Below, one piece after another: positions 1 to 64,000 of a stretch of 64,000 bases of DNA. Under the pieces are notes generated by a model that worked only from the letters and a program-made list of their open reading frames with translations, was not told the DNA's origin and ran no database searches. The stretch's first letter is position 1, and each line of letters starts with the position of its first letter. The position numbers and the translations under genes are program-made. Source of the stretch: Sphingobacterium thalpophilum (GTDB lineage: Bacteria; Bacteroidota; Bacteroidia; Sphingobacteriales; Sphingobacteriaceae); the NCBI GenBank assembly GCA_945868825.1, contig CAMBMM010000002.1, positions 242,252-306,251 of the forward strand, read 5' to 3'.

Positions 1-396
1 ATCGGCATCTATTAAACCAACCTTGGCTCCGCTTTGTGCTAAACCAAGAGCCAAATTAGCCGCTACCGTAGATTTACCCACACCACCTTTGCCACTGGCT
101 ACGGCAATAATATTTTTAACTCCCGGAACGCTCGGGTTGGCCTGAGTACTCACATTGGCGGTCATAGTTATGTGAAGGTCTATATTTTTATCGATGAAAT
201 GGAAAATGGCATTTCTACAGGCATTTTCTAACATATCTTTCATAGGACAAGCCGGAGTGGTTAATACCACAGTAAAGTGCAAGGTATTTCCTTCAATTTG
301 TATGTCTTGAATCATACCCAAGGTCACCAAATCTTTTTTTAAGTCTGGATCTTCTACATGACTGAGGGCCTGCAATACCTGTTCTTTGCTAATCAT
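1..396 (-). CDS. mrp: Mrp/NBP35-family Fe-S carrier ATPase, N-terminal part
   Basis: Partial: 132 codons read to the left window edge without a stop. Residues 1 to about 75 resemble the MIP18/DUF59 domain, with TTPACPMKD as the recognisable core. A deviant Walker A loop, [10 protein letters not shown], follows at residues 101-110, and the fragment ends in GLIDAD, typical of MinD/Mrp P-loop ATPases. The family binds and transfers Fe-S clusters in the cytoplasm. The ATG at 394-396 is preceded by a good TAnnTTTG element. The catalytic C-terminal half lies outside the window, so the cluster-binding CxxC cannot be checked. Confidence 0.93.
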
Positions 397-420
397 ACGT
401 GTGTGAGCTGCTAATTTTAC

Positions 421-428
421 CAAAAATA
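421..428 (-). promoter_or_regulatory. Candidate -7 promoter element for mrp
   Basis: Read leftward the sequence is TATTTTTG, an exact match to the Bacteroidota -7 element TAnnTTTG, ending 24 nt before the mrp start codon. No clear -33 element was found. Confidence 0.45.
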
Positions 429-496
429 CCAATCTATTAGCAGATGTGGTTTTTTTATACGCCTTTTTACAGATATTTGACCTCGAATTAAACACG

Positions 497-2530
497 ATGC
501 TTAAAAGACTAAAAATAGTTTTACAAAAACAGTCGGTGCGCAAACTAGTGCGTATAAGTACGTGGATAATTGGCGGACTTTTCGCGGTGCTACTGGTGCT
601 GGGCATAATAGCTTTTGCTTATCGCGATTCCATTTTAAGAATGGGGGTAAAAAAAGCAATTACAAAGGCTAAAGAAAGCTATCAAATCGATCTTCAAATT
701 AAAAATGCACATTTCTCGGGCCTTAAAACAGTAGCTTTCGACGAAATTACAGCCGTTCCCGAGCAACGCGATAGCCTGGTAGCGTTGCATCACTTGCAGC
801 TTAGTGTTCAACTTTTTCCGCTCTTATTTGGGACTATAAAACTGGATGAATTAAGCCTAGATCGAGGATTTGTACACTTGGTTAAACGAGATAGTTTACG
901 CAATTACGATTTTTTGTTTAAAAAGAAAAAAAATGCTAAGGCCAGCCAAGGACTTCAATTGGGTAGTTTGGCCAATCGCTTGCTCAATAGTGTGTTTTAT
1001 AAGATACCTGAAGATTTAGCGGTAAATAAACTAGAATTGGCCTGGATAGAAGATAGCTCAAAGGTGGTATTTGACGTTAAAAACACTCAAATTATTTCTG
1101 GAAAAGTAAATGCCACCATCGATGTGAATCAAAAAGAATCTATTTGGCACATTAAAGGATCGGTTGATCCGGGCGATAGGCAATTGGATTTAACCCTATT
1201 TGCCGATGGTAAAAAATTGGCCCTGCCTTATTTAGAAAAACGATTTGGACTGAAATTAGATGTAGATACGTTACACACCCAAATGGAGGATGTAAGTTAT
1301 TTTGGAGGCAAACTCAGCATCTCGGGCAGTTGGGGAGTAAAAAATCTACGGGTAAATCACCCTAAAATTGCCGCCAACGACGTGGTGGTAGCCGATGGGG
1401 AATTATTGGCCGAAATGGTTATTGGAGCCAATTATGTAGAATTGGCCGAATCATCGGTGATAAAATTGGGCAAAATTCAGCTAAACCCCCACCTACGATT
1501 TACGCTTAAGCCCAACAAAATTTATGAACTAGACCTGCATACCGAAGAGTTGAATGCGCAAGATGTATTTAATTCTTTCCCAAAAGGCTTGTTCGAATCT
1601 TTAGAGGGAATTCGGGTACAGGGTAATTTGCAATACGATTTGCATTTTTTACTCGATGAAAGTAAACCCGATGCTGTAGAGTTTCATTCGCAACTCAACA
1701 AAAGCAATTTCAAAATTTTGGGATACGGAAAAACTAATTTGTCTAAAATTAACAACGATTTTATCTACACCCCGTATGAGTATGGCAAGCCCATGCGAAA
1801 TATTTTAGTGGGTGTGTCGAATCCGTATTTTACACCTTTAGATCAGATCTCTCCTTATTTAAAAAATGCGATGCTTACAGCCGAAGATCCTTCTTTTTTT
1901 GGACATGGTGGCTTTGTGGAAGAGGCTATTCGGAAATCTATTGCAATCAATTTTAAACAAAAAGCCTTTAAACGTGGTGCCAGTACCATTTCTATGCAAT
2001 TGGTAAAAAATGTATACCTCAATAGGCAAAAAACACTGGCCCGTAAACTAGAAGAAATGCTTATGGTGTGGCTCATCGAAAATAATCGACTATCGAGCAA
2101 AAGCCGAATGCTAGAGGTGTATTTAAATATTATTGAGTGGGGAAATAACGTGTATGGCATTGGCGAAGCCAGCCGCTATTATTTCGAAAAAACACCTGCA
2201 GAGCTCAATTTGGGCGAAAGTATTTACTTGGCCAGTATTGTGCCTAGGCCAAAATCATCCTTATACTATTTCGAATACCAAGGCAATTTACGTTCGAGTA
2301 TGGTGGGCTATTTTAATACCATTGGCGGCCTAATGGCTAAGCGTGGGTTTACCCCAGCTGACAGTACTAGCTATGGTTTTTATACCGTACGTTTAAAAGA
2401 AAGTTTACGCTCTTTATTGGCACGACCAGACTCTTTGAGGAGCGATAGTTTATTTAACAACGAAGAGGGTGGCTGGTTTGAACAGGAATTGCCGAAAGGT
2501 AAAGCCGATAGTTTGCTTATTAAAAAATAA
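497..2530 (+). CDS. Membrane-anchored GT51 peptidoglycan glycosyltransferase with large N-terminal domain
   Basis: Probably polymerises lipid II glycan strands at the outer face of the inner membrane. One membrane helix lies at about residues 22-43. About 380 residues of beta-rich sequence with no motif I recognise follow (AsmA-like in feel). The GT51 domain sits near residues 430-610: [11 protein letters not shown] carries the catalytic Glu (about 461), then [12 protein letters not shown] and [15 protein letters not shown]. There is no transpeptidase domain, so it is monofunctional like MtgA but far longer (677 aa against about 240). The frame is open from a GTG at 446, but the ATG at 497 places the basic stretch and helix properly. 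hpt starts 3 nt after the stop. Confidence 0.85.
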
Positions 2531-2533
2531 AGA

Positions 2534-3073
2534 ATGCACATAACCGTTGGAGATAAATTTTTTGAACCCTTATTGTGTAGGGAAACGATTGAAAGCCGGG
2601 TGCTTGAATTAGCCGCTCAACTGCGTGCCGATTACGAAGGAAAAACGCCCGTTTTTGTGGGGGTGCTTAGTGGTAGTTTTTTGTTTTTAGCCGATCTTAT
2701 CAAATCGGTAAATATGCCTTGCGAAACGCAATTTGTTAAAGTTAGCTCCTATTCAGGCGATCAGTCTACGGCTAAAATTACCGAGAGCTTGGCTTTTTCG
2801 GAAGAACTTAAAGGTAGGCACATTATTATTGTAGAAGATATTGTAGATAGCGGCCACACCATGCATTATCTACTCCAAAAGCTTATCCCAATAGCACCGG
2901 CTTCGGTAGCAGTGTGTAGTTTATTACTAAAACCAAATGCCCTGCAATACACCTTTCCGGAACTTCGCTATGTAGGTTTTGAACTAGCTAACGACTTTGT
3001 GGTAGGCTACGGTTTAGATTACAATGGCCTGGGTAGAAATCTGCCGGAAATTTATAAAGTAGTGGCTAATTAA
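2534..3073 (+). CDS. hpt: Hypoxanthine phosphoribosyltransferase
   Basis: Purine salvage enzyme (179 aa) that converts hypoxanthine or guanine plus PRPP to IMP or GMP in the cytoplasm. The PRPP-binding signature VEDIVDSGHTM is intact near residue 100, and GVLSGSFLFLADL forms the N-terminal nucleotide-binding loop. Length is normal for the bacterial enzyme. Start ATG at 2534, 3 nt after the glycosyltransferase stop, so the two are probably cotranscribed. Confidence 0.93.
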   Translation: MHITVGDKFFEPLLCRETIESRVLELAAQLRADYEGKTPVFVGVLSGSFLFLADLIKSVNMPCETQFVKVSSYSGDQSTAKITESLAFSEELKGRHIIIVEDIVDSGHTMHYLLQKLIPIAPASVAVCSLLLKPNALQYTFPELRYVGFELANDFVVGYGLDYNGLGRNLPEIYKVVAN

Positions 3074-3096
3074 GATTTTTTTAGCATTTTTGACGC

Positions 3097-3777
3097 ATGT
3101 TTATAAAAATGACCCTTCACCGCGAAGGCACCACCACCATTGCACTAACCATCTTGTTTGTTTTTCTTTTAAACACCTTGGTTCAGTTTTTTTTAGCCGA
3201 TTATGCACTCATTCGTTGGTTTATATACCTGCTTTCAGTGGGTTTACTATATATTGTTTTACAGTTTTTTAGAAACCCTAAAATAAGTACCACACACGGC
3301 GAAAATTTAGTGATTTGCCCTGCAGATGGAAAAGTGGTTGTGATTGAAGAAACCACCGAAAGCGAATACTTTAAAGACAAACGTTTGCAGATATCGGTAT
3401 TTATGTCGCCCTTTAATGTGCACATTAACCGCAACCCCATAGCTGGTGTGGTGAGTTATTTTAAATACCATCCGGGTAAATATTTGGTGGCTTGGGATCC
3501 CAAATCATCTACCGAAAACGAACGCACCACCGTGGTAGTTAAACACAAAAGCGGTATAGAAATCTTATACCGTCAAATTGCCGGAGCCTTGGCCCGTAGA
3601 ATTGTATGGTATATTAAGGAAACCGATTCGGTTATACAGGCAGAAGAATTTGGCTTCATAAAATTTGGTTCCCGGGTAGATGTTTTCTTACCTTTGGATA
3701 CTAAGGTGAATGTGCAATTGGGAGATATTGTAAAGGGGGGAATCACCGTTATAGGAGAATTAAAACAAAAAAAATAA
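3097..3777 (+). CDS. psd: Phosphatidylserine decarboxylase proenzyme (short type)
   Basis: Makes phosphatidylethanolamine from phosphatidylserine at the inner membrane. Two hydrophobic segments lie near residues 14-32 and 38-57. The core includes MSPFNVHINRNP and the C-terminal FGSRVDVFLP. The family cleaves itself between Gly and Ser (here G191-S192), converting the new N-terminal Ser to the pyruvoyl cofactor and leaving a 35-residue alpha chain. At 226 aa it belongs to the short class, which uses GS followed by variable residues instead of LGST. Lies 23 nt downstream of hpt. Confidence 0.93.
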   Translation: MFIKMTLHREGTTTIALTILFVFLLNTLVQFFLADYALIRWFIYLLSVGLLYIVLQFFRNPKISTTHGENLVICPADGKVVVIEETTESEYFKDKRLQISVFMSPFNVHINRNPIAGVVSYFKYHPGKYLVAWDPKSSTENERTTVVVKHKSGIEILYRQIAGALARRIVWYIKETDSVIQAEEFGFIKFGSRVDVFLPLDTKVNVQLGDIVKGGITVIGELKQKK

Positions 3778-3784
3778 ATTTATT

Positions 3785-3964
3785 ATGAAAAAAGTAATTG
3801 CTGTACTTGCACTAGCCGCCTTTATAGGTGCTGCTGTTGCACAAACTACTCAACCAAAACCAGCAGCTAAAAAAGAAGCATGCTGCAAGAAAAAGGATGG
3901 GAAAATGGATTGCAAAAAAGATTGTAAAATGGCCTGTTGCGCTAAAAAAACCGACGGAAAATAA
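3785..3964 (+). CDS. Small cysteine-rich secreted peptide, unknown function
   Basis: A 59-residue frame beginning MKKVIAVLALAAFIGAAVAQ, a convincing signal peptide with cleavage expected after AVA (residue 19). The mature part of about 40 residues is rich in Lys and has six cysteines in two CC pairs flanking two single Cys (C33, C34, C43, C47, C51, C52), spaced ACC..DC..DC..ACC. This pattern suits metal binding or disulfide knotting. It lies 7 nt after psd and is followed directly by a strong terminator, so it is the last gene of the hpt-psd run. I recognise no family. Confidence 0.72.
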   Translation: MKKVIAVLALAAFIGAAVAQTTQPKPAAKKEACCKKKDGKMDCKKDCKMACCAKKTDGK

Positions 3965-3980
3965 TTAGTCATTTTATTAC

Positions 3981-4013
3981 AAAAAAGCCCCCGAAATTTC
4001 GGGGGCTTTTTTT
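3981..4013. terminator. Bidirectional Rho-independent terminator
   Basis: A 20-base perfect palindrome, arms GCCCCCGAAA and TTTCGGGGGC (3987-4006), is flanked by six A on the left and seven T on the right, so it can stop transcription from both sides. It separates the rightward psd/Cys-rich run from the leftward dehydrogenase, whose stop codon overlaps its right edge. Confidence 0.92.
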
Positions 4014-5238
4014 ATACCAATTGTTTTAGCGCTGTTTCAAAAGCTGTTTGCGATACCTTTATTTTTGCTGGGTGGTGCTTGTGTGTATTCTCTAAAGCGT
4101 TACGAATTACACGAGAAGCATCGTTAAAAATGGCTGCATCGCTCATCTCTACATCTTTTTGCATCAAGTAAGCAAATACACGGGCCATTCCGCAATTCGA
4201 AATGAAGTCGGGAATTACCGCTACATGCTCATCAGCATATTCCATAATGGGGCCAAAGAAAATCTCCGAATCGGCAAAAGGCACATTGGCACCACATGCA
4301 ATGACTTCTAAACCTGAGGCAATAAGTTGTTCTACCTGGTTTTTTGTTACCAATCTAGAGGCAGCAGCGGGTACAAAAATTTCTGCCTGTGTAGCCCAAA
4401 TTTGCTCATTTATCTGCTCAAATGGAATTAGTTTATCGGCCACCAAAGTATTGCCTTCGCGGTTTAAGAATAGTGTTCTAATTTCTTCGAGCGTATAGCC
4501 CTCGGTAGGTATCAAACCACCTACCCGATCAATAATACCTACAATTTTTACACCTTGCTGGGCCAAGTAAAAGGCAGCAGCAGCACCAACATTACCCCAG
4601 CCCTGAATAATGGCTCGTTTTTGGCTAATATCGCCGCCGTAGAGACTATAAAAATGACGGATAGATTCTGATACTCCATAACCGGTAATCATATCTGCTA
4701 CCACGTATTTACGCTTCACATCGGGAGAAAAATTGTTGTCTTCTAATACTTTGGAAACACCATAACGCAATTGACCAATTTGGTGAATACGTTCGTTCTC
4801 TTTGGCCTTATAGTGCCCATTAATAATTCCTTCTTGTGGATGCCATAAGCCATAATTCTCGGTTATTGGAATTACTTCATGAATTTCATCTACGTTTAAA
4901 TCGCCGCCGGTGCCATAATAATTTTTTAGTAAGGGAATAACTGCTCTGTACCAACGCTCTAAAACGCCCTTTTTTCGTGGATCCGCCGGATCGAAATTGA
5001 TACCCGATTTAGCACCACCAATAGCCGGCCCCGAAACGGTGAATTTCACTTCCATGGTTTTGGCCAACGATTCTACTTCTCGTTTATCCAAACCCTTACG
5101 CATACGGGTACCACCACCGGCTGCACCTCCACGTAGCGAATTGATAACCACCCAGCCTTCGGCTTCCGTTTCAGAATCCTTCCACTCAAATACAATCTCT
5201 GGACGTTTTTCTTCGAATTTTTTTAAAAGGTTTTTCAT
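4012..5238 (-). CDS. Glu/Leu/Phe/Val dehydrogenase family enzyme
   Basis: NAD(P)-dependent oxidative deamination of an amino acid in the cytoplasm; substrate not assignable by eye between glutamate and branched-chain or aromatic amino acids. The substrate-binding Lys in MEVKFTVSG (K65) and the catalytic Lys in GGAKSGI (K77) are present, as is the nucleotide-binding loop GWGNVGAAAAFYL. 408 aa from the ATG at 5238. The frame is also open from a TTG at 5253, but that codon lies in the T-tract of the rplS terminator and is unlikely to be used. Standalone gene between two terminators. Confidence 0.9.
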   Translation of the reverse strand: MKNLLKKFEEKRPEIVFEWKDSETEAEGWVVINSLRGGAAGGGTRMRKGLDKREVESLAKTMEVKFTVSGPAIGGAKSGINFDPADPRKKGVLERWYRAVIPLLKNYYGTGGDLNVDEIHEVIPITENYGLWHPQEGIINGHYKAKENERIHQIGQLRYGVSKVLEDNNFSPDVKRKYVVADMITGYGVSESIRHFYSLYGGDISQKRAIIQGWGNVGAAAAFYLAQQGVKIVGIIDRVGGLIPTEGYTLEEIRTLFLNREGNTLVADKLIPFEQINEQIWATQAEIFVPAAASRLVTKNQVEQLIASGLEVIACGANVPFADSEIFFGPIMEYADEHVAVIPDFISNCGMARVFAYLMQKDVEMSDAAIFNDASRVIRNALENTHKHHPAKIKVSQTAFETALKQLV

Positions 5239-5252
5239 ATCGGTTTTGTTCA

Positions 5253-5285
5253 AACAAAAAAGCCCCGATAAATATCGGGGCTCTT
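5253..5285 (-). terminator. Rho-independent terminator of rplS
   Basis: Inverted arms AGCCCCGATA and TATCGGGGCT (5261-5282) followed, on the minus strand, by a run of T. It begins about 20 nt after the rplS stop and ends just before the dehydrogenase start. Confidence 0.88.
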
Positions 5286-5301
5286 CATATATAATTTAAA
5301 A

Positions 5302-5649
5302 TTATACTCTTTTAGATTTAATACGGGCAGCTTTACCGGTTAATGCACGCAAGTAGAACAATTTAGCTCTGCGCACTTTACCAAAGTTTACCACGTCTAC
5401 TTTCTCAATGTTTGGCGAATTGATTGGGAAGATACGCTCTACTCCAATTCCGTTAGACATTTTACGAACAGTAAAGGTTTCGTTTACACCTACACTATTG
5501 CGTTGGATAACCACACCCTGATAGATTTGGATACGTTCTTTATTTCCTTCGCGAATTTTATAATGTACGGCAACAGTATCTCCCGCTTTAAAAGAGGGAA
5601 CTTCTTGTTTTACGATAGCCTGTTCTTCTACAAATTTTACTAAATCCAT
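5302..5649 (-). CDS. rplS: 50S ribosomal protein L19
   Basis: 115 aa, normal length. Recognisable sequence includes [22 protein letters not shown], in which the GDTV core and the REGNKERIQ strand are typical, and the C-terminal [19 protein letters not shown]. Part of the large subunit at the 30S-50S interface. In many bacteria it ends the rpsP-rimM-trmD-rplS operon; here it follows trmD in the same direction but is separated by two small helix-turn-helix genes. A leader hairpin and its own terminator suggest an independent transcript. Confidence 0.97.
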
Positions 5650-5667
5650 GGTTTTAAGCTTTTAACA

Positions 5668-5691
5668 CGATTTTTAACACGTCAAAAATCG
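5668..5691 (-). promoter_or_regulatory. Leader hairpin upstream of rplS
   Basis: Perfect 8-base inverted repeat, CGATTTTT and AAAAATCG, around an 8-base loop, 18 nt upstream of the L19 start. Autoregulatory leaders before ribosomal protein genes, including L19 in this phylum, are known. Whether this belongs to one is inference. A weak -7-like element (TAACATTG, 5697-5704) would place the transcript start near the hairpin. Confidence 0.4.
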
Positions 5692-5751
5692 GACTGCAAT
5701 GTTAGGGAATTATTTTGATTTTTAAAAGAGGTTTTAGAAGTTTTCCACATT

Positions 5752-6027
5752 TTATCTCAAAACATTTTTATAGTCCTCCAGTAATTGGGTAATATGCTTA
5801 CAACTAATTCGGGTATTTTGCAGCTCTCCAGCACTTAAACCAAACATTTTTTCCAATTGAACCACCTTTTGGTAGGGAATGTCTTTTCTTTCTCCGGCCT
5901 TTATGTTGCGGTAGTTTAAAAATGTATTGGGCGAAACACCCAATACCAAGGGGATAACCTTCAGTGCATTCTTATAATCTCTCATTGGGAGATTAGACAA
6001 GTTTTCATGAATTAAATATTTATACAT
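5752..6027 (-). CDS. Small helix-turn-helix-like protein
   Basis: 91 aa, not assignable to a named family. The middle, LGVSPNTFLNYRNIKAGE, resembles the recognition helix of Cro/XRE-type DNA-binding proteins, and the following segment IPYQKVVQLEKMFGLSAGEL resembles the closing helices. Divergently placed from the gene at 6165 across a 137-bp very AT-rich gap. It breaks up the trmD-rplS junction of an otherwise conserved operon. A transcription factor role is inferred only. Confidence 0.6.
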   Translation of the reverse strand: MYKYLIHENLSNLPMRDYKNALKVIPLVLGVSPNTFLNYRNIKAGERKDIPYQKVVQLEKMFGLSAGELQNTRISCKHITQLLEDYKNVLR

Positions 6028-6164
6028 AAGAGAAATTTTTATAGATTTAAAGAAAAATTTGTATATTTTATCAAACTATTTAAGGCCTTATAATTCCTTT
6101 AGTAATTATTAAGAATAAAAATAAGCATTACAATTAATATATTATACTTTATACTAAATTTTTT

Positions 6165-6521
6165 ATGTATTTGAAAGAAACGGTAGCTAGGTTGCTAAAA
6201 AACAAGAATCGCTCTCTTAGTTGGTTGGCGCTTGAAATGGGTAAATCTTTTGATGGGCTTAAGCTAAGTTTGGTAAAGGGTTCTATCAAATACCTCGATA
6301 TTATCTTAATGGCGAAGATTTTAGAAACCCATCCGGGAGAACTTTTTGAAAGTGAGCATGCGGGATATTCACCAGAGGAATGGCGTAATGCACTGGAAGA
6401 AGGCGAAACGCAATATAAAAATATAAAAAACGAGTTAACTGCCTGCCGAGAGCTGAACGAGGCGCTTAAAACACAGGTGAACGATAAAGAACGGATAATT
6501 GCTTTATTGCACCAAAAATAA
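6165..6521 (+). CDS. Helix-turn-helix-like protein with C-terminal coiled coil
   Basis: 118 aa. Residues 1 to about 65 look like an XRE-type domain (SLSWLALEMGKSFDGLKLSL, then ILMAKILETHPGELFE), and residues 70-118 are charged heptad-like helix (ECRELNEALKTQVNDKE region). Only 8 nt separate its stop from the trmD stop, with which it is convergent. Possibly paralogous to, or cross-regulating with, its divergent neighbour at 5752-6027. Function unknown. Confidence 0.62.
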   Translation: MYLKETVARLLKNKNRSLSWLALEMGKSFDGLKLSLVKGSIKYLDIILMAKILETHPGELFESEHAGYSPEEWRNALEEGETQYKNIKNELTACRELNEALKTQVNDKERIIALLHQK

Positions 6522-6529
6522 AGTAGAGT

Positions 6530-7204
6530 TTATTTTAATAAGTCGGGGCGACGAGTTTTGGTGCGCTCTAGGGCTTGTTCATGGCGCCACTCATCAATCA
6601 ATTTCTGATGACCACTTAATAAAATATCGGGCACCTTTTGTCCACGCCATTCGGCTGGTCGGGTATAAACCGGGGCGTCTAATAAATCATCTTGAAAAGA
6701 ATCAGAAAGGGCCGATGTTTCATCATTTAACACTCCGGGAATTAGGCGCACTACAGAATCTACTAAAACTGCGGCGGCCAACTCTCCACCAGAAAGCACA
6801 TAATCTCCAATAGAAATTTCTCGAGTTACATAGGTGTCGCGGATACGCTGATCTATGCCTTTATAATGACCGCAAAGAATAATTACGTTTTGATGAGAAA
6901 TAAAATGATTGGCAATTTGCTGATCCAAACGTTCTCCATCTGGACTCATAAAAATTACCTCATCGTAGGTGCGCTCGGCCTGTAGGGTTTCTATACTTTT
7001 GGCAAAGGGCTCAATGGTCATTACCATGCCGCTACCTCCTCCGTAAGGATAATCGTCTACGCTTTTTTGGCGGTGTTCGCTATACTCCCGCAAATTGTGC
7101 ACATGAATTTCAACGAGGCCCTTTTGTTGGGCTCGGTGCAAAATTGAGTGGGAAAAGGGGCCCTCTAATAAGCCGGGTAATACGGTAATAATATCGAAAC
7201 GCAT
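6530..7204 (-). CDS. trmD: tRNA (guanine37-N1)-methyltransferase
   Basis: 224 aa SPOUT-class enzyme that makes m1G37 in tRNAs and so prevents +1 frameshifting. The knot motifs are clear: [23 protein letters not shown] and [20 protein letters not shown] two codons upstream (7210) keeps the frame open, but ATG at 7204 gives the usual MRFDI start. Usually directly coupled to rimM; here two small genes separate them. Confidence 0.96.
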
Positions 7205-7219
7205 GGTCAAATTTACAGA

Positions 7220-7420
7220 TTAATCACCGGGTTCTAACTCAAAAATTTCTTCTACGGGTTTCCCAAAATAACGTGCAATTTTAATTGCCAATGCCGTTGA
7301 TGGGATATATTTAGCCAACTCCATACTATTAATTGTTTGCCGACTCACCCCAATTGCCTCAGCCAAATCAGCCTGTGTGCTGTTTTTTATGGCACGTTGT
7401 ATCTTTAGTGTGTTTTTCAT
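7220..7420 (-). CDS. XRE-family transcriptional regulator, short form
   Basis: 66 aa, almost entirely one helix-turn-helix domain: STQADLAEAIGVSRQTINSME, the classic Q-L-A-x(3)-G-V-S-R-x-T-I pattern, and FGKPVEEIFE at the end. This short class often sits beside a small membrane protein gene, as here: 7 nt downstream of the gene ending at 7428. A 10-bp inverted repeat upstream of that gene is its likeliest operator. trmD starts 15 nt after its stop. Confidence 0.88.
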   Translation of the reverse strand: MKNTLKIQRAIKNSTQADLAEAIGVSRQTINSMELAKYIPSTALAIKIARYFGKPVEEIFELEPGD

Positions 7421-7427
7421 ATTTCTC

Positions 7428-7883
7428 TTATGCTTTATTTTCTAAGTTAAATACTACTCTGTACCGAATAATAAATAATAATAGAACACTAAACATATTG
7501 TAAACCATTACATCTAAAAAAGCTGTCCCGTGAACAAAAATAACCTGAATGGCCAATACCGCATAATTTAAATAAACAGCAAAATGCAATGAATCGAGGC
7601 GTATTTGAGCAACCCGTTCATCTTCTATCTTTTCTTTAGAAAATGCAATAAATAACAAACTTAAAATCATTCCAAGGGTTGCTATTTCATCGCTCAAATT
7701 AATACTATTGATAGAAAAAATACTTTCGAAGGTGCCGGGTGCCGGGTTTTTTCCAAAAGATATTTCTAAGAACTCAACCTGAAAATCGTTGTACAAAACA
7801 GCCAAACCAAATACTAAAGAAGGAACAAATAATAACCAACCTATGCGGCGATAGCTGTGGGGAAATAAAAATCTAGTTTTCAT
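7428..7883 (-). CDS. Four-helix membrane protein of unknown function
   Basis: 151 aa with four predicted membrane helices at about 14-32, 66-83, 102-120 and 126-143, and a charged loop (SKEKIEDERVAQIRLDS) between helices 2 and 3. Forms a two-gene unit with the short XRE regulator. No catalytic motif seen. The pair lies between rimM and trmD, which are normally adjacent. Confidence 0.75.
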   Translation of the reverse strand: MKTRFLFPHSYRRIGWLLFVPSLVFGLAVLYNDFQVEFLEISFGKNPAPGTFESIFSINSINLSDEIATLGMILSLLFIAFSKEKIEDERVAQIRLDSLHFAVYLNYAVLAIQVIFVHGTAFLDVMVYNMFSVLLLFIIRYRVVFNLENKA

Positions 7884-7886
7884 AAT

Positions 7887-7925
7887 TGTAAAGTTTATTT
7901 TAACAAATGTAAAACAAACTTTACA
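7887..7925. promoter_or_regulatory. Inverted-repeat operator candidate
   Basis: Perfect 10-bp arms TGTAAAGTTT (7887-7896) and AAACTTTACA (7916-7925) separated by 19 bp, with a third TGTAAA half-site at 7908-7913. It ends 3 bp before the start codon of the membrane protein that is paired with an XRE regulator, which makes autoregulation by that regulator a reasonable inference. Confidence 0.6.
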
Positions 7926-7940
7926 TATATAGTAGATTTT

Positions 7941-8468
7941 TTAAGAATTTAAATACAAATCCACCAAGCCCTCTGGCAAATTCACGTATAGCGTGTTTTT
8001 GTTTTGATCAATTTCTGTTATCAAATCTTCGCTTAGCGGAAAAAGAATTTCCCGATCTTGGTAAATCACCGAGGCTACAAATTGCTGAGGATATTCGTGC
8101 ACTTCTTTTATTTCACCTAATTCACCCTGGTTGGCATCTACAACCAAAAAGCCTTTTAAATCGCTAATAAGAAATTCACCGGGCGCACGTTCTGGCTTTT
8201 TAGTATTGGGTAAGTATATTTTTTTGCGAACCAGGGTTTGTGCTTTTTCAATCACATCTACATCGGCTAAATAAATATTGGCAGTTTGGTTAGACTGCAG
8301 GACAATTTCTTGGGTGAAATAAGGTACCAGTTTGCCATTAAACTCTAAAAAAAGAGTGTCTAATTCCAGATCCTCGGGCTTTGGATATTCGAAAAATACC
8401 TGTACCTCACCTTTAAGGCCTTTTGTTTTGGTAATATACCCGATATAAAAACTGTCAGCTAAATTCAT
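7941..8468 (-). CDS. rimM: Ribosome maturation factor RimM
   Basis: 175 aa from the ATG at 8468 (MNLADSFYIGYITKTKGLKG). Helps 30S head assembly by binding S19. The N-terminal beta barrel carries GLKGEVQVFF, and the PRC-like C-terminal barrel includes SDLKGFLVVD and ILFPLSEDLI. The frame also extends upstream to an ATG at 8516, but those 16 codons fall inside a palindrome and do not resemble RimM. Follows rpsP by 67 nt. Confidence 0.93.
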   Translation of the reverse strand: MNLADSFYIGYITKTKGLKGEVQVFFEYPKPEDLELDTLFLEFNGKLVPYFTQEIVLQSNQTANIYLADVDVIEKAQTLVRKKIYLPNTKKPERAPGEFLISDLKGFLVVDANQGELGEIKEVHEYPQQFVASVIYQDREILFPLSEDLITEIDQNKNTLYVNLPEGLVDLYLNS

Positions 8469-8485
8469 GTGGTCTGTAAACAAAA

Positions 8486-8516
8486 ATGTCATCCCAAGCT
8501 TTGCTAAGGATGACAT
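8486..8516. repeat. REP-like palindrome between rpsP and rimM
   Basis: Arms ATGTCATCCTTAGC and GCTTGGGATGACAT around a 3-base loop. The 14-bp stem has one T:G wobble and one mismatch. The outer GTCATCC/GGATGAC arms resemble the mobile intergenic palindromes scattered through many bacterial genomes. No second copy was noticed in this window. Confidence 0.65.
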
Positions 8517-8535
8517 AAATATAGGTTTTTAAGAA

Positions 8536-9384
8536 TTACTCAGCAGGAGTTTCGTCTGCGGGAGCCTCTTCGCTTAGCGTTTCGGCTGCTACTGGGGCTT
8601 CTTCCACTACTTCTTCTGCAACAGGAGCCTCTTCGGCAGCTGGTTCTTCTACTACTTCCTCGGCTACTTCTGCTACTGCATCTTCAACCGTTTCGGTAAC
8701 TTCATCGCTAGCTGGTTCTTCAACTGCTATTTCCGCTTCTGGAGCTTCTTCAATCGCTTCGGTAATTTCTTCGCTAGCCGGTTCTTCAACTGCTACTTCT
8801 GGTGCTTCCGGCGCATCTTCTGAAACTACGGTTTCTTCTGCAGCTACTTCAGTAATTTCTTCGGTGTTTTCTGTTTCTTCTGCTACTGGAGCTTCTTCAA
8901 CAGCCACTTCTTCTACTTCGGCAGGAGCAGCATATTTTGCTTCAATAGCTGCTGCTTTGTCTTCTTTACGTTTCGCCTCGGCTACTAAAGCAGCTTTTTT
9001 AACTTGCTCTTTAGTTTGCGTTAAGCTATCTTTTTTGCCAATAATTTGAGCGTCTTTGCTGGTTAACCAAGCTGCAAATTTTTCATCGGCTTGTTCTTGC
9101 GTTAAGGCGCCTTTTTTAACACCACCTTCTAAGTGTTTTTTGTATAAAACACCTTTATAAGAAAGGATAGCACGACAGGTATCGGTTGGTTGGGCACCTT
9201 GGTTTACCCACGATAAGGCTTTGTCGAAATTAAGGTCGATGGTTGCTGGGTTAGTATTGGGGTTATAAGAACCAATACGCTCAATGAATTTACCGTCTCT
9301 TGGAGCACGTGAATCTGCTACCACTAGGTGATAAAAAGGTTTTCCCTTTTTACCGAATCTTTGCAATCTGATTTTAGTTGCCAT
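8536..9384 (-). CDS. rpsP: 30S ribosomal protein S16 with very long acidic tail
   Basis: Residues 1 to about 80 are normal S16 ([36 protein letters not shown]). Residues 81-150 are a Lys/Ala-rich linker. Residues 151-282 form a low-complexity tail of Glu, Ala, Val and Pro with about 50 acidic and no basic residues, containing a diverged tandem repeat of a VEEPAS[ED]E unit around 199-228. S16 is usually 80-90 aa, with moderate extensions in this phylum. First gene of the rpsP-rimM run, with a promoter and hairpin upstream. Confidence 0.96.
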
Positions 9385-9415
9385 GTTTTTTAAGTTTTAT
9401 GTATCCAACATATTT

Positions 9416-9436
9416 CCCGGAGTCTCCTACTGCGGG
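9416..9436 (-). promoter_or_regulatory. Hairpin in the rpsP leader
   Basis: Arms CCCGGAGT and ACTGCGGG around a CTCCT loop (one G:G mismatch) form a stem near the inferred transcript start and 31 nt before the S16 start codon. It could be a leader-control element or a stabilising 5-prime stem. Confidence 0.4.
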
Positions 9437-9440
9437 GCGA

Positions 9441-9448
9441 CAAAGATA
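9441..9448 (-). promoter_or_regulatory. Candidate -7 element for rpsP operon
   Basis: Reads TATCTTTG on the minus strand, an exact TAnnTTTG match, 56 nt before the rpsP start codon. No convincing -33 element. Confidence 0.5.
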
Positions 9449-9489
9449 GTAAAACCTTGATAATTAAAAAACTAAAAGCTAAAAATTGA

Positions 9490-10467
9490 TTATAGGGATA
9501 AAATATCGACGATTTTAAGCAGATTAGTATCTACTTCACCCAAGTGCTTTATGGCTTGTTTGAAAGGAGTATATTGAATTTCGTTATTCACCAAACCCAA
9601 CATTTCGCCACGGCGGTTGGCTAAAAGTGCTTCCACAGCTCCCACGCCCAAGCGGCTAGCCAATACACGATCCATACACGAAGGACTACCGCCACGCTGC
9701 ATGTGGCCTAAAATAGACACACGAGTATCAATGCTCGGAAATTTTTCTTTTACCGCCTTTGCTACCACAAAAGCTCCGCCTACGTCATCGCCTTCGGCCA
9801 CAATGATGATTTTGGAAGATTTATCTTTTCTACCCGATTCTAATCGTTCTAATAAATGAGTAATATCGGTTTTGGTTTCTGGAATTAAAATGGCTTCTGC
9901 ACCTGTACCAATGCCACTGCGTAAAGCAATTAAGCCAGAATCTCGGCCCATAACCTCTACAATAAACAAGCGGTCGTGCGATTCGGCAGTATCGCGAATT
10001 TTATCCACAGCATCCACCACAGTGTTGATGGCGGTGTCGTAACCAATAGTAAAGTCGGTGCCTATTAAATCGTTATCAATGGTGCCGGGTAGACCCATTA
10101 TGGGTACATCAAACTCCTCGATAAAAATACTGGCTCCGGTAAAGGTACCATCGCCACCAATGCCCACCAAGGCATCTATTCCATGCTTTTGCACATTTTC
10201 GAAAGCTTTTTTACGGCCCTCAACAGTTCTAAAATCATCGCTACGGGCAGTTTTTAAAATGGTACCGCCACGTTGTACTATATTGGCTACCGACTTGCGA
10301 TCCATCGGAATAATTTCGCCAGTAATTAAGCCCTCGAAACCTCTCATAATGCCCACCACTTCGAGGTTGTAATACAATCCACTTCTCACCACAGCCCGAA
10401 TGGCTGCATTCATACCCGGGGAATCGCCCCCTGAGGTAAAAACCCCTATTTTCTTAATTGATTTCAT
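9490..10467 (-). CDS. pfkA: 6-phosphofructokinase, ATP-dependent type
   Basis: 325 aa, full length. Phosphorylates fructose 6-phosphate to the 1,6-bisphosphate, the committed step of glycolysis. Motifs: FTSGGDSPGMNAAIR at the N terminus, GGDGT at 104-108, PGTIDND at 127-133 with the catalytic Asp, and VMGRDSG. It starts 2 nt after the dsbD stop, so birA-dsbD-pfkA look like one leftward transcript. Confidence 0.97.
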   Translation of the reverse strand: MKSIKKIGVFTSGGDSPGMNAAIRAVVRSGLYYNLEVVGIMRGFEGLITGEIIPMDRKSVANIVQRGGTILKTARSDDFRTVEGRKKAFENVQKHGIDALVGIGGDGTFTGASIFIEEFDVPIMGLPGTIDNDLIGTDFTIGYDTAINTVVDAVDKIRDTAESHDRLFIVEVMGRDSGLIALRSGIGTGAEAILIPETKTDITHLLERLESGRKDKSSKIIIVAEGDDVGGAFVVAKAVKEKFPSIDTRVSILGHMQRGGSPSCMDRVLASRLGVGAVEALLANRRGEMLGLVNNEIQYTPFKQAIKHLGEVDTNLLKIVDILSL

Positions 10468-10469
10468 GC

Positions 10470-12452
10470 TTATTTTTTGTTAAAAGCCGATTTGCCGCTG
10501 TCTAAAAAACGGATATAATTGCTAATATCCAAATTAAATGCTTGTGGAACCACCAATTGTTTGCCATCAGCATCAAGCAATACATAATAAGGTTGAGAAT
10601 TGGTGCCAAAAGTGCTGGCCTGAAAATCGCTCCATTTTTGACCGATGGTTTTAATGGTTCTACCGCTAAATGTCGAGGTATACTTTTCGTTTTCGATCAA
10701 TGCTGTTTTATCATCTACATATAAAGAGATGAGGATATAATCGTTTTTTAATCGCTTCAATACTTCGGCATCAGCCCAAACGCTTGCCTCCATTTTACGG
10801 CAGTTGGTACAACTCCATCCGGTAAAATCTAGTAAAATGGGTTTGTTTTGTTGTTTTGCAGCTGCCAATCCTTCCTCATAATCGTAATAGGCATTTAAAC
10901 CGTAGGGGGCATGAAACAGGTTGGCATATTTCTTTGTAGTCGATTCAGTGGTAGTTGTGGTGGTAAATTGCTTGATATACAAATCGAATTCTTGGGTACT
11001 TGCCGGTGGCAACCACGCATTAATGGCCTTAAGTGGCGCACCCCACAAACCGGGAACCATATACAGGGTAAAACCCCATATTAACATAGCGAATAAGAGT
11101 CTGCTTAGTGAGATAAAGGATAAATCGCTATCGTGTGCTAATTTAATTTTACCCAAGAGGTATAAACCCCAAAAGGCAAAAATCACAATCCAAATAATCA
11201 AGAAAATATCACGATTAAGTATCCCCCAATGGTAGGCTAAATCTACGTTAGATAAAAACTTAAAGGCTAAGGCTAATTCTAAAAATCCCAAAGAAACCTT
11301 TACGGTATTTAACCAACCACCCGATTTAGGCATTTCTTTTAACCAGGATGGGAAAATAGCAAATAGTGTAAACGGAATGGCAAGCGCTAGCGAAAAACCA
11401 AACATCCCCATAGCCGGACCAAGATAAGCTCCTTTAGAAACGGCATCTACCAACAGCGTACCAATAATGGGACCGGTACACGAAAAAGAAACCAGTGCCA
11501 ATGTAAAGGACATAAAAAACAAACCTATTAAGCCGCTTCTGTTCGATTCTGCATCCATTTTATTAACCAATGCTGCGGGCAGGGTAATTTCAAAGGCTCC
11601 CAGAAACGAAAGCGCAAAAATGAACAATAAGCCAAAAAATAAGAGGTTAAAGGTGGCGCTACTAGCCGCTTCGTTTAAGGCCGAAGTGCCAAATAGCAGG
11701 GTAATAACCAAGCCTAAACTCACATATATGGCCACAATAAAAAATCCGTAAAGGGCAGCACTACGAATTCCCTTAGCCCTAGAACCAGATTTCTTGGTAA
11801 AGAAGGAAACGGTTAATGGAATCATGGGGTAAATGCAGGGCATGAAAAAAGCTGCCAAACCACCGAAAAATCCGGCTATAAAAATAGCCCAAAGAGAATC
11901 GCTGTTCTCGGGATTGACAATAGTCTTTGGCTCTTCTAATTTAGGGCTGGTATTTACCAAACCAGGGGGGGATGTATCAACAGGGGCAAGCGTTGCAGCC
12001 ACAGACACATCAACTAGAATACTAAATTCCTGTTCGGTGGGTGGTAAACATTTATTGTCATTACAAACCGTATACTCCAACACACCCTTCAGGGTAAATT
12101 TATCGCTGGTGGTTTTTATTTTTTGAGTAAAGGTTACCTGAGTTTCGTGCCAAGCTATTTTCATCCCAAAGTTGGGGTCAAAAGCTATAACAGCCTTGGG
12201 GCTTTCGCCCACCTTTCCCAGCAATTGGTAGTCATTAGAGGGGCTAAAAATAAAGGAGGTGGGAATAGGTCCACCATCTTCTATAAATTGTGAATAGAGG
12301 TGCCAGCCTTTTTGAATGTCGGCCTTAATGAGAATATTCGCCTCGTTTTTGCCGGTTTTTTGTGCACTATAGCTCCATTTTACCGGATTTTCTATTTGTG
12401 CCTGGCTTTGCAAAACAAGCAATACTAAAAGTAGCGTATATAGTTTTTTCAT
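10470..12452 (-). CDS. dsbD: Thiol:disulfide interchange protein DsbD
   Basis: 660 aa inner-membrane electron carrier that passes reducing power from cytoplasmic thioredoxin to the periplasm. Order: signal peptide (1-18), periplasmic DsbC-like N-terminal domain (about 20-150), an eight-helix core with the paired cysteines in FFMPCIYPMIP (about 204) and SFSCTGPIIG (about 326), then a thioredoxin-like C-terminal domain with GWSCTNCRKME (about 545-549). All expected redox cysteines of the core and C-terminal domain are present. Lies 6 nt after birA. Confidence 0.95.
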   Translation of the reverse strand: MKKLYTLLLVLLVLQSQAQIENPVKWSYSAQKTGKNEANILIKADIQKGWHLYSQFIEDGGPIPTSFIFSPSNDYQLLGKVGESPKAVIAFDPNFGMKIAWHETQVTFTQKIKTTSDKFTLKGVLEYTVCNDNKCLPPTEQEFSILVDVSVAATLAPVDTSPPGLVNTSPKLEEPKTIVNPENSDSLWAIFIAGFFGGLAAFFMPCIYPMIPLTVSFFTKKSGSRAKGIRSAALYGFFIVAIYVSLGLVITLLFGTSALNEAASSATFNLLFFGLLFIFALSFLGAFEITLPAALVNKMDAESNRSGLIGLFFMSFTLALVSFSCTGPIIGTLLVDAVSKGAYLGPAMGMFGFSLALAIPFTLFAIFPSWLKEMPKSGGWLNTVKVSLGFLELALAFKFLSNVDLAYHWGILNRDIFLIIWIVIFAFWGLYLLGKIKLAHDSDLSFISLSRLLFAMLIWGFTLYMVPGLWGAPLKAINAWLPPASTQEFDLYIKQFTTTTTTESTTKKYANLFHAPYGLNAYYDYEEGLAAAKQQNKPILLDFTGWSCTNCRKMEASVWADAEVLKRLKNDYILISLYVDDKTALIENEKYTSTFSGRTIKTIGQKWSDFQASTFGTNSQPYYVLLDADGKQLVVPQAFNLDISNYIRFLDSGKSAFNKK

Positions 12453-12458
12453 AGGTGT

Positions 12459-13229
12459 TTAGTCAAAACAAAAAGCAATTTCTTTAAAACCAACTATTTG
12501 GGTTCCCTTGGAGGTGTGTAGCTCCAGCAAACCAGTGGGGCTTACTCCCATAATTTCGGCCTCTATCAACTCGTTAGCCACTCTAAATTTGCTTTGTTCA
12601 CCAAATTTAAACAAATGCTGCAGGTAATCGCGATGTAAATCAGCAAATTTTTGTGCTCGTACTTGTAAATACCGCCTTTCCACTGCCACACAAAGGTCGG
12701 CCAATAAACTGTTTAAATTATACTCGGTTTGTAAAACATTTTTTATTGAGGTAGCTCTTGTCAAATTCGGCGAAAATTGAGTTTGGTTGACATTTAGTCC
12801 GATACCCACCACGGCTTGTTTCCAGCGGCTACCCTGCACACTATTTTCAATTAATATTCCGGCTATTTTTTTGCCAGACACTAAGATGTCGTTGGGCCAT
12901 TTTATCGATACCTCGGGGCCTAATAATGGGCTTAATACATCTAAAAGCGCTAAAGAAACCGCCTTGTTTAACTCAAACTGTTGCCCAACAGTTAAGAAAG
13001 TTGGTTTTAATAAGATGCTAATGGTAAGATTTTTGCCATCTTCGCTCTCCCAAACGTTCTGCAATTGGCCCTTACCAGCAAACTGATGGTCTGCCATAAT
13101 TACAGTACCCTCTACAAGTGGCCCAGAATTTGACACTAGTTCTTTTAAATAATTATTCGTAGAGGCTACACTGGAAAGTTTAACCAAATTTTGACCGATA
13201 AATAATGCTGAAAAAGTGTTATTTTGCAA
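12459..13229 (-). CDS. birA: Biotin--[acetyl-CoA carboxylase] ligase
   Basis: Attaches biotin to the carboxyl carrier protein via biotinyl-AMP. Motifs: SSVASTNNYL, QFAGKGQLQNVW (the biotin/ATP loop, with K for the usual central R), SIKWPNDILVSGKKIAGILIE. At 256 aa it lacks the N-terminal DNA-binding domain of E. coli BirA. The only start that keeps the conserved N terminus is TTG at 13229; a stop lies two codons upstream. A TAnnTTTG element 26 nt before this TTG supports it. Confidence 0.92.
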   Translation of the reverse strand: MQNNTFSALFIGQNLVKLSSVASTNNYLKELVSNSGPLVEGTVIMADHQFAGKGQLQNVWESEDGKNLTISILLKPTFLTVGQQFELNKAVSLALLDVLSPLLGPEVSIKWPNDILVSGKKIAGILIENSVQGSRWKQAVVGIGLNVNQTQFSPNLTRATSIKNVLQTEYNLNSLLADLCVAVERRYLQVRAQKFADLHRDYLQHLFKFGEQSKFRVANELIEAEIMGVSPTGLLELHTSKGTQIVGFKEIAFCFD

Positions 13230-13255
13230 GAGTTAAGCCCTCAGTTTAATACAAG

Positions 13256-13263
13256 CAAAACTA
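13256..13263 (-). promoter_or_regulatory. Candidate -7 element for birA
   Basis: TAGTTTTG on the minus strand, exact TAnnTTTG, 26 nt before the proposed TTG start. It supports that start and a birA-dsbD-pfkA transcript. Confidence 0.45.
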
Positions 13264-13273
13264 AATTTATTTA

Positions 13274-13648
13274 ATGGTAAAAACTAAAGCTGTTCAAGAA
13301 TCAACCCGAATTTCAGAGATGGTAATTCACGGGATGCAAGAGAAAAAGGGAAATGATATTGTTCGCTTAGATCTTAGAAATATACACTCTGCCGTGGCCG
13401 ATTATTACGTGGTTTGTCATGCCGAATCGGCTCCACAAATACGGGCACTAGCCTTAAGCGTAGAAGAGGAATTATACAAAGCCTTTAAAGTAGATCCTTG
13501 GAAAAAAGAGGGTCAGCAGCACGCAGAATGGATTTTATTAGACTATGTGGATGTGGTTGTACATATTTTTAAAACAGATAAACGCCAGTTTTATGGCCTA
13601 GAAGAACTTTGGGGCGATGCCGAAATAGAATCGTACCAAAGCGCTTAA
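13274..13648 (+). CDS. rsfS: Ribosomal silencing factor RsfS
   Basis: 124 aa. Binds L14 and blocks subunit joining in slow growth. Typical core: DIVRLDLRNIHSAVADYYVVC (family pattern D-x-R...D-Y-x-V-x-x), WILLDYVDVVVHIF and RQFYGLEELWGDA. Divergent from birA and 17 nt upstream of ftsH, the arrangement commonly seen in Bacteroidota. Confidence 0.95.
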   Translation: MVKTKAVQESTRISEMVIHGMQEKKGNDIVRLDLRNIHSAVADYYVVCHAESAPQIRALALSVEEELYKAFKVDPWKKEGQQHAEWILLDYVDVVVHIFKTDKRQFYGLEELWGDAEIESYQSA

Positions 13649-13665
13649 TTACACAGAAAAGTTAT

Positions 13666-15762
13666 ATGAAAGAAAATAAATCAAGCACACCAAAATCGGT
13701 GAAAAAAATACCAGGAAAAAAAATTGTTCCCAAACCACCCCGCTTTAACATTATGTGGCTATACGCCGCTATTGTTTTAGGACTTTTTGCAGTTCAATTC
13801 TTTTTTAATAACGATGCCGTGAAACAAATTTCCTATCAAAAATTTGAAAACGAGGTATTAAAATCCCGAGACGTAGAAAAGTTAGTGGCCTTTAAAAATC
13901 AAGACTTGTTAACCGTAGAGGTTTACATTAAAAAAGATCGATTAAGCCAACCTAAATACAAAGAGTTTCAAAAGAAAAACTCGTTGGGAACACCCAATAT
14001 TGGTCCGCAATTTTATTTTACCGAGGGTTCTGATCAAGCACTTCAGGCAAAATTAAGAGAGGCCGAGAAAGATCTTCCGGCAGAACAGCGTACTCCATTA
14101 ATTTTCGAAACCAGAGAAAGTCCGTGGGCGGGTTGGTTTATGACCATTGTGGTACCCATTATCCTTTTTGTGGGTATTTGGTTATTTATTATGCGCAAAA
14201 TGGGCGGCGGCTCAGGTGGTGGTGGTGGACAGATTTTCAATATCGGAAAATCTAAAGCAACGCTGTTTGATAAAGAATCACAAGTAAATGTAACCTTTAA
14301 CGATGTAGCCGGCCTTGAAGAAGCCAAGCAGGAAGTGATGGAAATTGTCGATTTTCTAAAAAATCCAACCAAATACACCAATTTAGGCGGTAAAATTCCG
14401 AAAGGTGCTTTACTAGTGGGTTCACCAGGTACAGGTAAAACCCTGATGGCCAAAGCTGTTGCCGGTGAGGCACAAGTTCCTTTTTTCTCCCTATCGGGCT
14501 CCGATTTTGTAGAAATGTTTGTAGGCGTGGGTGCTTCCCGTGTTCGCGATTTATTTAAACAAGCCAAAGACAAAGCACCTTGTATTATTTTTATTGATGA
14601 AATTGATGCCATTGGTCGTGCTCGTGGAAAAAACAGCATGATGGGTGGTAACGACGAACGTGAAAACACACTCAACCAATTATTGGTTGAAATGGATGGT
14701 TTTGGTACCGATTCGGGCATTATAATTTTGGCAGCCACCAACCGCCCCGATGTATTGGATAGTGCCTTGTTGCGACCAGGCCGTTTTGATAGACAAATAT
14801 CTATCGATAAACCAGACCTATTGGGCCGTGAACAAATTTTTAAGGTTCACTTAAAACCCATAAAACTTGCCGAAGGTGTTGATGCCAAAAAATTGTCGGC
14901 ACAAACCCCTGGTTTTGCAGGAGCAGAAATTGCCAACGTTTGCAACGAAGCAGCACTTATTGCCGCCCGACAGGATAAACAAGCGGTAGATATGCAAGAT
15001 TTTCAAGATGCAATTGACCGTGTAATTGGTGGATTGGAAAAGAAAAACAAAATCATCTCTCCAGAAGAAAAACGCATTGTTGCCTACCACGAAGCAGGCC
15101 ACGCTATTGCGGGCTGGTTCTTAGAACATGCCGATCCTTTGGTAAAAGTATCCATCGTTCCTCGTGGAGTAGCTGCTTTGGGTTATGCGCAATACTTGCC
15201 CAAAGAGCAGTTTTTATATACTACCGAACAACTAATCGATGGCATGTGTATGACCATGGGTGGCCGAGTAGCCGAAGATTTGGTTTTTGGTAAAATATCT
15301 ACCGGTGCACAAAACGATTTGGAACGCATTACCAAGTTATCGTACGCCATGGTAACCATTTATGGCATGAACGAAAAAGTAGGTAACGTATCTTTTAACG
15401 ATAACCAGGGCGAATACCAATTTAATAAGCCTTACTCCGAAAAAACCTCTGAACTAATAGATAATGAGGTGCGTGGCTTAATTGCGGAGGTGTATAAAAA
15501 GACGAAAGATTTACTCACCGAAAAACGAGATGGATTAGAAAAATTGGCTCAAAAGCTATTAGAAAAAGAAATTTTGTTTCAATCGGATTTGGAAGAAATT
15601 CTGGGCAAACGCCCCTTCGAAACACGCACTACCTACGATGAGTTTGTAAACGGAGCCGATAAAACTCCTGCCAAAAAATCGCGGAAGAAAAAAGTTGCGG
15701 AAGACGAAGGTATGATAGACCATAATGCCGATTTACCAGAAAATCGTTCATCACAAGATTAA
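13666..15762 (+). CDS. ftsH: ATP-dependent zinc metalloprotease FtsH
   Basis: 698 aa hexameric inner-membrane AAA protease for quality control. Two membrane helices (about 28-46 and 142-163) flank the periplasmic domain. A Gly-rich hinge follows, then Walker A GSPGTGKT (about 251), Walker B IIFIDEIDAIG, the second region of homology RPDVLDSALLRPGRFDRQI, and the zinc site HEAGH (about 475). Walker A has Ser where most FtsH have Pro. The frame opens upstream inside rsfS, but ATG at 13666 gives the proper N terminus. Ends in a Lys-rich tail. Confidence 0.97.
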   Translation: MKENKSSTPKSVKKIPGKKIVPKPPRFNIMWLYAAIVLGLFAVQFFFNNDAVKQISYQKFENEVLKSRDVEKLVAFKNQDLLTVEVYIKKDRLSQPKYKEFQKKNSLGTPNIGPQFYFTEGSDQALQAKLREAEKDLPAEQRTPLIFETRESPWAGWFMTIVVPIILFVGIWLFIMRKMGGGSGGGGGQIFNIGKSKATLFDKESQVNVTFNDVAGLEEAKQEVMEIVDFLKNPTKYTNLGGKIPKGALLVGSPGTGKTLMAKAVAGEAQVPFFSLSGSDFVEMFVGVGASRVRDLFKQAKDKAPCIIFIDEIDAIGRARGKNSMMGGNDERENTLNQLLVEMDGFGTDSGIIILAATNRPDVLDSALLRPGRFDRQISIDKPDLLGREQIFKVHLKPIKLAEGVDAKKLSAQTPGFAGAEIANVCNEAALIAARQDKQAVDMQDFQDAIDRVIGGLEKKNKIISPEEKRIVAYHEAGHAIAGWFLEHADPLVKVSIVPRGVAALGYAQYLPKEQFLYTTEQLIDGMCMTMGGRVAEDLVFGKISTGAQNDLERITKLSYAMVTIYGMNEKVGNVSFNDNQGEYQFNKPYSEKTSELIDNEVRGLIAEVYKKTKDLLTEKRDGLEKLAQKLLEKEILFQSDLEEILGKRPFETRTTYDEFVNGADKTPAKKSRKKKVAEDEGMIDHNADLPENRSSQD

Positions 15763-15784
15763 GAGCTGCTAGCAATCTGTTTAC

Positions 15785-16429
15785 ATGAAAGACTCTACGG
15801 CCAAAGAGAAAATGCTCAAAAAAATCCGCAAGGCCCTGCTGGATAAACGAGACAACCCCTATCCAAATTTGGAAGAGGCCTCGTTATATGCCAAAGCCGA
15901 CGATTTTTTAGAGGTATTGTTTGCCGAACAATTTACGGCTGTTGCTGGTTCTTTTCTGTACTGCGAAAACGAAATTCAGTTTATAGAAACACTTTTAGAA
16001 TTGGCTGAAGAAAAGAAATGGCGAAAAATGTATTGTTGGGAACCAGCACTACAAGACATTCTAAACACCTACGAATACCCGTTTTATAGCAGCGATACCG
16101 GTTTTTTAAATGCAGAAGTAGGCCTAACGCTTTGCGAAGCACTTATTTCCCGCAATGGAAGCATCTTGGTGAGCAACCGGTCGGCAGCCGGACGTAGGTT
16201 GAGTATATATCCTGATACGCACATCGTGCTAGCGTATACTTCTCAATTGGTGCTCGATTTAAAAGATGGATTTAAGCGCCTAAAAGATCTTTGTGGCAAT
16301 AGCCTCCCTAGCATGGTAACTACCATTACGGGGCCTAGTAGAACGGCCGATATTGAGAAGACCTTAGTGTTAGGGGCACACGGCCCAAAAGAGTTATTTG
16401 TTTTTTTAATAGACGACAGTCAGAAATAG
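15785..16429 (+). CDS. LUD-domain protein (LutC/YkgG family)
   Basis: 214 aa. The C-terminal stretch TTITGPSRTADIEKTLVLG and HGPKEL is the LUD/DUF162 signature shared with LutC, which takes part in lactate utilisation. In many Bacteroidota a single LUD protein lies right after ftsH, without the LutA and LutB partners, as here (22 nt after ftsH). A lactate role is therefore unproven. Confidence 0.85.
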   Translation: MKDSTAKEKMLKKIRKALLDKRDNPYPNLEEASLYAKADDFLEVLFAEQFTAVAGSFLYCENEIQFIETLLELAEEKKWRKMYCWEPALQDILNTYEYPFYSSDTGFLNAEVGLTLCEALISRNGSILVSNRSAAGRRLSIYPDTHIVLAYTSQLVLDLKDGFKRLKDLCGNSLPSMVTTITGPSRTADIEKTLVLGAHGPKELFVFLIDDSQK

Positions 16430-16535
16430 GTTTAAGAGCATATTTTAAACTGTATTTGGGCGCAGATAACGCTCCCATAAAAACCACTTTCTCATAAACT
16501 AGTTTGTTTTAACGTATAGAGAATAGTAGGTTTGT

Positions 16536-16565
16536 TTAGCAGAAGCCTTTATACAAGGCTGCTAA
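16536..16565 (+). promoter_or_regulatory. Bulged hairpin in the KAS III leader
   Basis: Inner arms AGCCTT/AAGGCT (loop TATAC) and outer arms TTAGC/GCTAA with a 3-nt bulge, 17 nt upstream of the next start codon. Only four T follow, so it is not a strong terminator; a leader structure is more likely. Confidence 0.35.
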
Positions 16566-16582
16566 TTTTAACAAAAAAACCA

Positions 16583-17656
16583 ATGAGTACTATAAAATCT
16601 GTAATTATTGGCACAGGCAGTCATCTGCCGAGCCGAGTAGTAAAAAACGATGCCTTTTTAAAAAATCGCTTTTTTGAAAAAACCGGCGAAGCCATTGAAA
16701 GAGACAATGCCGAAATTATTTCGAAATTTAAAGATATAACCGAAATAGAAGAGCGTCGCTATGCCAACGACGATCAGATGGCTTCTGATTTAGGCTACTT
16801 AGCAGCTTTGGAAGCGATTAAAAGCGCTGGGATAGATCCAGAAACCTTAGACTACATTATTGCAGCACATAACTTTGGTGATATAAAAGCGGGCGATACA
16901 CACGTGCAACTTATGCCTAGCATCGCAGCCAAAATAAAACACCATTTGGGTATCGAAAATCCAGACTGCGTAGCCTACGATTTACCTTTTGGTTGCCCGG
17001 GCTGGGTACAAGGAATTATTCAGGCAGATTATTATTTGAAATCGGGCGATGCCAAACGGATTTTGGTAGTTGGTACCGAAACGCTCTCTCGGGTAAACGA
17101 TCCCTTCGACCGAGATAGTATGATTTTTGCCGATGGTGCCGGAGCTACTATTTTAGAAGCTCGTAGCCATTCTACCGCGGGCATTATTGCACACAAAACA
17201 CAATCACATACAGTTAAAGAAGCGTATTACCTGTATTGTGGGCCATCTTGCAACCCCGATGTTAAAGACAATGAATTGTATATAAAAATGGATGGACGAA
17301 AGATTTACGAATACGCACTTACCAACGTACCTCTGGTTATTAAAGAGGCTATTGATAAAGCGGGCTTAGATATTTCGGACATTAAAAAAGTATTAGTACA
17401 TCAAGCCAATGGCAAAATGGATGAAGCCATTGCGAAGCGGTTGTTTAAATTATATGACCGAAGCGATATGCCAGAAGGAACTATTCCGATGACTATTGCC
17501 ACACTGGGCAATAGCTCGGTAGCCACCATACCTACCATGCTCGATTTAATACTCAAAAACAATATGGATACCCACGAACTAAACGAGGGCGACACGGTGG
17601 TGTTTACTTCTGTTGGTGCTGGTATGAATATTAATGCGGTGGTGTACACCTTTTAA
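16583..17656 (+). CDS. 3-oxoacyl-ACP synthase III family protein
   Basis: 357 aa thiolase-fold condensing enzyme. The triad is visible: Cys in LPFGCPGWVQG, His in LVHQANGKM and Asn in LGNSSVAT. This fits FabH-type condensation of an acyl-CoA starter with malonyl-ACP, but Bacteroidota often carry several such paralogues, some for secondary lipids, so I give no symbol. The frame is open from 16532; the ATG at 16583 (MSTIKSVIIGTGSHLPS) fits the family. Followed by a terminator. Confidence 0.88.
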   Translation: MSTIKSVIIGTGSHLPSRVVKNDAFLKNRFFEKTGEAIERDNAEIISKFKDITEIEERRYANDDQMASDLGYLAALEAIKSAGIDPETLDYIIAAHNFGDIKAGDTHVQLMPSIAAKIKHHLGIENPDCVAYDLPFGCPGWVQGIIQADYYLKSGDAKRILVVGTETLSRVNDPFDRDSMIFADGAGATILEARSHSTAGIIAHKTQSHTVKEAYYLYCGPSCNPDVKDNELYIKMDGRKIYEYALTNVPLVIKEAIDKAGLDISDIKKVLVHQANGKMDEAIAKRLFKLYDRSDMPEGTIPMTIATLGNSSVATIPTMLDLILKNNMDTHELNEGDTVVFTSVGAGMNINAVVYTF

Positions 17657-17668
17657 AAAACATAAACA

Positions 17669-17704
17669 AAAAAAGCGACGTTAAATCAAACGTCGCTTTT
17701 TTTA
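17669..17704. terminator. Bidirectional Rho-independent terminator
   Basis: Arms GCGACGTT and AACGTCGC with a 6-nt loop, preceded by an A run and followed by seven T. It serves both the rightward KAS III gene and the leftward zinc-ribbon gene. Confidence 0.9.
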
Positions 17705-17721
17705 TGATCACTAAGAAACAA

Positions 17722-18459
17722 TTATACCAATTGATCAGATAATTCCTCACCTACCAAAATTCTACCGCAATGTTCGCAAACAATAATTTTTTTACGTTGA
17801 CGAATATCCGACTGGCGTTGTGGTGGTATTTGATTGAAACAACCCGAACAAGAATCACGTTGAATGGTAACTACCGCTAAACCATTTTTGGCGTTTCCGC
17901 GTAAACGGTGATACGCAAATAATAAGCGTTCATCAATTAGGGTTTCTGCTTTGGCTGCTTTGTTACTTAAATCTTCTTCCTCTTTTTGAGTTTCAGAAGT
18001 AATAACATCTAGCTCTCCTTTTTTAGTTTCTAGGTCTTTTTTGCGACCATCTAAATCTGATAGTGCTTTCTCATACACTTCGGTTTTGGTAACAATATCA
18101 AAACCAAACTCTTTAATTTTCTTTTCAGATACCTGAATATCTAAGCCTTGTATTTCTACTTCTTTTGATATGGCTTCGTATTCGCGGTTATTTTTTACTT
18201 CGTTTAATTGAGCCTCATACTTTTTAATTGCAACACCGGCTTCTTTAATGGTGTTTTTGCGGGTTACAATCGCATCTTCCAAATCATCCAAATCGGTTTT
18301 TATTTTTTGGATACGGGTTTCTAAACCGGCTACATCATCTTCTAAATCGGCTACTTCAACAGGCAATTCGCCACGAATTTGGCGGATTTTATCAATTTGG
18401 GTATGAATGGTTTGCAACTCGTATAGGGCTTGCAATTTTTGTTCTACTGTTTTTTCCAT
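17722..18459 (-). CDS. Coiled-coil protein with C4 zinc ribbon
   Basis: 245 aa. Residues 1 to about 190 are nearly continuous charged coiled coil. The C terminus carries two CxxC pairs (C204/C207 and C228/C231), a C4 zinc ribbon. The family (DUF164-like, CT398 type) is widespread; proposed roles involve nucleic-acid or secretion partners, none firm. Its ATG overlaps the stop of the Nif3 gene by one base (TAATG), so the two are translationally coupled. Confidence 0.9.
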   Translation of the reverse strand: MEKTVEQKLQALYELQTIHTQIDKIRQIRGELPVEVADLEDDVAGLETRIQKIKTDLDDLEDAIVTRKNTIKEAGVAIKKYEAQLNEVKNNREYEAISKEVEIQGLDIQVSEKKIKEFGFDIVTKTEVYEKALSDLDGRKKDLETKKGELDVITSETQKEEEDLSNKAAKAETLIDERLLFAYHRLRGNAKNGLAVVTIQRDSCSGCFNQIPPQRQSDIRQRKKIIVCEHCGRILVGEELSDQLV

Positions 18460-19556
18460 TAAATTAAATACTTGATGGGGTTTGTAACTTGTTCTGTTAA
18501 ATGGAGTGCAAAGTTAGGAAAAATTTTAGTAATAGTTTCAAACAAAAGCATTTGCGTAAACTGTTCACTTTCAAAGTGTCCCACATCGGCAATAATTAGT
18601 TGCTTATCGGCATCAAAAAATTCGTGGTATTTATAATCGGCCGTTACAAACAAATCGGCACCAGCGGCTAGGGCGTTGGGTAGCAAGAAACTACCCGATC
18701 CGCCACAAATTGCCACTTTTTTGATTTTTTTACCCAATAACTGGGTATGTCTAATTACGGGTACACCCAATTGTGCTTGTATGTGTTTTAATACGCTAAG
18801 CTCTTCTTGCGCTTCGGGCAATTCTCCAATCATGCCCGATCCAATTTCTTGGTGGGCATTACTAATTGTTTGTAGAAAATAGGCTGCCTCCTCATAGGGA
18901 TGTGTAGCTTTTAGGGCTAAAAGCAATGCTTTTTCAATATGCTCAGGATATATTACCTCTATGCGCACCTCCGCTTCGGTTTGCGGGATACCAATATGGC
19001 CCACAAATGGATTTGCGCCTTCTTGAGCTGTAAAAGTTCCTTCGCCTGCCACATTAAAACTGCACTGAGCATAATGCCCAATTTCGCCGGCACCGGCAGC
19101 AAACAAGACGGCTCTAAGAGTTTCGGCGTGCGCAGTGGGGCAAAACGTAACCAGCTTTTTTAAAATTCCGCTCTTAGGTGACAAAATTCGCAGATTGTGT
19201 AGGCCTATTTTTTCTGCAAGGGCTTTGTTTACCCCGTCGGCTACATTATCTAAATTGGTATGAATGGCATAAATTGCCACGTCATTCTTTATTGCTTTAA
19301 TTAAGGTGCGGTCTACATAACCGGAACCAGTAAAGCGCTTTAAGCCCTTAAACACAAGTGGATGGTGTGAAATTACCAGATTACAGCCTTTTTTAATGGC
19401 TTCGTCTATCACGTCTTCGGTGCAATCTAGAGAAATTACTGCGCCAAAAATAATCGTGTCTGGGTTTCCCACCAACAAGCCGGAGTTATCGTAGCTCTCT
19501 TGGTAGGCCAAGGGAGCAACCGACTCTAGATACGTACAGAGTTCTTTTAATTTCAT
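18459..19556 (-). CDS. Nif3-like dinuclear metal-centre protein
   Basis: 365 aa, the long form of the family with a CutA/PII-like insert between two Nif3 halves. Metal ligands are visible in VISHHPLVFKG, AIHTNLD and DVGHFESEQ. Related to GTP cyclohydrolase I type 2/YbgI by homology, but the biochemical role of this family is not settled. Upstream partner of the zinc-ribbon gene, a pairing common in Bacteroidota. Confidence 0.93.
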   Translation of the reverse strand: MKLKELCTYLESVAPLAYQESYDNSGLLVGNPDTIIFGAVISLDCTEDVIDEAIKKGCNLVISHHPLVFKGLKRFTGSGYVDRTLIKAIKNDVAIYAIHTNLDNVADGVNKALAEKIGLHNLRILSPKSGILKKLVTFCPTAHAETLRAVLFAAGAGEIGHYAQCSFNVAGEGTFTAQEGANPFVGHIGIPQTEAEVRIEVIYPEHIEKALLLALKATHPYEEAAYFLQTISNAHQEIGSGMIGELPEAQEELSVLKHIQAQLGVPVIRHTQLLGKKIKKVAICGGSGSFLLPNALAAGADLFVTADYKYHEFFDADKQLIIADVGHFESEQFTQMLLFETITKIFPNFALHLTEQVTNPIKYLI

Positions 19557-19562
19557 TTCGTA

Positions 19563-19919
19563 CTAGGCACCCATTCTACTCATTTGGGCAGCTTCCATAG
19601 CTACTTTTTGATTATATTCTTGTGCGATTGATTTATGGTTCACCAAATCAACGATAGTGCCAATGAGACAAAGGCCGCCAGTGAAAAGATACAAAAGACC
19701 CATACCTATTTGTCCAACTACAAAACGCTGCACACCGGCAACCACCACCAGGCCCAAAAGGGTAAACAATAAAATATCTTGGGGATCTTTTCTTTTTCCT
19801 GTATAAAACATGGTAAAGGTTTTCAACTGTCCCTCGGACATGCTTTTGGTTAATTGCTCTAAAAACTGATATTCTGCGGGGGTGATGCCCTTCAGTTGCA
19901 TAAAAAATTGTTGATTCAT
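19563..19919 (-). CDS. TM2-domain membrane protein
   Basis: 118 aa. A soluble N-terminal part of about 45 residues is followed by two membrane helices, DILLFTLLGLVVVAGVQRF and MGLLYLFTGGLCLIGTIVDL, matching the TM2 domain (G-x-x-YLFTGG...D). Function unknown. The downstream Nif3 gene starts 6 nt after its stop; upstream lies DUF2752, 10 nt away, a frequent partner. Confidence 0.88.
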   Translation of the reverse strand: MNQQFFMQLKGITPAEYQFLEQLTKSMSEGQLKTFTMFYTGKRKDPQDILLFTLLGLVVVAGVQRFVVGQIGMGLLYLFTGGLCLIGTIVDLVNHKSIAQEYNQKVAMEAAQMSRMGA

Positions 19920-19929
19920 ACTAGAGGAT

Positions 19930-20214
19930 TTAGTTTTTTAAAGATAAAATAAATTGCTTGGAAAGCTGGGCTATTCTAAAAAGCAAAATGGCTAAGGCTG
20001 GAAATACAAACCAATGTAGGGCTTGAGCTTGTTTAATGTCTCCATGAAAAGCATAGGTTATGGCACGTCCTAGTCCACAACCCGGGCACCACGTAATCCC
20101 GATATTTGCCAATGGACAAAGTGTGAAGTGATTTGCCCCGGGTGTGCTAATGGCCAATAGAATCAGGGCTATAATCCAAAAAAACAACTCAGGGGGTGGT
20201 AGATATTTTTTCAC
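19930..20214 (-). CDS. DUF2752 membrane protein
   Basis: 94 aa with two hydrophobic segments. The family signature is clear: CPLANIGITWCPGCGLGRA. Three conserved cysteines in this loop suggest metal or thiol chemistry but no function is established. First gene of the leftward DUF2752-TM2-Nif3-zinc-ribbon run, divergent from mfd. Confidence 0.88.
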   Translation of the reverse strand: MKKYLPPPELFFWIIALILLAISTPGANHFTLCPLANIGITWCPGCGLGRAITYAFHGDIKQAQALHWFVFPALAILLFRIAQLSKQFILSLKN

Positions 20215-20261
20215 AAATTAAATATACAAACACGTTCCCTATTATTTTAGGCCGCAGGTGC

Positions 20262-20269
20262 TATATTTG
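20262..20269 (+). promoter_or_regulatory. TAnnTTTG element abutting mfd start
   Basis: TATATTTG lies only 2 nt before the mfd ATG. If real, transcription would start at or very near the start codon and the mRNA would be leaderless. Could be chance. Confidence 0.3.
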
Positions 20270-20271
20270 CA

Positions 20272-23200
20272 ATGAAAACAGGATTGGTGACAATTAGGGA
20301 ACTACTACTACGGTACCAAGCCGACCCCCGGGTAAACGAGTTGGCCACAGCGCTACATTCGGACAAAAACCCAAGGGTACAGCTTAAGGGTCTCATCGGA
20401 TCGAGTGATGCGGTGCTGGCGGTAGCTTTGTTTATATTGCAGCAAAAAACTATGCTATTTATACTTCCTGATAGAGAAGAAGCCGCTTATTTCTTAAACG
20501 ATTTAGAAAATATATTGGGGAATGAAGCCTTATTTTTCCCAGCATCGTGTCGCAAAGCCTTCGATTTTACACAGCCCGATAATAGCATGGTGTTGCAACG
20601 GGCTGAAGTGTTAAACGAACTAAAAAAAGCTCAATCTGCTCCAAAATTGGTAGTAAGTTATCCCGAGGCGCTTTGCGAAAAGGTCATCAATCGCAAGTCT
20701 TTAGAAAAAAATACACTCGAAATTACCGAAGGTGCCAAAGTTGATATAGCCTTTATAGCGGATTTTTTAACCGATTATGAATTTGATCGGGTAGATTTTG
20801 TGTATGCTCCTGGGCAATTTGCGGTACGTGGCGGCATTGTCGATATTTTTTCCTTTTCACATTTCAGACCCTATCGCATAGAATTTTTTGGCGATAGCAT
20901 TGAAAGCATCCGCGATTTTGAGATTGAAGACCAGTTATCTGTAAGCAAACTCAAATACATAACCATTGTCCCCAATGTGCGGGCCAGGTTTTTAAGTGAT
21001 GATAAAATTTCGCTTTTAGAATATTTAGGTGGCGATTGTGCGGTTTGGATAAAAGATGCGCAAATGACGCTTGATGTGGTTAAAAATGGCTACAAAAAAA
21101 GCAAGGAGTTATGGGAAGCCATACCCGAGGCGGATAAAAAGCAAAACCCGGAATGGCTAAACCCTAACCAACAATTGCTCGATGAAAAAATGCTGGCCAG
21201 CCAGTTACAAGATTTTGCAGTACTGGAGTTTGGTAAGCAGTTTTTTTACCAAGCTGATCACGTTTTTTCGTTCAATTTAAGTCCACAGCCATCTTTTAAT
21301 AAAGATTTTAGACTGCTAATTCATAACCTAAAAAAGAACGAAGCAGAGCGCATAGAAAATTACATTTTTACCGATTCGGCCAAACAATCGGAGCGCTTGT
21401 ACAGCATTTTTGAAGATTTGGATAAAACAGTGAAATTCACACCCATTCACCTTTCGTTACGAGAGGGTTTTGTAGATAGGGACCAAAAGTTAGCCTGTTA
21501 TACCGATCATCAAATATTCGATCGCTACTATAAATACAAACTAAAAAAGGGGTATGTGCGCTCTCAAGCGCTCACCCTTAAAGAATTAAGAGATTTAAAA
21601 CCCGGCGATTTTATTACCCATATAGACCACGGGGTGGGTAAATATGCCGGATTAGAAAAAGTGGAGGTAAACGGAAAAACTCAAGAAATGATTCGCTTGG
21701 TATATGCCGACAATGATTTGTTGTATGTAAATATCAACTCCTTAAACCGCATTGCTAAATTTTCGGGCAAAGAGGGCGCCATACCCAAACTGAATAAGTT
21801 GGGTACCGATACTTGGGATAAACTAAAAAAATCGACCAAGAAAAAAGTAAAAGACATTGCTCGAGACCTCATTAAATTATACGCTCAGCGCAAAACAAAA
21901 GAAGGCAACTCCTTTAGACCTGATACCTATTTACAAACCGAATTAGAGGCTTCGTTTATTTACGAAGATACCCCCGACCAAGAAAAAGCCACCGCTGATG
22001 TTAAAAAAGACATGGAGGCGCCTCACCCAATGGATCGCTTAATTTGTGGCGATGTGGGCTTTGGAAAAACGGAGATTGCCATTCGGGCGGCATTTAAAGC
22101 CGTAACTGATGGGAAACAAGTAGCCGTGTTGGTGCCCACAACCATTTTGGCGCTTCAGCATTTTAAAACCTTTGTAGCCCGATTGGGGGAGTTTCCCTGC
22201 ACAGTAGATTATATCAATCGCTTTAAAACATCGGCACAAATAAAAGAAACCTTGCAAAAACTGGCCGATGGCAGGGTAGATATTATTATTGGCACCCACC
22301 GTTTGGTGAGTAAAGATGTGCAGTTTAAAGATTTGGGCCTACTAATTATTGATGAGGAACAAAAGTTTGGCGTTGGGGTAAAAGAAAAATTAAAACAGTT
22401 TAGAATAAACGTAGATACGCTCACGCTTACCGCAACTCCTATTCCAAGAACGCTACATTTTTCTTTAATGGGTGCTCGGGATTTAAGTATTATTAACACA
22501 CCACCACCAAACCGACAAGCGGTGCAAACCGAATTGCATGTGTTTAACGAAAAACTTATTCAAGAAGCGTTAGAATTTGAGTTGTCTCGTGGCGGGCAAG
22601 TGTTTTTTATTCATAATCGGGTGCAAGATTTGGCCCAGCTCGGAGGGCTTATTCAAAAACTAGTACCAGCGGCTAGAATTGGTATTGCCCATGGGCAACT
22701 GGAGGGAGATGCACTAGAAGACGTGATGCTCAAGTTTGTAAACGCCGAAACTGATGTATTGGTAGCCACCACTATTATTGAGGCCGGGTTGGATATACCG
22801 AACGCCAACACCATTATTATTAACCATGCCCACATGTTTGGCTTAAGCGATTTACACCAAATGCGTGGACGGGTAGGCCGATCTAATACGAAGGCTTTTT
22901 GTTATTTACTAAGTCCGCCGCTTTCTACCCTCACCGGCGAAGCCCGCAAACGTTTAAGTGCTATTGAAGAGTTTTCGGAATTGGGTAGTGGGTTTAATGT
23001 AGCCATGCGTGATTTAGATATTCGTGGAAGTGGTAACCTTTTGGGTGCCGAACAAAGTGGCTTTATTGCCGAAATTGGCTTTGAAATGTACCATAAAATT
23101 TTAGACGAGGCCATTCAAGAATTAAAAGAAGAAGAATTTAAGGGCCTTTTTGAAGAAGAAAAAGAGCGTGATTTAATTTCATTTACACAAGTAGATACCG

Positions 23201-23628
23201 ATTTAGAAGTGTTGATTCCCGATGAGTATGTAACTAGCATTGCTGAGCGTTATAATTTATACAGTGCGCTTTCTACCCTACAAACAGAAACTGATTTATT
23301 GGCTTTTGAACAAGGCCTTATCGACCGATTTGGACCACTACCAGATGCGGTAAAAGAACTAGCCAACACCCTGCGCTTACAATGGTTGGGTAAGCATATT
23401 GGCTTTGAGAAAATATCGCTAAAGAAAAATGTATTGCGTGGTTATTTTATAAGTAACCAACAATCGCCTTACTTTGAATCGGAGGCATTTGGAAAAGTGT
23501 TGGCATTTGTACAAGCCAGACCAAGATCTTGTAACCTAAAAGAGGTGAAGGGTGTTCTTAGAATTGCCTTTGAAGATGTGCATGGCCTTAATCGGGCTAT
23601 TTTCTTACTTAATGAATTAGCGGGCTAA
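20272..23628 (+). CDS. mfd: Transcription-repair coupling factor
   Basis: 1118 aa. Removes RNA polymerase stalled at DNA lesions and recruits UvrA. Order: UvrB-like N-terminal region, RNA polymerase interaction domain (about 440-540, with PGDFITHIDHGVGKYAGL), then helicase motifs Walker A GDVGFGKTE (about 593), DEEQ (about 695), TATPIPRTLHFSLMG and MRGRVGRS, and a C-terminal TRCF domain. Its stop overlaps by 3 to 4 bases the stop of the convergent TonB-domain gene. Confidence 0.97.
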   Translation: MKTGLVTIRELLLRYQADPRVNELATALHSDKNPRVQLKGLIGSSDAVLAVALFILQQKTMLFILPDREEAAYFLNDLENILGNEALFFPASCRKAFDFTQPDNSMVLQRAEVLNELKKAQSAPKLVVSYPEALCEKVINRKSLEKNTLEITEGAKVDIAFIADFLTDYEFDRVDFVYAPGQFAVRGGIVDIFSFSHFRPYRIEFFGDSIESIRDFEIEDQLSVSKLKYITIVPNVRARFLSDDKISLLEYLGGDCAVWIKDAQMTLDVVKNGYKKSKELWEAIPEADKKQNPEWLNPNQQLLDEKMLASQLQDFAVLEFGKQFFYQADHVFSFNLSPQPSFNKDFRLLIHNLKKNEAERIENYIFTDSAKQSERLYSIFEDLDKTVKFTPIHLSLREGFVDRDQKLACYTDHQIFDRYYKYKLKKGYVRSQALTLKELRDLKPGDFITHIDHGVGKYAGLEKVEVNGKTQEMIRLVYADNDLLYVNINSLNRIAKFSGKEGAIPKLNKLGTDTWDKLKKSTKKKVKDIARDLIKLYAQRKTKEGNSFRPDTYLQTELEASFIYEDTPDQEKATADVKKDMEAPHPMDRLICGDVGFGKTEIAIRAAFKAVTDGKQVAVLVPTTILALQHFKTFVARLGEFPCTVDYINRFKTSAQIKETLQKLADGRVDIIIGTHRLVSKDVQFKDLGLLIIDEEQKFGVGVKEKLKQFRINVDTLTLTATPIPRTLHFSLMGARDLSIINTPPPNRQAVQTELHVFNEKLIQEALEFELSRGGQVFFIHNRVQDLAQLGGLIQKLVPAARIGIAHGQLEGDALEDVMLKFVNAETDVLVATTIIEAGLDIPNANTIIINHAHMFGLSDLHQMRGRVGRSNTKAFCYLLSPPLSTLTGEARKRLSAIEEFSELGSGFNVAMRDLDIRGSGNLLGAEQSGFIAEIGFEMYHKILDEAIQELKEEEFKGLFEEEKERDLISFTQVDTDLEVLIPDEYVTSIAERYNLYSALSTLQTETDLLAFEQGLIDRFGPLPDAVKELANTLRLQWLGKHIGFEKISLKKNVLRGYFISNQQSPYFESEAFGKVLAFVQARPRSCNLKEVKGVLRIAFEDVHGLNRAIFLLNELAG

Positions 23629-24641
23629 TTACCCAACATAAAGGTAATGGGAAGTACGTAAGAACTTCGAACCTCTACTCCATTTAAACTTCCTGCTTGC
23701 CAGTTTGGCGATAGGCGCAATACCCGAAGTGCTTCTTCATCGCAACCGGCACCAATTCCTCGTAAAACCTTAAAATTGCTGAGTTCTCCATTGGTCTCAA
23801 CTATAAAGTATACGAAAACCTTACCCTCCACACCTTGTTCTTCAGCACCGGCTGGATAGTGTAGGTTTTTATTTAGAAAGCGTACTAATTTTTTTTGACC
23901 GCCCCTAAATTGTGGTGGAATATCTAAGGCGCCCGGAGCATTTATGCTTTCCTCCTGAATGGGTTTGGGTGGGTCAACTTTTGGTTTAGACACTAATTCT
24001 GGGCTGAGCGTTTTTAGAGTTACTGGGGCGGTTCCCGCCAGTGGAGTGCTGCTTAAATTTAATACCTCTAGTTCTTTAAGAGAACATATTTTTCCATCCT
24101 TGGTAAGTTTAAGCTCTAGTAAGATATCGGCATTAACTTGTACCATTTCACTAGCCCTAATATAGCTCTGCTTGGTCCAATAGGTGGCCACCAGTGTGTC
24201 TTTAATGCGGGTTACACTTAGGGTGTGCACCAACCAGTTAAGGGTTTGTTTTTGGTATGCCACCCGGCGCTCCTGATTAATAATTTTGAGTTGCTGGTAT
24301 GTTAAGTGGTGATAATTATAAAAGGTGTCGGTAATAGTGTTGAAGTAACTAGGTGGATCGAAATATCCTTTTTTCTGATCTACATAAAAAGCCTCAATAA
24401 ATTTAATTAAGGCGGCTTTCACCTCCTCATCGTTTAGGTTTTTGGTTTTTTCTAGGGGTTGGGGTACCTGATTTACCGGAGCTGCTTTTGTGGGTGAGGG
24501 ATTAAGTGCATGGCGGATGTCTTCTGAAAAAATAGTGAGAAGTGCTAAAAAGAGTACCAATACCCCCATGGAAAGGGCAAAACGCCAAACAGATTTATCG
24601 GGAATAATTTCAGGTTCTGTAAATTCGTTTGCGTCTTGCAT
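23625..24641 (-). CDS. TonB C-terminal domain protein with central NTF2-like region
   Basis: 338 aa. One membrane helix at about 20-40, a Pro-rich stretch, a central soluble region (about 75-185) with the aromatic-rich look of an NTF2-like or SnoaL fold, a second linker, and a C-terminal TonB domain (about 250-338: GVEGKVFVYFIVETNGELSN, EALRVLRLSPNW). The helix and TonB domain suggest an energy-transducer relative. The extra central domain is unusual for TonB, so a structural or sensing role is possible. Stops 6 nt before cdsA in the same run. Confidence 0.78.
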   Translation of the reverse strand: MQDANEFTEPEIIPDKSVWRFALSMGVLVLFLALLTIFSEDIRHALNPSPTKAAPVNQVPQPLEKTKNLNDEEVKAALIKFIEAFYVDQKKGYFDPPSYFNTITDTFYNYHHLTYQQLKIINQERRVAYQKQTLNWLVHTLSVTRIKDTLVATYWTKQSYIRASEMVQVNADILLELKLTKDGKICSLKELEVLNLSSTPLAGTAPVTLKTLSPELVSKPKVDPPKPIQEESINAPGALDIPPQFRGGQKKLVRFLNKNLHYPAGAEEQGVEGKVFVYFIVETNGELSNFKVLRGIGAGCDEEALRVLRLSPNWQAGSLNGVEVRSSYVLPITFMLGN

Positions 24642-24647
24642 GTGGTT

Positions 24648-25451
24648 TTAGCAAGCAAAATAAGTGAGGTAAATATACACCAGAGGGGCGGCAAAAATGA
24701 GACTATCAAAGCGATCTAAAAGTCCGCCATGGCCGGGCAGAAAAGAACCCGAATCTTTAATATTTAAACTACGCTTAAACATAGATTCTACTAAATCTCC
24801 AAAAGTGCCAGCAACACCAACCAATATAGCCAACGCCAACCAGTGTATGAGCGCTATAGTATGCACATAGCTGCTCAAAATCCATGCCACAAGGCTTGCA
24901 ATCACTATACCGCCCACAAATCCTTCCCACGATTTTTTGGGTGAGTGACGCTCAAAAAGTCTGTTTTTACCCAACGTAATACCAAACACATAGGCACCAG
25001 AATCGTTTGCCCATATGAGCAAAAGAAGAGAAAGGGGTAAAATAAAAGAAAAACTAGCGCCCATAAAACCCAGGGCAAGGAAAAAGGAAAAAGGAATAGC
25101 TACATAACACACAGCCAATAGGGTTATGGCAATATTTTGAAAGGGTGTACTACTTTTTCGGTATAACTCGGCAACAAATACCACCAATACTATGGGCACC
25201 AATAAAAGCACATTTTGTAGACTCTTGTTGTATACTAAAAGCGAAAATGCCAGACCATATACCGCCGAAGAAAGCATTAATCCAGCGGGAATGTTGGGAG
25301 ACAATTCGGTGCTTTTTACCAGGCGATAAAATTCTAGAATACCCACCACCAATAATAAGAGGCCAAAAGCTGCAAAAACAAAAGGACCAAAAAAGAGGGA
25401 ACCCAACATGCAGCTTGCAAAGAAAAATGCGGTAATGACTCTGGTTTTCAT
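24648..25451 (-). CDS. cdsA: Phosphatidate cytidylyltransferase
   Basis: 267 aa polytopic membrane enzyme that makes CDP-diacylglycerol from phosphatidate and CTP, upstream of the Psd product. The CdsA signature is intact near the C terminus: GDLVESMFKRSLNIKDSG followed by PGHGGLLDRFDS. The loop SPKKSWEGFVGG is also present. About seven hydrophobic segments. Lies 3 nt downstream of the DUF2007 gene. Confidence 0.96.
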   Translation of the reverse strand: MKTRVITAFFFASCMLGSLFFGPFVFAAFGLLLLVVGILEFYRLVKSTELSPNIPAGLMLSSAVYGLAFSLLVYNKSLQNVLLLVPIVLVVFVAELYRKSSTPFQNIAITLLAVCYVAIPFSFFLALGFMGASFSFILPLSLLLLIWANDSGAYVFGITLGKNRLFERHSPKKSWEGFVGGIVIASLVAWILSSYVHTIALIHWLALAILVGVAGTFGDLVESMFKRSLNIKDSGSFLPGHGGLLDRFDSLIFAAPLVYIYLTYFAC

Positions 25452-25454
25452 ATA

Positions 25455-25658
25455 TTAAAATAGGTTATCGGATAGGAGTTTTTGTGCGGCTTGGCTATCT
25501 TTTTCGGGTACCAAAACCTGCACATCTCCAAAATGATAAGAAGAATCTTGTTTGTTTAAGAGCACCGCCTCTATGCCGTTCTCTTCTAATAATTGTTTGC
25601 TTAGTTCAGCTGTAATGGGGTCGCTGGTAGTATATACTTTAGTCCAAATTGGGGTCAT
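25455..25658 (-). CDS. DUF2007-type signal-transducing protein
   Basis: 67 aa from the ATG at 25658. Pattern VYTTSDPITAELSKQLLEENG and VQVLVPEKDSQAAQKLL is the DUF2007 fold, related to PII-like small ferredoxin-fold proteins. It overlaps the last 20 bases of the CPBP protease gene in another frame, so the two are coupled. Function unknown. Confidence 0.82.
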   Translation of the reverse strand: MTPIWTKVYTTSDPITAELSKQLLEENGIEAVLLNKQDSSYHFGDVQVLVPEKDSQAAQKLLSDNLF

Positions 25659-26583
25659 GGTTGAGGGGTTGAGGGTATACTGTTTTTTGCTGGGTGTATT
25701 GGTAAAATTTATACAATAGAAAAAGGGTAATAACCGCCGAAAGTAGCACGCCGAGTACATAAAATTGGTTATCTAACGGCTTGTCTTGTTTCATAGCTTC
25801 GGCAACCGAAAACCCCTTTTGTTGATAAATAAATACAGCTACCACTGCTGATCCGTTATTTAAAAAATGGCCTAAAATGGGGTACCACAAACTGTTTCCA
25901 TAGTAATATAAATAGCCAAAAAGCGCACCCAATAACATTCTGGGAATAAAACCGTAAAACTGCAAGTGAATAGCACTAAACAAAATGGCTGTCAACCAGA
26001 TACCCACATGGGCGTTTTTGGCCAATCGGCTAAAAACAGGTTGCAGGCATCCCCTAAAAAGGAGCTCTTCTCCAATAGCCGGAATAAGCGCAATCATAAG
26101 CAAATTTATGGCCACATCTACAGACGATGGCATGTATAAAAACTTTTGTGTAAGAGTAGTTAGTTGATCTTCTTGCTGGCGCATCCACTTTTCTACATCA
26201 TCTAAAAAAGCGGGCAAGTGCATAGCGTTGTTAAGATCTATTGTCCACTGAAAAAAGGTGGTGGAAAAATAAAAGAGTAAACCTGTTAACAATAAAAGCC
26301 GCGGATAAATCGGGATGTTAAATTTGAAAAAAGCTGGGGGTGGGTGGCCCTCTTGTTTAGCAAACCACCAAGCCGGAAGCGCAAAAGAACCAATACTAGA
26401 AAAAAGTTGAACAATGCGTAAAAAGCCTATGTTTTCATTCATAGATGAAATGGCCAACACCGGTTGCCTATAGCAAAGCGATCCTACAAGAATACCCAAT
26501 AGCGAAAATAAAAACATCCCCAATACAACCAAAACCAATAGTTTTAGAAGTGCCAAGCCGGGATTTTTGATACAAGTGGACAT
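25639..26583 (-). CDS. CPBP-family intramembrane glutamic protease
   Basis: 314 aa from ATG 26583; an upstream extension overlaps dusB and is not credible. About seven to eight helices. The CPBP motifs are present: EELLFRG (Glu pair and Arg), ILFSAIHLQF and LGHFLNNGSA. Bacterial members process membrane peptides or are of unknown role. Divergent from dusB. Confidence 0.88.
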   Translation of the reverse strand: MSTCIKNPGLALLKLLVLVVLGMFLFSLLGILVGSLCYRQPVLAISSMNENIGFLRIVQLFSSIGSFALPAWWFAKQEGHPPPAFFKFNIPIYPRLLLLTGLLFYFSTTFFQWTIDLNNAMHLPAFLDDVEKWMRQQEDQLTTLTQKFLYMPSSVDVAINLLMIALIPAIGEELLFRGCLQPVFSRLAKNAHVGIWLTAILFSAIHLQFYGFIPRMLLGALFGYLYYYGNSLWYPILGHFLNNGSAVVAVFIYQQKGFSVAEAMKQDKPLDNQFYVLGVLLSAVITLFLLYKFYQYTQQKTVYPQPLNHDPNLD

Positions 26584-26600
26584 GATGTGCCTATATTTTG

Positions 26601-26608
26601 TACTTTTG
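26601..26608 (+). promoter_or_regulatory. Candidate -7 element for dusB-apaG
   Basis: TACTTTTG, exact TAnnTTTG, 37 nt before the dusB ATG. Confidence 0.4.
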
Positions 26609-26645
26609 AAGCATAAAGTAACAAAAAATTGAGGGTTTTTGTGGT

Positions 26646-27641
26646 ATGTCTGTAAAGATTGGAACAATAGATTTAGGTGATTTTCCGCTATTGCTTGCCC
26701 CCATGGAGGATGTAAGCGATCCCCCATTTAGATTGGTGTGCAAACAAAATGGTGCGGATTTAATGTATACCGAATTTATTTCGTCGGAGGGGCTTATTCG
26801 TGCGGCAGCAAAAAGTAGAAAAAAACTTGATATATTCGAATATGAGCGCCCTATTGGTATTCAAATTTTTGGTAGCCTAATAGAAAGTATGCGGGAAGCT
26901 AGCGAAATTGCCAGCCAAGCACAACCTGATTTAATAGATATTAATTATGGCTGCCCCGTTAAAAATGTAGCCTGCAGGGGAGCCGGGGCCAGCCTATTGC
27001 AAGATATTGATAAAATGGTAGCTATGACCAAGGCAGTTGTGGAAAGCACTCACCTTCCCGTAACGGTAAAAACCCGTTTAGGTTGGGATGATACTACCAA
27101 AAATGTATACGAGGTAGCCGAACGCCTGCAAGATGTGGGCATCAAGGCGCTTACCATCCATGGGAGAACCCGTGCGCAAATGTATAAGGGTCAAGCGGAT
27201 TGGAATCTTATTCGGGAAATTAAGCGCAACCCTAGAATTCAGATACCCATTTTTGGAAATGGCGATGTAGATAGCGTAGAAAAGGCTGCAAATTGGCGGT
27301 TAGAATACGAAGTAGATGGTATTATGGTTGGGCGGGCGGCTATTGGCTATCCTTGGATTTTTAGAGAAATAAAGCACTTTTTTGCTACTGGCGAAAAGCT
27401 GGCGGGACCAACCCTGGCTGAACGGATTGCCGTTTGCCGCACCCACCTAGAAAAATCTATCGAGTGGAAGGGGGAGAAAACCGGGATTTTTGAAATGAGA
27501 AGACATTATGCCAATTATTTTAAGGGTATACCCGATTTTAAAGAATACCGCATGCGGCTGGTATCCTTAGAAAATGTAGACGATATTTCTTCCGTTTTAA
27601 GTGAAATTGAGGAGAAATTTGAAGATTTTGTAGCAGTATAA
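26646..27641 (+). CDS. dusB: tRNA-dihydrouridine synthase
   Basis: 331 aa FMN enzyme that reduces uridine in tRNA D-loops. Motifs: LAPMEDVSDPPFR (flavin loop), DINYGCPVKNVACRGAGAS (catalytic Cys), TVKTRLGWD, ALTIHGRTRAQMY, GNGDV and GIMVGRAAIG. Pattern is closest to DusB. apaG follows after a single base. Confidence 0.95.
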   Translation: MSVKIGTIDLGDFPLLLAPMEDVSDPPFRLVCKQNGADLMYTEFISSEGLIRAAAKSRKKLDIFEYERPIGIQIFGSLIESMREASEIASQAQPDLIDINYGCPVKNVACRGAGASLLQDIDKMVAMTKAVVESTHLPVTVKTRLGWDDTTKNVYEVAERLQDVGIKALTIHGRTRAQMYKGQADWNLIREIKRNPRIQIPIFGNGDVDSVEKAANWRLEYEVDGIMVGRAAIGYPWIFREIKHFFATGEKLAGPTLAERIAVCRTHLEKSIEWKGEKTGIFEMRRHYANYFKGIPDFKEYRMRLVSLENVDDISSVLSEIEEKFEDFVAV

Positions 27642-27642
27642 T

Positions 27643-28029
27643 ATGGTTAAAGCAAATACATTAGGAGTTACTGTTTCTGTGGTAACAAATTATCAAGCCG
27701 ATTTTTCTGACCCAGCCAACGGGCGTTTTTTATTTGCATATCAAATTACCATTGAAAACGAAACTCAAACAGCTATTCAGTTGCTAAGTAGACACTGGGA
27801 TATTGTAGATGCCAGTAGGTTAAGTAGGGTGGTTGAGGGTGAAGGGGTGGTAGGAGAACAGCCGGTTATTTTACCGGGAGAATCACACCAATATGTTTCG
27901 GGTTGTGAGTTGGCCACCGAAATGGGATCTATGCAGGGGTATTATACTTTTAAACAAGTAGATAAGGCTGCTTTATTTAGAGCAAACATACCGCACTTTA
28001 CACTGGTAGCCAATTATAAATTAAACTAA
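27643..28029 (+). CDS. apaG: ApaG-domain protein
   Basis: 128 aa single-domain fibronectin-III-like protein. Recognisable: YQITIENETQTAIQLLSRHW, EGEGVVGEQPVILPGES and MGSMQGYYTF. Linked in some species to divalent-cation efflux and Ap4A levels; the mechanism is unclear. Starts one base after dusB, and ends at a terminator. Confidence 0.93.
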   Translation: MVKANTLGVTVSVVTNYQADFSDPANGRFLFAYQITIENETQTAIQLLSRHWDIVDASRLSRVVEGEGVVGEQPVILPGESHQYVSGCELATEMGSMQGYYTFKQVDKAALFRANIPHFTLVANYKLN

Positions 28030-28030
28030 A

Positions 28031-28060
28031 AAGCCCCAAATGTTTCTAAATGGGGCTTTG
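28031..28060. terminator. Bidirectional terminator
   Basis: Arms AAAGCCCCA and TGGGGCTTT flank a loop of about a dozen bases. It lies between the apaG stop and the convergent YugP-like gene. Confidence 0.8.
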
Positions 28061-28075
28061 TTGTTCGTTTTAACC

Positions 28076-28765
28076 TTAATCTCTTCTGTTACCCAATAAC
28101 ATACTGGCGTAATAAACCAGTGTTGCTAATGAACCAAGAGCGGCTATTACATAGGTCATAGCAGCCCACCAAAGGGCGTCCTTTGCTTGTTCGTGTTCTG
28201 AAGCATTGGTAATCGAAGCACCAGAGGTGTCTAACCAGGCTAGGGCTCTTCTGCTAGCATCAAACTCTACCGGCAAGGTAATAAAGCTAAACAGTGTAAC
28301 CAGAGCTAGGGCGGCTACGCCAATGGCCAGTACATAGGGGTTTCCGGAAAACACCATGATCATTACTCCAATAAACAAAGTCCATTGAATTAAATTTGAA
28401 GCCAGGCTTACCACGGGCACCATAGAAGAGCGGAATTGCAGCCAAGAATAGGCTTTAGCGTGCTGAACCGCATGTCCACATTCGTGGGCAGCAACAGCAG
28501 CGGAGGCCACACTTTTACCGTGATATACCTCGGGGCTTAGGTTTACTGTTTTGTTTTGTGGGTTGTAGTGGTCGGTTAGTTGACCTTCAACCGAAATAAT
28601 TTCTACATCAGCTATACCGTGATCGGCCAACATTTTTTCGGCAATTTCTTTACCGCTTAAACCAGAAAGTAAGCCGATTTCTGAATAGGTTTTAAATTTG
28701 CTTTTGAAGCGCCATTGAACTGCAAAGCTTATGAGTCCGACGGCTATTAATAAGAAAAGTCCCAT
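28076..28765 (-). CDS. YugP-type zinc metallopeptidase
   Basis: 229 aa membrane protein. The zinc motif HECGHAVQH lies near residue 95 after AAVAA. Downstream: helices at about 120-165, then FDASRRALAWLDTSGA, the conserved region with the third ligand pattern, and a C-terminal helix. Belongs to the DUF2268/YugP zinc metallopeptidase group. Substrate unknown. Confidence 0.9.
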   Translation of the reverse strand: MGLFLLIAVGLISFAVQWRFKSKFKTYSEIGLLSGLSGKEIAEKMLADHGIADVEIISVEGQLTDHYNPQNKTVNLSPEVYHGKSVASAAVAAHECGHAVQHAKAYSWLQFRSSMVPVVSLASNLIQWTLFIGVMIMVFSGNPYVLAIGVAALALVTLFSFITLPVEFDASRRALAWLDTSGASITNASEHEQAKDALWWAAMTYVIAALGSLATLVYYASMLLGNRRD

Positions 28766-28922
28766 ATTTTGTTTTTTTTATAAATATAATTACCATTTAT
28801 CAAAAAGCATACCACTTAAATACAAAATATCTGTTTTTGTAATTTATTGTGTGTAAATATAGTGTATGGATTGATTTTGGGCTTATTTTGTTGGCTGGAC
28901 TCGGCTTGTCAAAATGGCTGTT

Positions 28923-28930
28923 TATTTTTG
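28923..28930 (+). promoter_or_regulatory. Candidate -7 element for rmuC
   Basis: TATTTTTG, exact TAnnTTTG, 24 nt before the rmuC ATG. A TTG lies about 14 nt upstream, closer than the usual -33 spacing. Confidence 0.45.
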
Positions 28931-28954
28931 TATTTTTAAACCTTATTAATTTAT

Positions 28955-30301
28955 ATGGATGTAATCATTTTGGGTATAGCGGCGCTAGTTTTGGTAGTGG
29001 CTATGATAATATTTGTTAAACGACCTCTATCTGCAGATGGTATTTCTGCAGAAGAGTTTTCTCGATTAAAACAAGAAAACGGGGGTTTGTTGGCCGAGGT
29101 GGCCAGAACCACCGAGCGGGCTGAAAATAGTGCGGCAGAACGCCTGCGCTTGGAGGTTAAATTACTTGAGGTTGAAGCGGATTTAGTAGCTAAAAACGAA
29201 CGGATTGTAAAAGCTGAAGAGGCTTTTAAGTCGCAAAGAGATCGACTAAGTGAGCAGGAGGCCTATATTTTAACCCTACAACAACAGTTTAAATTGGAGT
29301 TTGAAAATATCGCCAATAAGCTATTAGACGAGAAATCGAAAACTTTTACAGAGCATAACCGCACCCAGTTGGATGTGATTTTAAATCCCTTTAAAGAAAA
29401 ATTAAAAAATTTTGAAGAGAAGGTGGATAAAGTATATAAAGCAGAATCGGATGAGCGAAATGTGTTGAAGGGAGAGATTAACAAGCTAGTTGAAAACAAC
29501 CGCTTAATGAGTGAAGAAACCCAAAACCTGACCAAGGCGCTCAAGGGTGACCAGAAAAAACAGGGGAATTGGGGGGAGATGATTTTAGAGAAGGTGTTGG
29601 AGCGCTCGGGCTTGGTTAAAGACCGTGAATACCGAATACAGGCAAGTATGGTTGGCCCTGATGGAAATCGTTTACAGCCCGATGTGGTGATTGATATGCC
29701 TGATGGAAAACACCTTGTTGTGGATTCGAAAGTATCGTTGGTGGCTTATGAGCGTTTAGTAAATTGCGATAGCGATGCTGAGCGGGAAGTATATGCCAAA
29801 GAGCATGTAAAATCGATACAAAACCACATTAATGATTTGTGTGGTAAAAATTACCAGGATTTATATCAGATCAATTCTCCTGACTTTGTGTTATTATTTG
29901 TGCCTATTGAGTCATCGTTTAGTGTAGCGGTGCAGCTGGATGAGGATTTATTTAATTATGCCTGGGATCGCCGGGTGGTTATTGTGAGCCCTTCTACTTT
30001 GCTGGCAACCCTGGGTACTGTGGCTAGTATTTGGAAACAAGAACGTCAGAATAAAAACGTATTAGAAATTGCTCGTTTAAGTGGTGCTATGTATGACAAG
30101 TTTTACAATTTTGTAGAGGATTTAGAAGATATTGGTAAGAGTTTAAAACAAACCGAAAAGGCCTACGACAAAGCCATTAATAAACTATCAACCGGTGCAG
30201 GTAATCTCACTGTAACTGCCGATAAAATTAAAAAACTGGGTGCTAAAGCCAGTAAACAGCTTGATCAAAAATACATCGATGACGAGGAAGAGTCTGTTTA
30301 A
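28955..30301 (+). CDS. rmuC: RmuC-family DNA recombination protein
   Basis: 448 aa. N-terminal membrane helix (1-20), long coiled coil (about 35-190), then the RmuC nuclease-like domain: KKQGNWGEMILEKVLERSGL, DGNRLQPDVVIDMPDGKHLV, VDSKVSLVAYERL, FVPIESSFSVAV. E. coli RmuC limits inversion at short repeats. Stop overlaps the convergent thiL stop by 4 bases. Confidence 0.94.
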   Translation: MDVIILGIAALVLVVAMIIFVKRPLSADGISAEEFSRLKQENGGLLAEVARTTERAENSAAERLRLEVKLLEVEADLVAKNERIVKAEEAFKSQRDRLSEQEAYILTLQQQFKLEFENIANKLLDEKSKTFTEHNRTQLDVILNPFKEKLKNFEEKVDKVYKAESDERNVLKGEINKLVENNRLMSEETQNLTKALKGDQKKQGNWGEMILEKVLERSGLVKDREYRIQASMVGPDGNRLQPDVVIDMPDGKHLVVDSKVSLVAYERLVNCDSDAEREVYAKEHVKSIQNHINDLCGKNYQDLYQINSPDFVLLFVPIESSFSVAVQLDEDLFNYAWDRRVVIVSPSTLLATLGTVASIWKQERQNKNVLEIARLSGAMYDKFYNFVEDLEDIGKSLKQTEKAYDKAINKLSTGAGNLTVTADKIKKLGAKASKQLDQKYIDDEEESV

Positions 30302-31332
30302 AAAGCCTTCCAACCCTGCGCTTTTAATTCGTGCATATTATTTGATTTAGATACCAATTGACAACCTGAGGCGGCATCGGTCATGTGGCCAATAATAGTA
30401 ATATCTGGGCTGTTTTTTACCTTATCGTAATCACCTTGGTTAATGGTGAATAACAACTCGTAATCTTCTCCTCCGTTTAAAGCACAGGTGGTTGGGTCTA
30501 ATCCAAATTCACGAGCGGTATCGTAAGTCATTTGATCTATTGGGATTTTTTCTTCGTACACGTGGCAACCCACATTAGATTGCTTACAAATGTGTTTTAT
30601 TTCAGAGGCTAGGCCATCAGAAATATCAATCATAGCTGTTGGTTTAATCTTATTTTCACGTAAATAATCTATAATATCTTTACGGGCCTCTGGTTTTAAT
30701 TGGCGTTCAATTACATAGTCTTTACCCTCTAAATCGGGTTGAATATTGGGGTTTTCTAAAAAGATTTGTTTTTCACGTTCTAATAATTGTAAACCAATAT
30801 AAGCTCCACCTAAATCACCAGAAACACACAATAAATCACCTTCTTTTGCACCTGATCGGTAAACCACCTGATCTGCATCTATATAACCAATACTAGTTAC
30901 ACTTATTATTAGACCTTGTTTAGAAGCCGAGGTATCACCACCCACCACATCAATATTATATTTTTTACAGGCTAGATAAATACCATCGTAAATTTCTTCT
31001 ACAGCTTCTAAGGGAAATTTACTCGATAAACCTATAGATACTGTAACCTGAGCAGCTATACCATTCATGGCATAAATATCACTGAGGTTTACTTGTACGG
31101 CTTTATAACCCAAGTGTTTGAAAGGAGTATACGCTAAATCGAAATGGATACCTTCTAATAATAAATCGGTTGAAACCACTATTTGTTTCTTACCAGCTGA
31201 TAATATGGCTGCATCATCTCCTACTCCTTTAATGGTGCTTTCTTGAGTGATTTCTATTTTATCTGTTAAATGGGCTATTAATCCAACCTCTCCTAATTGT
31301 GCTAACTCTGTACGCTCGGTATTTTCAAACAT
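30298..31332 (-). CDS. thiL: Thiamine-monophosphate kinase
   Basis: 344 aa. Phosphorylates thiamine phosphate to the diphosphate, the last step of cofactor synthesis. Motifs: KGVGDDAAIL, VSTDLLLEGIHF, DIYAMNG, GGDTSAS, MIDISDGLASE and GGEDYELLF. The promoter-like TAATTTTG lies 22 nt upstream, in the edge of the large AT-rich gap. Confidence 0.96.
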   Translation of the reverse strand: MFENTERTELAQLGEVGLIAHLTDKIEITQESTIKGVGDDAAILSAGKKQIVVSTDLLLEGIHFDLAYTPFKHLGYKAVQVNLSDIYAMNGIAAQVTVSIGLSSKFPLEAVEEIYDGIYLACKKYNIDVVGGDTSASKQGLIISVTSIGYIDADQVVYRSGAKEGDLLCVSGDLGGAYIGLQLLEREKQIFLENPNIQPDLEGKDYVIERQLKPEARKDIIDYLRENKIKPTAMIDISDGLASEIKHICKQSNVGCHVYEEKIPIDQMTYDTAREFGLDPTTCALNGGEDYELLFTINQGDYDKVKNSPDITIIGHMTDAASGCQLVSKSNNMHELKAQGWKAF

Positions 31333-31786
31333 AATTTCTTTTTTTAATATTCTTCAAAATTATCCTTTTATACACACACTAAATAATTACTATTTATTAT
31401 TTATAAAATAAACTATGGTTTATTAAGGTGTTGGTATGGTGTATAATATGGCTGCTATTTATTTCATTTTGTAGTTATACTATTTTTATACACAAATAAC
31501 TATCCAATTTATAGAATAAAACACTTGTAAATAAACAGTTATAAAAAGTATAATTATCAATACACACTATTTTGTTAATAAATTAAGGATGATTTAAAAG
31601 TGAACAACTAGTACAAATTGCTGTATAAAAAGAGTAGAAATTTATAAAAATGAAGTAAACTTTAGCCACTTAGTTAGTACTACTTATTTATCTACATTTT
31701 TTATACCACTTGTTAACAGTAATCCACAGCTTAAACTAGGTTAAAAGAAAGAATCTACTTACCTTGTTCTATTAATAATCCGTTTT
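31333..31786. other. AT-rich gap with DnaA-box-like sites; candidate oriC
   Basis: The only gene-free stretch over 300 bp. Very AT-rich. Exact TTATACACA (consensus TTATNCACA) at 31368-31376 and 31486-31494. Near matches with one change: TTATACACC at 31438-31446 (minus strand), TTATCTACA at 31688-31696, TAATCCACA at 31720-31728. mnmG, a frequent oriC neighbour, and two parS-like sites are 2.3-4.7 kb away. No dnaA, dnaN or parAB is in the window. Gene direction does not switch cleanly here, so the assignment is tentative. Confidence 0.45.
31355..31362 (-). promoter_or_regulatory. Candidate -7 element for thiL
   Basis: TAATTTTG on the minus strand, exact TAnnTTTG, 22 nt before the thiL ATG. Confidence 0.45.
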
Positions 31787-32311
31787 ATGCCTCTAATTTT
31801 ACCTATAAAAGGAATTTTTCCAACTTTTGGTTCCGATTGTTTTATTGCTGAAAACGCAACTATTGTTGGCGATGTAGTGTTAGGTACGCATTGTTCCGTT
31901 TGGTTTAATGCCATTTTACGTGGCGATGTGAATAAAATTAGAATTGGTAATTATACCAATATTCAGGATGGGGTTACGGTTCATTGTACACACGAACAAG
32001 CAGCCACCACTATTGGAAATTATGTATCGTTGGGGCACAACGCTATTATTCACGGCTGCACCATAAGAGATAGGGTACTAGTTGGTATGGGTGCAATTAT
32101 AATGGATCACACCGTGGTGGAAGAGTATTGTATTATTGCAGCGGGCTCTATTGTTTTAGAAAATACGCTTTGTGAATCGGGATATATTTATGCCGGCGCA
32201 CCCGCAAAAAAAATAAAACCCATTAGCGAAACTCAGCGTGCCTTATTAGATCAACTACCAGACAAGTATGTAGTTTATAGCGATTGGTTTAAAAATCCAC
32301 AGGAATTATAA
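31787..32311 (+). CDS. Gamma carbonic anhydrase family protein
   Basis: 174 aa left-handed beta-helix built from hexapeptide repeats (IGNYVSLGHNAIIHG). Metal-ligand histidines in TVHCTH and LGHNAIIHG are present, along with RGDVNKIRIG. Such YrdA/PaaY-type proteins may be carbonic anhydrases or thioesterases. Its end overlaps the convergent lipoprotein gene by 23 bases. Confidence 0.92.
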   Translation: MPLILPIKGIFPTFGSDCFIAENATIVGDVVLGTHCSVWFNAILRGDVNKIRIGNYTNIQDGVTVHCTHEQAATTIGNYVSLGHNAIIHGCTIRDRVLVGMGAIIMDHTVVEEYCIIAAGSIVLENTLCESGYIYAGAPAKKIKPISETQRALLDQLPDKYVVYSDWFKNPQEL

Positions 32312-33896
32312 TCTTTTCCTCTAAATCCCAGTTTGCTCGTAGGCCAATAGTTTTTTCAAAAAACCACACTTTTTCAGGCTGGGTGTTTGTTGCTAAATCT
32401 CCACTATCCCACTTTCCATTTTTATTTTCATCCAATACCACCCGAACACTATATTTTCCAACAGGATAGGTTTTATAGCTTAAAGCACTAGCCCGTGTAA
32501 GAATATTTTCTTTAACAACCACCTTTTGTTCATTTAACAATTGTACTACATACCTTTTACTTGTATCACTTAAACTCACCAACAATCCTAAATTCCCATA
32601 ACTATCTAAACCATCTTGCATAAAAGTTTTAGAAAAAGAGGCATTTTTTAAGCCAGAAATCGCCTTTATAGCTCCTTCAGAAACCTTTATTGTATAATTT
32701 CTTCCCGCCTTAAACGGATATAGTATCGACAGCGACTGGACCAACCCAACCTGTTTTCCAACCTTCCAGCCACTTAGTTTTACCGAATCCGAATACAAGC
32801 TTATTTTGGTGCTATCTATCAGTTCTGCTGGCATGGTAAAAAGCAAGGAGTAACCCAACCCGGGTTTCAATCTGTTCCCCAGGGTATTGTCTTTTATAAC
32901 CGGTGTTCTATTGTATGCCTCTCTTTTGTTTCGGTTAATATTAACCGTATTAATAAGCCCCCCGTCAGAGTATATTCCTAATTTTAAAGAATCATACGTC
33001 AGCTCTGGCGACCAAATCAGAACAGAATCACCTAGTTTACTATATTTTTTGATGCTGTTTTTTAGATAGTCGGTTCCTTCTAACTCTTTTACACTCAATT
33101 CTTTCACAGGCTTATTATAAACCAACAAAAGCCTTCCATCTAGTTCTACTTTCTTTTCTATAACCTTAAAATCTTTTGGCAATTCTTTAAACACCCTAAG
33201 ATCCACACCCGGTGTATTTTTTCCTAATTTAATTTTGGTAGAACTAAAGCCAACCTCATCTACCCCTTGATTGTAAATTTTATCTGCGCCGGTTTCCTTG
33301 AGTGCATATACCGAATATTCATCAGCCCGCAGGTTATTTAACTTATAATTACCCGCATCATCTGTCATGGTATAGGTACTTGGCTTCTTTTTACCCAACA
33401 AACTGTCTTGTTTGTTTGTAAATAAAAACACCATCACATCTTTTAGGGGTTCATTTGTTGTGGCGCTAGTTACTGTCCCGCTAATAGATAGCGAATCGAC
33501 CACACTTCCGCTCGAAAAAACATAACTATAGTTTTTTAGCAAATTATTTTCGTTTACATCGCCAATGGCTTTGCCGAAATTTATGGTGTAGGTGGTGTTG
33601 GGTTCTAGCGTCTGATCTAGCTTTATGCTTAACATCTCTTTGCTTGCTTTGATATCGAGTGGTTTTTCTAGCGAAGGGCTTACTGTAATTTCCGCGAAGG
33701 CATTATTTAATTTTATAAATTCATTAAACGTCAGTTCGATTTCAGAAGCCGAAAAACTCGTGCTTAAATTTTTGGGTTTTTCTTTCACCACCTTCGGCGC
33801 CCCGGCGTCTTTTGGTCCACCGCTCGGCGATTGCATGCTGGCACAACCAGCCAGTGTCCACAACCCAATGCCAAAGCCAGCCCCCAACCACCACAT
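32289..33896 (-). CDS. Lipoprotein with Big_5/SbsA Ig-like domain
   Basis: 535 aa from ATG 33896. Signal with lipobox (LAGC, Cys about 20), then a Ser/Pro/Gly linker. An SbsA Ig-like (Big_5) domain spans about 45-125, with LTFNEFIKLNN and LEPNTTYTINFGKAIGD. Next comes a carboxypeptidase-regulatory-like beta sandwich (ISGTVTSATTNEPLKDVMVF), and the rest is beta-rich. Found widely in Bacteroidota outer membranes; role unknown. An extension to a GTG at 34001 lacks a signal peptide at its start, so the shorter form is preferred. Confidence 0.87.
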   Translation of the reverse strand: MWWLGAGFGIGLWTLAGCASMQSPSGGPKDAGAPKVVKEKPKNLSTSFSASEIELTFNEFIKLNNAFAEITVSPSLEKPLDIKASKEMLSIKLDQTLEPNTTYTINFGKAIGDVNENNLLKNYSYVFSSGSVVDSLSISGTVTSATTNEPLKDVMVFLFTNKQDSLLGKKKPSTYTMTDDAGNYKLNNLRADEYSVYALKETGADKIYNQGVDEVGFSSTKIKLGKNTPGVDLRVFKELPKDFKVIEKKVELDGRLLLVYNKPVKELSVKELEGTDYLKNSIKKYSKLGDSVLIWSPELTYDSLKLGIYSDGGLINTVNINRNKREAYNRTPVIKDNTLGNRLKPGLGYSLLFTMPAELIDSTKISLYSDSVKLSGWKVGKQVGLVQSLSILYPFKAGRNYTIKVSEGAIKAISGLKNASFSKTFMQDGLDSYGNLGLLVSLSDTSKRYVVQLLNEQKVVVKENILTRASALSYKTYPVGKYSVRVVLDENKNGKWDSGDLATNTQPEKVWFFEKTIGLRANWDLEEKIIIPVDF

Positions 33897-34043
33897 TCTT
33901 TTAAAGGCCCCTATCGAGCCGTTGGTTAAAAAAAAATATTTTTTGGAAGAAGTAGTCAAATAATTCTCAAAAGTCCCGCAAATCGCTTTATTTTGTGTCA
34001 CCCAATTTTTTATTTAAATTATTGATAAACAGATACTTAACTA

Positions 34044-35906
34044 TTATTTTGTTAAATGAACCATTAAAACTGAAATATCTGATGGAGAAACCCCCGAAAT
34101 TCTAGAAGCTTGCCCAAGCGTTCTCGGTTTTACCCGAAACAATTTTTCTCTAGCCTCTTTGGAAAGCGAACCCAGAGTTTGGTAATCAAAATTTGGATTA
34201 ATTTCTCGGTCCTCCATTCGCTTCATTTTCTCTACAATTTCCAATTCTTTTTCAAAATAACTTTCGTACTTCACCCGAATTTCTGCTTGTTCAACCACCT
34301 CGTTCGAGTAGCCCTTTAGTTCTTCCTTTAGTCCCGGGTTGGCAGCGCTCAAATCACGAATTCCAATTTGTGGTCTCCCCAACAAGTTTACCAATTTTAC
34401 TTTTTGATTAATGGGTGATGTTCCCAGGGTATCGAGCGCTTCATTTATTTCTTCGGGCTGTACCGATACTTGCGATAGATAAGCCACTAATTTATCGGCT
34501 GCAGCCACCTTGGCGTGTACCCCATCCATGCGCTCATCAGATATTAAACCGAGAGAATGACCAATACCGCTTAAGCGCAGATCGGCGTTATCTTGTCTTA
34601 ACAATAAGCGATGTTCGGCTCTAGAAGTAAACATTCTATAGGGCTCCTCCGTTCCCTTGGTTACGAGGTCGTCTATTAAAACGCCTATATATGATTCTGA
34701 GCGCTTCATAATAATCTCTTGTTTGTCGTAAACGCTATTATGGGCATTAATACCAGCAATAAAACCTTGGCAAGCGGCTTCTTCATAGCCGGTAGTTCCG
34801 TTAATTTGACCAGCAAAAAACAGGTTCTTTACCAACTTGGTTTCTAGTGTAAGCCCAAGCTGCGTTGGCGGAAAATAATCGTACTCTATAGCATAACCCG
34901 GGCGAAACATTTTGGCTTTTTCAAAGCCAGGTATTTGTTGTAAAGCCCGAAATTGCACATCTTCTGGCAGTGACGTAGAAAAGCCATTCACGTAAATTTC
35001 TACCGTATTCCAGCCTTCGGGCTCTACAAATATTTGATGCCGCTCACGTTCCGCAAATCGGTTAATTTTATCTTCTATAGATGGGCAATAACGGGGACCC
35101 AAACCCTTAATACGACCGGTAAACATAGGCGATTTTTCAAAGCCCTCTTTTAGGGTCTCGTGTACCGCCTCGTTGGTATAGGTAATCCAGCAACAGCGTT
35201 GCTCGGTTTGTAAAGGAACGTCTGTATATGAGAAACGACCCCGTTCTTCATCTCCCCATTGTTCCTCCATTTTGCTATAATCCAGCGTACGTCCATCTAC
35301 TCGTGGTGGTGTTCCCGTCTTCATTCTACCTGCTTCAAAACCAAGCGTTATTAACTGTTCGGTAATGCCCGTAGCCGCTTTTTCGCCGGTTCTACCACCA
35401 CCAAAACGCTTTTCTCCTACATGAATTACCCCATTTAAAAACGTACCATTGGTTAAAACCACCGAAGATGCTTCAATCTCTATCCCCAGAGAGGTTATTA
35501 CCCCAGCAACACGCTCACCATCTAACTTTAATCCCACCACGGTATCTTGCCACAGATCTACATTGGGTATTTGTTCTAGTTGCAGGCGCCATTCTTCCGC
35601 GAAACGCATGCGGTCTATTTGTGCTCTAGGGCTCCACATAGCCGGCCCCTTAGATCTATTTAACATTCGGAATTGAATGCTGGTTTTGTCGCTAATAATA
35701 CCAGAGTAGCCGCCCATTGCATCAATCTCTCTCACAATTTGTCCTTTGGCAACCCCTCCCATAGCCGGATTACAGCTCATTTGTGCAATGGTTCCCATAT
35801 TCATGGTTACCAACAACACCGTTGAGCCTAAATTTGCTGCGGCTGCCGCCGCTTCACAGCCCGCATGCCCAGCACCCACCACAATTACATCGTATTTTTT
35901 AAACAT
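34044..35906 (-). CDS. mnmG: tRNA uridine-5-carboxymethylaminomethyl(34) synthase MnmG
   Basis: 620 aa FAD enzyme that with MnmE installs cmnm5 on U34 of tRNAs. Motifs: [18 protein letters not shown] (FAD loop), [48 protein letters not shown] and [17 protein letters not shown]. Commonly near oriC in bacteria. A parS-like site begins 9 nt upstream of its start codon. Confidence 0.97.
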
Positions 35907-35914
35907 ATTCTTTT

Positions 35915-35930
35915 TGTTTCACGTGGAACA
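35915..35930. promoter_or_regulatory. parS-like ParB-binding site 1
   Basis: TGTTTCACGTGGAACA. Its complement is TGTTCCACGTGAAACA, which fits the B. subtilis parS consensus TGTTNCACGTGAAACA exactly. Lies 9 nt before mnmG. Confidence 0.78.
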
Positions 35931-35963
35931 GTACAAAAATAATCAAATTCGTTCGCACGTTTT

Positions 35964-36209
35964 CTATTTCGTTCCACGTGGAACATTTTTAAAAAGCGCA
36001 TATAAACTCACCAATACCCAAACACCCTCCAACACCACAAAGGGGTAAAAAGAAATGAGGTAGGCAGATACGCCACAAAGAGCCGCACCCACCATGTTTA
36101 GCAGGATGTAGCTCACACTATCTACCTGTATTTTTTTAAATAGGATTAATAAGAAAGCCACCAAAAGAAGGCTCACCCCCACTGTACCCAAACTATCCGA
36201 AACACTCAT
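35964..36209 (-). CDS. CBU_0592-like small membrane protein
   Basis: 81 aa with three hydrophobic helices: TVGVSLLLVAFLLILF, YILLNMVGAALCGVSAYLI and VLEGVWVLVSLYALF. The LN-x-x-GA and EG-x-W features resemble the CBU_0592 domain, a paired-helix module of unknown role. Its last codons (NVPRGTK) coincide with the second parS-like site, so that DNA both codes and carries the palindrome. An exact TAnnTTTG lies 19 nt upstream. Confidence 0.72.
   Translation of the reverse strand: MSVSDSLGTVGVSLLLVAFLLILFKKIQVDSVSYILLNMVGAALCGVSAYLISFYPFVVLEGVWVLVSLYALFKNVPRGTK
35970..35985. promoter_or_regulatory. parS-like ParB-binding site 2
   Basis: CGTTCCACGTGGAACA; 15 of 16 bases match the symmetric parS form TGTTCCACGTGGAACA. 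It lies inside the 3-prime end of the membrane-protein gene, 55 bp from site 1. Confidence 0.7.
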
Positions 36210-36228
36210 GATGATTGTATTGTTTGCT

Positions 36229-36236
36229 CAAAAATA
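36229..36236 (-). promoter_or_regulatory. Candidate -7 element for CBU_0592-like gene
   Basis: TATTTTTG on the minus strand, exact TAnnTTTG, 19 nt before the start codon at 36209. Confidence 0.4.
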
Positions 36237-36317
36237 ACGTTAATGTCACAAAACAGAAACCCAAATACAAACAGTCGACACATTTTATGATATTTGTGTG
36301 TTTAAACATCAATAAAC

Positions 36318-37028
36318 ATGAAAACAATCTGCCATCCTGCAAACCAAAGAGGTTTTGCCAATCACGGTTGGTTACAGGCCGCTCACTCATTTAGTTTTGC
36401 CCAATTTTATGATCCAAATAAGGTTCAGTTTGGCTTGCTAAGGGTGCTTAATGATGATATTGTAGCACCAGCTATGGGCTTTGGCACGCACGGACACGAT
36501 AATATGGAAATTGTGACCATTCCCCTACGTGGTTCTTTGGCGCATAAAGATAGCCTGGGTTCTGTGGGTACCATTACACCCGGTGAGGTGCAAATCATGT
36601 CGGCAGGTAGTGGTATGCAACACTCCGAGTTTAATGCTTCAGAAACCGAAGAGGTGAATCTGTTACAAATTTGGGTGTTACCGAAAGAGCGCAACATTAG
36701 CCCGCGGTATGATCAAAAAGCATTTGATGTTAGTTTAGCACAAAACAGGTTTCAATTGGTGGTTTCACCATTCGAAAAAGACGGGTCTATGTGGATTAAT
36801 CAAGATGCCTGTTTTTCTCTAGGAAGCTTTGATGCGCATACGGAAGCTAGCTATACCTTTAATTTTACAGACAATGGAGCTTATGTATTTGTAATTGAAG
36901 GAGAAATTAACCTTGCTGGTCAGGAATTGGGAAGACGGGATGCTTTGGGTGTGTATGATACCAATGAACTAAGCTTTACCATTCAGCAAGCCGCCAAGGT
37001 TTTGGTGATAGAAATACCCATGCATTAA
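36318..37028 (+). CDS. Pirin-family bicupin
   Basis: 236 aa, YhhW-like. The metal site is intact: GFGTHGHDNMEIVT and SGMQHSEFN. Second cupin domain in the C-terminal half (YVFVIEGEINLAG). Some members are quercetin dioxygenases; others are regulators. A GATATTTG element lies 21 nt upstream. Its stop overlaps the convergent ybeY stop by 4 bases. Confidence 0.93.
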   Translation: MKTICHPANQRGFANHGWLQAAHSFSFAQFYDPNKVQFGLLRVLNDDIVAPAMGFGTHGHDNMEIVTIPLRGSLAHKDSLGSVGTITPGEVQIMSAGSGMQHSEFNASETEEVNLLQIWVLPKERNISPRYDQKAFDVSLAQNRFQLVVSPFEKDGSMWINQDACFSLGSFDAHTEASYTFNFTDNGAYVFVIEGEINLAGQELGRRDALGVYDTNELSFTIQQAAKVLVIEIPMH

Positions 37029-37468
37029 ACCACAAACGGTCGTAGAGCCAAGTAGTGGTTTTCTTTTTCGGTCATTTTGTCCTTCTCGGCTTTGCTTTTA
37101 TCGCCATACCCCAATAGGTGTAAGAGCCCATGAATCATTACTCGGTGTAATTCATCTTGTTCGTTTATGCCGAATGTTTGGGCGTTTTCACGAACTCGTT
37201 CTACGCTGATAAAAATATCCCCCTGTAGTACTTCATCGCTTTCGCTGTTATCAAAGGTTATGATATCGGTATAGGTATCGTGATTGAGGTAAGATTGATT
37301 CATTTCCAGCAAATAGGCATCGCTACAGAAAACATAATTTAAGCCCTTAATACGAGCGCCCTCTTTTTTTGCAGTGGCTATAAACCAATTGCGGAGTTGC
37401 GCTTTGTTTTTAAGCAGTAATTTAATATCCTCTGTAAAAAACCGAATTCCTCGAGTTGTATTTGCCAT
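37025..37468 (-). CDS. ybeY: Endoribonuclease YbeY
   Basis: 147 aa. Single-strand endonuclease for rRNA maturation and ribosome quality control. Metal motif HGLLHLLGYGDKS: the third ligand position holds Asp where E. coli has His, a change seen in other Bacteroidota. SYLNHDTYTDIITFD is the other core segment. A normal length. Confidence 0.93.
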   Translation of the reverse strand: MANTTRGIRFFTEDIKLLLKNKAQLRNWFIATAKKEGARIKGLNYVFCSDAYLLEMNQSYLNHDTYTDIITFDNSESDEVLQGDIFISVERVRENAQTFGINEQDELHRVMIHGLLHLLGYGDKSKAEKDKMTEKENHYLALRPFVV

Positions 37469-37528
37469 ATTATTACCCCAATAAAAGACTAAACAACTGA
37501 TTTACAAAACATTACGAATTTAAACGAT

Positions 37529-37951
37529 TTATATTGCGTCAAATGAAAACACTTGAGTGCTACCCGCAACCTTTTTAAAACCCGTTCCATCTAAATTAAC
37601 AGAACAAGCCCAATATGGCCCCCAACCACTTGTATAGTTATCATCGTATGCTTGAAAAAATATTTTCGTACCATCTGGTGATACAGACACCTCACTAATA
37701 TCAAAACGGAAACCTACTGGCAAATCCGTTATTTTGGTGTGTTGAGTTCCATCGTAATTACACTTCCAAATTTGATTATTACCAGCACCCGAATTATTTG
37801 TAGCAAGTTCTTTTGTATAAATTAAAAGCCCCAGACTTTTTGGTGTGGTGTCTGTTTGTGCTATAGATTCCTTCTTACAGCTAATATCAAATATTAGTAT
37901 AGAAATAGAGAAAAGTAATAGAGTTATTGTGGATAAAAGTAGTTTTTTCAT
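37529..37951 (-). CDS. Short TolB-like lipoprotein, possibly truncated
   Basis: 140 aa from ATG 37951. Signal peptide with a likely lipoprotein Cys (DISCKKE, about 25). The rest contains a PD40/beta-propeller strand, EVSVSPDGTKIFFQA, and a second partial blade (NLDGTGFKKVAG). TolB-like propellers need many blades (300 aa or more), so this looks like a fragment that ends at FDAI. No continuation was found in the 60 bp downstream. Confidence 0.68.
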   Translation of the reverse strand: MKKLLLSTITLLLFSISILIFDISCKKESIAQTDTTPKSLGLLIYTKELATNNSGAGNNQIWKCNYDGTQHTKITDLPVGFRFDISEVSVSPDGTKIFFQAYDDNYTSGWGPYWACSVNLDGTGFKKVAGSTQVFSFDAI

Positions 37952-38025
37952 GATGTTTATAATTATGTAGTTGATTTTTAATTTATATAAAACCGAGAGA
38001 TAGGCCCCCAATTCGTTCTAATGCT

Positions 38026-38063
38026 AAAAAAAAGCGCCAATCGAAAGATATGGCGCTTTTTTT
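38026..38063 (-). terminator. Rho-independent terminator of the metalloprotease gene
   Basis: Arms AAGCGCCA and TGGCGCTT with A and T runs on either side, an 11-nt loop, just after the metalloprotease stop. The symmetric runs could also work in the other direction. Confidence 0.87.
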
Positions 38064-38076
38064 ATTAAAATCCTAT

Positions 38077-40569
38077 TTATTTTGGATCTAACACATTTTG
38101 AATGCTTACTAAAGCATCTTCTAAATGTGCTTTTACCACAGGGTTACTAAATTTAGCCAAGCTGCTACGAATTTCAGCCGCTAGGTTTTTCAACTCTCTA
38201 CGTGCCATCGGTCTGATGTCTGAAGTAGTGGCATCAAAACGTGGTCCTGCCGGCATTCCAGGGAAAGCAGCAGGCGCAGGCGTATCTTGTTTGTTAATTA
38301 AGAAGCCAAAACGATCTATATAGGCACGTTGTAGGTTTCTTTTGTATGTATCTATATTAGAACCACTGGCCAATTCGGTCCAAACGCCCTTGTGTACATC
38401 GGCAAAAAGTTCGGTTAAACCATAAGCCTGGTCGCCGTTTTTAGCACTATTATCAATTACACGAGCTAATCTAGCGGGCTCTAAAACACCATTTAAAACA
38501 TTTACTTGCGCCCCACGTAAACGCTCTATAATACCCGCTTGATCAAATTTGTTCAATACGGATTTATCTAGCATCCAGGTTGGGGTAGCAAAAGCTTGTG
38601 CATTAATAAAGCGCAGTGCTTCTTGTTGTTTTGCTTTAGCTACGTGGGTATATACATCACCTTTTTGTTCGTAGGTTTTATCGTTTTCGTAAATACCACC
38701 AATGTTTGAGCGTACGTGGCCCATGTAGCGGTTCCATTGGCCTAATACTTCACCATATAACTCTCTCAAATTATCGTATGGCTTTCCTTCTTCAAAGGTC
38801 CATTTTTCGATATTTGGAAGGATACGCTTTAGGTTAGCGATACCGTAAGCCGAGGCTTTCATGGCATCATCACCCAAATCTTCAGATTGTGCACGTGGGT
38901 CAATTGGGTTACCAGTTTGCTGTCCGTAGAAGTATTTTGGATTACCAGCACGCTCAATGGTCCACTTGTTTAAGATCTTAGCATCCTCATCAGCAGAATT
39001 GGTATCGAACCAAGTATAACCCCACTTAATGGCCCATTTATCGTATTCGCCAATACCTGGGTACAATACCACCTCGCCATCGCCTGGTTGTGCAATGTAG
39101 TTAAAGCGGGCATAATCCATAATAGACGGTGCGGTACCACCCATTTTTTTGGTGAAAGCTGCAGAGCGCAACGAATCAACCGGGAAAGCTACACTTGAAC
39201 CGAAGTTATGTGGTAAGCCAAGGGTGTGACCCACTTCGTGTGAAGACACGAAACGGATTAATTTACCCATCAACTCGTCTTTAAATTTAGGTGTTCTAGC
39301 ATCTGGGTTAATAGCTGCGGTTTGAACAAAGAACCAATTGCGAACCAAGTTCATTACGTTGTGGTACCAACCAATATCGCTTTCTAATATTTCTCCAGAG
39401 CGTGGATCGGCAACGTGCGGACCATAGGCATTCGCAATGTTTGAAGCGAAATATCTAATTACCGAGTAACGAGCATCTTCTGGGCTCCAGTCTGGATCGT
39501 TTGGTGGGTCTAAACATACAATGGCGTTTTTAAATCCAGCTTTTTCAAAAGCCGCATTCCAATCGTTTACCCCATCTTTTAAGTACTGACGCCATTTTTG
39601 TGGTGTAGCCGGATCGATGTAGTAAACAATTTGTTTTACAGGTTCTACCAATTCGCCACGTTTGTAAGCCTCTTTATCTTTTGGCTCTAATCTCCAATGA
39701 CGGGCATAACGGGTAAGTGTTGCTTTTTGAGCATCGATGCCGTAGTCGGTTTGTGCCTGTGAAAAGAATCCCACTCTATCATCAGCCAAACGTGGTTTCA
39801 TAGGCACTTTTGGTAATAATAATAAAGAGTTGTGAATCTCAACCGTTATCGAACCTAAGCTTTCGTCTACCGGTGCGGCAGCAGCTCTATAGGTTTTGGT
39901 GGTGGTTACTTCCACGTTTATCGGGAAACTTTTTACGGTATCAATGTAAGAACGAGCCTCGTCTAATGCTGAAATTTTATATCTTGTTCTTACCGCTGTT
40001 GGCAAGCCGATTGACAATACATCTTTTGTAAACAAATCGGTTGCATCAATAACCACAGAAGCCGAATCTTTGTTGATGGCTTTGATATCGAATGAACTTA
40101 AAATAGCATCTAAATTTGAGTTTTTAACCGATTGATACATATCTGTACCCTTAGCGGCTATGTTGTCATAAGAGGGTACACGAAGCAATACTTGCTTATC
40201 GCGTTTTTGCCATATCCATACCTGCTCGTTTAATTCTTCACCGCCGTAAGTTCCGTCAACTGCCGGAGTTTTTACATAACGGGTAACCATAAGCATTTCT
40301 CTACCAAACAACGAATCTGGTATCTCATAATAATATTTTCCATCTACTTGATGCACCTTAAACATTCCCTTATCGGTTTTTGCTTTTTCTGTAATTACAT
40401 CTTTATAGGGTTTAATGCCCGGTTTGGCAGGGCCTGCCGGAGTGCTAGCTGCCGCTGGGGCCGCTGCTGGAGTGCTTGGCTTTTTTTGTGCCATTGCGCC
40501 AGTAATTCCTAGGGCAACAAACATCAAACTTAGGGCCAAGTGACTTTTAATACGAATGGTTTTAATCAT
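38077..40569 (-). CDS. Large secreted zinc metalloprotease (DUF5117/DUF5118 type)
   Basis: 830 aa from ATG 40569, which opens a signal peptide (IRIKSHLALSLMFVALG...AMA, cut near 28). An Ala/Pro-rich linker follows. Catalytic motif HEVGHTLGLPHNF at about 443-455 has the metzincin form HExxHxxGxxH. N-terminal conserved regions include DSLFGREMLMVTRYVKTP and EQVWIWQKRDKQVLLRVP. Typical of the Bacteroidota DUF4953 family; substrate unknown. Promoter element 24 nt upstream and terminator downstream: a single-gene transcript. Confidence 0.92.
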   Translation of the reverse strand: MIKTIRIKSHLALSLMFVALGITGAMAQKKPSTPAAAPAAASTPAGPAKPGIKPYKDVITEKAKTDKGMFKVHQVDGKYYYEIPDSLFGREMLMVTRYVKTPAVDGTYGGEELNEQVWIWQKRDKQVLLRVPSYDNIAAKGTDMYQSVKNSNLDAILSSFDIKAINKDSASVVIDATDLFTKDVLSIGLPTAVRTRYKISALDEARSYIDTVKSFPINVEVTTTKTYRAAAAPVDESLGSITVEIHNSLLLLPKVPMKPRLADDRVGFFSQAQTDYGIDAQKATLTRYARHWRLEPKDKEAYKRGELVEPVKQIVYYIDPATPQKWRQYLKDGVNDWNAAFEKAGFKNAIVCLDPPNDPDWSPEDARYSVIRYFASNIANAYGPHVADPRSGEILESDIGWYHNVMNLVRNWFFVQTAAINPDARTPKFKDELMGKLIRFVSSHEVGHTLGLPHNFGSSVAFPVDSLRSAAFTKKMGGTAPSIMDYARFNYIAQPGDGEVVLYPGIGEYDKWAIKWGYTWFDTNSADEDAKILNKWTIERAGNPKYFYGQQTGNPIDPRAQSEDLGDDAMKASAYGIANLKRILPNIEKWTFEEGKPYDNLRELYGEVLGQWNRYMGHVRSNIGGIYENDKTYEQKGDVYTHVAKAKQQEALRFINAQAFATPTWMLDKSVLNKFDQAGIIERLRGAQVNVLNGVLEPARLARVIDNSAKNGDQAYGLTELFADVHKGVWTELASGSNIDTYKRNLQRAYIDRFGFLINKQDTPAPAAFPGMPAGPRFDATTSDIRPMARRELKNLAAEIRSSLAKFSNPVVKAHLEDALVSIQNVLDPK

Positions 40570-40593
40570 GGTTTTTTGTTTTGGTTGTGTTAA

Positions 40594-40601
40594 CAAATAT
40601 A
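40594..40601 (-). promoter_or_regulatory. Candidate -7 element for the metalloprotease gene
   Basis: TATATTTG on the minus strand, exact TAnnTTTG, 24 nt before the start codon. Confidence 0.45.
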
Positions 40602-40724
40602 AAAGTTGCAAGAAATTTTTTGTACATCTATCCTTAAAGTTACAAATTAGGTACAACTATTTCTCAAAGTAAATATATAGCATTCTCATTAACCTAACAC
40701 ATAAATGCTATCAATTTTTAAAAG

Positions 40725-40748
40725 AAAGCCCGCTTGTGGGCGGGCTTT
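40725..40748 (-). terminator. Rho-independent terminator of the TonB receptor gene
   Basis: Arms AAAGCCCGC and GCGGGCTTT with a 6-nt loop, just after the receptor stop at 40758. T-run beyond is short. Confidence 0.8.
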
Positions 40749-40757
40749 AAAGTATGG

Positions 40758-43064
40758 CTATTTTATAGAAAACGGAAGGTAAATACCTACTGTAATGTTT
40801 CGCCCCGTATTATAAAAACCAAGGCTCGTATCGGTTTCGTCTAACCTACCTGGTTTTAGTCGACTGAGGTGGTCGTAGTATTTTTTGTTTAATAAATTAT
40901 TTCCTGCCACATGAATTTTTAGTGGCAATTTATGTATTAAAACGCTGGTACCTATGCCCGCATTTAATAGGGTGTAAGCTCCCGTGCTTATTTCAAAAAC
41001 ATCAATACGCTTTTGGGCAAATACGTGTTCTAGCCCTAAAGACAAATAAGAGTTTTTTAATCCTTTAAGTTTGGGCTCTAAGCGAAAATCATTTCTGATT
41101 ACCCCTGCTGGAATAAAGGGGAGCGCCCGCCCCGTTGTTTTGTTGCTAGCACGGGTATAGGCAAAACTACTTTCAATGTGCAATACATCCATTGGGTGAA
41201 GCGTGATGCTAAACTCGGTTCCGGTAAGCAGCGCATTGTCTTGACCAAACCGGTAAACCGGTAAAAGGGTTCCATTGTCGATAATAGTTTCACCCCCCAA
41301 TTGGCGGGCATAGATGTATCGGTTAATTTGGTTATAAAAAACAGTCCAATCAACATCTATTTTTTCAGTATGAAAACCAATTCCCAAATCCGTGTATAAA
41401 CTTCGCTCAGGTTTTAACGCATTGCTTCCAATTTCGTAACGAAAAACACCTTCATGAACCCCATTAGCAGATAATTCGGCAATATTGGGCGCCCGAAATG
41501 CCGAGCCCAAATTGGCTTTAATGTTCCACACCTCTCCAAACTCTTGGGTGAAACCAATTGCTGCGCTTAAGTTGCTAAATTTATTTTCAAACGAATTGAA
41601 AATAGTTGTTCCATTTTCAATCAACTCTTCAGATTTGTTTTGTTTTTGATCCAAACGGAGTCCAACATTTAAACTTGTTTCTTCCCAACTCTTTTTTAGG
41701 TAACCAAACATTCCCCATTCCATTGAGTTATAATTCGGTACCAAAAACTCTTGCCCCTCATTACTGTTTATTTGGTTTACCGTAGAAACGCCGAATACCC
41801 GTTCTAAACCATTTTTATCCGGAAAGAAATATTTAAAGTCACTACTTAATGTGTTTAAATCAAAAAACAACCCGGGAACCGATTGATCATCTTCAAACTC
41901 TTTCCGTTGGTTTTTTTGAAAGGAAATATTACTTCTAAGTCTACCCGAACCCAATAGCACGTTACTATTAAAGGCTATTTTTTTATGCAGTATGGCCTGG
42001 TTGGGCAACAACAATTTTCTGCTATTTATTTGATTCTGGGTTAATACATTACCACCCCCATCTTCAAATTCTCCATTTGCATTTGGTAAAAAATCGGGCA
42101 AGCCCACATTGCTATTAAAGCTCGACACGTTTAGGTGCGCATAACCCCAATTTTTGTTTATACCCATTTGTCCGCTTAAATTTTGTTCGTTAAAGCCTGT
42201 ATTGGGAACTCTTCCGATGGGCGTTTCGTAACCCTTTGCGCTTTTAAACGATATTCTCGATCGCCAAACAAAGCCGTTTTTGTTGCCAAAAACCATCGCC
42301 GAGTTTCCAAACATCGCACCATTACTTGAAAAATTACTTAGTACTTCTCCTTTAATTTGACCCTCGGGTGCTGGCAAAGGGTCGATCATATTAATAACAC
42401 CACCCAGCGCATCCGAACCATACAAAAGGCTAGACGCACCCTTTAACACCTCCACCTTATCAACATTAAATTGATCTATTTCTATACCGTGTTCATCTCC
42501 CCACAGCTGGCCCTCTTGTTTTGCACCATCAGCCAAAGTAATTACCCGATTATAACCTAAACCACGAATGATTGGTTTTGACACCCCACCGCCAGTGGTA
42601 ATTTGCGAAACCCCGGGTATTTTGCTAAGCGCATCTATAATATTGGTAGACTGATTGAGTAATTTTTCCCGTTCAACCAAACTTATACTAGCACTATTTT
42701 TTCGATTATCTGCACTTGATGTGCTTCCGGTAATTACTACTTCGTGGGCTTCGATGCTACTTTGCCCTAGTTTAAAAACTAATACGCCCGTTTTTGCAAA
42801 ATCAACACTTTGAGTGCTAGTTTTGTAGCCCATGAAGCGTACTTCTAACAAAAATAGGCCCCTAGTCGGGGTATTACTCAATATAAATTCGCCTTTACTA
42901 TTGCTAGACGTACTTAGCCTTAAATCGGGAATGGAGATGGTTGCCCCGACGATATTTTCGCCCGTTTTTGCATCTTGAATATACCCCTTTACCACGCCCT
43001 GTGCCCAAGAGCCGGTATATATCAGTTGAAATAGGATGAATGCCATCCAAAAAATCTTTTTCAT
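40758..43064 (-). CDS. TonB-dependent outer-membrane receptor
   Basis: 768 aa. Signal peptide 1-21; carboxypeptidase-regulatory-like domain (about 24-105, GYIQDAKTGENIVGATISIP); TonB plug (about 125-230, IDALSKIPGVSQITTGGGVSKPIIRGLG); a 22-strand type barrel to the C terminus ending in a strand with terminal-phenylalanine-like pattern (YLPFSIK). The plug region has GDEHGIEIDQF. The upstream small His/Cys-rich exported protein suggests a metal substrate, which is inference. Confidence 0.93.
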   Translation of the reverse strand: MKKIFWMAFILFQLIYTGSWAQGVVKGYIQDAKTGENIVGATISIPDLRLSTSSNSKGEFILSNTPTRGLFLLEVRFMGYKTSTQSVDFAKTGVLVFKLGQSSIEAHEVVITGSTSSADNRKNSASISLVEREKLLNQSTNIIDALSKIPGVSQITTGGGVSKPIIRGLGYNRVITLADGAKQEGQLWGDEHGIEIDQFNVDKVEVLKGASSLLYGSDALGGVINMIDPLPAPEGQIKGEVLSNFSSNGAMFGNSAMVFGNKNGFVWRSRISFKSAKGYETPIGRVPNTGFNEQNLSGQMGINKNWGYAHLNVSSFNSNVGLPDFLPNANGEFEDGGGNVLTQNQINSRKLLLPNQAILHKKIAFNSNVLLGSGRLRSNISFQKNQRKEFEDDQSVPGLFFDLNTLSSDFKYFFPDKNGLERVFGVSTVNQINSNEGQEFLVPNYNSMEWGMFGYLKKSWEETSLNVGLRLDQKQNKSEELIENGTTIFNSFENKFSNLSAAIGFTQEFGEVWNIKANLGSAFRAPNIAELSANGVHEGVFRYEIGSNALKPERSLYTDLGIGFHTEKIDVDWTVFYNQINRYIYARQLGGETIIDNGTLLPVYRFGQDNALLTGTEFSITLHPMDVLHIESSFAYTRASNKTTGRALPFIPAGVIRNDFRLEPKLKGLKNSYLSLGLEHVFAQKRIDVFEISTGAYTLLNAGIGTSVLIHKLPLKIHVAGNNLLNKKYYDHLSRLKPGRLDETDTSLGFYNTGRNITVGIYLPFSIK

Positions 43065-43090
43065 AAAAAATCAGTTAAAATAAAACAGAT

Positions 43091-43109
43091 CACACAGATT
43101 TTCTGTGTG
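43091..43109. promoter_or_regulatory. Dyad between the small exported protein and the TonB receptor
   Basis: Perfect 8-bp arms CACACAGA and TCTGTGTG with a 3-nt loop, 26-45 nt upstream of the receptor start. A possible operator or mRNA hairpin; not a terminator because no T-run follows. Confidence 0.45.
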
Positions 43110-43127
43110 CTTAATACAAGCAACTAC

Positions 43128-43472
43128 TTATGAAAAAGCGGGCGGCCCCCTAAGACTATAATGAATACTCGTTGTTTTAAACAAACGAGTTGTGTGTTGT
43201 ACAATAAATGATAGGCCAACAGGCTCTACTAAAATACGTGTAGCCGATGCAGTAACAAACGATTTTTCGAAATGTACCGAACAGGCCATGCAGAAACTAT
43301 TTTTTAAGGCTAGGTGGTTTTTATGCTGACAAGTTTGTCCAGCCGCTTTACTACACGAATTTTGTTTATCTGAAATCGTTTGGTGTCCGTGAAAAAAATC
43401 AACAGGAATAATCTGCAGTGAGAAACACAGCAAAAGAATTACCGAAAGCGCACGATTTCTAAGTGTTTTCAT
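43128..43472 (-). CDS. Small exported His/Cys-rich protein
   Basis: 114 aa. Signal-like N terminus (1 to about 25). The mature part is rich in His and Cys: FFHGHQ, NSCSK, TCQHKNH, FCMACSVHF. Ends in SLRGPPAFS, similar to the conserved end of many small Bacteroidota proteins next to metal-related TonB receptors. Same direction as and 63 nt upstream of the receptor. Likely metal binding; no named family. Confidence 0.68.
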   Translation of the reverse strand: MKTLRNRALSVILLLCFSLQIIPVDFFHGHQTISDKQNSCSKAAGQTCQHKNHLALKNSFCMACSVHFEKSFVTASATRILVEPVGLSFIVQHTTRLFKTTSIHYSLRGPPAFS

Positions 43473-43508
43473 TATTATTAGCTAAGTTAAGTAAAAAAAC
43501 AATTTTAC

Positions 43509-43516
43509 TACCTTCG
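43509..43516 (+). promoter_or_regulatory. Candidate -7 element for the hut run
   Basis: TACCTTCG, one base from TAnnTTTG, 23 nt before the hutU ATG. Confidence 0.33.
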
Positions 43517-43539
43517 CATAGGTAATAAAACCACTACCC

Positions 43540-45210
43540 ATGAATACCGAAAAAATAAATTTGTCTGTAAAAAATACCCCAACCGGTACTAAGCTAAGTT
43601 GTAAGGGTTGGGTACAAGAAGCAGCCTTGCGTATGCTGTTAAATAATCTCGACCCGGATGTGGCCGAGCGCCCCGAAGATCTCATTGTTTATGGAGGCAG
43701 AGGAAAGGCAGCCCGAAACCAGGAAGCGCTGGCTTTGATTATTAAAGCGTTACAGGATTTAGAAGAAGACGAAACCTTATTGATACAGTCGGGTAAGCCG
43801 GTAGGTATTTTGCCCACCCACAAAGATGCCCCTCGTGTAATAATTTCCAATTCGCAGTTGGTACCGCATTGGGCAACCCAACAACATTTTGATGAGTTGG
43901 AAGACAAGGGTCTTATGATGTATGGACAAATGACCGCAGGTTCTTGGATTTATATTGGTTCGCAAGGAATTGTACAAGGCACTTATGAAACATTCGGCGA
44001 ATTGGCCCGTCAGCATTTTGGCGGCAGCCTAAAACACACCCTTTCAGTAACTGCGGGTTTAGGGGGCATGGGTGGTGCACAACCCTTAGCTATTACCATG
44101 AACGAGGGAGTTTGTTTAGCTGCCGATGTAGAAGAATGGCGTATTCAGAAACGACTTGAAACCCGTTATATTGATGAAATTTGTTACGATATTGATGAAG
44201 CCATTGACCGAGCAATTCAGTATAAAAAAGAAGGTAAGGCCCTATCTATTGGGGTAGTAGCTAATGCGGTTGATTTATTAAACCGCATGATTGAACGAAA
44301 TATTACTCCAGATACGCTTACCGATCAAACATCAGCCCACGACCCACTTGTGGGTTATTTTCCCGAAGGGCTATCGGTGCAACAAGCAAATATACTTCGT
44401 GAAAGCAATCCGATAGAATATACCAAACAATCTTACGCAACCATGGCCAAGCATGTACATTGTATGCTTGAATTGCAAAAACGGGGAGCCATCACCTTCG
44501 ATTATGGGAATAACCTTCGTGGCAGAGCACTCGAGGTTGGGGTAAAAAACGCTTTTGATTTCCCAGGCTTTGTCCCCGCCTATATCCGCCCACTTTTTTG
44601 TGAAGGTAAAGGCCCATTTAGGTGGGCAGCACTCAGCGGCGATCCCGCAGATATTGCGGTAACCGATCAAGTAATACTCGATCTTTTTCCTGAAAATGAA
44701 GGCCTCCGTCGTTGGATTACCATGGCGCAAGAACGTATTGCTTTTCAGGGCTTACCCGCCCGAATTTGCTGGCTGGGCCAAGGCGAACGAGAAAAAGCCG
44801 GATTGGCTTTTAATAAATTAGTGGCTGAAGGTAAAGTGAAAGCGCCTATTGTTATTGGTAGAGATCATTTAGACACCGGTTCGGTAGCATCGCCAAACAG
44901 AGAAACCGAAGCCATGAAAGATGGCTCTGATGCCGTAGCCGACTGGCCCATTTTAAACGCCTTAATTAATACCGCTGGTGGTGCTAGTTGGGTATCTTTA
45001 CACCATGGCGGCGGGGTGGGTATTGGCTACTCTATTCACGCCGGAATGGTTATCGTGGCCGATGGAACCGCTGATGCTGAACGTCGAATTCAACGAGTTC
45101 TACACAACGATCCGGCTATGGGTGTTATACGCCATGCCGATGCTGGCTACGATATAGCAAAAGATACTGCCCGAAAACATAAATTAGATTTAAAACAACG
45201 TTTATTATAA
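43540..45210 (+). CDS. hutU: Urocanate hydratase
   Basis: 556 aa NAD-dependent enzyme, second step of histidine breakdown (urocanate to imidazolonepropionate). Motifs: [57 protein letters not shown] and [16 protein letters not shown]. Full length. The next gene starts on its stop (TAATG). First gene of a run with hutI and hutG. Confidence 0.97.
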
Positions 45211-45545
45211 TGAGTCCAGCCGAAGTAAATAAAAGATTTAAAGCCTTGCAGGAAGGTATTGCTCAAAATTTCGATAGTGAAGCCCCCGATTTAAAGGTTT
45301 TTCTCTTTTTAATTGGCGTACAAGAATTGGGGCAGGGTCCGCAAAAATTTAGCAAACGCCAAAAAGAAGAATTGATGCATATTGCCAATTGTCGGCTTTT
45401 TAGCGAACTAGGTTTTTATGAATTGGAGGGCTTAGATCAAGACGGTTGGCCACATTGGAAATTAGTAAAACCTGTTCCTGCTTATACGCTTTTAGAGCAA
45501 GAATTAGTACTTAAATCACTCATTGTTACTTATTTCGATAATTAA
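45210..45545 (+). CDS. Conserved-looking protein of unknown function in the hut run
   Basis: 111 aa, mostly helical, with no signal peptide or membrane helix. Features: LFLIGVQELGQGPQKFSKRQ, SELGFYELEGLDQDGWPHW. Overlap of one base with hutU argues for coupled expression and perhaps a role in histidine use, but no function can be inferred from sequence. Confidence 0.75.
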   Translation: MSPAEVNKRFKALQEGIAQNFDSEAPDLKVFLFLIGVQELGQGPQKFSKRQKEELMHIANCRLFSELGFYELEGLDQDGWPHWKLVKPVPAYTLLEQELVLKSLIVTYFDN

Positions 45546-45577
45546 TAAACAACGTATATTTATAGAAACAGCATGTT

Positions 45578-46276
45578 ATGAAAAAATCACTTATTGTCTG
45601 CCTGGTATTCCTTTCTTTGACTGCCTTTGCAGCAAAACCCAAACATCAATTTGTACGCATTAGCACCGATAAAGGCTCTTGCGTGGTTCTTTTATACAAC
45701 CAAACACCGCTGCATCGCGATAATTTTGTGAAAATAACCCAAGAGAGTAAATTAAGCGAAACGCTTTTCCATCGGGTAATTAAGAGTTTTATGATTCAGG
45801 GTGGTGATCCCGATTCTAAAACAGCAAAACCGGGCCAAGCCCTTGGCGATGGTGATTGGGGCTATACCGTTCCTGCAGAATTTCGCGATAGCCTTTTTCA
45901 TAAAAAAGGAGTAATTGCGGCAGCTAGAGATGACATTCCAAGCAAAGCATCTAGCGCTTGCCAGTTTTATTTGGCGCAAGGTAAAGTGTTTACGGATGAG
46001 CAGTTGGATTTGTTAGAACAAAACCGTTTAAAACGAAAAATCCCCACTTGGCAAAGAGAGGTGTATAAAACATTGGGAGGTATTCCGCATCTCGACCAAA
46101 ATTATACCGTGTTTGGAGAGGTGGTTCAAGGGATTGAACTCATTGATACCATTGCAGCTGTAAAAACTGGTGCTGCCGATAGACCGGTAGACGATGTGCG
46201 CATGACCGTAACGGTTTTAAAGAAAAAAGAAGCCAAAAAGTTAGAAAAATTACTAGGCTTGGCTAGCAAACCATGA
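45578..46276 (+). CDS. Cyclophilin-type peptidyl-prolyl isomerase, exported
   Basis: 232 aa with a signal peptide (1-18). Cyclophilin core: TLFHRVIKSFMIQGGDPDS, GVIAAARDDIPSKASSACQF, FGEVVQGIELIDTIA. An insert of about 35 residues (FTDEQLDLLEQNRLKRK region) interrupts the usual fold, a form seen in Bacteroidota. xth overlaps its end by 4 bases. Confidence 0.93.
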   Translation: MKKSLIVCLVFLSLTAFAAKPKHQFVRISTDKGSCVVLLYNQTPLHRDNFVKITQESKLSETLFHRVIKSFMIQGGDPDSKTAKPGQALGDGDWGYTVPAEFRDSLFHKKGVIAAARDDIPSKASSACQFYLAQGKVFTDEQLDLLEQNRLKRKIPTWQREVYKTLGGIPHLDQNYTVFGEVVQGIELIDTIAAVKTGAADRPVDDVRMTVTVLKKKEAKKLEKLLGLASKP

Positions 46277-47040
46277 AAATAATTACCTACAATGTAAATG
46301 GTATTCGGGCCGCACTAAGTAAAAACTGGTTAGATTGGCTAAAGGCCACCCAAGCCGATGTGGTGTGTTTACAAGAAATTAAAGCCAGCCCCGACCAGTT
46401 GGTTGATTTGCATTTGCTCGAAGAGTTGGGTTATCAGCATTATTGGTATCCGGCCGAGAAGAAAGGCTATAGTGGTACCGCTATTTTTACCAAAATTACG
46501 CCAAAACATGTAGAATATGGTTGCGGCTTGCCCGATTACGACCGGGAGGGAAGAGTAATTCGTGCCGATTTTGAACATTGCTCGGTATTAAGTACCTATT
46601 TTCCCTCGGGTTCAAGCGGCGATGAGCGCCAAGCATTTAAATATCAATTTTTGAATGATTTTCAGCTCTACATCAAGGCATTAAAAAACACCCTACCTAA
46701 CTTAGTAATCTGTGGCGACTACAATATTTGCCATAAACCCATCGATATTCACAATCCCAAATCGAACGCCAACTCTTCTGGTTTTTTACCCGAAGAGCGG
46801 GAGTGGATGGAAAATTTTATTCAAAGCGGTTTTGTAGATTCCTTCAGGCATTTTAACGAAGAACCACACCACTATACCTGGTGGAGTTACCGTGCAGGTG
46901 CCCGCTCTAAAAATTTAGGTTGGCGTATCGATTATACTCTGGTGAGCGAATCCCTTAAATCGAACTTAAAACGTGCCGCCATTTTACCCGATGCGAAACA
47001 TTCGGACCACTGCCCAGTATTGGTAGAGTTAGCCTTTTAA
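46273..47040 (+). CDS. xth: Exodeoxyribonuclease III
   Basis: 255 aa AP endonuclease/3-prime exonuclease. Motifs: TYNVNGIRAALSKNWLDWL, VCLQEIKA, GYSGTAIFTK, VICGDYNICHKPIDI, RIDYTLVSESL and HSDHCPV. All catalytic residues of the EEP fold are in place. ATGA overlap with the cyclophilin gene; hutI starts one base after it. Its place inside a hut run is unusual. Confidence 0.96.
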   Translation: MKIITYNVNGIRAALSKNWLDWLKATQADVVCLQEIKASPDQLVDLHLLEELGYQHYWYPAEKKGYSGTAIFTKITPKHVEYGCGLPDYDREGRVIRADFEHCSVLSTYFPSGSSGDERQAFKYQFLNDFQLYIKALKNTLPNLVICGDYNICHKPIDIHNPKSNANSSGFLPEEREWMENFIQSGFVDSFRHFNEEPHHYTWWSYRAGARSKNLGWRIDYTLVSESLKSNLKRAAILPDAKHSDHCPVLVELAF

Positions 47041-47041
47041 T

Positions 47042-48292
47042 ATGGAAACAAGCCTTTTCACCAACATCCACACTCTAGTGGGTATACACGATGCCAATGT
47101 TCGGCTGCTTCGTGGTACCGATATGGCTCAACTCCCTAGTCTAAAAAATGCCTGGTTGTTGGTAGAAGATGGCCGTATTGCCGCCCTTGGTTCTATGGAT
47201 GCTTTGCCCCCCAACGCTTTGCAATTCAAGCAAATCTCATTAAATGGTGCTTGGGTTTTTCCATCTTGGTGCGATTCGCACACACATTTGGTTTTCGCTG
47301 CCAGCCGAGAAGATGAGTTTGTATTAAAAATTAAGGGTAAAAGTTATGAAGAGATCGCCCTGGCCGGTGGTGGCATTTTAAACTCGGCACAAAAGATACA
47401 AGCCTGTTCCGAAGAAGAGCTGTTTGTTTTGGCTCAACAACGTATACAAAAATTAATCGCCCTTGGAACCGGAGCTATTGAACTGAAAAGTGGTTATGGT
47501 TTAAGTGTAGAAGGCGAATTAAAAATGCTTCGGGTAATAAAACGCCTGAAGGAATGGTCCCCCATTCCCATAAAAGCGACCTTCTTGGGTGCCCATGCCT
47601 ACCCACAAGAATTTAAAGAAAATCATCAAGGATATATTGACCTGTTGCTTAAAACTCTCTTGCCCCAAATTAGCGCTGAGGGTTTGGCCGATTATATGGA
47701 TGTATTTTGTGAACAAGGATTCTTTTCTTTAGAGGAAACGGATCACATTTTAACAGCTGCCACACAGCTTGGCTTAAAACCTAAAATACACGCCAACCAA
47801 TTATCTGCCAGCGGAGCAGTAGAGTTGGCGGTGCGCCACCAAGCTCTCTCGGTAGATCACCTAGAAGAAATGAATGACGCTGCGGAAGATGCACTAGCTT
47901 CGGGCAACACCATTGCTACCCTTTTGCCCAATTGTTCTTTATTTTTGGGTATCCCTTTTGCCAATGCCCGCCGCCTGCTTGCTAAAAACGTTTGTCTAGC
48001 TCTGGCCTCCGATTATAACCCGGGTTCTTCCCCTTCCGGAAACATGAATTTGGTGGTTTCCCTGGCTTGCATGCGCCAAAAAATGCTTCCCGAAGAGGCT
48101 ATTAATGCCGCTACCCTAAATGGTGCTGCCGCTATGGAACTGTCGGATATGTACGGTAGCTTAAGTGTAGGCAAAGTGGCCAATTTCTTTTATACCAAAG
48201 CAATGCCTTCATTGGCTTATCTCCCGTATTCATTCGGAGATAACCTTATTGAAGGTGTATTTATTAACGGAAAACGCTACGAAAATGAGTAG
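47042..48292 (+). CDS. hutI: Imidazolonepropionase
   Basis: 416 aa amidohydrolase, third step of histidine degradation (imidazolonepropionate to formimidoylglutamate). Metal motif SHTHLVFAASRE, then AGGGILNSAQ, GTGAIELKSGYGL, KATFLGAHAYPQEF, HANQLSASG, DHLEEM and SDYNPGSSPSGNM. Overlaps the hutG start by 8 bases. Confidence 0.97.
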   Translation: METSLFTNIHTLVGIHDANVRLLRGTDMAQLPSLKNAWLLVEDGRIAALGSMDALPPNALQFKQISLNGAWVFPSWCDSHTHLVFAASREDEFVLKIKGKSYEEIALAGGGILNSAQKIQACSEEELFVLAQQRIQKLIALGTGAIELKSGYGLSVEGELKMLRVIKRLKEWSPIPIKATFLGAHAYPQEFKENHQGYIDLLLKTLLPQISAEGLADYMDVFCEQGFFSLEETDHILTAATQLGLKPKIHANQLSASGAVELAVRHQALSVDHLEEMNDAAEDALASGNTIATLLPNCSLFLGIPFANARRLLAKNVCLALASDYNPGSSPSGNMNLVVSLACMRQKMLPEEAINAATLNGAAAMELSDMYGSLSVGKVANFFYTKAMPSLAYLPYSFGDNLIEGVFINGKRYENE

Positions 48293-49262
48293 GCTACATA
48301 TCTACAGTTCTGCCGATTTACTGCCGCTTACTTTTTGCAGAGATGGGGAGACAAAACTAGGTCAAGAGTTTGCTACCGTTTCATCTTTGGAGCAGTTGAC
48401 TACCAGTGCTGCCAGATTTGTAGTGGTAGGTTTAGCCGAAGATATTGGCGTGTTAGCCAACGGAGGCAAGCCCGGGGCTGCCAACACCTGGTCGGAAGTT
48501 TTTCCGGTATTGTGCAATATTCAATGTAGCGAAAAGCTTGTGGGTGCCGATGTACTGCTTTTGGGTTGTTTAACTTTTGAGGAAGAATTGAAGCAAGCTA
48601 AAGGAGCCGATAAGGTACAATTAAGGACGCTGGTTAACACCATTGACAAAGCTGTGGTGAAACTTGCTCAAGCCATTTTTGCAGCCAGAAAGGTGCCCAT
48701 TTTTATTGGCGGTGGCCATAATAACGCTTACCCCATTTTAAAAGCATTTTCGCAGATCAATAATCAACTTGTAAATACGATTAATATTGATGCCCATGCC
48801 GACTTTAGGGCGCTAGAAGGACGACACAGTGGTAACGGATTTTCGTATGCTTTTCAAGAGAGTTTTCTACATAAATATGCCGTATTGGGACTACACGAAA
48901 ACTACAACTCCCAGTATTTAGGAACCGAATTATCCAACAATACGGATCGTTTACAAGCGACTTATTTTGAAGATTTTTTAACAGGAAAAACCACACCCGA
49001 ACAGGCCTTTGAAAATGCCCTGGTATTTACTCGTGGACTTTGTGGTTTAGAAGTAGACTTGGATAGCATTGCCGGGATTTCAGCCAGTGCAGCTAGCCCC
49101 ACCGGTTTTACCGCCGAACAAATACGTTCCTTTATCTATCAAACTAAGGGTACAAAACTGGGTTACCTCCATATTTGCGAAGGGATAGCAAATGCAGAAA
49201 ACCTAGTAGCCAAACTTATTGGTTATTTGGTGAGTGATTTTATAAAAGCACAAAGCAATTAA
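48285..49262 (+). CDS. hutG: Formimidoylglutamase, arginase family
   Basis: 325 aa from ATG 48285 (a GTG upstream is unlikely). Hydrolyses formimidoylglutamate to glutamate and formamide. Arginase-fold manganese ligands: GGGHNNAYP, NIDAHADFR, and EVDLDSI. The substrate is assigned from context with hutU and hutI, since arginase relatives are hard to tell apart. Convergent with fau, overlapping 4 bases. Confidence 0.87.
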   Translation: MSRLHIYSSADLLPLTFCRDGETKLGQEFATVSSLEQLTTSAARFVVVGLAEDIGVLANGGKPGAANTWSEVFPVLCNIQCSEKLVGADVLLLGCLTFEEELKQAKGADKVQLRTLVNTIDKAVVKLAQAIFAARKVPIFIGGGHNNAYPILKAFSQINNQLVNTINIDAHADFRALEGRHSGNGFSYAFQESFLHKYAVLGLHENYNSQYLGTELSNNTDRLQATYFEDFLTGKTTPEQAFENALVFTRGLCGLEVDLDSIAGISASAASPTGFTAEQIRSFIYQTKGTKLGYLHICEGIANAENLVAKLIGYLVSDFIKAQSN

Positions 49263-49828
49263 AAACGCCAGATTTTTTCTGGGTTAATGCAGGCGTTAAG
49301 CATTACATCGAAAGAGTCAGTATCCTCTATCAAATCTAGGGGCTCAAAATACGATAAACCTACTTTTTGAACGTTTGCATTGCACTTGGCTAAAAAACGA
49401 TCATAAAAGCCCTTTCCGTAACCCACTCGGTTACCCTGCAGATCGTAAGCTAACAACGGAATCAGTATCATATCCAACTCTTTTTCTTCTACCTCTAATC
49501 CGCCGTTTGGTTCGGTAATACCCCATTGATTGGTATGTAGTATGGTATTTTCATCCCAAACAAAATGACGCAGTGTGTGCTGTTCGGTGTCGCTTTTAGA
49601 AAGCACCAAACGAATAGCTGGCAGGTTTTCTCGTAACCAATTGGCTAATAGTTGGGTGTTCACTTCGTTTTTAACCGCTATGGGTAAGAAAAGATGAAGG
49701 TATTTGATGCCCGAAAAATCGAGTGTTTCAAACTGAGCAAGAATTGCCATATTAGCTTCCTCTACTTGTTTTTCGGACAAGGATTTGCGCATGTTTAAAA
49801 AATGAGCTCTGGCTTCGGCTTTGTTCAC
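49259..49828 (-). CDS. fau: 5-formyltetrahydrofolate cyclo-ligase
   Basis: 189 aa. Converts 5-formyl-THF to methenyl-THF using ATP. Signature GYGKGFYDRFL and N-terminal KAEARAHFLNMRKSLS (K...R pattern). The N-terminal Lys/Arg residues are only kept if translation starts at GTG 49828; the next ATG (49792) would cut them. Convergent with hutG. Confidence 0.92.
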   Translation of the reverse strand: MNKAEARAHFLNMRKSLSEKQVEEANMAILAQFETLDFSGIKYLHLFLPIAVKNEVNTQLLANWLRENLPAIRLVLSKSDTEQHTLRHFVWDENTILHTNQWGITEPNGGLEVEEKELDMILIPLLAYDLQGNRVGYGKGFYDRFLAKCNANVQKVGLSYFEPLDLIEDTDSFDVMLNACINPEKIWRF

Positions 49829-49849
49829 ACTATAAAGGTACTAAAAATA

Positions 49850-49880
49850 AAAAACGGCCCCGGATTACTCCTAGACCGTC
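49850..49880 (-). terminator. Possible terminator of efp
   Basis: On the minus strand ACGGTC pairs imperfectly with GGCCGT across a long loop, followed by a T-rich run. Weak stem. Confidence 0.4.
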
Positions 49881-49916
49881 TATAATCAACTCAAATCTTA
49901 AATTTAATTAAAAGTT

Positions 49917-50477
49917 TTATTTAACCCGCTCAATGTATTCGCCGGTTTTGGTGTCTATTCTAACCTTTTCACCCTGGTTAATAAATAGAGGCACTCTAAT
50001 TTCTACGCCTGTTTCTACGGTTGCACTTTTAAGCGCATTGGTAGAGGTATCGCCCTTTACGGCAGGTTCGCTGTAAGTAATTTCTAATTCAACACTAGCT
50101 GGAGCTTGCGCCATAATAGGCTCTTCGCTTTCGAAGGCAACAATTACATTCATTCCTTCTTTCATAAATCGAGCGGCATCGCCAAACAAAAATTTAGGGA
50201 TGTTATACTGTTCAAAAGAAGTGTTGTCCATTACTACAAAGTAATCGCCGTCTTCATATAGGTATTGGTAATCATTGGTTTCTACACGACAAATTTCTAC
50301 CTCTTCGTCGGTACGGAAGCGGTATTCTACCAATTTTCCGGTTTTTACGTTACGCATACGAGCTTGGTAGAAGGCCCGAAGGTTCCCCGGTGTGCGGTGA
50401 AGAAATTCTTCTACTGTAACCAACTCTCCGTTAAACCGAAGAATATTACCACTTTTTACTTCTGATGCTTTTGCCAT
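49917..50477 (-). CDS. efp: Elongation factor P, tip variant
   Basis: 186 aa, three domains of normal length, relieves ribosome stalling on proline runs. N-terminal KOW-like domain, then TYSEPAVKGDTSTNALKSA and VPLFINQGEKVRIDTKTGEY. The loop that reaches the peptidyl-transferase centre reads HRTPGNLRAFYQARM, so the tip (residue 32) is Asn where E. coli-type EF-P has the modified Lys (PGKG) and Pseudomonas has Arg. Confidence 0.95.
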   Translation of the reverse strand: MAKASEVKSGNILRFNGELVTVEEFLHRTPGNLRAFYQARMRNVKTGKLVEYRFRTDEEVEICRVETNDYQYLYEDGDYFVVMDNTSFEQYNIPKFLFGDAARFMKEGMNVIVAFESEEPIMAQAPASVELEITYSEPAVKGDTSTNALKSATVETGVEIRVPLFINQGEKVRIDTKTGEYIERVK

Positions 50478-50555
50478 AAAAACCGAATTAATGGTGCCTT
50501 AATGCATCCATTTTTGTGCTGTAAACTTAGGATGTTTTTTACTATTTAACAATAC

Positions 50556-51200
50556 CTACCCCGCTATTGATGCGGTGTTAAATTTTTTGTAATCTGCTAG
50601 TTGTAATTGGTGAGTACAATAGTCGTATTCGTGTTGTTGGTTAGAGCAAACCACCAAGGTTCTGTTCACACCATATTTGCTTATTAATGAACGGTACCAT
50701 GCAATTCCTTGTTCATCGAGGTTAGATGTGGGTTCATCGAGCAATAAGAGTGGTGTATCTGAGAAAACCGCTAAAGCTAGTTTTACCCGTTGTTTCATGC
50801 CCGATGAAAAATATTTAATTGCTTTTTGCTCTGCTCCTTTAAGGGCTAAGGTTTTTAACAAGCTTTCTTTGTTGGTCCCAGGGAGTTGTTTTTTAAACTG
50901 AAAGTGAAAGTCTATTTGTTCCTCGAGGGTAAATTCTTCGATAAGTTCTAAATAGGGTGCGGCCAAACTCAGGTATTGGTAAACATCTTCCCGTTCAAGT
51001 TTTTTACCCCCAATTTCGTAGTTAATTTTTCCTTCAGATGAACTAAGGCTAGCCGCAATAAGTTGTAGTAGGGTAGATTTACCACTGCCATTACTTCCCA
51101 AAATGGCATAAGACTGTTCGGGTTCGAGTGTATAAGACAGCGATTTAAAGACCCACTCTTGGTTAAATCTTCTCCCGATATTTTCAAGAACAATCTTCAT
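50556..51200 (-). CDS. ABC transporter ATP-binding protein
   Basis: 214 aa single ATPase. Walker A GSNGSGKST (about 35-43), signature FSSGMKQRVKLA, Walker B LLLLDEPTSN, H-loop region VCSNQQHEYDYC with His less clear. The size and short helical part are like CcmA/heme exporter ATPases, but no permease is next to it; a partner elsewhere is needed. Starts 5 nt after the lpxA stop, so it may share the lpx transcript. Confidence 0.88.
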   Translation of the reverse strand: MKIVLENIGRRFNQEWVFKSLSYTLEPEQSYAILGSNGSGKSTLLQLIAASLSSSEGKINYEIGGKKLEREDVYQYLSLAAPYLELIEEFTLEEQIDFHFQFKKQLPGTNKESLLKTLALKGAEQKAIKYFSSGMKQRVKLALAVFSDTPLLLLDEPTSNLDEQGIAWYRSLISKYGVNRTLVVCSNQQHEYDYCTHQLQLADYKKFNTASIAG

Positions 51201-51205
51201 GTTGT

Positions 51206-51988
51206 TTAGCCGTTGCCAAAGCCCTTCATTACTCCACGGTTGGAGTTACGAATGAAGTTTATAATTTCATCACGCTCTTCGGTGGGTTTAAAACCAGCTT
51301 CTACTAAATCGAGTGCTTTGGTTGTATTGCTATTTTTTAAGAATAGAACACGATAGATGTCTTGTATTTCATTTATTTTTTCGGAGCTAAACCCACGCCG
51401 ACGTAAACCCACCGAGTTGATACCCACATACGAAAGTGGTTCTCTACCCGCTTTGGTATAAGGTGGTACATCTTTACGCACTAAAGAACCACCCGAAATC
51501 ATGACATGAGCCCCAACACTTACGAATTGATGTACCGCACTCATTCCACCAATAATGGCAAAATCATCAACGGTAATGTGGCCGGCCAATTGTACACCAT
51601 TGGCTAAAATACAATTATTACCTACCACACAATCGTGTGCAATGTGGGTATAGGCCATCAACAACACATTGTTACCTACACGTGTTTCTTTTCTGTCTGA
51701 TGTTCCACGGTTAATAGTCACACATTCTCTAATGGTGGTGTTATCACCAATAACCACTAAGGAGTCTTCGCCGCCAAATTTTAAATCTTGCGGTACAGCA
51801 GAAATTACTGCCCCCGGAAAAATACGACAGTTTTTTCCAATGCGTGCACCATTCATGATGGTGGCGCTTGAGCCAATCCAGGTACCTTCGCCTATTACTA
51901 CATCTTTGTGGATGGTAACGAAAGGATCAATAACTACATTTTCGGCAATTTTTGCTTGTGGATGTATATATGCTAATGGTTGAATCAT
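51206..51988 (-). CDS. lpxA: UDP-N-acetylglucosamine acyltransferase
   Basis: 260 aa left-handed beta-helix enzyme, first step of lipid A synthesis. Hexapeptide repeats fill residues 8-180. Catalytic His in YTHIAHDCVVGNNC (H115/H118). C-terminal helical part. Starts 4 nt after lpxC/fabZ. Confidence 0.96.
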   Translation of the reverse strand: MIQPLAYIHPQAKIAENVVIDPFVTIHKDVVIGEGTWIGSSATIMNGARIGKNCRIFPGAVISAVPQDLKFGGEDSLVVIGDNTTIRECVTINRGTSDRKETRVGNNVLLMAYTHIAHDCVVGNNCILANGVQLAGHITVDDFAIIGGMSAVHQFVSVGAHVMISGGSLVRKDVPPYTKAGREPLSYVGINSVGLRRRGFSSEKINEIQDIYRVLFLKNSNTTKALDLVEAGFKPTEERDEIINFIRNSNRGVMKGFGNG

Positions 51989-51992
51989 AGAT

Positions 51993-53390
51993 TTAGTGAG
52001 TTTTTCTAATTATTTGCGCCATTAATTCTGCTTCTACCACAATTTTGTCGCCCACGGTTCCCACGCCTTTCATTTGAGCAATTCCACGTCTAATGGGTGT
52101 AATTAAATCGCAACGAAATACTAGGGTATCTCCAGGTAGCACTTTTTCTTTGAAGCGTGCATTTTCAATTTTTAAGAAATAGGTGAGATAGTTTTCGGGA
52201 TCGGGAACAGTGTGCATTACTAAAATGCCACCGGTTTGAGCCATTGCTTCAATTTGTAATACACCTGGCATTACAGGTGAGCCGGGGAAGTGACCCTCAA
52301 AAAAAGGCTCTCCCATACTTACGTTTTTAACGCCTACCACGTGATTTTTGCTTAATTCTAAAATTTTATCTACCAATAAAAACGGTGGACGATGTGGCAA
52401 AATATTCATAATTTGAACCGTATCGTATACTGGCGTGGCGTTTAAATCATATTTGGGCACATGTTTTTTACTGGTATCTTTTTTCCACTGTGCTTTAATC
52501 TTTTTTGCAAAGGCTACGTTGGCAGCATGGCCCGGACGGGCTGCCATAATATGCCCTTTTATAGGAACACCCACTAGGGCTAAATCACCAATCATATCTA
52601 ATAATTTATGACGGGCGGGTTCGTTTTGGTGACGTAATTTAACATTGTTTAAAATGCCTTCACGGGCCACATCAATATCATCTTTATTGAAAATTTTGGC
52701 TAAGTGTTTTAACTCTTCTTTGCTTATCTCTTTATCTACCACCACAATGGCATTGTTTAAGTCACCACCTTTTATCAGATTGTTCTCTAATAACATTTCT
52801 AATTCGTGTAAAAAACAGAACGTACGGCAAGAAGCAATTTCTTTTTTGAATTCACTAAGTGTGGTAATGGCCGCATGTTGACTTCCTAAAATGGGTGAAT
52901 TGTAATCAATCATGCAGGTAAATCGGTAATCGTCTAGTGGCATGGCTACCATTTCTACTTTGCGATCAGGCTCAGTATAGTGAATATTTGCTGGTATGGT
53001 GTAGTATTCCCTATCGGATTCTTGATCTACAAAACCTGCTTTTTCTAGTGCATCTATAAATTCGATGGAACTGCCATCCATAATAGGAACTTCAGGCCCA
53101 TCCAATTCCATTAATACGTTATCTACTTCACAACCCACCAATGCAGCCAATACATGCTCAATGGTGCTTACACTGGCTCCATTCTGAGAAATAGTGGTTC
53201 CTCTGGAGGTGTCGGTTACATTGTCTACATCCGCATCTATAACGGGATTGCCAGGTAAATCTACTCTTGCAAATGTATACCCATGGTTATCTGGAGCGGC
53301 TTTAAAGGTTATTTTTACGGCTTCTCCGGTATGTAAACCTACGCCCGAAAGCGAAAATGATGATTTTATGGTTCGCTGTTTGATATTCAT
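51993..53390 (-). CDS. lpxC/fabZ: Bifunctional LpxC deacetylase / FabZ dehydratase
   Basis: 465 aa fusion characteristic of Bacteroidota. LpxC part (1 to about 310): SLSGVGLHTGE, STIEHVLAAL (zinc His), NEPARHKLLDMIGDLAL (zinc His, Asp). FabZ part (about 320-465): LPHRPPFLLVDKI and HFPGSPVMPGVLQIEAMAQ with the catalytic His and Glu. Couples the committed lipid A step with fatty-acid dehydration in one polypeptide. Confidence 0.97.
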   Translation of the reverse strand: MNIKQRTIKSSFSLSGVGLHTGEAVKITFKAAPDNHGYTFARVDLPGNPVIDADVDNVTDTSRGTTISQNGASVSTIEHVLAALVGCEVDNVLMELDGPEVPIMDGSSIEFIDALEKAGFVDQESDREYYTIPANIHYTEPDRKVEMVAMPLDDYRFTCMIDYNSPILGSQHAAITTLSEFKKEIASCRTFCFLHELEMLLENNLIKGGDLNNAIVVVDKEISKEELKHLAKIFNKDDIDVAREGILNNVKLRHQNEPARHKLLDMIGDLALVGVPIKGHIMAARPGHAANVAFAKKIKAQWKKDTSKKHVPKYDLNATPVYDTVQIMNILPHRPPFLLVDKILELSKNHVVGVKNVSMGEPFFEGHFPGSPVMPGVLQIEAMAQTGGILVMHTVPDPENYLTYFLKIENARFKEKVLPGDTLVFRCDLITPIRRGIAQMKGVGTVGDKIVVEAELMAQIIRKTH

Positions 53391-53431
53391 AGTTGTTTTG
53401 TATAGTAGGGTATCTCAGTGAGCGTACTCTT

Positions 53432-54466
53432 TTATTTTTTTAAATTTTTTAATTCGTTTTCTAGTTCTGCCAGTCGGCGCTCTAGTTCGGGCAAGCGCTG
53501 ATAAACTACTTGAGAACGTTGATTATTGATAAATGGTGTGGCCGGAACTCCAGCCCATTTTTTACCTTCTTCTGTAAGCGACCGAGTAATACCCGATTTT
53601 GCTTGTATTTGACTACCGCTGGCAATATTTATATGCCCCACAATTCCCACTTGTCCACCAATTATATTTTGATCACCAACCTTAGCACTTCCAGAAATGC
53701 CGGTTTGAGATGCAATAACGGTATTGGCGCCAATTTCTACATTGTGTGCTACCTGAATTAGGTTATCTAGCTTTACCCCTTTGTGAATAATGGTAGAACC
53801 CATTGTGGCTCTATCAATAGCGGTATTGGCACCAATTTCTACATCATCTTCAATAATTACATTGCCAATTTGGCTCACTTTATTGTAGCTGCCATCGGCT
53901 AAGGGTGCAAACCCAAAACCATCGCTACCCACTACAGTTCCCGAATGAATAATTACGCGGTTTCCTATACTGGTTTCGAAATATAATTTTACGCCAGGAA
54001 ATAAAACACAATCTGAGCCTACCGAAACACTGTCTCCCACGTAAACCTGTGGGTATATCTTGCTGTTATCGCCAATTATGGTATTGGCACCAATGTAGGC
54101 AAAGGCTCCAATATATACGTTTTTGCCAATTTTTGCGCTCGGGTGTATAAAACTAGGCTCTTCTATCCCATGTTTATCCATTTTGGCGGTGTTGTACATT
54201 TCTAATAGCACCGAAAAGGCGCTATAGGCATCAGATACCCGAATAAGAGTCGAATTTACTGGCTGCGTAGACACAAAGTTTACATTTACAATTACAATAG
54301 ATGCTTTAGTGCTGTATAAATAGGGTTCGTATTTCGGATTGGCTAAAAAAGATAAGTCGCCAGCTTGGGCTTCCTCAATTTTGGCCAACTTGTTTACTGC
54401 CACATGGGGATCTCCCTCTATGGTTCCATTTAATAATTGCCCTATTTGTTGAGCAGTAAATTGCAT
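53432..54466 (-). CDS. lpxD: UDP-3-O-acylglucosamine N-acyltransferase
   Basis: 344 aa. Third step of lipid A synthesis. N-terminal uridine-binding domain (DLSFLANPKY), hexapeptide beta-helix (about 105-300) with HSGTVVGSDGFGFAP and QVAHNVEIGANT containing the catalytic His, C-terminal coiled helix (LPELERRLAELENELKNL). First gene of lpxD-lpxC/fabZ-lpxA. Confidence 0.96.
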   Translation of the reverse strand: MQFTAQQIGQLLNGTIEGDPHVAVNKLAKIEEAQAGDLSFLANPKYEPYLYSTKASIVIVNVNFVSTQPVNSTLIRVSDAYSAFSVLLEMYNTAKMDKHGIEEPSFIHPSAKIGKNVYIGAFAYIGANTIIGDNSKIYPQVYVGDSVSVGSDCVLFPGVKLYFETSIGNRVIIHSGTVVGSDGFGFAPLADGSYNKVSQIGNVIIEDDVEIGANTAIDRATMGSTIIHKGVKLDNLIQVAHNVEIGANTVIASQTGISGSAKVGDQNIIGGQVGIVGHINIASGSQIQAKSGITRSLTEEGKKWAGVPATPFINNQRSQVVYQRLPELERRLAELENELKNLKK

Positions 54467-54501
54467 GCCTTAGGTTTTTGTTGAACTTGGTATTTAACTC
54501 A

Positions 54502-54509
54502 CAAAGTTA
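54502..54509 (-). promoter_or_regulatory. Candidate -7 element of the lpx operon
   Basis: TAACTTTG on the minus strand, exact TAnnTTTG, 35 nt before lpxD. A TTTTTG lies about 23 nt upstream, near the -33 distance. Confidence 0.48.
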
Positions 54510-54550
54510 ACCTTATTTAGTGTTTAGCCTAACAAAAAGTAAATTAATGG

Positions 54551-55780
54551 CTAATGCACCAATTCTTTAAGATAACAAAAAATGTATTTCTTAACTGTTT
54601 TTGCCAATGCTTCCAGGTTAGAATTATCAGATGCTTGGGCAATATCTACCACAGAGCCATCTTTCATTAAAATTTGAATACTTCCATCTCCAGGGCGATA
54701 GGCGCTGTTTTTAATGCTATCTGTAAACACAAAATAGGTGGCGTCGTCTTCAGAAACACGATATGCAGTTTTGGCTTTTTCAACCATTTGGGTAATTACA
54801 TGTAATTCGGGTGCCTGATTACTTATTTCTACTTGATATAAATTTCTAGAAATGAGATGTTTACAAAGAGTGGATAAAATAAGATCAGCATCTTCCGCCC
54901 ATACTTTTATGGAGGTAAATATGTCGTGATCGTCTAAAAGGGCAAAGCGCTCTAGGTGTAGAGGGTTATCTAAAAAGTCTTCTTGTTTGATAATATTGTT
55001 TAGAAAATGTGCTAAACTAGGTGTGGCAAACAATATTTTCCCATCTAAGGCTAGTTCTCTTGCACGTTCTAAAATTTTAATAAGCAATTGTTCACCAGCA
55101 ATTACCGTTTTGTGTAAATACACCTGCCAATACATCAACCTGCGTGCAATAAGAAATTTTTCGATGGAATAAATCCCTTTTTCTTCTACCACCAATTGTC
55201 CGTTATGCACGGTGAGCATTTTAATAATTCGGTCTGAACTAATTACCCCCTCCGAAACGCCAGTAAAAAAACTATCGCGGTTTAGGTAATCCATACGATC
55301 TATATCTAGTTGCCCAGAAATCAATTGCGAAAGGAATACTTTGTGATATTTTTTAGTAAAAATGGAAATAGCTAAATCTAATTTGCCACCAAACTGGATA
55401 TTCAAGCTATCCATCAATAGAGCGGATAGGTGTTCATGCGAAACCCCTTCGATTAACACATGTTCCAGGGCATGTGAAAATGGCCCATGGCCAATATCGT
55501 GCAGTAAAATGGCAATTTGTACCGCCTCTTCTTCTTCTGGCGTAATCTCTGCACCCTTTGATCGTAGGGTTTCTACAGCCATGCCCATGAGGTGCATGGC
55601 TCCTAGTGCATGATGAAACCGGGTGTGTAAAGCCCCCGGATATACCAGGTGCGTCATTCCCAATTGTTTAATATAGCGCAAGCGCTGCATGTAAGGATGT
55701 TGCAGTAAATCGAAAATCAGCGCTGTGGGTATGCTGATAAATCCGTAAACCGGGTCGTTGATGATTTTTTTCTTATTCAA
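54551..55780 (-). CDS. HD-domain phosphohydrolase (SAMHD1-like)
   Basis: 409 aa. HD motif: TRFHHALGAMHL...LLHDIGHGPFSHALEH, then QLDIDRMDYLNRDSFFTG. This matches dGTPase/SAMHD1-type nucleotide triphosphohydrolases, but the substrate is not known. The N-terminal NDPVYGFI is conserved, and is retained only with the TTG start at 55780; the next ATG would remove about 30 residues. Divergent from porX. Confidence 0.88.
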   Translation of the reverse strand: MNKKKIINDPVYGFISIPTALIFDLLQHPYMQRLRYIKQLGMTHLVYPGALHTRFHHALGAMHLMGMAVETLRSKGAEITPEEEEAVQIAILLHDIGHGPFSHALEHVLIEGVSHEHLSALLMDSLNIQFGGKLDLAISIFTKKYHKVFLSQLISGQLDIDRMDYLNRDSFFTGVSEGVISSDRIIKMLTVHNGQLVVEEKGIYSIEKFLIARRLMYWQVYLHKTVIAGEQLLIKILERARELALDGKILFATPSLAHFLNNIIKQEDFLDNPLHLERFALLDDHDIFTSIKVWAEDADLILSTLCKHLISRNLYQVEISNQAPELHVITQMVEKAKTAYRVSEDDATYFVFTDSIKNSAYRPGDGSIQILMKDGSVVDIAQASDNSNLEALAKTVKKYIFCYLKELVH

Positions 55781-55845
55781 AGTGATGCAATATACACTAC
55801 AAAAATTGCTAAATTAAATGAGACTAAAAACAACGAATGTTGCCG

Positions 55846-55853
55846 TATCTTAG
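55846..55853 (+). promoter_or_regulatory. Possible -7 element for porX
   Basis: TATCTTAG, one base from TAnnTTTG, 23 nt before the porX ATG. Confidence 0.28.
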
Positions 55854-55876
55854 AGGTTTAATTGAACCAATACGGC

Positions 55877-57430
55877 ATGCAAGAAACGTATATACTTTGG
55901 GCAGACGACGAAATTGATTTATTGCGCCCCCACATCTTGTTTTTAAACGACAAGGGTTATAAGGTAAAAACAGTAACCAATGGTCGCGATGCGCTCGAGG
56001 TATTTAAGAAAGAACATTTCGATCTTGTTTTTTTAGATGAAAACATGCCGGGTTTAACCGGTCTGGAAACCCTTACCGAGATAAAGAACATTAGTCCCGA
56101 AACCCCTGCCGTATTAATTACCAAGAGCGAAGAAGAATATTTAATGGAGGATGCCATTGGATTTAAAATTGATGATTACCTGATAAAACCCGTTAATCCA
56201 AAACAAATTTTACTCACCATAAAAAAGCTGATTGACAATAAACGCTTGGTGAGTGAAAAAACCTCTATGGCCTATCAACAGGATTTTAGAAACCTGGGTA
56301 TGATATTGAACGAAAAGCTGAATCACGATGAATGGGCTGATGTATATAAAAAACTAGTTTTTTGGGAGCTTTCTTTAGATAATTTGGAGGATGCCGGCAT
56401 GCACGAAATCTTAACTACCCAAAAAGAAGAAGCCAATGCTCAATTTTTTAAATTTATAGAGAAACAATATGTGCACTGGGTTAAAAACCCCGATGATGGG
56501 CCCTTAACCTCCGATCAACTATTTAGTAAAAAAGTATTTCCCGAACTCAACACAGCGCAGCCCACATTTTTTATTCTAATAGATAATTTACGTTACGATC
56601 AATGGCGGGTGCTTAACTCGGTAATTACAGAATATTTTCGATTAGAAGCGGAGGAGCACTATTACAGTATTTTACCTACTGCCACTCAATATGCCCGAAA
56701 TGCTATTTTTTCGGGTTTAATGCCCGCAGAAATGGAAAAAAAGTTTCCACAATATTGGCAAAATGATGAAGATGAAGGTGGTAAAAATTTGCACGAAGCG
56801 GATTTTATAAAAGTACAATTGGCCCAAGCACACCGCAAAGATTGTCGATTTAGTTACCATAAAATTTTAACCGCCGAAAAGGGCCGTGAATTAACCAATA
56901 GTATCAGCAACTTACTATCCAATGAACTCAATGTATTGGTATATAATTTTGTAGATATGCTTTCTCATGCCCGTACCGATATGGCCATGATTAAAGAATT
57001 GGCCAGCGACGAATCGGCTTACCGTTCACTTACACTTTCGTGGTTTATGCATTCTCCACTATTGGATACGCTGAAAAAATTAGCCAAGAAAAAAGTGAAA
57101 ATAATTCTCACTACCGATCATGGAACTATTCGGGTAAAACACCCAGTAAAGGTAATTGGAGACAGAAATACCAATACCAATTTGCGGTATAAACAAGGTA
57201 AAAACCTCAATTTTAACCCTAAAGAGGTTTTTTTGGTTAAAAAACCCGGCGATGCCAAACTACCACTACAACATTTAAGCTCTAGCTTTATTTTTGCCAA
57301 GCCCGATACTTTTTTTGTGTACCCCAACAACTACAACCATTTTGTAAACCACTACAGCGATACCTTCCAGCACGGAGGAATTTCCTTGGAAGAAATGATC
57401 ATTCCCTTTGCCACTTATTTACCTAAATAG
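55877..57430 (+). CDS. porX: PorX-type response regulator with PglZ effector domain
   Basis: 517 aa. CheY-like receiver (about 1-120) with acidic pocket WADDE, phosphoacceptor Asp54 in VFLDENMPG, and DDYLIKPVNP Lys. A linker region is followed by an alkaline-phosphatase-superfamily PglZ domain: FILIDNLRYDQW, NFVDMLSHARTD, ILTTDHGTIRV and HGGISLEEMIIP. In relatives PorX controls the type IX secretion system, which implies the cell has one; no por/gld genes are in this window. A TTG 15 nt upstream is rejected as a start. Confidence 0.93.
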   Translation: MQETYILWADDEIDLLRPHILFLNDKGYKVKTVTNGRDALEVFKKEHFDLVFLDENMPGLTGLETLTEIKNISPETPAVLITKSEEEYLMEDAIGFKIDDYLIKPVNPKQILLTIKKLIDNKRLVSEKTSMAYQQDFRNLGMILNEKLNHDEWADVYKKLVFWELSLDNLEDAGMHEILTTQKEEANAQFFKFIEKQYVHWVKNPDDGPLTSDQLFSKKVFPELNTAQPTFFILIDNLRYDQWRVLNSVITEYFRLEAEEHYYSILPTATQYARNAIFSGLMPAEMEKKFPQYWQNDEDEGGKNLHEADFIKVQLAQAHRKDCRFSYHKILTAEKGRELTNSISNLLSNELNVLVYNFVDMLSHARTDMAMIKELASDESAYRSLTLSWFMHSPLLDTLKKLAKKKVKIILTTDHGTIRVKHPVKVIGDRNTNTNLRYKQGKNLNFNPKEVFLVKKPGDAKLPLQHLSSSFIFAKPDTFFVYPNNYNHFVNHYSDTFQHGGISLEEMIIPFATYLPK

Positions 57431-57441
57431 TAATTTGCGAC

Positions 57442-57864
57442 ATGATCAAAATCGTTTCTTCTATAGAAAAACTCGATGAAGCTGCACAAGAAGTACTCCA
57501 CTATGCAGGTGCGTATAAAACGTTTTTGTTTTTTGGCGATATGGGAGCGGGTAAAACCACACTCATTAAGGCTATTTGCAAATCTTTGGGTGTAAATTCA
57601 GCGGTGAGTAGTCCTACCTTTTCTTTGGTAAATGAATACGAACACCCCGGAGGCTTGCTCTATCATTTCGATTGCTACCGATTAAAAACACCTACCGAGG
57701 CCCTTGATTTTGGCATAGAAGAATATCTGAGTTCCGATAGCTATTGTTTTATTGAATGGCCCGAAAAACTAGGCGATTTTTTGCCAACTACTTACCTTAA
57801 AGTTAGTATTAGCCACCAAGAAGATCCTCAAAAACGGTATATCCAATTAGAGAAAATAGGATAA
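57442..57864 (+). CDS. tsaE: tRNA threonylcarbamoyladenosine ATPase subunit
   Basis: 140 aa. Walker A GDMGAGKTT (about 32-40) and VSSPTFSLVNEYEHP (family switch motif), FIEWPEKLGDFLP. Needed with TsaB and TsaD for t6A37 of tRNA. Starts 11 nt after porX; convergent with hutH, 2 nt apart. Confidence 0.95.
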   Translation: MIKIVSSIEKLDEAAQEVLHYAGAYKTFLFFGDMGAGKTTLIKAICKSLGVNSAVSSPTFSLVNEYEHPGGLLYHFDCYRLKTPTEALDFGIEEYLSSDSYCFIEWPEKLGDFLPTTYLKVSISHQEDPQKRYIQLEKIG

Positions 57865-57866
57865 TG

Positions 57867-59357
57867 CTATGCAATTGGGTACGATCTTAAAAACTGTACC
57901 GATTTTTCTATATCCGGAGCTAAAAAGCGATCTTTTTTTAAAACAGGCACTACTTCTCGGTAGGCCAATACAATTTTTTCTAAAGCTGGAGAGGTTTTCT
58001 TCGGTCGTCTAAAAGAAAGCGCTTGGCAACCATTCATTAATTCGATGGCAAGAATGCACTCTAGATTGTTGCATACCCGTAAACATTTGGTGGCTCCGTT
58101 GGCGCCCATACTTACATGGTCTTCCTGTCCATTGCTCGATACAATAGAATCTACCGAACTTGGCGTACACAGTTGTTTATTTTCGCTGGCTATACTGGCT
58201 GCAGTGTATTGCGGAATCATGTACCCAGAATTTACTCCGGCATCTTGTATTAAAAATGGAGGTAAACCACGCTGGCCAGATATTAACTGAAAAATGCGTC
58301 TTTCGGAGATAGATCCCCACTCTGCTAAAGCAATACTTAAAAAGTCTAGCGCTAATGCCAAGGGTTGCCCATGAAAATTACCTGCTGAAATAACTTCTCC
58401 GCTTTCGGGAAAAATATTCGGATTGTCAGTTACCGAGTTTAACTCCGTTTCTAGTACCGAAGTCACATAGCGCAAGGCATCTTTGCTGGCTCCGTGCACC
58501 TGGGGCATACATCGAAAAGAATACGGGTCTTGCACCTGTTTCCCGTGCTCGTTTACCAATTCACTATCTTTTAATAAATTAAAAAGACGATCGGCTGTTT
58601 CTACTTGGCCACGGTGCGGTCGAATGCGGTGACTATTGGGTTTAAATGGATCTATGCGGCAATTAAAACCGTCTGCAGAAAGGCTACCGGCAATATCAGC
58701 CCAAGCAGCTAATTTATGTGCTTTTAATAAAATATATACCCCATAGGCCAACATAAATTGGGTACCATTTATGAGTGCCAAGCCCTCTTTAGATTGTAAT
58801 TTAAGTGGTTTTAGACCGTGTTTAGCTAGTGCTGTTTTTGCAGGCACTTGTTTTTCTCCATCCCAAACTTCACCTTTGCCAATAAGCGGCAATGCCAAGT
58901 GTGCCAAAGGGGCTAAATCTCCCGATGCACCCAATGAGCCTTGGGTATAAATTACTGGTACTATTTTCTTGTTGTAAAAAGCAACCAAAAGTTCTGCGGT
59001 TTCTAGCGCTACCCCCGAATGCCCATAAGCCAGCGATTGAATTTTTAGAAGCAGCATTAATTTCACCACCTCTTGGGGTACAAATTCGCCTGCGCCGCAA
59101 GCGTGTGATAGCAATAAATTGTGTTGCAAATCTATTACTTGATCATTGGATACTTTTACGTTTTGTAGGTATCCAAAGCCAGTATTGATACCATAAATAG
59201 CTTCTGAACCAATAGCAATTTTTTCATCTAAGAAAGTACGACATACCCTAATTTTTTCTTCGGATTCGGGACTAATAGATAGTATGGATTCACTTTCAAT
59301 AATCTCTTTAATAGTTGAAAGTGAAAGCGCTTGGTTGCCTATGGCGAATGTTTTCAT
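57867..59357 (-). CDS. hutH: Histidine ammonia-lyase
   Basis: 496 aa. Removes ammonia from histidine to give urocanate, the first hut step. MIO-forming Ala-Ser-Gly at 144-146 in GSLGASGDLAPL, with YGINTGFG earlier and QDPYSFRCMPQVHG later. It is about 9 kb from hutG and on the opposite strand, so it needs its own promoter. Confidence 0.96.
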   Translation of the reverse strand: MKTFAIGNQALSLSTIKEIIESESILSISPESEEKIRVCRTFLDEKIAIGSEAIYGINTGFGYLQNVKVSNDQVIDLQHNLLLSHACGAGEFVPQEVVKLMLLLKIQSLAYGHSGVALETAELLVAFYNKKIVPVIYTQGSLGASGDLAPLAHLALPLIGKGEVWDGEKQVPAKTALAKHGLKPLKLQSKEGLALINGTQFMLAYGVYILLKAHKLAAWADIAGSLSADGFNCRIDPFKPNSHRIRPHRGQVETADRLFNLLKDSELVNEHGKQVQDPYSFRCMPQVHGASKDALRYVTSVLETELNSVTDNPNIFPESGEVISAGNFHGQPLALALDFLSIALAEWGSISERRIFQLISGQRGLPPFLIQDAGVNSGYMIPQYTAASIASENKQLCTPSSVDSIVSSNGQEDHVSMGANGATKCLRVCNNLECILAIELMNGCQALSFRRPKKTSPALEKIVLAYREVVPVLKKDRFLAPDIEKSVQFLRSYPIA

Positions 59358-59406
59358 TCTTTCTAATTGGTTCCCAAAAATGGAAAAAAGGAATCAATAA
59401 AAGGAA

Positions 59407-59964
59407 TTAATTTTTGAATGGGAGGTAATTTAGGGTAGCATGTACGGCAATGCGCTCGGCAATTTTATTAAATACCAATTTGGGAATATCAATTTTATGG
59501 TCTGCCAAGGTAATGTTAAAGCGGGTGTCGAGTTTTATTCCCCATTTACTTATGCTAATTTTTCCTGTTAGGGTACGTTTTTGGTCAACTCCGTGTAGAT
59601 TTAATACACCCACAGCCGAAACGTCGTAAACACCATCTTTAGAAAAATCTGTGCCCGCACCCATCTTACCCTTAAAGGTGGCATAGGGGTAGCGTTCGCT
59701 TTCTAAGTATTTTTCATTAAAATGCTCCTGCATGAGTTTGTTTTGAAACTCAAATTGATTGATGGGTATACGAACCAAAATTTCTAAGCTTTGGGTATTT
59801 AGCATAGAAATTACTCGGTTGTTTTTTGCATCAATATCTTCGAGCGGTGCACTAGAAAAGAATGTTATCTCCCCTTTGGTGGTAGATACCACATTATCTT
59901 GGGCATACATTCGAAATATGCCAATACCCATTATTAGGCCAAGCAAAAGTGCTTTCTTATTCAT
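59407..59964 (-). CDS. YceI-family periplasmic protein
   Basis: 185 aa with signal peptide (1-21, MNKKALLLGLIMGIGIFRMYA). Lipocalin-like barrel with SERYPYATFKGKM and VGVLNLHGVDQKRTLTGKI. Family members bind isoprenoid lipids. Function in this cell unknown. Confidence 0.9.
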   Translation of the reverse strand: MNKKALLLGLIMGIGIFRMYAQDNVVSTTKGEITFFSSAPLEDIDAKNNRVISMLNTQSLEILVRIPINQFEFQNKLMQEHFNEKYLESERYPYATFKGKMGAGTDFSKDGVYDVSAVGVLNLHGVDQKRTLTGKISISKWGIKLDTRFNITLADHKIDIPKLVFNKIAERIAVHATLNYLPFKN

Positions 59965-60028
59965 GATGTATTATTTAAACACAACTAAAACGCACAAGCC
60001 CTGCAAATTGTTATAGAATGCCTTAAAA

Positions 60029-61414
60029 TTAGCCCAATTGAGCTAAAATAGCTTGTATACTAAGGGTATTTTGCTCTCCGCTTTCCATATTTTTTAAGCT
60101 TAATAAACCCGAAGCCATTTCCTCATCGCCAATAAGTAGTACATAAGGAATGCGTTTAGCATCGGCGTAGCCCAATTGTTTTTTAAGCTTGGCTGCCTCT
60201 GGGTATAGTTCCGTTGCAATGCCCGCAGCACGCAATTGGCTTAATAGGGGAAGGGCAAATTTCTCCGCAGTTTCATCAAAATTACTAATAAGCACTTTGG
60301 TAGTTTCGTTGGTATTTTTAGGGAACGCGTCCAATTCTTCTAACAAGTCGTAAATGCGGTCGGCACCAAAAGAAATGCCCACGCCACTTAGGTTTTTTAA
60401 GCCAAACATGCTGGTTAAATCGTCGTAGCGGCCACCACCACCAATGCTACCCATAGCAACCTCGTTACTTTTTACTTCAAAAATAGCACCGGTATAATAG
60501 TTTAAACCACGAGCTAAGGTGATATCTAGCTCTACATTCGGTCTAGGGGATGGGGTGTTTGGAGCTTGCAGTTGTTGGATATAGTTAAAAATACTTTCCA
60601 ATTCCTCCACACCCTTTTGACCAATTTCTGAATGAGCCAATACCTTTTTCAGGGCATCCATTTTTTCAGAGTTGCTACCTTTTAGTTCGATAATAGGTTG
60701 CAGTTTTTCTATATCATTTTGTGTAAAGCCACGCTCTAATAATTCTTTGCATACACCGTCAAAGCCAATTTTATCTAGCTTATCAATGGCCACCGTCATA
60801 TCAATAATGAGTTCGGGTTTCCCAATAATTTCGGCAATACCCGATAATATTTTGCGGTTATTTATTAGGATGCTAAAATCTCTTAAGCCTAATTTACTGA
60901 GGGCTTCTTGGTAAATAAGCACAAATTCTGCTTCGTTTAGCAAACTTTCGGAGCCCACCACATCGGCATCGCATTGGTAAAATTCTCTATAACGTCCCTT
61001 TTGCGGCCTATCGGCCCGCCATACGGGTTGTATTTGAAAACGCTTAAAGGGCAAAGAAATATCGTTTTGATGAGCCACCACATAGCGGGCAAAGGGTACG
61101 GTTAAATCGTAACGCAATGCTTTTTCGGATACCTTGCTGGTAAGTTTTTTGGCATCGGCTGTTTGTAATTCTTCGGGGCTTACTTTGGATAAGAAATCTC
61201 CAGAGTTCAAGATTTTAAAAATCAATTTATCGCCTTCATCGCCATATTTACCCGTTAAGGTTTCCAAATTTTCCATGCTGGGCGTTTGGATTTCTTGGTA
61301 TCCAAACTTGCGAAACACGCTTTTAATGGTATCGAAAATAAAATTTCGTTTCACCATTTCTTCGGGCGAAAAATCGCGGGTGCCTTTAGGAAGTGTGGGT
61401 TTGCTAGTGGCCAT
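60029..61414 (-). CDS. hisS: Histidyl-tRNA synthetase
   Basis: 461 aa class II enzyme. [14 protein letters not shown] at the start, motif 2 [35 protein letters not shown] (His-specific) and motif 3 [10 protein letters not shown]-terminal anticodon domain. Same strand as the phosphatase gene, which is 20 nt upstream. Confidence 0.97.
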
Positions 61415-61434
61415 GGATATAAAGGTAGTAAAAA

Positions 61435-61881
61435 TCAGCTTTTATTAGTTTTTGCTTCGGCAATGTATTGCTTACAGCCCTGTTCTATGAGCTGATAAAC
61501 GGGTTCAAAGAGTGCATCATCAAAATACGGATCGGGAACAAAATCAGTGCCGAGTAGTAGCCGCACCTTTTGTTTATCTTTTTCTGTTTGGGCTAAAGCC
61601 ACTACATTTTTTAGGTTTTGGTCGTCCATCACCAAAATATGATCGAAACGATCGAAGTCTGCTTGTTCAAATTGGCGTGCACGTTGCCCAGAAATATCTA
61701 CGCCCATTTTCCGAGCAACAGCTACCGACCTACTATCGGGTGGATGCCCAATATGCCAATTACCGGTTCCGGCCGAATCAATTTCCCAGCCCAAGCCCTC
61801 TGTATTTGCCAGGTGTTCTAGTATGCCATGTGCCAAAGGCGAACGACAAATATTACCCAAACAAACCAGTAGTACTTTCAT
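61435..61881 (-). CDS. Low-molecular-weight protein-tyrosine phosphatase
   Basis: 148 aa. P-loop CLGNICRSP near the N terminus with Cys7 and Arg13 in the C-x5-R order. General-acid loop VPDPYFDD. Cytoplasmic; substrate unknown. Lies in a leftward run with the S1/P1 nuclease gene, 4 nt apart. Confidence 0.94.
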
Positions 61882-61885
61882 GAAT

Positions 61886-62683
61886 TTAGCTGCCGAAAAT
61901 TTGGTTCAACAATCCTGCCAAGCGAACACCACCTTTTAGCAACTGATTGTTTACCGTGTTTAGGTTGTCGTAAATGTAGCGGTAGCTCAATTTATCGCCC
62001 AGGGCTACGCCACCGTAAATGTTTTGTGCCATTCCGTAGGTTTCGGTAATCCATGCATTAATAGGTGCGTGTTGCCAATCGGCTTTTTGTTTCGCACTGC
62101 AAAAATTAATGGCCTGGGTGTATTCGGTATAACTCAGTTGTTGCGATTCTACCAATTCGGTATCCCAAATGCTGTGTAAATTACTCGATTTTCCGAACCA
62201 GGTCAGTTTTACATCGTTGCCCCCTTTATCTTCGGCACGACCAGTGTGCATGGGTTGGTGTATATCACCTACAATATGTACCAATAGGCGTATATATATA
62301 ATTTTTTGTGCTTTGGGTAGGTTTTTCTTCTTCAGTTCGTTTACTAAAAAATTAATTTTTGTGTAGGCATTTACCGCGGTATCGGCTTTTAACATTCCTT
62401 TTATATCGGCGGAGCTTAAGCCGGCACCAAAATTTACAAAATGCCAATTGTATAGGTAATCGTAGCTTTTATCTGATTTTACAAAATCAGCCCAGTTACT
62501 GCTCATAGCTAAGGTTTCGTTACCTAAAATACCCTTGAGTACTAATTTGGTTTTGGGGTTTAAATTTGTTTCGGCTATTTGTGCCACTACCCGGTGACCC
62601 AACATACCCCAAGCCATACTTTGCGATGGAAGGTTAAGTAACAATCCGAATATTAGGAGTTTGTTTAATACAGAAGTTTTCAT
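61886..62683 (-). CDS. S1/P1-type zinc nuclease, exported
   Basis: 265 aa from ATG 62683. Signal cleaved before W25, the first residue of the mature protein and a zinc ligand (WGMLGHRVVAQIAE). Other ligands are in HFVNFG, HIVGDIHQPMHTGRAEDKGG and NLHSIWDTELV. Degrades single-stranded DNA or RNA outside the inner membrane. Starts 5 nt after the lipoprotein gene. Confidence 0.93.
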   Translation of the reverse strand: MKTSVLNKLLIFGLLLNLPSQSMAWGMLGHRVVAQIAETNLNPKTKLVLKGILGNETLAMSSNWADFVKSDKSYDYLYNWHFVNFGAGLSSADIKGMLKADTAVNAYTKINFLVNELKKKNLPKAQKIIYIRLLVHIVGDIHQPMHTGRAEDKGGNDVKLTWFGKSSNLHSIWDTELVESQQLSYTEYTQAINFCSAKQKADWQHAPINAWITETYGMAQNIYGGVALGDKLSYRYIYDNLNTVNNQLLKGGVRLAGLLNQIFGS

Positions 62684-62688
62684 TCGTT

Positions 62689-63186
62689 TTAGTTTAGTGG
62701 CTTGGGTGTGCATTCCCAAGACTGGGTTAGTTTTAAAGCGATTGGGTTTTGTTGATTTAAACTTTTAAGGGTCAAGGTATCGCCCTTGGTTTTTACAATT
62801 ACCATTGTGTTTAGGTATTGACCAATGCGGTAGCAACCCGAAATTTTTTGTTTACCATTTGCCTTGGTGAAGGTTCCGCTAAGGTATAAGGTATCGTTTT
62901 GAGATTCGTAGATGCCCCGAGCATATTCTTCCCATTGCCCATTGTTAAAGCAACTATCTACATACACGTTGTTTTTGGCCGTGGTATTCAGTTTCACATA
63001 AAATGAATCGCATGTAAACCGAAATTGATGTTGGGTGTACTGCAATAATTCATTTTTATAAGTAGGGGGAACCTCTTCCCACAGGCCCTGAACACGGTTA
63101 GACCCCTTACCCTGATAATTAGGGTTAAAGCGGCAAGCCACAAACAAAACACTTACTAACAAGAAAAATATGTATTTCTTTCGCAT
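62689..63186 (-). CDS. Putative lipoprotein next to fumC
   Basis: 165 aa. Signal with lipobox (LFVAC, Cys18), then a beta-rich domain with paired Cys (RFTCDSFYVKL, DSCFNNGQW, SGCYRIG). The position between fumC and the nuclease is common in Bacteroidota, where it is sometimes labelled fumarate hydratase by neighbourhood only; nothing here supports enzyme activity. Starts 2 nt after fumC. Confidence 0.78.
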   Translation of the reverse strand: MRKKYIFFLLVSVLFVACRFNPNYQGKGSNRVQGLWEEVPPTYKNELLQYTQHQFRFTCDSFYVKLNTTAKNNVYVDSCFNNGQWEEYARGIYESQNDTLYLSGTFTKANGKQKISGCYRIGQYLNTMVIVKTKGDTLTLKSLNQQNPIALKLTQSWECTPKPLN

Positions 63187-63187
63187 A

Positions 63188-64000
63188 TTATTTTAGACCG
63201 CCAATCATATCTTCGGGCCGCACCCAAGCGTCGAATTGTTCGTTGGTAAGCAAGCCCAATGCTAGGGCCGCCTCACGCAGCGATGTATGTTCTTTGTGTG
63301 CTTTTTTAGCAATTTTCGCAGCGTTTTCGTAGCCAATGTGTGGGTTTAGGGCGGTAACTAACATTAAGGAATTATCCACGTGTTTTTTAATACCCTCGTA
63401 ATTTGGCTCAATACCCACAGCACAATGGTCGTTAAAGGAAACGCAGGCATCGCCCAATAAACGAGCCGATTGCAAAAAATTGGCGGCCATCACTGGTTTG
63501 AACACGTTCAATTCGTAATGTCCGTTAGAGCCAGCAATGCTAATGGTTACATCGTTACCCATTACTTGGGTAGCCACCATAGTAAGTGCTTCGTTTTGGG
63601 TTGGGTTTACCTTACCAGGCATAATAGAAGATCCTGGTTCGTTTTCGGGGATGTACAATTCGCCAATACCCGAACGTGGACCAGAAGCCAACATGCGGAT
63701 ATCGTTTCCAATTTTCATGAGCGATACGGCTAATTGTTTTAAGGCACCGTGGGTTTCTACTAGGGCATCGTGGGCAGCTAAGGCCTCAAACTTATTCTCG
63801 GCTGTACGAAAAGGAATGTTGGTGAATTTGGCAATATATGCTGCCACTTTTACATCATAGCCTTTCGGGGTATTGATGCCTGTACCTACTGCAGTTCCTC
63901 CCAAAGCCAATTCGGCTAGGTGGTCTAGTGTATTTCTCAAGGCTTTTAAACCGTGGTTTAGTTGCGAAACATATCCAGAAAATTCTTGCCCTAAGGTAAG
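63188..64000 (-). CDS. fumC: Class II fumarate hydratase, C-terminal part
   Basis: Partial: 270 codons up to the right window edge. Motif [16 protein letters not shown] (substrate loop with catalytic Ser), plus [10 protein letters not shown] and [11 protein letters not shown]. Interconverts fumarate and malate. The N-terminal part lies beyond the window. Aspartase is a close relative, but the [13 protein letters not shown] pattern and the following residues fit fumarase. Confidence 0.94.

Follow-up and report, generated by a model that had tools for sequence, protein, structure and literature searches.

The 454-bp intergenic gap at 31333-31786 is very probably where a small-genome bacterium of the Sphingobacteriaceae has its chromosomal replication origin (oriC). 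A sequence-only reading had proposed the gap as a candidate origin, and we find this supported by strand skew, by conservation, and by the survival of the element where both of its usual flanking genes are gone, the last being stronger evidence than any that reading offered. The window, the whole stretch of 64 kb analysed, is positions 242252-306251 of contig C2, and all coordinates below are positions in the window unless a contig is named. The genome (G000) is 1.66 Mb in four contigs and 99.4% complete. Its family takes in Pedobacter, Mucilaginibacter and Sphingobacterium, and the isolate names of the nearest named MAGs, L094 and L138 (Sphingobacteriaceae/Sphingobacteriales), suggest a freshwater habitat.

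The gap and its DnaA-box-like sites

The gap is indeed AT-rich, at 78% AT. On its left is thiL (30298-31332, minus strand), where most relatives have nadA instead, and on its right a gamma-carbonic-anhydrase-like gene (gamma-CA, 31787-32311, plus strand), which in relatives is separated from the element by nadB. Further right are an Ig-like lipoprotein gene (32289-34001, minus strand), whose homologue in Cytophagales adjoins a box-rich gap directly, and mnmG (34044-35906, minus strand), a conserved neighbour of both parS and the element. The description of the gap as the only long gene-free one in the window holds when ORFs of at least 60 aa are counted, as it is then the sole internal gap above 234 bp, and fails with ORFs of at least 100 aa, when 5650-6164 (515 bp), 35907-36317 (411 bp) and 19920-20271 (352 bp) are also free of genes. 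The first of these is 71% AT and includes the 50-100 bp of lowest stability in the window, with small ORFs overlapping it and no box cluster. The repeats in 31333-31786 are just the two exact boxes described below and weak AT-rich inverted repeats, and an Rfam search of 30800-32300 gave no match at E <=1.

We counted as box-like any site with at most one mismatch to TTATNCACA. The gap holds seven such sites against a mean of 1.12 in dinucleotide shuffles, none of the 1000 shuffles reaching seven. Among 16,473 sampled 454-bp windows, covering about half of the genome, it has the highest count, and all of those with six or more sites overlap it. Over the entire 64-kb window there are 86 box-like sites where 77.6 are expected, and TTATNCACA occurs 76 times genome-wide against 77 for the backwards control, so that the signal of the gap is one of local clustering and not of abundance. 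That genome-wide equality is the one point in favour of a chance cluster of boxes and AT-rich DNA in a spacer, with the origin elsewhere, but given the shuffles, the unique maximum among windows and the conservation across the family we regard the probability of this as negligible.

With regard to individual sites, the two exact TTATACACA boxes that had been noted are at 31368-31376 and 31486-31494, both on the plus strand and both unchanged in G001, a close relative; the second is the central site, where relatives have near-consensus boxes. Three further sites with one change had also been reported, on both strands. Against TTATACACA there is just one, TTATACACC at 31438 on the minus strand, while against TTATNCACA there are five, which do occupy both strands (31438, 31526 and 31573 on the minus, 31688 and 31720 on the plus). 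Of these, TTATTTACA (31526-31534) is not conserved in G001, TTATTAACA (31573-31581) is replaced there by an exact box, TTATTCACA, and TTATCTACA (31688-31696) is unchanged. The DnaA-like site TAATCCACA (31720-31728) is part of a right-hand conserved block, TTGTTAACAGTAATCCACAG (31710-31729, plus strand), at the place of which relatives carry AATTAACATCTTT..TTATTAACA. Another exact box, TTATTCACA, is at 31927-31935 on the minus strand, within the neighbouring gene.

The block with the highest column conservation is TTTATTAAGGTGTTGGTATGGTGTATAA (31419-31446, plus strand), which contains TTATACACC at 31438-31446. From its sequence it appears to be a closely spaced pair of minus-strand DnaA-like boxes, TTATACACC and a weaker one beside it. 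Its first 17 bp are found with at most two mismatches in 54 of 57 family gaps; since the sampled genome has 19 matches by chance, the 17-bp sequence alone is not specific. The block aligns with TTATTAAGGTGTGGATTTGTGGGTAA in Echinicola L150, and a similar block is aligned in Litoribacter L166.

By nearest-neighbour energies the gap has the lowest stability of any 400 bp in the part of the genome sampled (about half). Its least stable 50 bp, at 31377-31426, are a candidate unwinding element, and 0.02% of the sampled positions in the rest of the genome are less stable than these. In the strict form of the DnaA-trio motif there are three trios after the box at 31368, and 20 of 300 shuffles were equally good, no trio being clearly above background.

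An element that stays when its neighbours change

In relatives from the same family the homologous gap is 385-530 bp long and 70-81% AT, and separates the divergently oriented nadA and nadB; the gene order following nadA-gap-nadB is gamma-CA, Ig-like lipoprotein, mnmG and parS. Both nad genes are absent from G000, G001 and the partial genome G002, and this branch of the genus has thus probably lost de novo synthesis of NAD from aspartate; other members of the genus (G003-G005) retain nadA and nadB. The element is present in G000 and G001, between thiL and gamma-CA (the G002 contig stops short of it), and has therefore outlasted the two genes. We considered thiL as an anchor gene and rejected it, as it is a neighbour of the gap in G000 and G001 only. 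The useful anchors are mnmG, gamma-CA and nadA/nadB.

There are also rearrangements among relatives that keep the nad genes. In Hufsiella ginkgonis (L092/L098) the nadA-gap-nadB cassette is inverted with respect to other family members examined, and in Sphingobacterium L135, L136 and L137 about 3 kb is inserted between nadA and the element, which still adjoins nadB.

G000 and G001 share 86% identity across the gap, while the fourfold sites of neighbouring genes diverge by 29-44%. Part of this constraint may be due to the promoters of the two flanking genes: in most relatives, as in the window, the gap parts divergent genes, so their promoters must lie in it. One could go further and take the whole gap for a bidirectional promoter or regulatory region, with the boxes and AT-richness incidental or regulatory. 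However the element is kept with nadA and nadB, with thiL and gamma-CA, in inverted form in Hufsiella and in the differing context of the Cytophagales, and so follows no single gene pair; nor would a promoter region explain the box excess or the skew switches described below. We consider it highly unlikely, and retain the origin as our reading of the gap.

Conservation of the boxes in related genomes had been suggested as a check, and it bears the proposal out, the element and its boxes being kept in the 57 family gaps that were aligned and, as judged by profile, in several Cytophagales. The family gaps have on average 3.5 box-like sites against 1.0 in shuffles, and 53 of the 57 are above their shuffles. 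Exact boxes exceed shuffles in 23 of the 57, the boxes of most gaps being near-consensus. The profile was built from the 55 gaps that have both nadA and nadB, with G000 and G001 left out, and it matches the gap in the window at E 3.7e-23, the next match in the sampled part of the same genome being at 0.79. With E 6e-6 to 4e-5 it also matches Echinicola, Litoribacter and Algoriphagus, always at one position some 3 kb downstream of mnmG. Most of 20 outgroup loci, mainly Cytophagales, have an AT-rich gap at this place with 4-21 near boxes, and the outgroup box-rich gap directly adjoins the Ig-like lipoprotein gene.

We suggest, tentatively and with rather less than even confidence, that a single ancestral oriC module, 2-6 kb from mnmG, is common to Sphingobacteriaceae and Cytophagales and outlasts changes to its flanking genes, whether by insertion, inversion or loss. 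Its core would be a conserved, close, inverted pair of DnaA boxes (TTATTAAGGTGT.GG..TTGTG.A.AA), an initiation platform undescribed for Bacteroidota.

Strand skew, parS and the place of dnaA

Skew was studied in stretches covering about half of the window's own genome, on four unordered contigs. At fourfold sites the T/A skew, corrected for coding strand, turns from negative to positive at the gap on contig C2, the residual being mostly negative to the left and positive to the right. The opposite change, from positive to negative, falls on contig C1 near 560-630 kb and would mark the terminus. The unordered contigs C3 and C4 can be arranged so that the two arms come out about equally long, which is a matter of consistency only. 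In the single-contig genomes G033 and G054 it is the GC skew residual that turns from negative to positive at the homologous gap, and it reverts near the opposite side. In G020 GC skew fits near the homologous locus only, and the distal arms do not. Skew thus agrees with the proposed origin and does not refute it, the T/A switch falling at the gap in the genome itself and the GC switch at the homologous gap in G033 and G054.

Up to about 16 kb from the gap, GC skew runs opposite to the expected direction. We do not accept this inverted local skew as a replication signal, because mnmG and the genes for the Ig-like lipoprotein and RmuC largely share the fourfold bias in G001, G003 and G005, so that it is gene-specific. 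More generally, fourfold GC skew at 20000-47000 goes against the trend of the genome; this involves the same three genes and others, and is largely common to relatives.

The sequence-only reading had put mnmG about 2.3 kb and two parS-like sites about 4 kb from the gap, with no dnaA nearby, and all three observations stand. The end of mnmG is 2.26 kb away, and the parS-like sites, TGTTTCACGTGGAACA (35915-35930) and CGTTCCACGTGGAACA (35970-35985), are 4.1 kb to the right, immediately upstream of mnmG. They are the sole parS matches in the genome with at most one mismatch, and there is one ParB gene. A parS match was found in 43 of 60 genomes, and in most of those having parS it is just upstream of mnmG. 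G007, G020 and G031 have no match at this threshold genome-wide; G007 and G020 still have the box-rich gap. An ORF for an 81-aa membrane-like protein (35964-36209) overlaps the second parS site, and is conserved in position in many Mucilaginibacter loci.

The parS-bearing gap upstream of mnmG (35907-36317) could itself be thought of as the true origin, with 31333-31786 being a DnaA-binding control region such as a titration site. It contains the parS sites, Ori-Finder predictions in Flavobacteriaceae place oriC in the mnmG-adjacent region (PMC11278836, PMC12843772), and two sites 4 kb apart cannot be separated by skew. However its AT content is 63%, it has a single near box and it contains a small ORF that is conserved in relatives, and the box-rich gap of Cytophagales is again about 3 kb downstream of mnmG. 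We therefore give this alternative a very slim chance, and prefer 31333-31786 as the origin.

The single dnaA gene maps to about 201-202 kb of contig C3, and the DnaA that it encodes has the usual box-reading signature GGRDHSTV. Adjacency of oriC to dnaA, common in many phyla and not required in Bacteroidota, is thus not seen here, and a dnaA gene distant from oriC is usual in Bacteroidetes (PMC4755523). On established knowledge of oriC function, this single DnaA, encoded far off, would bind the box cluster on both strands and as an oligomer open the AT-rich DNA between and beside the boxes. Helicase loading would then launch two diverging forks, and ParB bound to the pair of parS sites 4 kb off would see to segregation.

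Use of the element and comparison with known origins

Bacteroidota origins are usually away from dnaA, and are thus hard to place in draft genomes. In this case gene loss and conservation across orders delimit the element closely, and the comparative evidence is unusually clean, which makes the case worth reporting. The gene loss amounts to a natural deletion experiment: one lineage lost both adjoining genes and retained the element, so that the origin is narrowed to at most 454 bp. The profile provides a simple oriC marker for drafts of Sphingobacteriaceae, for example in coverage-based estimates of growth rate, and it highlights conserved blocks as targets for mutation in cultured Pedobacter or Mucilaginibacter.

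The closest counterparts are the nadA-nadB intergenic elements of Pedobacter, Mucilaginibacter and Sphingobacterium (L095-L142), which are homologous by profile and position; unlike these loci, the genome of the window has neither nadA nor nadB. In the literature searched there was no paper that calls the nadA-nadB gap the origin. For Mariniflexile (PMC11278836) and Algorimicrobium (PMC12843772) oriC has been predicted beside mnmG by Ori-Finder 2022, and these predictions resemble the present gap in being near mnmG and in having the support of a GC skew plot; in Mariniflexile the position of dnaA is at odds with the skew (PMC11278836). The likeness drawn here is one of position, and in contrast to these mnmG-region predictions the element described here is downstream of mnmG by 2-6 kb, its neighbours across the family being nadA and nadB. 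The oriC of Prevotella intermedia chromosome I (PMC4755523), which belongs to another order and is likened here by description, is also a locus of similar size (about 476 bp) with several DnaA boxes and a skew transition, away from dnaA. The kind of element is thus known, and its location, close to mnmG and distant from dnaA, is in line with the published predictions (PMC11278836, PMC12843772, PMC4755523).
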